IMG/VR virus record: IMGVR_UViG_3300042549_001094
Location: 1-30,299 of that record
DNA from: a virus
Strand: one strand, 5' to 3'
Length of the DNA stretch: 30,299 nt
A program made the position numbers and the translations under genes. Under the pieces are notes generated by a model. It made no database searches. It had not been told where the DNA came from and saw only the letters and a program-made list of their open reading frames with translations. Every line of letters starts with the position of its first letter. The first letter of the stretch is position 1. Of the stretch, positions 1 through 30,299 are shown one piece after another.

Positions 1-123
1 CTCCACGAGGCTGTCTGCTGCTTTCCATACGTTCACTTCTCCAGTGTCAATGTCCTTAGTTACCACCATCCAAATCGTGTTGTGATCTAAGGTTGTCTCG
101 ATGTCCAATACGATACGCTTCAT
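1..123 (-). CDS. DNA polymerase, family A (T7 gp5-like), N-terminal fragment
   Basis: Only the first 41 codons are inside the window; the gene continues past the left edge. The peptide begins MKRIVLDIETT, which carries the D-x-E pair (D7, E9) of the Exo I motif of the DnaQ-like 3'-5' proofreading exonuclease that forms the N-terminus of T7-type polymerases. The gene is last in the leftward replication operon, six cistrons after the primase-helicase, as expected for a replisome pair. Its start lies inside the preceding 60-aa gene (68-base overlap), and the upstream ribosome site (GAAAG) is weak, so translational coupling is likely. The exonuclease motif is seen; the polymerase domain is inferred from family and context. 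Confidence 0.72.
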   Translation of the reverse strand, partial: MKRIVLDIETTLDHNTIWMVVTKDIDTGEVNVWKAADSLVE

Positions 124-238
124 ATTCTGCTTTCAAGTCTTCATAGTGGTGAATGAGTAACTGATACTTGTCTTGCATTTCATAGTACTTAGTCTCTAAG
201 TCCAACATTCTACCAGCTATCGTGTCTACGTCAATCAT
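56..238 (-). CDS. Small predicted coiled-coil protein, unknown function
   Basis: This 60-aa protein from ATG at 238 is charged, with an alpha-helical, coiled-coil-like stretch over most of its length (leucine and aromatic residues between E/K/Q). A GTG three bases earlier is possible, but ATG at 238 has an AGGAAAG ribosome site about five bases upstream. It overlaps the end of the 92-aa gene before it by 8 bases and runs 68 bases into the DNA polymerase gene in another frame. I do not recognise the family. The long overlap leaves some doubt, but the composition is protein-like and the ribosome site is good. Confidence 0.6.
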   Translation of the reverse strand: MIDVDTIAGRMLDLETKYYEMQDKYQLLIHHYEDLKAEYEAYRIGHRDNLRSQHDLDGGN

Positions 239-509
239 CACTCTTTCCTCTATACGTTAGTTCAGGGCAATGATACACAGGAACTTCTTTCCAATTAGGA
301 TGGTATGCTGATTTAATTATCACACCTTCATAACCACTTTTAGTTTCTGCTTTCTTAAGTCGTGCTCTGTAGGCTCGTTTGTGTGCATACTTTCTTTCCT
401 TGTTCTTCTCAGCCCAAGCCTGAGTATTAAGTTTTCTTTGTGCAACCCGTTGTTCAATGACTTCAGGTGATACACCTTTAGCAATCATTCTATCAACCCA
501 CTTGCTCAT
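231..509 (-). CDS. Hypothetical basic protein, 92 aa
   Basis: The protein is strongly basic in its middle (residues 20-60, rich in K, R, A and Q, such as KNKERKYAHKRAYRARLKKAE), which suggests a nucleic-acid-binding helix. The C-terminus is less charged. The ATG at 509 overlaps the stop of the upstream membrane-protein gene (AATGA) and has a GGAGG ribosome site seven bases upstream. It lies between the primase-helicase and the DNA polymerase, so a role in replication or recombination is possible but is only inferred from position. No known domain recognised. Confidence 0.7.
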   Translation of the reverse strand: MSKWVDRMIAKGVSPEVIEQRVAQRKLNTQAWAEKNKERKYAHKRAYRARLKKAETKSGYEGVIIKSAYHPNWKEVPVYHCPELTYRGKSDD

Positions 510-652
510 TTTGCAGCCTCCATGTACAGACCCACGTTACCTAGTGCATAACCTACAAAGGCTATACCCAGACCTGTATTGCCTTTGACGATCAAGTCAA
601 TGGCTACCACAGTGTAAACCACTCCAACCACAGCAATCAACCATGCACTCAT
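506..652 (-). CDS. Small membrane protein, two predicted TM helices
   Basis: This 48-aa open frame is short but well supported. The ATG at 652 overlaps the stop of the preceding gene (ATGA), a GAGGAG ribosome site sits eight bases upstream, and its own stop overlaps the next start. Two hydrophobic segments (about residues 3-22 and 27-44) are joined by a short polar turn, giving a hairpin membrane protein. Function is unknown. Small membrane proteins among early phage genes can act on host membranes or in superinfection exclusion, but nothing here proves that. Confidence 0.65.
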   Translation of the reverse strand: MSAWLIAVVGVVYTVVAIDLIVKGNTGLGIAFVGYALGNVGLYMEAAK

Positions 653-807
653 TTGTCTTGCTCCTCTTCTAGCTTATCCTTTTCTTTATCAAACTCTACA
701 TCACGTTCTTTATCACCCTTGTCACGACCAAATATCATGTCCCATCGAGCCTCATACTGCTCCTGAGCTACGTCAAAAGGTCTAGGTGTACTTCCTTTGC
801 CTGTCAT
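649..807 (-). CDS. Small conserved phage-type protein (MTGKGSTPRPF...), 52 aa
   Basis: The start overlaps the primase-helicase stop as ATGA, with a strong AGGAGG ribosome site about seven bases upstream. The N-terminus resembles a small protein I recall as frequent in phage replication regions (pattern GKGS-x-PRPF...RWDMIFG). The last 20 residues are nearly all charged (D, K, E). Its function is not known. The tight coupling to the primase-helicase suggests that the two are made together. Confidence 0.7.
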   Translation of the reverse strand: MTGKGSTPRPFDVAQEQYEARWDMIFGRDKGDKERDVEFDKEKDKLEEEQDK

Positions 808-2432
808 AATACTTCCTCCTGAATTTCAACCATGCGTCCAGTGTCCATGTCGTACTTCAAAGTACACGCTGGGCCTGTATAACCATTGTACCTATTCTTA
901 GCCACTGAGATCTTAGTCTGATGTCTCTCATTATCATCCTGAGCCATTGAGTTACGCTCCAGTGTAATGACTGCATCACTGAGCTGAGCAATAGCACCTG
1001 AGCCTCTGAGCTGCGATAATGATACACTACCCCCATCTTCGTGACCTTGGTTCCCTTGCAGTCTACGAAGGTGGCTGACACAGATCAAGGTAATCTCTAA
1101 CTCTTGCACCAGTGTACGAAGCTTCGTCATCATGTTATCAATAGCCTTACGCTCATCTCCATTGTCTTGACCAGATATAACAATACTGATGTGGTCAAGA
1201 AAGATAACCCTGCAATCGCAAGCTTTAGCCATGTATCGGATTCTGTTGGCAATGTTGTCCACATCACTGCTACCGAAATGGTCAAAGAGATAAACACGAT
1301 TAGTACCAAGTGTTGCATCGAAAGCATCTTTAAGTTCCTTCTCAGTTGTTGGTGTGTCAGGCAAGTGCAGAAGCTTGTTAGCGTGTAACGACATAATGCT
1401 TCTAGCAGTCTTACGAGTGGATTCTTCGAGGAACAAGCCTCCAATGTTCCACTTAGTAGTGTTCAGTATATTGAACAATATCTCACGTAGGAATTGACTC
1501 TTACCTAGTCCACTACCTGCTGTGACTGTAATTAACTCTGAAGGTCTGATACCATAGAGAAGCTTATTCAAACCCTTCCACGGGTACATAGCCTCAGCCT
1601 TAGCCTCAGGTTTAATGACTTCCTCCCACAGTGATGCAGCATTGATGATGCCATCTGGAATGTACACCTCAGCTCTCCACCACTCATTCACAAACTCTTT
1701 GGTAGCACCAGCAATGAGGTAGTCACAGGCATCTTTGTAGCCACTCAAGTGCTTCACAATCTTAGCCTTATTACCAAACAATTCAGCCACTTCCTTTGCA
1801 GCCTTCTTACCCGGTTCATCAGCATCAAAGCAGATGACAATGCTATCGAAGGAGTTAAGCCACTCATATTGTGCCTTGCAGTCCTTTAAAGCTGCCTGTG
1901 CACCGTTTCTAACTGACACTGAAGGGTATAGGCTACCTTGCATCTGAAAAGCTGCTAGAGCGTCAAGTTCTCCCTCAGTGATGGTGACGGCCTTGCCACC
2001 AGCGTGAAAGAGCTGTTGTCCGAAAAGCCTAGCATTCGTGAATGTTCCAAGAATGCTGAAAGTTTTGTCTGCCACTCGTCTAAGTTTTGCTGCAACAATT
2101 CGTCCGGCATCGTCAGTGTAAGGATAAAAGTGTTGTCCATTGTCTTGTGTAACTCCATATTTCTCACAGGTTTGAAGGGTAATACCTCTATCAGGTATTG
2201 ACTTAATGGTTCCTTTGATGTCTAGCATCTGAGGCTTTCTAGGTTGTACTGCTTGCTGCATAACTGACAGTTCATCAGCATCAGTTTCATTGTAGTAAGT
2301 ATTGCATGAGAAACAATACGTGTGGTTGTCATCATACAACCCGTTAGCGTCTGAACTACCACACGCATCACAGGCAATATGCTTAATGAGTTTAGACTCA
2401 GGCTTAGGTTTACGTACTAGGTTTAGCTTCAT
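804..2432 (-). CDS. Primase-helicase, T7 gp4-like
   Basis: This 542-aa bifunctional replisome protein primes lagging-strand synthesis and unwinds DNA ahead of the family A polymerase. From the N-terminus, a zinc-binding site (C21, C24, C40, C43) comes first. A TOPRIM primase core follows (E153 in ITEGE; D203 and D205 in CFDADEPG). The RecA-like helicase has Walker A GSGLGKS (306-312), the catalytic glutamate in LEES (336-337), Walker B VIFLDH (409-414), the LRGSGAIAQLSD motif and a late KNRYNG motif (512-517). T7 gp4 has 566 residues, so this copy is full length. The start at 2432 has a GGGAGG ribosome site eight bases upstream and overlaps the previous gene by 23 bases. I saw no good internal ribosome site for a separate helicase-only form. 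Confidence 0.96.
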   Translation of the reverse strand: MKLNLVRKPKPESKLIKHIACDACGSSDANGLYDDNHTYCFSCNTYYNETDADELSVMQQAVQPRKPQMLDIKGTIKSIPDRGITLQTCEKYGVTQDNGQHFYPYTDDAGRIVAAKLRRVADKTFSILGTFTNARLFGQQLFHAGGKAVTITEGELDALAAFQMQGSLYPSVSVRNGAQAALKDCKAQYEWLNSFDSIVICFDADEPGKKAAKEVAELFGNKAKIVKHLSGYKDACDYLIAGATKEFVNEWWRAEVYIPDGIINAASLWEEVIKPEAKAEAMYPWKGLNKLLYGIRPSELITVTAGSGLGKSQFLREILFNILNTTKWNIGGLFLEESTRKTARSIMSLHANKLLHLPDTPTTEKELKDAFDATLGTNRVYLFDHFGSSDVDNIANRIRYMAKACDCRVIFLDHISIVISGQDNGDERKAIDNMMTKLRTLVQELEITLICVSHLRRLQGNQGHEDGGSVSLSQLRGSGAIAQLSDAVITLERNSMAQDDNERHQTKISVAKNRYNGYTGPACTLKYDMDTGRMVEIQEEVL

Positions 2433-2652
2433 TGTCTGCAGCCTCCCTTAGTTCTTCACCAGCCCTCAGGCTTTCAATGACCTTCAATGCTTTCACATCA
2501 AGGTAGCCATAATAGATTTCACCTCGAAGCTGGAAAGCTGTGAAGTCCTGCAACAAGGTTAGACAATCAGCTATCAACTTAGCATCATTGTCCCCATGAA
2601 TGATATTAGACGGGAAAGGCCAAGGCTTATCAGGATCAATGTCAGTGTTCAT
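2410..2652 (-). CDS. Hypothetical protein, about 80 aa
   Basis: The frame opens at 2658 or 2652. I prefer ATG at 2652 because it forms a TAATG stop-start junction with the preceding gene, while the first ATG is only six bases earlier. The N-terminus is acidic and proline-rich (NTDIDPDKPWPFP), followed by a probable helical body. The 3' end overlaps the primase-helicase start by 23 bases, so it is translated just ahead of it and may be coupled. I do not recognise the family. Confidence 0.65.
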   Translation of the reverse strand: MNTDIDPDKPWPFPSNIIHGDNDAKLIADCLTLLQDFTAFQLRGEIYYGYLDVKALKVIESLRAGEELREAADNEAKPST

Positions 2653-2858
2653 TACCATGATAGAGGGTCTTCATTTTCTTTGGCTATCACGTAGCCGTTG
2701 TGCACTTTGTGCAAGACAGCCTCAGACACATGAGACATAACCTTATCACGACCATTGTTCATGACTAATTCAGCCATGCTATCAATAACAGACCAATACC
2801 AGCACTCATACTGAACGACATCAAGATCATCGTTATCATCAAACAGTTCTATAGACAT
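2652..2858 (-). CDS. Acidic hypothetical protein, 68 aa; first gene of the replication operon
   Basis: The protein starts with a run of acidic residues (FDDNDDLD) followed by an aromatic-rich stretch (YECWYW) and a helical region. Start at 2858 has a good AAGGA ribosome site. It follows a 150-base leader with an apparent promoter (2984-3012), so it opens the transcription unit that continues into the primase-helicase. Such small acidic early proteins are sometimes inhibitors or DNA mimics. That is speculation; no fold is recognisable. Confidence 0.65.
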   Translation of the reverse strand: MSIELFDDNDDLDVVQYECWYWSVIDSMAELVMNNGRDKVMSHVSEAVLHKVHNGYVIAKENEDPLSW

Positions 2859-2898
2859 AAATTATCCTTTCAAGGGTTGTTGTCTACTTTAAAGTCTT

Positions 2899-2928
2899 TA
2901 TAAGTATATTACTTAAATAATACTTATA
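2899..2928. repeat. Inverted repeat, 9-bp arms, in operon leader
   Basis: TATAAGTAT (2899-2907) and its exact reverse complement ATACTTATA (2920-2928) are separated by 12 bases. It lies in the untranslated leader of the replication operon and is very AT-rich, so it could be an operator or a weak RNA hairpin. No T-run follows, so it is not a terminator. Confidence 0.5.
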
Positions 2929-2957
2929 TAGTGTATTTAACTTCTATGAATCATCCT

Positions 2958-2975
2958 AGATACTTTGTAGTATCT
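2958..2975. promoter_or_regulatory. Perfect palindrome AGATACT-n4-AGTATCT next to leftward promoter
   Basis: Read on the minus strand, AGATACT, ACAA and AGTATCT give a perfect 7-bp inverted repeat. It lies just after the -10 of the promoter at 2984-3012, near the expected start of transcription, the usual place for a repressor operator or a 5' mRNA hairpin. Fifteen bases of it and its flank recur exactly at 6534-6548 in the opposite direction. Confidence 0.5.
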
Positions 2976-2983
2976 TTAAAGTT

Positions 2984-3012
2984 AGGGTAGCACACAAAGT
3001 ACAGATTGTCAA
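2984..3012 (-). promoter_or_regulatory. Candidate sigma70 promoter for the replication operon
   Basis: On the minus strand a perfect -35 TTGACA (3012-3007) is followed by a 17-base spacer and TACCCT (2989-2984). A TG just upstream gives an extended -10 (TGC-TACCCT). The -10 matches consensus at only three of six positions, so strength is uncertain. The -35 overlaps the stop codon of the 78-aa zinc protein. It would drive the 68-aa gene, the primase-helicase and the polymerase. Confidence 0.5.
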
Positions 3013-3245
3013 TGCTCTCCTTCAGTGTTGGTGTCGCTAACGTGACAGTCATCCTCTTCAGCCTCAGCACTGTCATCTATATCATCCGAAGATATAAGGT
3101 CTTTACGATCCTTTGTAGGCAAGTGTGAGTCAGCCTGTACAGTTTTGAAACATTGCTGGCATAGGTCAATGAATGCACTCGTTACAGCGTGTTTACGTGT
3201 GCTTTCATAGTCCGTTAGTAGTCGATCACAACATAAGCATTTCAT
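3009..3245 (-). CDS. Small zinc-finger protein, 78 aa
   Basis: Two CxxC pairs (C3/C6 and C29/C32) about 23 residues apart form a probable zinc ribbon or treble-clef knuckle, with the pattern MKCLCCDRLLTDYEST. I recall similar short N-terminal zinc proteins from T4-like and T7-like phages, without assigned function. The C-terminal half is disordered and highly acidic (many D, E and S). The start has a GGGAGG ribosome site and overlaps the previous stop. DNA or RNA contact by the finger, or protein binding by the acidic tail, is only inferred. Confidence 0.72.
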   Translation of the reverse strand: MKCLCCDRLLTDYESTRKHAVTSAFIDLCQQCFKTVQADSHLPTKDRKDLISSDDIDDSAEAEEDDCHVSDTNTEGEH

Positions 3246-3388
3246 ACATCCTCCCGTATTTCAACCAAGTCCATATCATCAGGGTCATAGCCTAATTCTT
3301 CATAAACCTTATCCTCTGCTGATTCTTCATCTGCAGCATATACCCATACTGTACGTGTTGGGCTTACCTGATAGCAGTATTCATTCAT
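3242..3388 (-). CDS. Acidic hypothetical protein, 48 aa
   Basis: The peptide begins MNEYCYQVSPTRTVWVYAA and ends in an acidic segment (many D and E). A ribosome site (AAGGA) precedes the ATG at 3388. The start overlaps the preceding gene by 8 bases (ATGAATGA) and the stop overlaps the start of the zinc-finger gene by three bases, so it fits the operon without gaps. Function unknown. The beta-strand pattern followed by a helix suggests a small folded alpha/beta domain. Confidence 0.6.
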   Translation of the reverse strand: MNEYCYQVSPTRTVWVYAADEESAEDKVYEELGYDPDDMDLVEIREDV

Positions 3389-3596
3389 CTTGCTTCCTTT
3401 TGAAGGGGTTAACTTTTACCCATGCTTTCATGTGCACTGGGCTTCCATTGGAATCATAATTCAAACTGTACATCCCATCAATATGCTTGAACCATAGCAT
3501 CCCCATAGGTGTTTTAATGGGTGTCTCCCTTGGTACGTCATACAGTGGAATTGAAGGTTGTTCAATCCAGTCTTTTAAGTCTATGTCTGAGAGCAT
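3381..3596 (-). CDS. Hypothetical protein, 71 aa
   Basis: A soluble, proline-rich small protein (DWIEQPSIPLYDVPRETPIKTP near the N-terminus) with a basic C-terminal end (NPFKRKQDE). The ATG at 3596 directly abuts the stop of the upstream gene (TAAATG), and the end overlaps the next gene by 8 bases. No family recognised. The packing into the operon is the main support. Confidence 0.6.
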   Translation of the reverse strand: MLSDIDLKDWIEQPSIPLYDVPRETPIKTPMGMLWFKHIDGMYSLNYDSNGSPVHMKAWVKVNPFKRKQDE

Positions 3597-3785
3597 TTAA
3601 AAGTCCTCACTTTCAAGGTTAAATTTAAAGTGTAAAGGTTCACCAAGACTATTGAACTGATCTCTGATTGACTGTAAAAGCTTTTCTAAGTCATCGTCAG
3701 TCATTAAACAGTTAAATTCAAACCTAATAACCTCAGTTTTAGATTCGTCTGAATGACCCACAATAGAGCCTTTTGTGTAGAACAT
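3597..3785 (-). CDS. Hypothetical protein, 62 aa
   Basis: A small protein with alternating strand-helix-strand character: a first strand ending TEVIRFEFNC, a helix about residues 29-46 (DDDLEKLLQSIRDQF), then HFKFNLESEDF. An AAGGGG ribosome site lies about ten bases before the ATG at 3785. It sits 12 bases downstream of a 98-aa gene with a similar beginning (TIETITFHFVG), so the two may be distant paralogues; this is based on pattern only. Function unknown. Confidence 0.6.
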   Translation of the reverse strand: MFYTKGSIVGHSDESKTEVIRFEFNCLMTDDDLEKLLQSIRDQFNSLGEPLHFKFNLESEDF

Positions 3786-3797
3786 AGTATGTACCCC

Positions 3798-4094
3798 TTA
3801 CCTAATGTAAAATGATGGCTTTAAGAGGCCATAGATGGCTTCCAAAGGGCTTTTATTATCGCTATCAATGGTCTGTTGTTCATCATGCTCAAGTTTATAA
3901 GCCTTTGATGCCTGCCATTCAAGGTCAGACCACTGGAAATGTGAGATTACTTCGAGCACATCAAAGCCATTGAACTTCACTGAGTCTAAGTCCCTGCAGT
4001 CCCCATCTTCATCAATCTGACATTGAACGTCAACGATAGCGCATGAGTCCTGCAATTCACCTACAAAGTGAAAGGTTATTGTTTCGATAGTCAT
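3798..4094 (-). CDS. Acidic hypothetical protein, 98 aa
   Basis: The N-terminal half looks like beta strands (TIETITFHFVGEL, then AIVDVQCQID), followed by an acidic loop and a helical, tryptophan-containing region (SHFQWSDLEWQASKAY). The start at 4094 overlaps the previous stop (ATGA-type junction at 4091). Charge is strongly negative overall. I cannot assign a family. It lies in the middle of the early small-gene cluster. Confidence 0.62.
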   Translation of the reverse strand: MTIETITFHFVGELQDSCAIVDVQCQIDEDGDCRDLDSVKFNGFDVLEVISHFQWSDLEWQASKAYKLEHDEQQTIDSDNKSPLEAIYGLLKPSFYIR

Positions 4095-4255
4095 TGTGTT
4101 GGTTCCTTTCTTTGAACGTGTTTAGACAATAGCCAATTATCACCTAAGTGTCTAATTGATCTCACCCACTTTAACCGATAGCTTCGCCTTACGTGCTCAG
4201 GTACGTCATAAGACTTGAATAATTCCCGTGTGTGTTTTAGTAGTTTAGTATTCAT
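4091..4255 (-). CDS. Small basic protein, 54 aa
   Basis: The open frame extends upstream to 4420, but that part overlaps another good gene (4257-4472). I place the start at the internal ATG at 4255, which has an AAGGAT ribosome site six bases upstream and begins just after the upstream stop. The resulting protein (MNTKLLKHTRELF...) is basic and helical, with a conserved-looking RSIRHLGDNWLL stretch that I recall from short hypothetical phage proteins. Probably nucleic-acid or membrane-surface binding, but unproven. Confidence 0.62.
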   Translation of the reverse strand: MNTKLLKHTRELFKSYDVPEHVRRSYRLKWVRSIRHLGDNWLLSKHVQRKEPTQ

Positions 4256-4256
4256 T

Positions 4257-4472
4257 TTAATCCTTTGTGTACTCAATAGCCTGTAGCCAAAGCTCCCAAG
4301 CATCCTCGATACTATTCCAGTATTCAGCCCCTTCCCTGACAAGTTGCTGATCTCTAAAGTCACCCCCTTGAGCCTTGTCCATGTATTCAAAGAAATATTC
4401 AAGCTCATAGGTGGGTGCATTACCCATACAAAGCCTGTATGCCTTGATAAATGCTTTTTGTTCCTTTGTCAT
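4257..4472 (-). CDS. Hypothetical helical protein, 71 aa
   Basis: An all-helical, mildly acidic protein beginning MTKEQKAFIKAYRLC with many tyrosine and tryptophan residues. It ends two bases before the next start and begins two bases after the previous stop (TGA then ATG), so packing is perfect. Function unknown. It was chosen over the longer frame on the same strand that overlaps it because it fits the operon and has acceptable spacing to neighbours. Confidence 0.65.
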   Translation of the reverse strand: MTKEQKAFIKAYRLCMGNAPTYELEYFFEYMDKAQGGDFRDQQLVREGAEYWNSIEDAWELWLQAIEYTKD

Positions 4473-4473
4473 T

Positions 4474-4674
4474 TCATTCTTCCATTAAAAACGTGCCGTT
4501 GTGCACACATGATGCAAACAAGGCATCATCAGAGTAATTCTTGAACCCTGCAAACCCATGCAGTTGGATGTGTCGGAACACTTCCCTCTGTTCTGCAGGT
4601 TCTCTGTCAAAGAACCAATCTGCTTCGTAGTCAACGCAAGCGTTTATCATTTGTGTCTTAGTCATTGCAGTCAT
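4474..4674 (-). CDS. Hypothetical protein, 66 aa
   Basis: A mixed-charge helical protein (MTAMTKTQMINACVDYEADWFF...). The ATG at 4674 shares its A with the TAA of the upstream gene (TAATG), a sign of translational re-initiation. A second ATG three codons later is possible. No family recognised. Confidence 0.62.
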   Translation of the reverse strand: MTAMTKTQMINACVDYEADWFFDREPAEQREVFRHIQLHGFAGFKNYSDDALFASCVHNGTFLMEE

Positions 4675-4997
4675 TATTCTTGCTCCTCAAGATCTTTCAA
4701 TTCATCGTAGTAATGCCCTGCAATCTCTCTGAAATTAATCTGCTGAAATGCAGCTGATATGAGGTCAGTCACAAAGCCACACTGAGCGTCTTGAGCCACG
4801 TCAATATAACCCTGCAGAATATCTTTAATGGTGTCTCCCAAACGATAATCAACGTCTGACTTATCCTCCCATGACCCCATGAGTCCAAGGCATACGTTGG
4901 AGATCTCCTCAGTGGCATAGCCATCTTGATCGAGCCACAGGTTAGCCAACCATGTTTCATAATTAGTCCAACCATTGTATTTTCTATCATTAGTCAT
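4674..4997 (-). CDS. Conserved phage/plasmid hypothetical protein (NGWTNYETW family), 107 aa
   Basis: Residues 8-22 contain the motif NGWTNYETWLANLWLD, which I recognise as the signature of a widespread uncharacterised family found in phages and plasmids (I recall it as DUF7249; this name needs checking). The rest is acidic and helical. Start at 4997 has an AAGAGGT ribosome site about seven bases upstream. A 100-base untranslated, structured stretch precedes it, which is unusual in this packed region. The role is unknown. Its spread on mobile elements suggests a host-interaction or DNA-handling function, by inference only. Confidence 0.78.
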   Translation of the reverse strand: MTNDRKYNGWTNYETWLANLWLDQDGYATEEISNVCLGLMGSWEDKSDVDYRLGDTIKDILQGYIDVAQDAQCGFVTDLISAAFQQINFREIAGHYYDELKDLEEQE

Positions 4998-5016
4998 TGT
5001 TTAACCTCTTAAAAGT

Positions 5017-5063
5017 TAGGCCGTAGCCTATGTAGTGCGACAGTGCACTGCAAAGCACTCTAC
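5017..5063. other. Structured intercistronic element
   Basis: The gap between the 31-aa gene and the NGWTNYETW gene (4998-5098) holds a 5-bp stem with a 4-base loop (TAGGC-CGTA-GCCTA, 5017-5030), a perfect 10-bp palindrome CAGTGCACTG (5041-5050), and outer arms GTAGTGC/GCACTCTAC (5032-5063). It may be an mRNA processing or stability hairpin. No T-run supports termination. Confidence 0.4.
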
Positions 5064-5098
5064 TTGAATGCTTCACGGTAATCTGTCACTAATGCGAC

Positions 5099-5194
5099 TC
5101 ACTGATAGAGTACGTCAAAATAAGCCAATGCACCACCTGCCAACATGAGGCCGATAAGTACTGCGAAGCATATATCTATAATCTTGTCAATCAT
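5099..5194 (-). CDS. Membrane micropeptide, 31 aa
   Basis: The peptide MIDKIIDICFAVLIGLMLAGG... has one hydrophobic helix (about residues 5-26) and short polar ends. Its ATG at 5194 overlaps the previous stop as ATGA, which supports translation despite the small size. Function unknown. It is one of two very small membrane proteins in the leftward region. Confidence 0.5.
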   Translation of the reverse strand: MIDKIIDICFAVLIGLMLAGGALAYFDVLYQ

Positions 5195-5367
5195 AATATT
5201 ACAATCCTTTTAATTAATGGTAAATAGATTTTAGACCCAAAGAATTGATAATCAAACATTTGAGCATCCACAATCTTTTGACTGTGTGCCCTTGCTGCTT
5301 TCATGGTCTTAAAAGTCCCGACAGGTGTTTGGCTGTTGGGATGATTCACAATATATTTATATTTCAT
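5191..5367 (-). CDS. Hypothetical basic protein, 58 aa
   Basis: I start at ATG 5367 (MKYKYIVNHPN...), just after the upstream TAA and with AAAGG nine to ten bases before it, rather than at 5385 inside the upstream gene. The protein is basic, with the pattern strand (KYKYIV), TPVGTFKTMKAARAHSQK helix, then strand (FGSKIYLPLI). The helix resembles short phage proteins that handle residue stretches such as FKTMKAA, but no firm family can be named. Confidence 0.58.
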   Translation of the reverse strand: MKYKYIVNHPNSQTPVGTFKTMKAARAHSQKIVDAQMFDYQFFGSKIYLPLIKRIVIL

Positions 5368-5368
5368 T

Positions 5369-5593
5369 TTAAATACCTTTTGCATAGTTGCGTAAAGTTC
5401 TAATATAACCCAGCTTGTCAGTGTGTGCTTGAGTGTTACCCTGCCAAGCCACTACAACTGAGCCTGACTTGCGAACACCTAAAAACCGCCCACGGTTTGA
5501 CTTAGTACCTGCGTAAACCATCTGACCCGCTTGAACGTGCTTGAGCAGGTCAACAGGCACTGCCCAGATGTCAAATATAGATTGATATTTCAT
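5369..5593 (-). CDS. Hypothetical protein, 74 aa
   Basis: The frame opens further upstream, but the ATG at 5593 (MKYQSIFDIWAVP...) has an AAAGGAA ribosome site and is preferred. The sequence reads like a small beta-barrel (QMVYAGTKSNRGRFLGVRKSGSVVVAWQGN), with alternating glycine turns and hydrophobic strands, possibly SH3-like. Function unknown. Second gene of the early leftward operon. Confidence 0.6.
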   Translation of the reverse strand: MKYQSIFDIWAVPVDLLKHVQAGQMVYAGTKSNRGRFLGVRKSGSVVVAWQGNTQAHTDKLGYIRTLRNYAKGI

Positions 5594-5604
5594 GATATAT
5601 TCCT

Positions 5605-5826
5605 TTATGTTGTTGAACCGCAACCGCGACCACCAGCTTCACCAGTTGCCCAGTCTAGCAGGTCAAATGCGTCTTTGTACTGCAGTGTCTTCTTGACTGG
5701 TGCTTCAAAGCGTTGGCCTCCACGGATGTACCGTTGTGCCTCAGCGTCCTTCTTAGTCTTCGAGATGATCGAGTATGCGTCTGCATCGTCTAGGCACTCG
5801 CAGTACCAGTATGTCAGTGTCGCCAT
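5605..5826 (-). CDS. First gene of the leftward early operon, hypothetical, 73 aa
   Basis: The ATG at 5826 has a very strong AAAGGAGAG ribosome site, and the gene is the first after the central control region, so it should be the earliest and most translated product. It starts MATLTYWYCECLDDADAYSI and continues with KTKKDAEAQ, a pattern I recall from short hypothetical proteins of marine and freshwater phages. The C-terminus is glycine-rich. Function unknown. First early genes often act on the host, but this is inference. Confidence 0.68.
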   Translation of the reverse strand: MATLTYWYCECLDDADAYSIISKTKKDAEAQRYIRGGQRFEAPVKKTLQYKDAFDLLDWATGEAGGRGCGSTT

Positions 5827-6065
5827 GTTGTGCTCTCCTTTGGGTTAGTAGGTCAGCTCCTTGCCTTCCTTGTCCTCTATTATCCAGCTGAACCTTACAC
5901 GAAACTTACAAACACAGGTTTTAGACAATTATTTGCAAACTTTAAACCCTTACGTATAAACCCTAATGCCTTTTATGACCTGAGCCATTTAAACGACCTC
6001 AGAGCGTTTATTCCTTGTTTGGTCACTACCCCATCAGACAAAGTTACTAACACCACAACTAATAC

Positions 6066-6162
6066 TTATCCACAATTTTAACTCTTATATAAGACTTTGC
6101 CTGTGTATAACTTATACCCTTACCAGTACCTTATCCACACCTTGTGAGTAACCTGTGTATAA
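6066..6162. other. Cluster of four DnaA boxes, putative replication origin
   Basis: Two exact TTATCCACA boxes lie on the plus strand (6066-6074 and 6131-6139). Two TTATACACA boxes, the sequence of E. coli oriC R2, lie on the minus strand (6102-6110 and 6154-6162). They alternate in strand within 97 bases. An AT-rich stretch and a palindrome TCTTATATAAGA (6083-6094) sit between the first two. The flanking 13 bases CCTGTGTATAACT are also duplicated. Four near-perfect 9-mers in so short a span are unlikely by chance. Use of host DnaA is inferred. Confidence 0.7.
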
Positions 6163-6163
6163 C

Positions 6164-6254
6164 TAATAACCCTAGTACTTTGAAGGTCATTAGTAATAAC
6201 CTTAGGACTTCAGAGGTTATTAGTGAATAGCCTTAGTACTTCAGAGGGTACTAC
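6164..6254. repeat. Three tandem 30/31-bp repeats (iteron-like)
   Basis: Units start at 6164, 6194 and 6224 and share the pattern TAATAACC-TAGnACTT-nGAGG-n-TTAG. Unit 2 also carries exact 8-bp inverted arms TAATAACC and GGTTATTA; unit 1 has one mismatch in them. The array begins directly after the last DnaA box, as iterons or unwinding elements do in plasmid origins. Confidence 0.75.
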
Positions 6255-6277
6255 ATCGACCCTCACTCTACCTCTAG

Positions 6278-6307
6278 TTGACTAACTAGACGTTGGCTAA
6301 CTAGACC
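6278..6307. repeat. 15-bp tandem duplication
   Basis: TTGACTAACTAGACG (6278-6292) is followed at once by TTGGCTAACTAGACC (6293-6307), with two differences. It lies just downstream of the 30-bp repeats and may be part of the same protein-binding array. Confidence 0.65.
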
Positions 6308-6351
6308 TAGATCATAAGTGTACATATGAGTTTAACTCACAAGCCTGTGTT

Positions 6352-6397
6352 GTGACTACAGAGTTCACATTGTGACTGCTCAGTCTATAAAGTGACT
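6352..6397. repeat. GTGACT motif, three copies at exact 20-bp spacing
   Basis: GTGACT begins at 6352, 6372 and 6392. The first two are extended to TGTGACTRC. Twenty bases are about two helical turns, so a protein binding them would sit on one face of the DNA. The motif is the left half of the CRP-like palindrome at 6632, so the same protein could bind both. Confidence 0.55.
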
Positions 6398-6631
6398 GGG
6401 GGGTATGCCTAATTTTATCAGTTTAATATCTAGGGAGCCTCTGAAGCACACAAAAAAGTAAAACTAAAAAGGATTAATTAGGGACAGATGAAGTAACCAT
6501 AAGTACTTGATTTATAAAATAAAAGTAGTGTAGACTACAAAGTATCTAAAATGTAGGTACTTGTGTGTAAATACAGACACTTTGTACACCTTAGCAAGGG
6601 AACTTCAGCGTAGCGTTAAAGTGAACATATA

Positions 6632-6647
6632 TGTGACTACAATCACA
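6632..6647. promoter_or_regulatory. CRP-like operator TGTGA-N6-TCACA
   Basis: TGTGACTACAATCACA matches the core CRP/FNR-family consensus exactly, with A/T flanks. Its centre lies about 80-82 bases upstream of the expected start of the late promoter at 6685-6713, close to a known class I activator position. Whether host CRP or a phage protein binds is not known. Confidence 0.55.
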
Positions 6648-6684
6648 TAAATGTATAAATATATGTGTATACGACAATAAAAGC

Positions 6685-6713
6685 TTGACAAATAGACATA
6701 AGTATGATACAAT
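6685..6713 (+). promoter_or_regulatory. Strong sigma70 promoter for late genes
   Basis: Perfect -35 TTGACA (6685-6690), 17-base spacer, -10 TACAAT (6708-6713), five of six matches. Transcription should begin near A6720, giving a 250-base leader before the small terminase gene. A weaker -10 (TATAAT at 6908-6913) with a poor -35 follows in the leader. Confidence 0.85.
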
Positions 6714-6740
6714 ATTCTTAATAGGAAATAATTGTGTTTA

Positions 6741-6819
6741 CTAAGTAGCCTGACCCCACTACTAAGTTAAGACTAAGTAGGCTGATATGTATAGCCGAAG
6801 GCGTACACCCTAGTAGGGG
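6741..6819 (+). other. Structured 5' leader of the late transcript
   Basis: A 13-base direct repeat with one mismatch (CTAAGTAGCCTGA at 6741, CTAAGTAGGCTGA at 6773) is followed by a hairpin TGTA-TA-GCC-GAA-GGC-G-TACA (6788-6807) and a CCCTA/TAGGG inverted repeat (6808-6818). The AT-rich stretch 6838-6940 follows. It does not match any riboswitch that I recognise. Confidence 0.4.
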
Positions 6820-6969
6820 AACATAGAAGTTAAATACCACTTAAATTAATTATTATAAGTAATTACTTACTAAGTAAATTAATATTATTATGTCTATGTA
6901 ACTTAAGTATAATGTCTTAGTACTCTATAGTACTATATGTAAAAGTCTCCCCTATAGAGGATAAAGACG

Positions 6970-7374
6970 ATGGAAGTAAAAAATGATAGTGTCTCAATGG
7001 TTATGTCGCCTAAACTACGTGGTAAGGGCAGACCTCCAAAGACTGACCTTCAAGCTGTTAAGAATAGAACGAAGAATAAGGTAGGTAGACCTGTAGGTGA
7101 TGCAGGTAGACTTCAAGAGTTCAAGGAAAGATTACTAGCCACAGGTGGTACTAGAATCCTTGATAAGATGATTCAGATAGCCTTGGATGATGAACATCCC
7201 GGACAGATGGCAGCAATTAAGTTAGCAATGGATAGGATATTACCAGCCTCAGTGTTTGATGCAGCTAAGAGTGGTGGTAGTATGCCTCAGATTAGTATTA
7301 ACATTAGTGGTCTTAATAGTCCTATTGTGTCTACCAACGATCAGTCCTTGGACGAAGATGTGATAGACGTATGA
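6970..7374 (+). CDS. Terminase small subunit (probable)
   Basis: A 134-aa basic protein directly upstream of and overlapping the large terminase (ATGA). Two AT-hook-like motifs, GKGRPPK (18-24) and VGRPVG (38-43), suggest DNA contact. A helical part follows (ILDKMIQIALDDEHPGQMAAIKLAMDRILP), typical of a family of small terminase proteins, then a flexible acidic tail. It would recognise phage DNA and load it onto the packaging motor. Ribosome site AGAGGAT lies seven bases before ATG 6970. Assignment rests on position and pattern; no structure-level proof is visible. Confidence 0.75.
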   Translation: MEVKNDSVSMVMSPKLRGKGRPPKTDLQAVKNRTKNKVGRPVGDAGRLQEFKERLLATGGTRILDKMIQIALDDEHPGQMAAIKLAMDRILPASVFDAAKSGGSMPQISINISGLNSPIVSTNDQSLDEDVIDV

Positions 7375-8645
7375 CACAATTAAACTTCCAACTGCTTAAG
7401 TGGCAGCAAAGTGTCTTTAAAGATACTACTCGCTTTAAAGTGGTAGCTGCAGGACGAAGGTGTGGTAAGTCAAGGTTGTCAGCTGTATCGCTACTGATTG
7501 AAGGTTTAAATTGTCCTGAAGGCTCAGCTGTGATGTATATAGCACCTACCCTAGGACAAGCTAGAACGATTATGTGGGACTTACTACATGACTTGGGTAG
7601 ACCAGTCATTAAAGCAAGTCACATCAATAACTTAGAGATAACACTGATTAATGGTAGGAAGATATTAGTACGAGGTGCAGATAACCCAGATAGTCTTCGA
7701 GGTGTGTCTCTAACCTACGTAGTACTTGATGAGTGTGCTTTCGTAAAAGAAGATACGTGGCAGAAGATCATCAGGGCTTCTCTGTCAGACAAGAAGGGTA
7801 GAGCTTTATTCATATCTACTCCCAGTGGAAGAAACTGGTTCTATGACATCTTTAAGTTAGGTAGCTTTGAAGACAAGGCTGACCAGATAGACGAAGAGTG
7901 GAAGTCATGGCACTTTACCACTCAGGACAATGAGACTATTGATCCTAAGGAGATTGAGGCTGCTAAGAGAACATTGAGTTCCTTTGCATTTAAGCAGGAA
8001 TACCTGTCTAGCTTTGATACTTCAGGTGCAGATGTCTTTAAAGAAGAATGGTTCAAGACTGCTAAGGAACCTCAGTATGGAAGCTACATTGTAGCCATTG
8101 ACTTAGCTGGCTTTGAAGAGGTTGGTAAGAATGCAGGTGCATCTAAGAAGAGATTGGATGAGACAGCTATTGCAGTTGTTAAGTTAAAAGATAATGGTGA
8201 TTGGTGGGTAGATAAGATACAGCATGGTAGATGGGACATCAGAGAAACTGCTGTGAACATCTTGAAGATTGTAAGAGACTATCAACCAACAGCTGTAGGT
8301 ATTGAGCGAGGAGCATTGAAGAATGCAGTACTGCCCTACCTAACTGACTTGATGAGGAAGAATAACATCTACTCACACATTCAGGACTTAACTCATGGTA
8401 ACAAGAAGAAAGCTGATAGGGTTGTCTGGAGCTTACAAGGTCGTATGGAACATGGAAGGGTATCCTTCAATGAGTCTGAGGACTGGAGTGAGTTTAAGGA
8501 TCAACTGATTATGTTCCCCACAGCTGGTGTACATGATGACTTGGTGGATGCACTAAGTTACATTGACCAGCTGGCTATTGCTTCCTATAACTCTGATTAT
8601 GAAGAAGATGAGTGGGAAGTTTATGACAAGATTGCAGGTTATTAA
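7371..8645 (+). CDS. terL: Terminase large subunit (packaging ATPase-nuclease)
   Basis: This 424-aa motor pumps DNA into the prohead and cuts it. The ATPase has a Walker A-like AGRRCGKS (27-34), Walker B YVVLDE (116-121) with the catalytic glutamate E121, and the coupling motif STPSG (149-153). The C-terminal RNase H-like nuclease shows an acidic strand IVAIDLAG, the GIERGALKNAVLPYL stretch and a last motif GVHDDLVDALSY with paired aspartates. Length fits the usual 400-600 residues for podovirus TerL. The start at 7371 overlaps the small subunit by four bases, and the gene is followed 11 bases later by the portal gene. Confidence 0.96.
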   Translation: MTQLNFQLLKWQQSVFKDTTRFKVVAAGRRCGKSRLSAVSLLIEGLNCPEGSAVMYIAPTLGQARTIMWDLLHDLGRPVIKASHINNLEITLINGRKILVRGADNPDSLRGVSLTYVVLDECAFVKEDTWQKIIRASLSDKKGRALFISTPSGRNWFYDIFKLGSFEDKADQIDEEWKSWHFTTQDNETIDPKEIEAAKRTLSSFAFKQEYLSSFDTSGADVFKEEWFKTAKEPQYGSYIVAIDLAGFEEVGKNAGASKKRLDETAIAVVKLKDNGDWWVDKIQHGRWDIRETAVNILKIVRDYQPTAVGIERGALKNAVLPYLTDLMRKNNIYSHIQDLTHGNKKKADRVVWSLQGRMEHGRVSFNESEDWSEFKDQLIMFPTAGVHDDLVDALSYIDQLAIASYNSDYEEDEWEVYDKIAGY

Positions 8646-8656
8646 GGATACACATT

Positions 8657-10672
8657 ATGGCATCGGATGAAATCGGTAAAGACAGTCCCTTTGAGGAACC
8701 TACAGAGTCTGAGAAGGAACTAACCTCTTGGATTGTTGACCACACAGACCGCTGGCGTGACCACCGAGATGCTAACTACATTGACTTGTGGGAAGAGTAT
8801 GAGCGTATTTTCCGAGGTCAGTGGGCTGCTGAGGATAAGCAACGTGAGTCAGAGCGTAGCCGTATTATCTCCCCAGCTTCTCAGCAAGCTGTTGAGACTC
8901 GCCATGCTGAGATCATGGAAGCTATCTTTGGTCAGGGTGAGTTCTTTGACATACAAGATGACGTTAAAGATGTCAACGGTAATCCCTTTGATGTTGAACA
9001 AATCAAGGTTCAACTACACGAAGACTTCAAGAGAGATAAGATTAAGAAGTCAGTTGACCAGATTGAGTTAATGGCTGAGATTTATGGTACAGGTATTGGT
9101 GAAATCATTGTTAAGTCTGAGAAAGAATATACACCCTCTACTCAAGCCATCCCCGGCATTGCTAACGCAGCAGCTATTGGAGTTCAAGAGAAGGATAGGG
9201 TTGCAGTTAAGATCAAGCCTGTCAATCCTAAAAACTTCCTTATTGATCCTAATGCTGATTCTATTGACGATGCTCTGGGCGTTGCTATCGAGAAGTACGT
9301 TTCCATTCACAAGATTGTTGAAGGTATTGAGAGTGGTATTTACAAGAAAGTAGACATCACACCTCAGTTTGATGATGACAAGTTAGAAGCTACACAAGAT
9401 CTGCGTAACTTTGAAGACGATAAAGTTAAGTTGTTAACTTATTATGGATTGGTTCCTCGTGAGTACTTAGAAGAAATGGAAGAGGGCGATACTGAGATCA
9501 CAGACCTGTTCCCAGATGACTCAGTAGCTGATAACCACTCTGACTTGGTAGAAGCTATTATTGTGATTGCCAATGACTCAGTACTTTTAAAGGCTGAAGC
9601 TAATCCTTACATGATGAAGGATAGACCAGTTATTGCCTACCAAGACGATACAGTGCCCGGAAGGTTCTGGGGTAGGGGTACGATGGAGAAAGCCTACAAT
9701 ATGCAGAAAGCTATTGATGGTCAGCTTCGTGCTCACTTAGACTCTCTAGCCCTCACCACAGCACCTATGATTGCTATGGACGCTACAAGGCTTCCACGTG
9801 GTGCTAAGTTTGAGATTAAGCCCGGTAAGGCTATCTTGACCAATGGTGCACCTTCTGAGATATTGTATCCCTTTAAGTTTGGTCAAACTGATGGTAACTC
9901 AGTAGCTGCAGCGCAGAACTTTGAACGTATGCTCTTGCAAGCTACAGGTACAGTTGACAGTGCAGGTATGCCATCTAACGTACCCCGTGACGCAGGTGCT
10001 GGTGGTATGTCAATGGCTATGGCTGGTATCATCAAGAAGTACAAACGTACATTGAGTAACTTCCAAGAAGACTTCATGATCCCGTTCATCAATAAGGCTG
10101 CATTCCGTTATATGCAGTTTGATAGTGAGCGTTATCCTTCAGTTGACATGACCTTTATCCCCACAGCTACCTTGGGTATCTTGGCACGAGAGTTTGAACA
10201 ACAACAGATGATTGGTTTGTTGCAGACACTTGGCCCTAATACACCAGTATTGCCATTGATCCTTAAAGGTATCTTGCAGAACAGCTCATTGTCTAACCGT
10301 GGTGAACTGATGCAAGCTTTAGAGCAGATGTCTCAGCCTAACCCACAAGCTGCTGAGGCTCAACAGATGCAACAACAAGCTGCAATGGAGCTGGCACAGG
10401 CTCAAGTGGCTGATCTGCAGTCTAAAGCTCAAAAGCAACAGGCTGAAGCTCAGAAAACCATGATGGAAGCTCAGATGATTCCTGAAGAACAGCGTGTAAA
10501 GCTTGTTCAGGCAGCATCTACTAACCTAGATAAGGGTGATGACTTTGAGAAACGTCTGAAACTGGCTGACATGATGCTTAAAGAGAAGCAAGTTAACCTA
10601 AAAGCTGCTGATATTGCCTCAAATGAGCGTATTGCAAGCCTCCAGATGGCAAATAGATCAATGAAACGATAG
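8657..10672 (+). CDS. Portal (head-tail connector) protein
   Basis: 671 residues, directly after the large terminase, in the standard packaging order. The N-terminus is charged and helical (TSWIVDHTDRWRDHRDANY...), followed by a long mixed core that includes GRGTMEKAYNMQKAIDGQLRAHLDS, typical of podovirus portals. From about residue 560 to the end it is rich in Q, A, E and K (QAAEAQQMQQQAAMELAQAQ), a long coiled-coil barrel that in P22-type portals projects into the capsid. A dodecameric ring that docks the terminase and later the tail is known for the family. Ribosome site AAGGAT precedes ATG 8657. Confidence 0.9.
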   Translation: MASDEIGKDSPFEEPTESEKELTSWIVDHTDRWRDHRDANYIDLWEEYERIFRGQWAAEDKQRESERSRIISPASQQAVETRHAEIMEAIFGQGEFFDIQDDVKDVNGNPFDVEQIKVQLHEDFKRDKIKKSVDQIELMAEIYGTGIGEIIVKSEKEYTPSTQAIPGIANAAAIGVQEKDRVAVKIKPVNPKNFLIDPNADSIDDALGVAIEKYVSIHKIVEGIESGIYKKVDITPQFDDDKLEATQDLRNFEDDKVKLLTYYGLVPREYLEEMEEGDTEITDLFPDDSVADNHSDLVEAIIVIANDSVLLKAEANPYMMKDRPVIAYQDDTVPGRFWGRGTMEKAYNMQKAIDGQLRAHLDSLALTTAPMIAMDATRLPRGAKFEIKPGKAILTNGAPSEILYPFKFGQTDGNSVAAAQNFERMLLQATGTVDSAGMPSNVPRDAGAGGMSMAMAGIIKKYKRTLSNFQEDFMIPFINKAAFRYMQFDSERYPSVDMTFIPTATLGILAREFEQQQMIGLLQTLGPNTPVLPLILKGILQNSSLSNRGELMQALEQMSQPNPQAAEAQQMQQQAAMELAQAQVADLQSKAQKQQAEAQKTMMEAQMIPEEQRVKLVQAASTNLDKGDDFEKRLKLADMMLKEKQVNLKAADIASNERIASLQMANRSMKR

Positions 10673-10679
10673 ATTTTAC

Positions 10680-10708
10680 TTGACAAAGTGTTGTTTTTAT
10701 GCTACAAT
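10680..10708 (+). promoter_or_regulatory. Strong internal sigma70 promoter before capsid genes
   Basis: TTGACA (10680-10685), 17 bases, TACAAT (10703-10708). It starts eight bases after the portal stop and would raise expression of scaffold and capsid. A 12-bp palindrome ACTTATATAAGT (10712-10723) overlaps the likely start point and may be an operator. Confidence 0.85.
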
Positions 10709-10745
10709 AACACTTATATAAGTTATTAATAAAAGGATAAGCCAA

Positions 10746-10979
10746 ATGGCCCCTGATTTACAGAAATATTACGAAGAAACCTTCAATACCATGAGTACTG
10801 AGGGTTGGAAGTACCTCATAGAGGACTTTGAAGAGATTAAGGCTAGTTTAAACAATCTTTCTACTGTCGACGATACACAAACACTATATTATCGTAAGGG
10901 ACAGCTAGATATTATTGAATTAGTTTTAGGGCGTAAAGCTGTGTGTGAGAAGGTATATGAGGAGTTAGAAGATGAGTAA
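10746..10979 (+). CDS. Hypothetical acidic protein, 77 aa
   Basis: A helical, acidic protein (MAPDLQKYYEETFNTMSTEGWKYL...) ending in YRKGQLDIIELVLG and an acidic tail. I recall the pattern STEGWK...YRKGQLDI from short proteins located between portal and scaffold in many marine and freshwater podoviruses, without known function. Good AAGGAT ribosome site; first gene after the promoter at 10680. Ends with an 8-base overlap with the next gene. A head-assembly role is inferred from position. Confidence 0.72.
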   Translation: MAPDLQKYYEETFNTMSTEGWKYLIEDFEEIKASLNNLSTVDDTQTLYYRKGQLDIIELVLGRKAVCEKVYEELEDE

Positions 10980-11220
10980 ACGCATCTATGACTTCCATTG
11001 TCCTAACGATCACATAACTGAATCGCTGGTTGATAGCGATCATACCACTGCTAAATGTAAGGTATGTAGTAAGGACGCTATCAGGGTTGTATCCTCCCCA
11101 AGGATAAAGCTGGATGGTTGCTCAGGCGATTTCCCTTCAGCTTCCGATAGGTGGGTACAAGTACGGGCTGAAAAGCTCAGTCAGGAACAGAAGCAGAACG
11201 CATCCCACGTGGGTGACTAA
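10972..11220 (+). CDS. Small zinc-ribbon protein (FmdB-like), 82 aa
   Basis: C10-x3-H14 and C29-x2-C32 form a probable zinc ribbon near the N-terminus (FHCPNDH..., CKVCSKDAIRVVSSPRIKLDGCSGDFPSASDRWVQ). The segment after the ribbon (RIKLDGCSGDFPSASDRW) is typical of FmdB-like small phage proteins found near capsid genes. The C-terminus is polar. The start overlaps the previous gene by eight bases. Function in phages is not established; regulation or head assembly are both possible. Confidence 0.72.
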   Translation: MSKRIYDFHCPNDHITESLVDSDHTTAKCKVCSKDAIRVVSSPRIKLDGCSGDFPSASDRWVQVRAEKLSQEQKQNASHVGD

Positions 11221-11277
11221 CTCTGAATTCATTTATAACACTCCTAAAACCCATATAGGGCAGGACGAAAGGTAGGT

Positions 11278-12054
11278 ATGGCTCTCATTGAACAAGAAGA
11301 ATTGGGACAAAGCGAATTTGATGCAGTAGATGAACAACAGGCAGCAAGGCAACAAGCACCTGTAGAACAACAACAAGTCTCTAATGTTCCCGACAAGTAT
11401 CGGGGTAAAAGCTTAGAAGACATCGTGACAATGCACCAAGAAGCTGAAAAGCTAATTGGAAGGCAAGCTCAAGAAGTTGGTGAAGTTCGTAGATTAGCAG
11501 ATGAGCTTTTGAAACAGCAACTCTCCTCTAAACAAGTACAGCCTGCAGTAGTAGAGAATGAGGTAGACTTCTTTGAAGATCCTCAGTCAGCGATTCGTAA
11601 AGCAGTATCAAATCATCCTGATGTATTAGCAGCTAAACAAGCTTCATCACAACTTCGACAAATTCAGACACAAGCAATGCTCAACAAGAAGCATCCTGAC
11701 TTTGTAGATATTGTACGTGACGGTGAGTTTATTGACTGGGTTAAAGCCTCTCCCATGAGACTTAATATCTATGCAATGGCTGATGCTAATTATGATTTTA
11801 ATGCTGCAGATGAATTACTCACGACATTTAAACAGATCCGCACATCTAAGACACAACAAACCACTGATGCCGGAAATGCTGTACGCAGGCAAAACTTGTC
11901 AGCAGCATCTGTAGATGTTGGAGGGACTGGTGAATCATCTAAGAAAGTATATCGTCGTGCCGACCTTATCCGGCTACGTATGACAGATCCTAACCGTTAT
12001 GAAGCACTTGAGCCTGAAATTCGAGCAGCTTATAATGAGGGACGGGTTAAATAA
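11278..12054 (+). CDS. Scaffolding (capsid assembly) protein
   Basis: 258 residues, directly upstream of the major capsid protein, the usual place for podovirus scaffolds. It is acidic at the N-terminus, rich in Q and E, with a disordered beginning (QQAARQQAPVEQQQ), the motif VPDKYRGKSLEDIVTMHQEAEKLIGRQAQEVGEVR that is frequent in podovirus scaffolds, a helical middle, and a basic C-terminal end (ADLIRLRMTDPNRYEALEPEIRAAYNEGRVK), which in T7 and P22 scaffolds binds the coat. It guides prohead assembly and is then lost. Start has AAAGGTAGGT just before ATG 11278. Confidence 0.88.
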   Translation: MALIEQEELGQSEFDAVDEQQAARQQAPVEQQQVSNVPDKYRGKSLEDIVTMHQEAEKLIGRQAQEVGEVRRLADELLKQQLSSKQVQPAVVENEVDFFEDPQSAIRKAVSNHPDVLAAKQASSQLRQIQTQAMLNKKHPDFVDIVRDGEFIDWVKASPMRLNIYAMADANYDFNAADELLTTFKQIRTSKTQQTTDAGNAVRRQNLSAASVDVGGTGESSKKVYRRADLIRLRMTDPNRYEALEPEIRAAYNEGRVK

Positions 12055-12091
12055 CTTTTTAAATTAATTATATTCTTTAGGAGAATTAAAA

Positions 12092-13018
12092 ATGGCTTTA
12101 GGTACAGATCACGTCACGCGGACAACCGCAGACAAGTTCATCCCAGAAATCTGGAGTGATGAAATCATTGCAACATACAAGAAGAACTTGGTGTTGGCAA
12201 ACTTGGTTAAGAAAATGACCTTCAAGGGTAAGAAAGGTGACACCGTTCACATTCCTTCACCTACACGTGGCAGTGCTTCAGTTAAAGCAGCTTCAACTCA
12301 GGTAACACTGATTGCAGCTACTGAATCAGAAGTTGTTGTTTCTATCGACCAGCACTATGAGTACAGCCGCTTGATTGAGGACATCGTCGAAGCTCAAGCT
12401 TTGTCTTCACTGCGTAACTTCTACACTGAAGATGCTGGCTATGCTTTGGCTCGTCAAGTTGATACATCATTGATCCAAATTGGTCGTTCTGTTCAAGGTG
12501 GTGGCGGTACATCTGCTTACTCAGGTGCTTTCTCAGGTGCTGATGGTACTACAGCTTATGTTGGTGGTTCTACTAACACAGGTTTGGGTGCTCTCACTGA
12601 TGCAGCGATTCGTCGTTCCATTCAGCGTTTGGATGACAATGACGTTCCTATGGATGGACGTTTCCTTGCTATCCCACCTTCAAGCCGTAACACTTTGATG
12701 GGCTTGGCTCGTTACACTGAACAAGCTTTTGTTGGTGAAATGGGTAATAACAACACCATTCGTAACGGTGAAATTGGTAACTTGTACGGTGTTCCCGTGT
12801 TTGTTACTTCTAATGCTGATACTACTAACGGTACTACAGCTTGCCGTATTGCACTGTTGGCTCATAAAGACTTCGCAGTCTTCGTTGAGCAAGTTGGTGT
12901 ACGTTCACAGACTCAGTACAAACAAGAGTACCTCGGTACATTGTTCACAGCTGACACACTGTATGGCGTGAAAGAACTGCGTGACGGTTCAGCAGTTGCT
13001 TTGGCTGTTCCAGCCTAA
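12092..13018 (+). CDS. Major capsid protein
   Basis: 308 residues, HK97-fold type by context. The N-terminal stretch KFIPEIWSDEIIATYKKNLVLANLVKKM followed by KGDTVHIPSPTRGSA is a pattern I recognise from podovirus coat proteins. Glycine-rich loops (VQGGGGTSAYSGAFSGADGT) near residues 130-160 suggest surface loops. It forms the icosahedral shell on the scaffold. A strong AGGAGAA ribosome site precedes ATG 12092 and codon use is rich in GGT, GCT and CGT, fitting high expression. A terminator follows directly. Confidence 0.92.
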   Translation: MALGTDHVTRTTADKFIPEIWSDEIIATYKKNLVLANLVKKMTFKGKKGDTVHIPSPTRGSASVKAASTQVTLIAATESEVVVSIDQHYEYSRLIEDIVEAQALSSLRNFYTEDAGYALARQVDTSLIQIGRSVQGGGGTSAYSGAFSGADGTTAYVGGSTNTGLGALTDAAIRRSIQRLDDNDVPMDGRFLAIPPSSRNTLMGLARYTEQAFVGEMGNNNTIRNGEIGNLYGVPVFVTSNADTTNGTTACRIALLAHKDFAVFVEQVGVRSQTQYKQEYLGTLFTADTLYGVKELRDGSAVALAVPA

Positions 13019-13027
13019 GTGATAGAG

Positions 13028-13058
13028 GGTTCCCACTGTAATAGGTGGGAGCCTTTTT
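13028..13058 (+). terminator. Rho-independent terminator after the capsid gene
   Basis: A 9-bp stem with one G-T wobble (GGTTCCCAC at 13028-13036, GTGGGAGCC at 13045-13053) with an 8-base loop, then TTTTT (13054-13058). Ten bases after the capsid stop; probably partial, since tail genes follow without a strong promoter, as at the capsid terminator of T7. Confidence 0.88.
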
Positions 13059-13096
13059 AATGTGCTTTATAAAGCATATCAGAAAGGTAACATAGT

Positions 13097-13273
13097 ATGA
13101 AATTTAAATGTAAGCAAACTAATCTAGTCTACAACTTTGAACACGCAGTTGATATTGCTTCTATGTTGAAGCACCCTGACTATGAGGAAGTAGTTGAACA
13201 AGCTGAACCTGTGGTAGCAACTAAAGCAACTAAGAAAACAGTAAAACAAGATGAAACCAGTATCGACGGGTAA
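13097..13273 (+). CDS. Small hypothetical protein after the capsid gene, 58 aa
   Basis: The protein MKFKCKQTNLVYNFEHAVDIASMLKHPDYEEVVEQ... has an N-terminal domain of about 35 residues and a lysine/alanine/threonine-rich tail. I recall similar short proteins (MK-x-K-C-KQTG-x-VYEF...HPDY) just downstream of capsid genes in podoviruses. AAAGG lies about nine bases before ATG 13097. It overlaps the next gene by 23 bases. Possibly a minor virion or head-completion part, from position only. Confidence 0.66.
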   Translation: MKFKCKQTNLVYNFEHAVDIASMLKHPDYEEVVEQAEPVVATKATKKTVKQDETSIDG

Positions 13274-13583
13274 TGTTCTTACTGCAGCAACGCAGACTAC
13301 TATTTTCACAGTACCCACTGGTTACTATGCTAGATGGACTCTTTGTTACGTTGTAAACCATTCAGGTAATAATAAATTTATTGATGTTGTGTGGTATGAC
13401 GCAAGCACAGCAACTGAAGTTCACGTATTTGATAACTATGTGTTAACTGCTACTCAGTTTGTTAAATTTAATGATGGTGCTTATGTTGTTCTTGAAGAGG
13501 GCGATCAAGTTCGAGCAACGTCTGAGACTGGCTCCATAATGAATACTATTAACACGTTTGAGTTATACAGAAAAGGCGAATAA
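13251..13583 (+). CDS. Small virion structural protein (probable), 110 aa
   Basis: A beta-rich protein: repeated strands such as TTIFTVPTGYYARWTLCYVVNHSG and KFIDVVWYDASTATEVHVFDNY, ending VLEEGDQVRATSETGSIMNTINTFELYRKG. The pattern VPTGYYA-x-W...VVLEEGDQ(I/V)R is one that I recall from virion proteins of unknown place in podoviruses. It probably forms a jelly-roll or beta-sandwich, perhaps head or tail decoration. It begins 23 bases inside the preceding gene and ends just before the next start. Confidence 0.68.
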   Translation: MKPVSTGNVLTAATQTTIFTVPTGYYARWTLCYVVNHSGNNKFIDVVWYDASTATEVHVFDNYVLTATQFVKFNDGAYVVLEEGDQVRATSETGSIMNTINTFELYRKGE

Positions 13584-13584
13584 C

Positions 13585-16380
13585 ATGGCTTTATCAGCAG
13601 CAATGCAATGGGCTTTAAACAACGGCATGACAGCAGCTGATGTTTACAAGAACATTAATGACTTCTTAGCTACAAACCCAACTGCTGCTCAGTCTCAAGC
13701 ACAGATGGCTCAGTATGGTATTTCAGGTGAAGACGTAGCTGCTGCAACTGGTGGCAAGTCTGGTGGTATGCTTGGTGGTAACATTCTAGCTGGTGCAAGC
13801 TGGAATAGCCTTAATACAACCTTGGGAGATCAGTTAACAGCTGCTACAGGTCAAGCTTCATCTAACTATTCCGTTGGTGGTGCAACTACAGCTGATACTT
13901 TAAAGCAACTTGATACGTTCTTAGCTGGCGGTGGTCAGTTTGACCCTAATGCTACTGTCTATTTACAAACTGGTGGTGTTGACTTCTTGCAGGGTGTTGA
14001 TAAAGGCACTATCAAAGATAACATCAATCAGATGGTAAAAACACTTGGTAGTCAAGGTGTTAATGTTGTCTTAACTGGCTCTCCTTATGCTGCATCTTTA
14101 AATGATGTACAGACTAATAACTTCAATCCTGCAGTAGATCCTTTATTTACTGAGATTGCTAATGAGAACAACAATGTAGCTTTGGTAGGTACTCAAGGTG
14201 AGATTCTGCAAAACAAGAATTTGTTAATAGATGCTTTGCACACCAATGCTGAAGGTACAGCCATCTACAATCAGTCAGTTATTGATGCTCTGTCTCAGTT
14301 TAAGAATGAAGTTCCAGCAAGTACTCCTCAAGCGATTGCTCAAGCCTATCAATCAAACACTGTAGCTACAACTCCAGCAGTTATTACTCAAGCTGCTGCT
14401 AGTCCTCCTATTGCTCAAGCATTGGCTACACAAAATGTTGATAGTTTAATTGCAGCAGGTAATTTAAATCCAACTCAAATAGCAAAACAAACTGGTTTAT
14501 CAGAAGGTGAAGTTACTTCTCGTATTGGTGCTACATTGCCTCCTAACCAAGCTGCTTTGTTTGGAGATACTTATGTTCAAGCTGTTAATCGAGTTACTGG
14601 TTCTGGTCAAGATGAACAAATCGGTGGCTTAGAGAATGTTATTACATACAAAGCCAATGAAAATCAAGCTGGTGGAAGTTATAACCAATACACACCTACA
14701 GGTGAATTAGAGCGTGTAGGAACACAAGAAAAAGTAGCCTCATTTGCAGGTGGTCTAGCTGAAGCCTTTAATGACCCTTTTGTTCAAGCAGCCGTGTTGG
14801 GTTTAGGTGGTGGAGGATTCTTAGGTAATGCTTTAGGTCTTACAGGCTCTACGGCACAAGCAGTTGGCACAGGTGTTTTTAAAGGTGGTGCTGCTTTAGC
14901 TGGTGGTGCAGATGTTAGTGATGCCTTAAAAGTTGGACTACTTAGTGGTGGTTTAGTTTATGGTGGTAATGCTTTAAACAACTACTTAACCACAGGAACT
15001 ACAGCAGATCCCGGCATTACAGAACGTCAGTTTGCTGCAGCAGATGCTAAACAGTTAGCAGACCAAGGCTTGTCTCCAGCTCAGATTAAAGATACTTTAA
15101 CAGCTGGTGGATACAACGATATTACTGTTGAAAGAGCTGTAGCGTCTGTTACTCCTCCTACTTCTACGGCTGCATCAACAACAACAACAGCTACAGGAGT
15201 TCCAGCAACGTCAGCAGCTTTGGAGTCTGTAAACATTACAGGCACTGCAGCTCCAGCTATCACCAATGCTGGTGGTTTGTTGAGTAGCTTGGTAACAACA
15301 CCACCTGTTGCAGTATCGACACCAGTTACTGACGGTGGTACAGTTAAAGTTACAGGTACATCTACACCTCAACAAGTAGATCAAGCAACACTAAACTTAC
15401 TTAATAGTCAAATTGCAGCTAATGTAACTACACCTACAACTGTAGGAACACCTACTAACTTAGCTAATGTTCAAGTTACAGGCAACAAAGGTATGATGTC
15501 TGGAGATACTACAGCTACAGATATGCTAAATACTCTTGCAGGGTTGTCTACAGTGCCTGCTACAAGTGATCCAAGAGTAACAGTTACAGCTGACAGACCA
15601 GCAACTAAGCAGGAACTTGTAAATACTATTACAGCTGCAATTCCTACTATAACACCAACTCAAGCTGCTACGGTTGCTGAACAAGTAATTACAGGTAATA
15701 ATACAATTACAGTAAAGGATGCAACAGCAGCACTTGCAGCTGTTATACCAACAATTACTACGCCAGTCACAACACCTGCTACAGTTGATCCAAGAGTAAC
15801 TATTACAGCTCCTAAACCTGTGGTAACACCTGAAAATATTAATACTATTGCAGCTGCTATACTTACACCAACAGTAACACCAGATCCACGAGTAACAATC
15901 ACAGCCGATAGACCCGTAGTTACACCTGAAGCTATAAACACTGCTGCAGCTGCTGTTATACCAACAGTAACACCTGACCCTAGAGTTACCATTACAGCCG
16001 ATAGACCTGTGGTAACACCTGAAGCTATCAATACTGCTGCAGCTGTTATACCTACACCAACCGTTACAGCACCTACAACAACCACTACTACACCTACAGA
16101 TCCAAACAAGAAGAATGAGCTAGGTTTAACTGATGCTCAGATGTTGGCTTTACTTAAAGGTGGATTAGGTTTATTGGGTGGCTTGGGTGGTGCTTCATTG
16201 ATTGGTGGCGGTGGTGGAACTTCTACAGGTGTAGGTGCTCTTCCTACACAAGGTATGCCAACATACAATGATGATTACTTTACTAAAGTTCAACAAAACT
16301 ATAACAGAATTCTTCCAGCAGTCCCTCGTGATGTCGCATCGCCATTACGTGACTGGTACACTTCACAATACGGAGCTTAA
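13585..16380 (+). CDS. Large repeat-rich virion protein with SGNH-hydrolase-like N-terminal domain
   Basis: Start set at ATG 13585 (MALSAAMQW...), which has AAAAGG seven to eight bases upstream; the frame opens 27 bases earlier. 931 aa. Residues 65-240 resemble an SGNH/GDSL esterase: LAGASWNSL with S72 as possible nucleophile, GGVD (130-133) in the place of the GxND block, and DALH (D216, H219) as the DxxH block, followed by NAEGTAIYN. Residues 385-470 hold glycine-rich hydrophobic stretches. Residues 660-830 carry four DPRVTxTA repeats in a T/P/A-rich region. The end (NRILPAVPRDVASPLRDWYTSQYGA) resembles other phage tail or ejection proteins. Likely virion-borne; cleavage of host surface esters is inferred. 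Confidence 0.7.
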   Translation: MALSAAMQWALNNGMTAADVYKNINDFLATNPTAAQSQAQMAQYGISGEDVAAATGGKSGGMLGGNILAGASWNSLNTTLGDQLTAATGQASSNYSVGGATTADTLKQLDTFLAGGGQFDPNATVYLQTGGVDFLQGVDKGTIKDNINQMVKTLGSQGVNVVLTGSPYAASLNDVQTNNFNPAVDPLFTEIANENNNVALVGTQGEILQNKNLLIDALHTNAEGTAIYNQSVIDALSQFKNEVPASTPQAIAQAYQSNTVATTPAVITQAAASPPIAQALATQNVDSLIAAGNLNPTQIAKQTGLSEGEVTSRIGATLPPNQAALFGDTYVQAVNRVTGSGQDEQIGGLENVITYKANENQAGGSYNQYTPTGELERVGTQEKVASFAGGLAEAFNDPFVQAAVLGLGGGGFLGNALGLTGSTAQAVGTGVFKGGAALAGGADVSDALKVGLLSGGLVYGGNALNNYLTTGTTADPGITERQFAAADAKQLADQGLSPAQIKDTLTAGGYNDITVERAVASVTPPTSTAASTTTTATGVPATSAALESVNITGTAAPAITNAGGLLSSLVTTPPVAVSTPVTDGGTVKVTGTSTPQQVDQATLNLLNSQIAANVTTPTTVGTPTNLANVQVTGNKGMMSGDTTATDMLNTLAGLSTVPATSDPRVTVTADRPATKQELVNTITAAIPTITPTQAATVAEQVITGNNTITVKDATAALAAVIPTITTPVTTPATVDPRVTITAPKPVVTPENINTIAAAILTPTVTPDPRVTITADRPVVTPEAINTAAAAVIPTVTPDPRVTITADRPVVTPEAINTAAAVIPTPTVTAPTTTTTTPTDPNKKNELGLTDAQMLALLKGGLGLLGGLGGASLIGGGGGTSTGVGALPTQGMPTYNDDYFTKVQQNYNRILPAVPRDVASPLRDWYTSQYGA
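15568..16075 (+). repeat. DPRVT repeats inside the 931-aa protein
   Basis: Codons for DPRVT(I/V)TA begin at 15568, 15787, 15883 and 15976. The last two units are 93 bases (31 aa) apart and nearly identical at protein level (DPRVTITADRPVVTPEAINTAAA); the unit before is 96 bases from them and has diverged. Recent tandem expansion is likely. Confidence 0.75.
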
Positions 16381-18516
16381 ATGACAACAATCATTACTAA
16401 GAATAGTAGCACAGCAGCTGCTACACCTGCAGCAGGAGACTTAACTAAAGGTGAGTTAGCTATTAACGTAACAGATAAGAAGCTGTACACTAAAGACAAT
16501 AGTGCAACTGTTGTTAAGATTGTAGGTTCACTGGGTAATCAGGAAGCTAATGCTGTAGCTGTCACAGGTGGTACATCGGCTGGTGTTGCCATTACAGGTG
16601 GTACAATTAATAATACTCCCATTGGAGCTACCACTGCAGCTGCTGTGACAGGCACTACAGTGACTGCTACTACTGGCTTTGTTGGTGCTATCACAGGTGA
16701 TGTAACTGGTAACGTGACTGGCAATGTGACAGGTAACGTAACTGGTAATGTCACAGGTAACTTAACTGGTAACGTAACAGCCTCCACAGGTACTTCATCA
16801 TTCAACGATGTCACCATCAATGGTGGCTTGAACATGAATGCTGGTACTGCATCTACTATTACTAACCTCACATCTCCAACTAATTCAGGTGATGCAGCTA
16901 CTAAAGGTTATGTTGATACATCTATCAGTAACCTTATTGGTACAGCTCCAGCTACATTGGATACTTTGGGTGAGATCTCCGATGCTTTAAATGATGATGC
17001 TAATATTGCAGCTACATTGACTACAGCTATTGCAGGTAAACTTGCATTGGCTGGAGGTACAATGAGTGGTGCTATTGCAATGGGTACGTCTAAGATTACT
17101 GGCTTAGGTACTCCAACTGCAGGCACTGACGCTACAACTAAGACCTATGTAGATACTGCAGATGCTTTGAATCTTCCCTTGGCAGGTGGAACAATGACAG
17201 GTAACATTGTCATGGGTGCTAACAAGATTACATCTACAGCTACACCAACAACTAATGATGACTTAACTCGTAAGGCTTATGTTGATAGTATTTTAGGTAG
17301 TGCTACAGCAGCGTCTACTTCAGCATCCAATGCAGCAACTTCAGAGACTAATGCAGCTAACTCAGCCTCTGCAGCCTCAGGTAGTGCTTCTGCAGCCAGT
17401 GCTTCAGCAAGTTCAGCTGCAGCGTCCTATGATTCCTTCGATGACAGGTATCTTGGCCCTAAGTCTTCAGCACCAACAGTTGATAATGATGGTAATGCTC
17501 TGTTAACAGGTGCTTTGTACTGGAATACAACAGTATCAACTTTGTATGTATGGACAGGTTCAGCTTGGACTCAAGCAGCCTTTACAGCAGGTGGATTTGC
17601 TACGTTGACAGGTACAGAAACACTGACAAACAAGACCCTGACAAGTCCTATCCTGACAACTCCTCAGTTGGGTACTCCATCTAGCGGTACGTTAACCAAT
17701 GCTACTGGTCTCCCTTTATCTACTGGTGTAACAGGAACACTTCCTATTGCTAATGGCGGTACTGGTACAACTTCAACTACATTTGTAAATGCTGCAACAA
17801 ATGTAACAGGTACATTACCTGTTGCAAATGGTGGCACTGGTGCAGCAACTCTCACAGCCAACAATGTAATTCTCGGTAATGGCACAAGCGCACCTTTGTT
17901 TGTTGCTCCTAGCACTAGTGGAAATATATTAACAAGCAACGGGACAACTTGGCAGTCAACCGCACCATCAGCTAGTGCAAGCGGATTAACTTTAATTACA
18001 AAACTAACTGCATCTAATTCAGCATCTTTAACATTTACAAATACAAGTATCACATCAACTTATGATAATTATTTATTTGTTATTAGTTCATTAAGGGCAG
18101 CCGAAGGAAGTTCAATTTTATTTTTGCAAACATCAACAAATAACGGATCAACTTTTGCAACAACAGCAGGAGATTACAAATATAACAATGCTAAATTAGA
18201 AGTTACTTCTGCTGCTTGGCAGAATAATGCTTCAGAGACAGCTACCGCATTAAGGCTGGGTTATTTAGAACTTGGAAGTGCAACTAATGTTCCAGAGGCT
18301 TCTTTAAATGCTCAAATTTATATGTCAAACCCTTTGAAAGCTGCAGACATCACACAGTTTTTTGGGCAGATGTCTGCTTTTGAAAATTCCAGATCAGCAA
18401 CTTCATTTGGTGGTGGCATGAGAACTACAGCACAGGCAAATAATGCTATTAAATTCTTCTTTGATAGTGGAAACATAGCATCAGGAACTATTCAGATTTT
18501 TGGAGTGCAAAAATGA
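16381..18516 (+). CDS. Tail fibre protein
   Basis: 711 residues, starting directly after the preceding stop (TAAATG, with GGAG upstream). The N-terminus (residues 1-50: [28 protein letters not shown]) is the frequent phage fibre motif. Then come seven G-D/N-V-T/x units (residues 106-133), two DAATKGYVD / AGGTM(S/T)G segments, a long alanine-serine coiled linker ([19 protein letters not shown]...), a [17 protein letters not shown] motif, several GTLPxANGGTG repeats, and a separate C-terminal receptor-binding domain (about residues 535-711) starting [15 protein letters not shown]. It should bind the host surface. The tip domain differs in codon use from the shaft, a sign of exchange. Confidence 0.88.
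16696..16779 (+). repeat. Seven 12-bp tandem repeats coding G-N-V-T
   Basis: Units such as GGTAACGTAACT repeat seven times without gaps inside the fibre gene, coding [28 protein letters not shown]. Third positions vary (synonymous), so selection on the protein has kept the array. Probably a beta-helical shaft segment that can slip and change length. Confidence 0.85.
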
Positions 18517-18767
18517 GATTTAAAACAACTGACAATGGCGTTTTTGAATTAACTGCTGAAGAAGAAGCTGAACTTGATGCAAAGCAAGCTGCTCACATAG
18601 CGGAACTAGCAGAACTTGCTAAGACACAATATCAACGTGATAGGGCAAAAGAATACCCATCAATCAATAACTACATTGATGGCGTAGTCAAAGGTGACCA
18701 AGCACAAATACAAACGTATATTGATGCGTGTCTTGCTGTTAAAGCTAAGTATCCAAAGCCTAATTAA
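18513..18767 (+). CDS. Tail-fibre assembly/associated protein (XkdW-like), 84 aa
   Basis: The start overlaps the fibre stop by four bases (ATGA). The N-terminus ([24 protein letters not shown]) is an acidic helix. The C-terminal half ([40 protein letters not shown]) has the R-x-KEYPS...IDxxxAVKxKYPK pattern of XkdW and other fibre-tip partners. Such proteins act as fibre chaperones or are carried with a fibre tip as a cassette. Codon use is like the fibre tip, suggesting joint transfer. Confidence 0.75.
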
Positions 18768-18769
18768 TC

Positions 18770-19003
18770 ATGACACAAGAAGTATCTCATGAACAAATCT
18801 ATGATCGTCTACTGGCTGTAGAGTCCAAAGTAGATAACATAGAGAAGAATACTGAACACGTAATTAAAGCCTTTAACGCTGCTTCAGGTGCTTTCCTAGT
18901 ACTTGAATGGATCGCTAAAGCAGTTAAGCCTATTATTATTATAGGTGCTTTCTTCGGGGCTATTTGGTTAGCTATTGACAGTAAATTTAATGGAGTAAAA
19001 TAA
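18770..19003 (+). CDS. Small coiled-coil membrane protein, holin-like candidate, 77 aa
   Basis: An N-terminal coiled coil (about residues 5-35: EQIYDRLLAVESKVDNIEKNTEH) is followed by a moderately hydrophobic helix and one strong transmembrane segment (about residues 53-69: KPIIIIGAFFGAIWLAI) and a short charged end. This layout resembles XhlA/haemolysin-type holin-associated proteins. It begins two bases after the fibre-assembly gene. A second, clearer holin lies at 27501, so this may help lysis or sit in the virion; both remain open. Confidence 0.66.
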   Translation: MTQEVSHEQIYDRLLAVESKVDNIEKNTEHVIKAFNAASGAFLVLEWIAKAVKPIIIIGAFFGAIWLAIDSKFNGVK

Positions 19004-19005
19004 CT

Positions 19006-19278
19006 ATGGCATTGGCAACTCTTTTAAGTGGCGTAGCTGCCACAGGTGCTTCACAAGGAATTCGTACAGATGGTTTAGTACCAGCTCATGTACAGATTTC
19101 AGGTATTACTATTGGTACAGTAGCTGTTCAAGGCTCTGTAGACGGTACAACATGGGCTACAGTAGCCACAGCTCTGACAGCTGATGGTATTGTAACTCTT
19201 GCATCTCCCCCACCTTATATACGAGCTAACGTAACAGCTTTTACATCAGGTTCAATTACAGTTAAAATCTTTTATTGA
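19006..19278 (+). CDS. Small virion structural protein (probable), 90 aa
   Basis: All-beta, small residues (A, T, G, V, S) dominate: TVAVQGSVDGTTWATVATALTADGIVTLASPPPYIRANVTAFTSGSITVKIFY. The pattern VQGSxDGxTWATV...YIRANVTAxTSGSITV is one I know from short phage proteins of unknown place, probably decoration or fibre-linked. It starts two bases after the previous stop. It has no signal peptide. Confidence 0.66.
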   Translation: MALATLLSGVAATGASQGIRTDGLVPAHVQISGITIGTVAVQGSVDGTTWATVATALTADGIVTLASPPPYIRANVTAFTSGSITVKIFY

Positions 19279-19291
19279 TAGGAATACTGAT

Positions 19292-19474
19292 ATGAATATG
19301 CCTAAACGTGGTCAGCGTACAGCTACTAATAAGATGAAAAAGGTTATGGGTGAGTACAAAGAAGGTTCTTTGCATAGTGGCAAAGGTGGCCCTGTAGTTA
19401 AATCTCGTAAACAAGCTATTGCTATTGCCATGTCTGAGGCTAATATGGCTAAGAAAAAGCCTAAGAAAGCTTGA
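19292..19474 (+). CDS. Small basic protein (DUF6496-like), 60 aa
   Basis: Very rich in lysine and arginine. The segment SGKGGPVVKSRKQAIAIAMSEA (about residues 29-50) is the signature of a small family that I recall as DUF6496, common near phage tail genes and in bacteria. The tail is KKKPKKA. It may condense DNA or coat the head interior; no function is known. AGGAA lies about nine bases before ATG 19292. The stop overlaps the -35 of the next promoter. Confidence 0.72.
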   Translation: MNMPKRGQRTATNKMKKVMGEYKEGSLHSGKGGPVVKSRKQAIAIAMSEANMAKKKPKKA

Positions 19475-19499
19475 CATTTACTTTAAAGTATGTTACTAT
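19471..19499 (+). promoter_or_regulatory. Strong sigma70 promoter before the tail-tube genes
   Basis: TTGACA (19471-19476, overlapping the upstream TGA stop), 17-base spacer, TACTAT (19494-19499). It lies 25 bases before the tail tubular A start and would drive the adaptor, nozzle and ejection-protein genes. Confidence 0.82.
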
Positions 19500-19524
19500 A
19501 GTATTATAGATATAAGGAATATTA

Positions 19525-20175
19525 ATGACTACGACTTATTTACAGTTGGTCAATAACGTATTGATACGATTAAGAGAGACTGAAGTATCGTCGGTTGGTG
19601 ATACTCCTTATAGTTCTTTGCTTGGTGTGTTTGTTAATGACGCTAAGAGAGAGATTGAGGATGCTTACGATTGGAATGTACTAACTACTACCATTGTTAT
19701 TCCAACAGTAGCGGGTACTCGTAACTACACTCTGACAGGTTCAGGTCAAAGGTTTCGTACTCAGGATGTTTTAAATGACACTCAAGATTATCCAATGCAA
19801 GCTGTACCAACTAACTGGATGAATAGACAATATTATCTAGGTACAATACAAAATGCAGCTCCTTCATACTATAACTACTCAGGCATCACTAACGATGATA
19901 CTAACGTAGACATCTGGCCTCAGCCGGATGCAGTGTATCAGTTAAGGTTTGAGTTAGTTATTCCTCAAGTTGACTTAGTAGCTAACTCTGACCTGTTGAA
20001 GGTTCCTCCTCACTTAGTACAGATGCTGGCCTACGCTAAAGCTGTTGGTGAACGAGGTGAAGATGGTGGTTCAGCCTTTGGTGAAGTATATCAGCAGTAT
20101 CGTCTAGCTTTGGCAGATGCTATTGCTATTGAGAAGAATCGTTATGATGATGAAAACACTTGGATTGATGTCTAA
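19525..20175 (+). CDS. Tail tubular protein A-like head-tail adaptor
   Basis: 216 residues, T7 gp11 size and position class. The N-terminus MTTTYLQLVNNVLIRLRETEVSSVGDTPYSSLLGVFVNDAKREIEDAYDW is a typical start of this family (a helical bundle that caps the portal). The later part contains VDIWPQPDAVYQLRFELVIPQVDL and a C-terminal helix. It would form the ring between portal and nozzle. It is followed by the tail gene with a one-base TAATG overlap, as gp11-gp12 pairs often are. Confidence 0.88.
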   Translation: MTTTYLQLVNNVLIRLRETEVSSVGDTPYSSLLGVFVNDAKREIEDAYDWNVLTTTIVIPTVAGTRNYTLTGSGQRFRTQDVLNDTQDYPMQAVPTNWMNRQYYLGTIQNAAPSYYNYSGITNDDTNVDIWPQPDAVYQLRFELVIPQVDLVANSDLLKVPPHLVQMLAYAKAVGERGEDGGSAFGEVYQQYRLALADAIAIEKNRYDDENTWIDV

Positions 20176-21713
20176 TGGTTGCTAAGCTCTTAACCACTAC
20201 AGTATCAGCTCCGGGCTTCATGGGGCTAAATACACAGGATAGCTCAATCTCTTTAGAGGCTGGTTATGCTACTGTGGCTAATAATTGTGTGATTGATAAG
20301 TTTGGACGTATTGGTGCTCGTAAGGGATGGTCTCTATCTCATGTTTCTAACAATGATTTAAGCACTGCTGACGTTAAAGCTATTGGTGAGTTAATTGACA
20401 TTGCTGGTAACTCATACATTATTGCTGCTGGTAACAATAAACTATTTAAGCTTGTAGGTTCTACTCTTACTTTGCTGACATACGGAGGTGGTGGTACAGC
20501 TCCTACTATCACAGATAGCCACTGGCAGATGGCTCCTTTGAACGGTGTCTTATATCTGTATCAAGCTGGACATGATCCTCTAGTGTTTGACCCTGCTGTC
20601 AGTACAACTACATTTAAAAGAGTATCTGAGAAGACTGGCTATGTAGCTACAGTGTCCAGTAACAATACAGTTATCAGTGCCTATGGTCGTACATGGAGTG
20701 CTAATAATGCTACAGTTAAGAGTACCATTCAGTTCTCAGACTTACTTTCAGGTCATGTATTAAGTACAGGTACAGCTGGTACATTGGATGTATCTCAGGT
20801 GTGGCCTAACGGTGCTGATGAGATTATATCCTTAGCAGCTCACAATAACTTCTTGATTGTCTTTGGTCGTAGACAGATTCTTATCTACTCCAATGCTACA
20901 GACCCTAATAATCTTACATTGTCTGATGCCATTACAGGTATTGGCTGTTTAGCTAGAGACTCAGTAGTAGCCACAGGTGGTGATGTTATCTTCTTGTCTG
21001 ACTCAGGTGTACGTTCATTAATGCGTACCATTCAAGAGAAGTCAGCTCCAATGAGAGATATTAGTGCCAATGTACGTGATGACTTAGTACTTGAGATTAG
21101 TTTAGAAACTGCAGCTGACATTAAAGCTGTATATTCAGATAAGGAAGCTTTCTATTTGTTATCTTTACCAGCTCGTCAATTAGTGTACTGCTTTGACATG
21201 AAAGCACCCCTACCTAATGGAGCTAACAGGGTTACAACTTGGGATGGTTTAGTTCCAACAGCTTTTAAGTACACTCGTAACAAAGATTTGTTAGTAGGTG
21301 AAACTGGTTACATTGGTAAGTATGATGGCTACAAAGACAATGCTAACCCATACTTGATGCGCTACTTTACCAACTACTTTGACTTTCAATCACCTACAGT
21401 TTTAAAGCTTATGAAGAAGGTAGGCGTAACAGTTATTGGTGGTGGTGGCTATCAAGTTACTTTAAGATTTGGCTTTGATTACAGTGACATTTTAAATACT
21501 AGACAGTTTGCTTTAGCTAATGCTGCTGTAGCTGAATACAACATAGCTGAATTTAACATTGGTGAGTACGGTGGTTCAGCCTTTGACAATAAGATTATTA
21601 ATATTGGTGGCTCAGGTAGAGTTATTCAACTTGGCTTTGAAACAAGTGTATTTAATAAACCAGTATCCATTCAGAAACTTGATGTCTATGTTAAGACAGG
21701 AAAGACACGATAA
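20175..21713 (+). CDS. Tail nozzle / packaged-DNA stabilisation-like protein
   Basis: 512 residues, second of the tail pair. The N-terminal motif APGFMGLNTQDSSISLEAGYATVANNCVIDKFGRIGARKGW is the common start of podovirus tail proteins akin to P22 gp10 and in the role of T7 gp12. The body is beta-rich, with propeller-like repeats (YLYQAGHDPLVFDP..., NFLIVFGRRQILIYSNATDP...). It should close the DNA exit channel after packaging and hold the fibres. The length is shorter than T7 gp12 (about 794 aa) and near P22 gp10 (472 aa). Confidence 0.85.
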   Translation: MVAKLLTTTVSAPGFMGLNTQDSSISLEAGYATVANNCVIDKFGRIGARKGWSLSHVSNNDLSTADVKAIGELIDIAGNSYIIAAGNNKLFKLVGSTLTLLTYGGGGTAPTITDSHWQMAPLNGVLYLYQAGHDPLVFDPAVSTTTFKRVSEKTGYVATVSSNNTVISAYGRTWSANNATVKSTIQFSDLLSGHVLSTGTAGTLDVSQVWPNGADEIISLAAHNNFLIVFGRRQILIYSNATDPNNLTLSDAITGIGCLARDSVVATGGDVIFLSDSGVRSLMRTIQEKSAPMRDISANVRDDLVLEISLETAADIKAVYSDKEAFYLLSLPARQLVYCFDMKAPLPNGANRVTTWDGLVPTAFKYTRNKDLLVGETGYIGKYDGYKDNANPYLMRYFTNYFDFQSPTVLKLMKKVGVTVIGGGGYQVTLRFGFDYSDILNTRQFALANAAVAEYNIAEFNIGEYGGSAFDNKIINIGGSGRVIQLGFETSVFNKPVSIQKLDVYVKTGKTR

Positions 21714-21943
21714 TGAGTAACTATACAAAAGCAACTAACTTTGCAGTTAAAGATAGCCTGAATACAGGTAATGCTGCAAAGATTATTAAGGGTACTGAAG
21801 TTAACACTGAGTTTGATAACATTGCTTCAGCAGTGAATTCTAAACCAGATGCTAATAACGGTGCATTGACAGGCACAGCCACTGCAGTAAACCTTACTGT
21901 CTCTGGTACATTTACAGCAACAGTTGACGGAGGCACGTACTAA
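21713..21943 (+). CDS. Lone tail-fibre N-terminal adaptor domain, 76 aa
   Basis: MSNYTKATNFAVKDSLNTGNAAKIIKGTEVNTEFDNIASAVNSKPDA is a virion-anchoring start found at the front of long T7-like tail fibres. Here the frame stops after a short GALTGTATAVNLTVSGTF segment, so it has no shaft or tip. The large fibre at 16381 starts with a different N-terminus. It may be an adaptor that carries a separate fibre, or a relic of a lost fibre gene. Start ATG 21713 overlaps the previous TAA. Confidence 0.75.
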   Translation: MSNYTKATNFAVKDSLNTGNAAKIIKGTEVNTEFDNIASAVNSKPDANNGALTGTATAVNLTVSGTFTATVDGGTY

Positions 21944-21944
21944 T

Positions 21945-22946
21945 ATGGCTATAGATTATACAAGTTTACTAGGGAATCTTGGTGCAAGTGCCATAGGTGC
22001 TTTGGGCACTAACTACGCAGCTAACCAAGCAGCTGGTAACGCTACACAATCTGCTCAGCAAGCTGCACAGATGGCTCAATTCAGACCTGTAGGAGTTACT
22101 ACAAGGTTCGGTAAGTCAGGCTTTCAATATGACCCTACAACTGGGCAGCTAATTGGTGCGGGCTATCAAGTAGCTCCTGACGTAGCTGCAGCTCGTGAAG
22201 GTTTAATTGGATTGGCTGGTACTGGCATTGCTCAGACACAAGCTCAACAGGCTCAGCAAGCTAGTATTAATCAAGCTGGTCAAGGTTTGTTTAACTTAGG
22301 TGCTGGCTACATAGCTCAGACACCTCAAGCACAAGCTCAACAGTACATAACTCAACAGCAACAACTGTTAGCTCCGGGTCGTGAACAGTCATTGGCTAAT
22401 CTAACTAACCAACAGCAACAGCAAGGTCGTTTAGGTCTAGCCACTGGTGGAACTATGGCAGGTTACACTGCTGGTGCTCCCGGCTTGCAAGCTGCTAATC
22501 CGCAGATGGCTGCATACTACAATGCTATGGCTCAGCAAGATGCACAGTTGGCTGCTCAAGCTCAACAAGCTGGACAGCAACAAGCTGTGTTTGGTCAGGG
22601 TTTAATGACTGGTGGCTTAGGGCTACAAGGTGCTGGTTATGGTTTACAGACACAAGCTTTTGCTCCATACACTAACTACATGGCAGGTGCTACTAATATA
22701 GAGAACCAAGGTTTGAATGCTTTGACTCAGGGCACTGCACTGGGATCAGCAGGTGCTGCACAAGCTCAAGCAGCTGCAAATCAGTATGCAGCAGGACAGT
22801 CTACTGCTAATCAAGCTCAACGTGCAGCTTTGCAAGGTACTGTAGCTGGCTTAACAGATCCTATTAGTCAGCTAATTAGAGGATTGTCTACACCATCTGC
22901 AACACCTTATCAACCAGCTGCTGTTAGCGGATACTTTGGATACTAA
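21945..22946 (+). CDS. Internal virion (ejection) protein 1, Q/A-rich
   Basis: 333 residues from ATG 21945; a GGAGG site lies 11 bases upstream. The frame opens at a TTG 21 bases earlier inside the previous gene, which I reject. A short hydrophobic start (TSLLGNLGASAIGALGTNYAANQAAG) is followed by very Q/A/G-rich repeats (QAQQAQQASINQAGQG, NQQQQQGRLGLATGG). The place and composition correspond to the first of the T7 gp14-15-16 internal core proteins that are ejected to form a channel through the cell envelope. The sequence similarity to T7 is not visible by eye. Confidence 0.76.
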   Translation: MAIDYTSLLGNLGASAIGALGTNYAANQAAGNATQSAQQAAQMAQFRPVGVTTRFGKSGFQYDPTTGQLIGAGYQVAPDVAAAREGLIGLAGTGIAQTQAQQAQQASINQAGQGLFNLGAGYIAQTPQAQAQQYITQQQQLLAPGREQSLANLTNQQQQQGRLGLATGGTMAGYTAGAPGLQAANPQMAAYYNAMAQQDAQLAAQAQQAGQQQAVFGQGLMTGGLGLQGAGYGLQTQAFAPYTNYMAGATNIENQGLNALTQGTALGSAGAAQAQAAANQYAAGQSTANQAQRAALQGTVAGLTDPISQLIRGLSTPSATPYQPAAVSGYFGY

Positions 22947-22956
22947 GGAATAAATA

Positions 22957-24123
22957 ATGGCAACACAATCAATTCAAGGTTTGTTTGGAGGTATGGGTAC
23001 TCCTGAGGAAATGCAACGTGCTATGCTAGATCAGAAGGCTGCACAGTTTGCTGAGATGACTCAAAACCAGCAACTTAGCTCAATGGCCTACAAAGGCGGT
23101 GCTAACTTAGGACAAGGTTTAGCAGGTGCTTTTGGTGTGGACATCCAAGACCCTACTATCCAACGTGCTACCCGTTTACGTCAACTTGCAGGTCAATATA
23201 ACACTAACACAGCTAAGGGTCTTCGTGAAATGGCTGCAGCATTACAAGCTACAGATCCTGAATCATCTCTGCAGTTAACTCAACGTGCTATGACTATGGA
23301 GATGGAAGAAGCTAAGTTAGGTTCGGAACAAGCTCTTAAAACACAACGTGAGCGTGAAAGAGAATCTGCAGATCCGTTCCAACAACTATTAACTAAAGGT
23401 GTCTATACTCCTGCAAGTTTAGCCTTATATAAAACATCAAAGAATGTTGCTGACTTAAAGTATAAGGATAAAGAGTTTTCACCTTCAGAGATTCAAACAC
23501 TACAAGAGTACAGAAAAACATTAATCTCACCTGCTCAAGACAAAGAGATTGCAGAAGTAAACGCTGTTATTAAAGCAGCTGGAGAAGGTAAGGGAACTAA
23601 GATTGTTAATCAGCTTCCCGGTGTAAAAGGAGCTGGTGATATTGTTGGTCTTCGTCAGAACCTTAACACTACATTGAAGCCTTATCGTGATGCTGTCAAT
23701 GCAGCTTCTACAGCTATTGAGTTAGCAGATGATGTTCTTAAGACAGGCAACTTTGCTTCAGCTTCAGCATTGTCCCGTCAACTTGCTAAAGCAGCTGGAG
23801 AACAACAACTGTCTAAGTCTGACGTAGATGCTTTCGGTGGAGATCCTTCATTGGTTGGTATGGTGTCTGATACTGCTTCTCGCCTTGCAACAGGTACTGC
23901 AACTGCAGATACTACACGTAAGTTAAAACAACTTGCTCAGATTATCAAGAAGAAGAATGAAGCTCTTGAGAACAATGAGATTAAACAGACACAACGTACA
24001 GCTGAGCTATCAGGTCTTTATACACCTGAGCAGGTTAAAGAAGTATTTACACTGAGAGGTAACACACCTGCTAATGTACGTAAAACTAAAAGTGGTGTTG
24101 AATATACTGTAGGGGATAATTAA
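22957..24123 (+). CDS. Internal virion (ejection) protein 2
   Basis: 388 residues, mostly helical, with a conserved-looking start MATQSIQGLFGGMGTPEEMQRAMLDQKAAQFAEMT that I recall from podovirus internal proteins (AMLDQKAAQFA). Further helices include REMAAALQATDPESSLQLTQRAM. The position, between the Q/A-rich protein and the 854-aa protein and overlapping the latter by one base (TAATG), matches the middle ejection protein. No enzyme motif is seen. Confidence 0.75.
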   Translation: MATQSIQGLFGGMGTPEEMQRAMLDQKAAQFAEMTQNQQLSSMAYKGGANLGQGLAGAFGVDIQDPTIQRATRLRQLAGQYNTNTAKGLREMAAALQATDPESSLQLTQRAMTMEMEEAKLGSEQALKTQRERERESADPFQQLLTKGVYTPASLALYKTSKNVADLKYKDKEFSPSEIQTLQEYRKTLISPAQDKEIAEVNAVIKAAGEGKGTKIVNQLPGVKGAGDIVGLRQNLNTTLKPYRDAVNAASTAIELADDVLKTGNFASASALSRQLAKAAGEQQLSKSDVDAFGGDPSLVGMVSDTASRLATGTATADTTRKLKQLAQIIKKKNEALENNEIKQTQRTAELSGLYTPEQVKEVFTLRGNTPANVRKTKSGVEYTVGDN

Positions 24124-26687
24124 TGAAGTATGTTATCAATGGCAAAACTATTACCACTACTAAGGAACTAACAGACGCTGAGATTGATGAGATTGCAGCT
24201 GAGTTAGGCGGTGCAACACCTACAACTGGCCCTGAAGCCATCCCTACTGGAGGTAATCCCCCAGCTCCTCCGGCACAGCCCCAGATGTCAGCTAATGAGC
24301 GTATGTTTAATAACGCTATGATGGGTGCTGCAGCAGTTCCTATCTTAGGTGCGGGTGCTAGAGGAATACAACTGGCAACACAAGGTGGTAGAGCAGCACC
24401 ATACACAGCTAACTTGGCTAAAGCATTATTGCCTCAGTCTGGTCGTGCCTTAGCAGCTGAAGGAACTATTGGAGCTGCCAGTGGTTTAGTTGGTGGAGAG
24501 ACAGGCCAACAGGTTGCTCAAAAGTTTGGAGAAGCTTACAGACCAGTTGGTGAATTTGTAGGTGGCTTAGGTTCGGGTATGTTTGCTAACACAGTTACTC
24601 GTAATGTTCCTGAGCTGGCTCTAGGTGCAATGAGGTCGCAGACTGGGAACATTGTAGATGATGCAGCCAAAGCAGCTGGTGGTGTACGTGCTCGTGGTCG
24701 TTTGTCACAAGCGATGGAAGCTAACCCAACACTGTCTGATGATCTATTAAGGGCTAAGGAAATTGAAGCTTCTACAGGTGTGAAGTTACCAGTTACAGCT
24801 GCTTCTAAAGGAGATACTACTCTAGGTGGTTTGGTTAGTTCACAGACATCCCGTGGTGAGAATGCTTCATTCACAGCTTTCATGGCTAACCAAGAGAAAG
24901 AAGCTTTAGAGTCTGTTAAAGTAGCTCAGCGTAGACTTGCTGGAGATCCTAAGAATGCTGAGGCTCTTGCTCAAGTAGAAGCTAAGAAGGTAGAGCTTGA
25001 GAACTTTCGTAGAGAGACAGCAGCTGAGATGCGTTTGGCTAATCAGAATCGCACACTTGAAACAATAGATACTCGTATCAAAGAACTAACTGAAGATACT
25101 TTAAATGTATCTACAAATAAAGAAGATATTGGCAACCGTGTTAATAGTTTGTTGTCTGCTAAAGAGAAGGCTGTACGTGCTGACTTCTCTAAGAATGTAT
25201 ACACACCTTTACTGGATAAAGCTAAAGCAGATGGTGTTGAGATGGACTCTCCAGTGGCTGCTGTAGTTTGGAATTACATCAAGCAGGAAAGAGCTAGTGA
25301 TGTGTTTGCTAAGTTCCCCGGCTTACTGTCACAAGTAGACAGAGCTTTTGCACCTAAGAAAGCACCTACAAGTAGTAAGTTTGCTGCAAAGTATCCTAAC
25401 CTTGTTAAATCAGTTGAAGGTACTTTTGAGCCTGTATCTGTTACTGATGTTGACTCTTTAAAAAGAGCTGTTAACAAAGCTATTGGAGACACACAGGATA
25501 GAGATCAATCACGTATCTTGCTTGGCTTTAAGAGACAACTGGATGAAGCTATTGGAACGATGCCTGAGTCCTTTGCAGTTCCATATAAGCAAGCTGATAA
25601 AGACTTTGCAGCTAAGGTTGGAATGCCTTTTAATGAGGCTGGTGTAGTGTCTGTGGACAGGTCACGCTTTGTTGAGTCTGTAGTTCCAATGCTTACAAAC
25701 AAACCTTCTGCTGTACGTCAAATCTTAGCAGCTGCAGATAACTCTCCTGAGGCTGTAAAGATCATTGAAGATGCCTTCTTGATGCGTATTGCACAGACAG
25801 ATGGTATTGTCAATAAGAATACATTGGAAGTTAATCCTGCAGCTTTAACATCATTCATTAAGAAGAACAACGCAGCTATTGAACAAGTACCGGGCTTAAA
25901 AGAACGGTTACAAGGTTTGTCTAACAATGTAGGTGACTTGCGTACAAGCAGAACACGTATTCTTGATGAACAGAAACAAGCAACAGTTGAAAAGTTTGCT
26001 AATGTTTGGTCAGAGTCTTATGGCTCTAAGGGTGGTTTTGAAGGCTTTGTAAACAATGCTTTAAAGACTCCTGAAGACATGAACAGACTTATCCGTATGG
26101 CTGGTTCAGACCCTGCATTACGTAATGGTCTTAAGAGCAGTATCTTAGAGATTGGTTTGAACAATCCTAATAAGATTGCTTTCTATACTGATAATGCCAA
26201 GGCCATTGATAATTTGTTTGGTAAGGAACACTCACAGACAGTTAAAGACTTGTTAGAAGGTGCTGAAAGACTTGCACAGTTCCCACTGCGTAATAAAGTT
26301 AATCAGACACTGACACAGCAGACTGGCTTTGAACGTGAGTTTGGTACTGACCCTGCACGAGCTGCTTCATTGATTCGTCAACAAGTTCAAAGTACCTTCT
26401 ATAAGGCTTCTACTTTGTTTAGTCGCTTTGTACAGAATAAAGCTACTAAGTCAGAGGCTACAGAGATACAAGAGTTCTTAAAGAACCCCGGAGCTGTAGC
26501 AGATGCTGCTGATCTTTTAAAAGCTTTGAATGATACTTCAGATCAAGGTATTAAAAGAGCTTTAAACATAGCTGGTAAGCTGGCTAAGAACACTGCTTCA
26601 GCAGGTATCTTTGGTGGTATTGCTCCTGTCATCACTGGTGAGCTTGGCTTGAGCGAGAGACAGCCAGTACAGCAATTCGCTGAGTAA
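24123..26687 (+). CDS. Internal virion (ejection) protein 3, large
   Basis: 854 residues, the largest of the three. The first 45 residues look like a short module (KYVINGKTITTTKELTDAEIDEIAAELGG), followed by a P/A-rich linker and a hydrophobic stretch (about 64-78, NAMMGAAAVPILGAG). Most of the rest is long helices (for example 240-330 and 690-800). No lysozyme/transglycosylase motif, as in T7 gp16, could be found. By position it should be ejected with the DNA. The C-terminus has another glycine-rich hydrophobic patch (TASAGIFGGIAPVITG). Confidence 0.76.
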   Translation: MKYVINGKTITTTKELTDAEIDEIAAELGGATPTTGPEAIPTGGNPPAPPAQPQMSANERMFNNAMMGAAAVPILGAGARGIQLATQGGRAAPYTANLAKALLPQSGRALAAEGTIGAASGLVGGETGQQVAQKFGEAYRPVGEFVGGLGSGMFANTVTRNVPELALGAMRSQTGNIVDDAAKAAGGVRARGRLSQAMEANPTLSDDLLRAKEIEASTGVKLPVTAASKGDTTLGGLVSSQTSRGENASFTAFMANQEKEALESVKVAQRRLAGDPKNAEALAQVEAKKVELENFRRETAAEMRLANQNRTLETIDTRIKELTEDTLNVSTNKEDIGNRVNSLLSAKEKAVRADFSKNVYTPLLDKAKADGVEMDSPVAAVVWNYIKQERASDVFAKFPGLLSQVDRAFAPKKAPTSSKFAAKYPNLVKSVEGTFEPVSVTDVDSLKRAVNKAIGDTQDRDQSRILLGFKRQLDEAIGTMPESFAVPYKQADKDFAAKVGMPFNEAGVVSVDRSRFVESVVPMLTNKPSAVRQILAAADNSPEAVKIIEDAFLMRIAQTDGIVNKNTLEVNPAALTSFIKKNNAAIEQVPGLKERLQGLSNNVGDLRTSRTRILDEQKQATVEKFANVWSESYGSKGGFEGFVNNALKTPEDMNRLIRMAGSDPALRNGLKSSILEIGLNNPNKIAFYTDNAKAIDNLFGKEHSQTVKDLLEGAERLAQFPLRNKVNQTLTQQTGFEREFGTDPARAASLIRQQVQSTFYKASTLFSRFVQNKATKSEATEIQEFLKNPGAVADAADLLKALNDTSDQGIKRALNIAGKLAKNTASAGIFGGIAPVITGELGLSERQPVQQFAE

Positions 26688-26692
26688 CCCTT

Positions 26693-26866
26693 ATGAAGAG
26701 GCTAACTCTAGCCCTTCTCATCATCTTTACGAGTTTTATAGCTACGGCTGGCTTCGACCCTAATGCAGATAGATGTGTTAGATGGACATGGAGGTGGGCT
26801 GCTGACTATAAGACTCGTATTGCCGTTTGTCTAGAATGGAAGAAAGCATACAAGAATGATCGTTGA
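26693..26866 (+). CDS. Small exported protein with two cysteines, 57 aa
   Basis: A clear Sec-type signal peptide (MKRLTLALLIIFTSFIATA, likely cut after residue 19) is followed by a mature peptide of about 38 residues with C28 and C46, which can form a disulfide in the periplasm, and many aromatic/basic residues (RCVRWTWRWAADYK). It sits four bases after the ejection protein gene and overlaps the next by 11 bases. I recall similar DRCVRW...CLEWKK peptides from other podoviruses. It may be envelope-active in lysis or exclusion. The cysteines are not in a lipobox. Confidence 0.66.
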   Translation: MKRLTLALLIIFTSFIATAGFDPNADRCVRWTWRWAADYKTRIAVCLEWKKAYKNDR

Positions 26867-27353
26867 TCCTCTAACAGCTCTAGCTGGCATACAGAATGCA
26901 ATCAGTATGGTCAAGAAGGCTAGTAAAGTAGCCAATGACCTAGGCTCTCTTGCACCTGTGATTGGCAAGATGTTTGACGCTAAATCAACCGCTACTAAGG
27001 CATTGATTGATGCAAAGAAGAGTAAGGGTTCCAACATGGGAACAGCTCTTCAGATTGAAATGGCCTTGGAACAGGCTAGAGCATTTGAAGAAGAACTTAA
27101 GATGTTGTTCATGACAACAGGCAAAGTTGATGTTTGGAATAAGATTAAATCCCGCCAAGACCAAATGGACATAGACGATGCAAGAGAACTCAGGGCTTTA
27201 GAGAAGGCAGAGAAGAAGGCTAAAGCTAAAGAGCAAGAGATGAATGAGCTGGCTATGATTATTGGTGGTAGCTTCTTTGTCCTCTTCTTAGTATTTGTTG
27301 GTGTTTATGAATTGATGGACTTCTGTAACACTACTCAAAGGTGTGGTAGGTGA
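26856..27353 (+). CDS. Coiled-coil protein with C-terminal TM helix, 165 aa
   Basis: An N-terminal hydrophobic/helical part (DPLTALAGIQNAISMVKKASKVANDLGSLAPVIG) leads to a long charged coiled coil (about 65-130, ending EKAEKKAKAKEQEMN) and one membrane helix (about 132-152, AMIIGGSFFVLFLVFVG). I know this layout from proteins near the lysis genes of marine podoviruses. It could be an inner-membrane spanin-like protein or a virion part. Starts 11 bases inside the previous gene. Confidence 0.68.
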   Translation: MIVDPLTALAGIQNAISMVKKASKVANDLGSLAPVIGKMFDAKSTATKALIDAKKSKGSNMGTALQIEMALEQARAFEEELKMLFMTTGKVDVWNKIKSRQDQMDIDDARELRALEKAEKKAKAKEQEMNELAMIIGGSFFVLFLVFVGVYELMDFCNTTQRCGR

Positions 27354-27499
27354 ATGAATATCAGAAGACCTTTGACCTTTGCTTAAAGATATTTGTCTAT
27401 GGTTGTGTAGCTCAATACTTTTTAGGTTTCCTTAAGTTTCTCCCTGACGATCTCTCCAATAAGATTGTTGCTTTATTACTCGGTAAGATAGGACTTTAA
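27350..27499 (+). CDS. Small hydrophobic protein with GTG start, 49 aa
   Basis: GTG at 27350 overlaps the previous stop (GTGA) and has AAAGG about nine bases upstream. The product (VNEYQKTFDLCLKIFVYGCVAQYFLGFLKFLPDDLSNK...) has a hydrophobic, amphipathic stretch from about residue 12 to 29 and a second from 38 to 49, so it may be peripheral or membrane-inserted. It fills the gap between the coiled-coil protein and the holin exactly. Function unknown; association with lysis is inferred. Confidence 0.6.
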   Translation: MNEYQKTFDLCLKIFVYGCVAQYFLGFLKFLPDDLSNKIVALLLGKIGL

Positions 27500-27500
27500 T

Positions 27501-27998
27501 ATGTTAGAAATGCTTGGTGGTGGTTTACTTGGTAGTATCTTCGGAGGTCTATTCCGAATGGCTCCGGAAGTTCTTAAGTGGTTAGACAAGAAGAATGAGC
27601 GTTCACATGAGCTGAATATGTTTCAGTTTCAATGTCAGCTAGAGGCTCAAAGAGGTGCTCAAAGGTTATCTGAGATAGGTGCTCAACGTGAAGCTGCTAT
27701 TGATGTTGGTGTCATGGATGCCTTCCAGTCAGCTATTGAGCAACAGACTGAGATGGTTAAAGCTGCTGGAGCTGGATGGGTAGCTTCTCTGTCTGCCTCA
27801 GTACGTCCTGTGGTGACTTACTGGATTCTAGCTCTGTGGTCATTCGTGCACATCTGGTTGTCCTACAATGCTTGGGTGTCAGGTATGCCTCCACTGGATG
27901 TCTTTAAAGTCATGATGTCAGCTGACTTTGCAGCTTTGGTATCAGGTACTTTGAACTATTGGTTCCTTGACCGTACATTGTCTAAACGAGGTCTGTAA
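27501..27998 (+). CDS. Holin, GTA-type with three hydrophobic segments
   Basis: 165 residues. An N-terminal amphipathic/hydrophobic segment (3-20, LLGSIFGGLFRM), a charged coil (30-70, KKNERSHELNMF), then two membrane helices (about 103-124, PVVTYWILALWSFVHIWLS; and 141-156, FAALVSGTLNYWFL). The pattern SxRPVVTYW...W...FAALxSGxLxYWFxxR is that of the three-TM holin family first described in gene-transfer agents. It permeabilises the inner membrane so that the endolysin can reach peptidoglycan. It ends two bases before the endolysin gene. Confidence 0.85.
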   Translation: MLEMLGGGLLGSIFGGLFRMAPEVLKWLDKKNERSHELNMFQFQCQLEAQRGAQRLSEIGAQREAAIDVGVMDAFQSAIEQQTEMVKAAGAGWVASLSASVRPVVTYWILALWSFVHIWLSYNAWVSGMPPLDVFKVMMSADFAALVSGTLNYWFLDRTLSKRGL

Positions 27999-28000
27999 TC

Positions 28001-28441
28001 ATGGATCTGAGTATTGCAGCTGAGCTGTGCAAGAAGTTTGAAGGGTTTAGAAGTAAGCCCTACTTATGTCCTGCCAATGTAGCTACGATAGGCTATGGCA
28101 GTACATACTATGCTAACGGTACTAAGGTAACTCTGCAGGATGCTTCCATGAGTGAGCCTGAGGCTGCAGAGCTTCTCTTGAAGGAATTGGAGCATACTTA
28201 CTTGCCCGGTGTCATGAGATACTGCCCTATTTTAGCTACTGACAACAGGAAGCTTAATGCCATTGTTGACTTTACCTACAACCTAGGTGTTGGTAGACTA
28301 CAGACCAGTACGCTGAGAAGGAAGATTAATGCTCAGGACTGGGATGGAGCTAAAGAAGAGTTACTCAAGTGGAACAAGGGAGGCGGTAAAGTACTTGCTG
28401 GCCTTGATAAGCGAAGGAAAGCTGAAATAGCATTGTTCTAG
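28001..28441 (+). CDS. Endolysin, GH24 lysozyme
   Basis: 146 residues, cleaves peptidoglycan glycan strands. The triad spacing E-x8-C-x5-T is present as E14, C23 and T29 (FEGFRSKPYLCPANVATIGYGST); T4 lysozyme has D in the middle place (E11, D20, T26), while cysteine is known in P1 Lyz-like members. NAIVDFTYNLGVGRLQTSTLRRKIN is the usual second helix motif. There is no signal-anchor or signal peptide, so it needs the holin for release. Ribosome site is weak, so coupling to the holin is likely. It is followed by a strong terminator. Confidence 0.93.
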   Translation: MDLSIAAELCKKFEGFRSKPYLCPANVATIGYGSTYYANGTKVTLQDASMSEPEAAELLLKELEHTYLPGVMRYCPILATDNRKLNAIVDFTYNLGVGRLQTSTLRRKINAQDWDGAKEELLKWNKGGGKVLAGLDKRRKAEIALF

Positions 28442-28447
28442 AAACAG

Positions 28448-28483
28448 AAAAGCCCCAAAGGATCACTCCTAAGGGGCTTTTTT
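28448..28483. terminator. Bidirectional rho-independent terminator
   Basis: AAAAGCCCC (28448-28456) pairs with GGGGCTTTT (28473-28481); inner arms AGGA/TCCT add to the stem. TTTTTT follows on the plus strand and AAAA precedes it, so both the late rightward transcript and the convergent reductase transcript can end here. Confidence 0.92.
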
Positions 28484-28502
28484 AGTGACATAGCCACGGA
28501 AG

Positions 28503-28661
28503 TTACTGTCCTAGGATAAACGCTAGTGTTATAAATCCTATGTGTAAGTAGATGACTTGGTTAGCTTCCTCTGACATCTTATCATTCTCATCCATAATAT
28601 AGAGTTCATCAGCTTCTATACCAAAGACTAAGCCAGTCTTAAATTCAAAGTCTAGTATCAT
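28503..28661 (-). CDS. Small protein with C-terminal hydrophobic helix, 52 aa
   Basis: Begins MILDFEFKTGLVFGIEADELYIMDE and ends in a hydrophobic helix (about residues 37-50, VIYLHIGFITLAFILG). GGAGG lies 11 bases before ATG 28661. I recall small proteins of this layout (LDF-x-FxTGxVFG...LHLGF) in cyanophages and related podoviruses. It follows the reductase gene on the same strand by 81 bases and stops just before the terminator. Function unknown. Confidence 0.62.
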   Translation of the reverse strand: MILDFEFKTGLVFGIEADELYIMDENDKMSEEANQVIYLHIGFITLAFILGQ

Positions 28662-28742
28662 AACTACCAATGCCTCCAAGTGTTAATAATGATATGGATG
28701 CAGGTAATCATTTCGACTACCCGCATAGTCCAATAGAAGCTA

Positions 28743-30299
28743 TCAGATTTCACAAGCACCAGCTGTACAGGCAAGGGTCTGAGCACCCTCTACGTTGTCA
28801 GTGCCTTCAACCAGTTTGTCCCAGTCAATACCTAGAGGCATACTGGCAACCATTGCATGATACTCAAACTCAGTCATGGACTCATAAGGAGCTTGTCGGT
28901 ATGTTCCACCATCCATAGGTAGGAAACTCACACCTGTAATCTCATCAAAGTTATTCCACACCCATGCACCAACTTCAGGCCACTCATTCTCATTCACTGA
29001 GATAGTTACTGAAGGCTTATGCTCACAGTAGTGTCGCTGGAACAATAGCCACAGCTTTAAATGTTGGATAGCATTCAAGTCTTCACGCAGTACAGCACCC
29101 TTCTCAACTCGCATTGGGAAGCTAAAGATAGTTGTGCTATCAGGTTTCATCACACACAACTCAGATGGAAACCCTTGCTCTTTCAAGAATGCAGTCAGAG
29201 GGTCTTTGTTATCAGACCGAACACGACGAATAAAGTACTGACTGTGCTGAGGGTGGATGCCACTAGCAGTGCCTGTGAGCTGCGATACAGTTCCTTCAGG
29301 CTTAATGGCAGTGATGGCAGCACTACGATTAATACCGATAGCATCAGCAAGCTCAGCGTTAGTGTCAATAGCAACATTCTTTAGTCCTTCCAAGATAGCT
29401 GGTAACTCAGTGTTATCAGGGTCATTGAGCAAAGCATTATCCAAGATACCAGTCATAGACACCCCCAGCAAACGCTCCTCTTCAGTGTTTGTCTGCCACA
29501 CCTTACGCAGGTACGGGAAGTTAGTCATTGTAGATTGGAACGTACCTAGGATAGTAGCTAAGCGAACCTTGTTACGTAGGGTTTCCACAGTATCATCGCT
29601 ACGAACAATAACAGAAGACAGGTTACAGAATTGATAAGGACGCAGAATAATCTCACTGCATGGGTTTGTGCCCCACTCTTTACCCAACTCCCTGCGTCCA
29701 CTCTTAGCTGCTTGAAGTTCACTTGCATAACGATTAAAGATGCCTCGCTCTCCAGAATGTGATTCATAAATGCTTGACCACTCACGCATAAACTTACCTA
29801 CCTCAGGCTTCACTTCGTAGATGGCACTGTTGTTAGCCAAGGCACGTTGACCATTACCATCCCACCAGTTACCAGCTTTAGCGTGAGCCATACGGTCATC
29901 ACCTAAGTCTGACAGAGAGATCATTGCAGATCTACGAACCCCACCGACAACAACTACCTCTCCCACCTTGCAGAGGATGTCATGCGCTTCAAGCGAAGTG
30001 AGCTTACGGCCCGTTGCCCCTTTGAATTTAGCAGTGACGTAGTGAAATAAGGATACAAGGGGTTCAGGCCCTGACGCTCTTCCACCAAAAGTCTTAAGTC
30101 TAGCACCTGCGGGACGCACACCTGATACGTCCCACTTTGGAATCTCACCAGCATATAGCAAGGCAATGACTTGTCGTAAGGCTTTAGCCCATCCCTCTTT
30201 GGAGTCTTTAACATTAATGACAGTGCCACTATTGTACAAATCAACTGGAATCTCAGGTAACTTAGATACATACTTTTGCTCCACACTAAAGCCTACACC
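28743..30299 (-). CDS. nrdJ: Class II (B12-dependent) ribonucleotide reductase, C-terminal part
   Basis: The frame is open to the right edge (it enters as GVGFSVEQKYVSKLP), so the N-terminal part is outside the window; about 518 residues are visible. It reduces ribonucleotides to deoxyribonucleotides with adenosylcobalamin as radical source. Seen: RPAGARLKTFGGRASGPEPL, the radical cysteine in NPCSE (codon at 29658-29660), the PEGTVSQLTGTASGIHP...RRVR segment of the monomeric RTPR-like type, and a C-terminal C-x4-C pair (ACTAGAC) that is re-reduced by thioredoxin-like partners, as in the Lactobacillus leichmannii enzyme. Phage copies supply DNA precursors. Confidence 0.93.
   Translation of the reverse strand, partial: GVGFSVEQKYVSKLPEIPVDLYNSGTVINVKDSKEGWAKALRQVIALLYAGEIPKWDVSGVRPAGARLKTFGGRASGPEPLVSLFHYVTAKFKGATGRKLTSLEAHDILCKVGEVVVVGGVRRSAMISLSDLGDDRMAHAKAGNWWDGNGQRALANNSAIYEVKPEVGKFMREWSSIYESHSGERGIFNRYASELQAAKSGRRELGKEWGTNPCSEIILRPYQFCNLSSVIVRSDDTVETLRNKVRLATILGTFQSTMTNFPYLRKVWQTNTEEERLLGVSMTGILDNALLNDPDNTELPAILEGLKNVAIDTNAELADAIGINRSAAITAIKPEGTVSQLTGTASGIHPQHSQYFIRRVRSDNKDPLTAFLKEQGFPSELCVMKPDSTTIFSFPMRVEKGAVLREDLNAIQHLKLWLLFQRHYCEHKPSVTISVNENEWPEVGAWVWNNFDEITGVSFLPMDGGTYRQAPYESMTEFEYHAMVASMPLGIDWDKLVEGTDNVEGAQTLACTAGACEI

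Follow-up and report, generated by a model that had tools for sequence, protein, structure and literature searches.

A candidate phage replication origin of DnaA boxes around a palindrome, found in dissimilar phages and variable among close relatives

The window analyzed here, the whole 30,299-base stretch of a fragmentary IMG/VR virus record, contains a compact cluster of DnaA boxes around an AT-rich palindrome, which is probably the core of a phage replication origin recognized by host DnaA. Host DnaA would bind inverted boxes whose 3' ends face the central palindrome and help to open the DNA there, after which the phage primase-helicase and polymerase would take over. DnaA binding, melting and origin activity are predictions made from sequence. 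The module may move between phages of freshwater Comamonadaceae, with at least four interchangeable cassettes at its locus. A broader proposal, that a phage-specific minimal origin read by host factors only (DnaA and a putative palindrome-binding protein) circulates among unrelated phages, at a site allelic for at least four frequently exchanged replicator types, is put forward tentatively and with distinctly less confidence.

The DnaA-box cluster of the window

The entire window holds just four TTWTNCACA sites, all of them between positions 6066 and 6162 (Table 1). The first-pass annotation had described two pairs of boxes on alternating strands within 97 bases, and these were recovered at exact positions; the count over the full sequence establishes that the cluster is unique. 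Four boxes are close to the chance expectation of 4.2, and it is their clustering, not their number, that is exceptional. Dinucleotide shuffles of the whole window (n=2,000) never placed more than two boxes within 106 bp, nor did any of 20,000 shuffles restricted to the intergenic region 5831–6969 reach four. Several boxes grouped beyond chance, in a single cluster per genome, are what a DnaA-dependent (oriC-type) origin would present. An assembly error is excluded because L006, a second assembly from a different sample, is 100% identical across 8,936 bp, the cluster included.

The palindrome, the larger module and the swapping of cassettes were all overlooked in the first-pass annotation. Boxes 1 and 2 both direct their 3' ends at the palindrome, and the distal box position, degenerate in the window, reads TTATCCACA or TTGTCCACA in many relatives (counted as nonredundant units). 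The AT-rich palindrome occupies the place expected of an unwinding element; the least stable DNA of the window lies ~760 bp away, outside the module and in the same intergenic region, which counts against the origin reading. This very AT-rich stretch (6847–6900) has a counterpart at a similar distance in several relatives.

Table 1. Coordinates of features in the window
Feature	Position	Strand	Remark
T7-type Toprim/DnaB primase-helicase	804–2432	−	
Segment without similarity in L007	4257–6194		Extent of one cassette swap
p84 gene (phrog_21585, 74 aa)	5369–5593	−	Often downstream of module, several lineages
Stretch homologous to DC31 module	6025–6112	+	75.6% over 88–90 bp, single HSP
Distal box position	6044–6052	+	TTACTAACA, degenerate; 22 bp upstream of box 1
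DnaA box 1	6066–6074	+	TTATCCACA
Palindrome	6081–6096		ACTCTTATATAAGACT; core CTTATATAAG at 6084–6093; between boxes 1 and 2
DnaA box 2	6102–6110	−	TTATACACA
DnaA box 3	6131–6139	+	TTATCCACA
DnaA box 4	6154–6162	−	TTATACACA
30-bp tandem repeat	6164–6247	+	2.8 copies, 83% match; not conserved
Strong sigma-70-like promoter	6685–6713	+	TTGACA-17-TACAAT, TG before second hexamer
Terminase large subunit (terL)	7371–8645	+	Query for relatives and tree

Two further features of the region carry less weight than had been proposed. First, the 30-bp tandem array beside the boxes is real, as annotated, but the notion that boxes and array form one DnaA-plus-iteron unit does not hold: only 3 of the 48 relatives described below carry the array (the window, L006 and L012), and in L012 other repeats stand between it and the boxes. 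Since the array is not conserved, comparison places it outside the functional module, and the conserved tandem iterons of an iteron-type origin are lacking in this set. No Rep-type initiator was recognized among the scanned proteins of the window or of the 38-kb relative G001, where many small ORFs have no assigned function. Second, a GC-skew inflection had been suggested as a check, and a minimum does coincide with the cluster in the window lineage; yet in Limnohabitans phage DC31 and Curvibacter phage P26059A the module lies among co-directional genes and the skew tracks gene direction. GC skew is thus ruled out as independent evidence of an origin.

A module common to dissimilar phages

A BLAST comparison of the window with cultured phages returned one match, to a gene-free stretch of phage DC31. 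The shared module reads TTATCCACA-22-TTRTCCACA, 8–10 bp, the palindrome around CTTATATAAG, ~8 bp, and TGTGNATAA, the palindrome being written generally as A[CG]TCTTATATAAGACT. It is present in more than 100 IMG/VR contigs, and its cultured carriers are DC31 and P26059A. Scanning for the palindrome core together with the right box yielded at least 119 stretches. The left boxes were not specified in this search; in the matches listed (108 nonredundant units) most of them read TTATCCACA or TTGTCCACA, and the recognizable ones differ chiefly at position 3 (A or G) and position 5 (any base), which is where DnaA boxes vary. The module alignment leaves out the row L119. Conversely, a pattern made of the two left boxes and no palindrome matched 18 stretches, all of which continue into the palindrome and right box. 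For most carriers the module is the sole DnaA-box cluster of the genome. A second cluster lies near the module in G010 (964–1002) and G020 (46407–46490).

This architecture bears on the idea that the cluster is a decoy which titrates host DnaA to halt host initiation, in the manner of datA. Four to six near-consensus boxes per genome, present at high copy number, would be expected to sequester DnaA, but a decoy needs neither the conserved spacing and orientation nor the palindrome, and we regard it as improbable. DnaA is also a transcription regulator, and the module of the window lineage lies between divergent operons, so it could be a transcription control region through which host DnaA acts on early or divergent promoters of the phage. 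We consider this quite unlikely. In DC31 (at 20.2 kb) and P26059A (at 72.3 kb) the module occupies a long noncoding gap with co-directional genes on either side, which disfavors a divergent-promoter switch; the strong promoter of the window, which faces the terminase and structural genes, is ~520 bp from the boxes, and no sigma-70-like site in the window overlaps the module.

Comparisons of carrier genomes set the module apart from its surroundings. When G001 and DC31 (76 kb) are aligned in full, they give a single HSP, and that HSP is the module (85 bp, 84.7%, 3e-18). It is likewise the single HSP for G001/P26059A, window/DC31, G025/G001 and G025/DC31, and in such pairs of dissimilar genomes no nucleotide similarity other than the module (85–140 bp, 75–85%) can be detected. 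DC31, P26059A and contigs of 53–84 kb are related to one another, and the carriers comprise about four lineages: the window type, the DC31/P26059A group, G024/G025, and G023. No protein family is common to four or five of G001, DC31, P26059A, G025 and G023, and their replisomes differ. Because these five carriers have no protein in common, the factors that read the module are probably host-encoded, namely DnaA and perhaps a palindrome-binding factor. The primase-helicase is ruled out as a common reader of the palindrome, as the G024/G025 lineage, which has a P22-like portal and PolA, encodes a DUF5906-type primase instead.

A noncoding element that is the sole similarity of unrelated phages points to a constraint imposed by the host. 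Both cultured phages infect Comamonadaceae (Limnohabitans sp. DCL3 for DC31, Curvibacter sp. IMCC26059 for P26059A), the other carriers presumably do so as well, and the module could help to indicate the hosts of freshwater phages that have not been cultured. Phage P26059B, which shares the host strain of P26059A and encodes an RNA polymerase of its own, contains neither palindrome nor cluster, although this is one case. As for where the module came from, a scan of 84,980 species genomes for the composite whose proximal box is TTATNCACA found only one unrelated hairpin; the pattern demanded a TTATN proximal box, and this partial test gives no support to a simple copy of a bacterial oriC. A plasmid source was rejected on finding no plasmid match, and a search of Rfam produced no match.

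Replication genes and known origins

The small early genes of the window run leftward together with the T7-type primase-helicase, and the rightward genes encode the terminase and SU10/P22-like portal and capsid proteins. These are followed by a leftward phage class II (B12-dependent) ribonucleotide reductase (28743–30284) truncated by the window end. The first-pass annotation envisaged a T7-like phage with a T7-type polymerase and primase-helicase and a hybrid mode of initiation. The primase-helicase is indeed there; no DNA or RNA polymerase is seen within the window, and a T7-type PolA is found in relatives such as G001, which also encodes endonuclease I and a 5'-3' exonuclease. A T7-type single-subunit RNA polymerase was found in none of the 20 records searched, which are module carriers or relatives, while the T7 positive control was detected at E=1e-109. 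There is therefore no T7-style initiation with which to hybridize, and a T7-type transcription-primed origin was rejected on the same result. No phage dnaA gene was found. A DnaA-read module would be a candidate start for phages that combine a T7-type replisome with no phage RNA polymerase, and it is short, testable and available in phages with cultured hosts.

The module resembles several known systems in part. Like bacterial oriC of the E. coli type, it has clustered DnaA boxes of consensus TTATCCACA; the 3' end of the E. coli R1 box faces the DUE, and the module boxes face the AT-rich palindrome from both sides. Unlike oriC, it is compact (~90–140 bp) and its boxes are inverted around a palindrome. 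The window shares DnaA boxes beside repeats with iteron-containing plasmid and P1-type origins, but its repeats are not conserved and a recognizable Rep-type initiator is missing from the proteins scanned. The T7 primary origin is approached through the primase-helicase, PolA and endonuclease I of relatives, and differs in its dependence on a phage RNA polymerase, found in none of the 20 records. DnaA-box clusters in phages are themselves of a known kind: a DnaA-box origin has been predicted by Ori-Finder in Pseudomonas phage PseuGes_254 (PMC11512268). That phage and the Lactococcus 949-like phages, which have direct boxes, are similar in being virulent phages with DnaA-box clusters; however, these are single-genome predictions or plain clusters, and the accounts consulted mention neither a palindrome module spanning lineages nor an exchange of cassettes. 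Among open-licence papers none was found on a palindrome module shared across lineages or on replicator swapping, and the papers on DC31 and P26059A do not mention DnaA.

Cassette types upstream of terL

A search with terL identified 425 relatives, 48 of which include sufficient upstream sequence. The palindrome, with or without boxes, is present in 33, direct boxes in 11, no boxes in three, and an intermediate arrangement in one. Looking for the same arrangement in related phages had been proposed with the original annotation, and it bore out: most relatives keep the cluster at the same locus, 1.1–1.7 kb upstream of terL, and unrelated phages have it too. Four cassettes can be distinguished. 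Cassette A consists of boxes and palindrome, B of direct DnaA boxes without the palindrome, C of the palindrome with TCTTATG repeats, and D of 21-bp GGCAAATATTGCC repeats; C and D have no DnaA boxes. The conservation expected of a DnaA-dependent origin is thus found in most relatives, and the fact that close relatives manage without DnaA boxes counts against the origin reading. A class D example, in which the 21-bp repeats bear the palindrome GGCAAATATTGCC, lies ~1.14–1.20 kb upstream of terL in L048, and others are present in L033, L042 and L074.

The class C cassettes invite an alternative in which the palindrome is the essential element, where a host factor binds to initiate replication or to regulate early genes, the boxes being accessory. 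These cassettes retain and multiply GTCTTATATAAGAC and TCTTATG half-sites, and across carriers the palindrome, whose core formed part of the search pattern, hardly changes, in contrast to the individual boxes. Against this, class B has direct DnaA boxes and no palindrome, and the analysis turned up no factor that would bind the palindrome, a point that also weighs on the origin reading; this explanation appears unlikely. We continue to favor an origin read by host DnaA.

Cassette type changes at least 19 times on the terL tree, compared with a mean of 21.6 for random labels. L050 and L051 have identical terL but carry B and A, respectively. L007 is mostly 90–96% identical to the window elsewhere and has a DnaA-box-free class C cassette at the locus. 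Neighboring genes track the type: p84 occurs with A only (12/17), and B and D are accompanied by a 66-aa gene. The labels would also become scattered through general recombination between the locus and terL; the discreteness of the alternatives is nevertheless notable. The exchange of replicators among nearly identical phages raises the question of incompatibility or competition during co-infection.

Of 79 p84 loci, 54 have the palindrome and at least two boxes, with the module 178–1724 bp upstream of p84. The gene is missing from many module carriers and is present in other phages that lack the module, which rules it out as an obligate partner; on this distribution it is best described as a companion of the module and not a requirement. 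Its predicted model (pLDDT 90) has no fold match in the PDB. A GP88-family gene (PF17338; L007:5265–6134) lies beside the locus in each of the seven cassettes of class C and in a few others. Fur-box-like sequences (AATGCGAATGATTCTCATT), absent from the window, are located 0.9–1.2 kb upstream of terL in L025, L034, L051 and L052.
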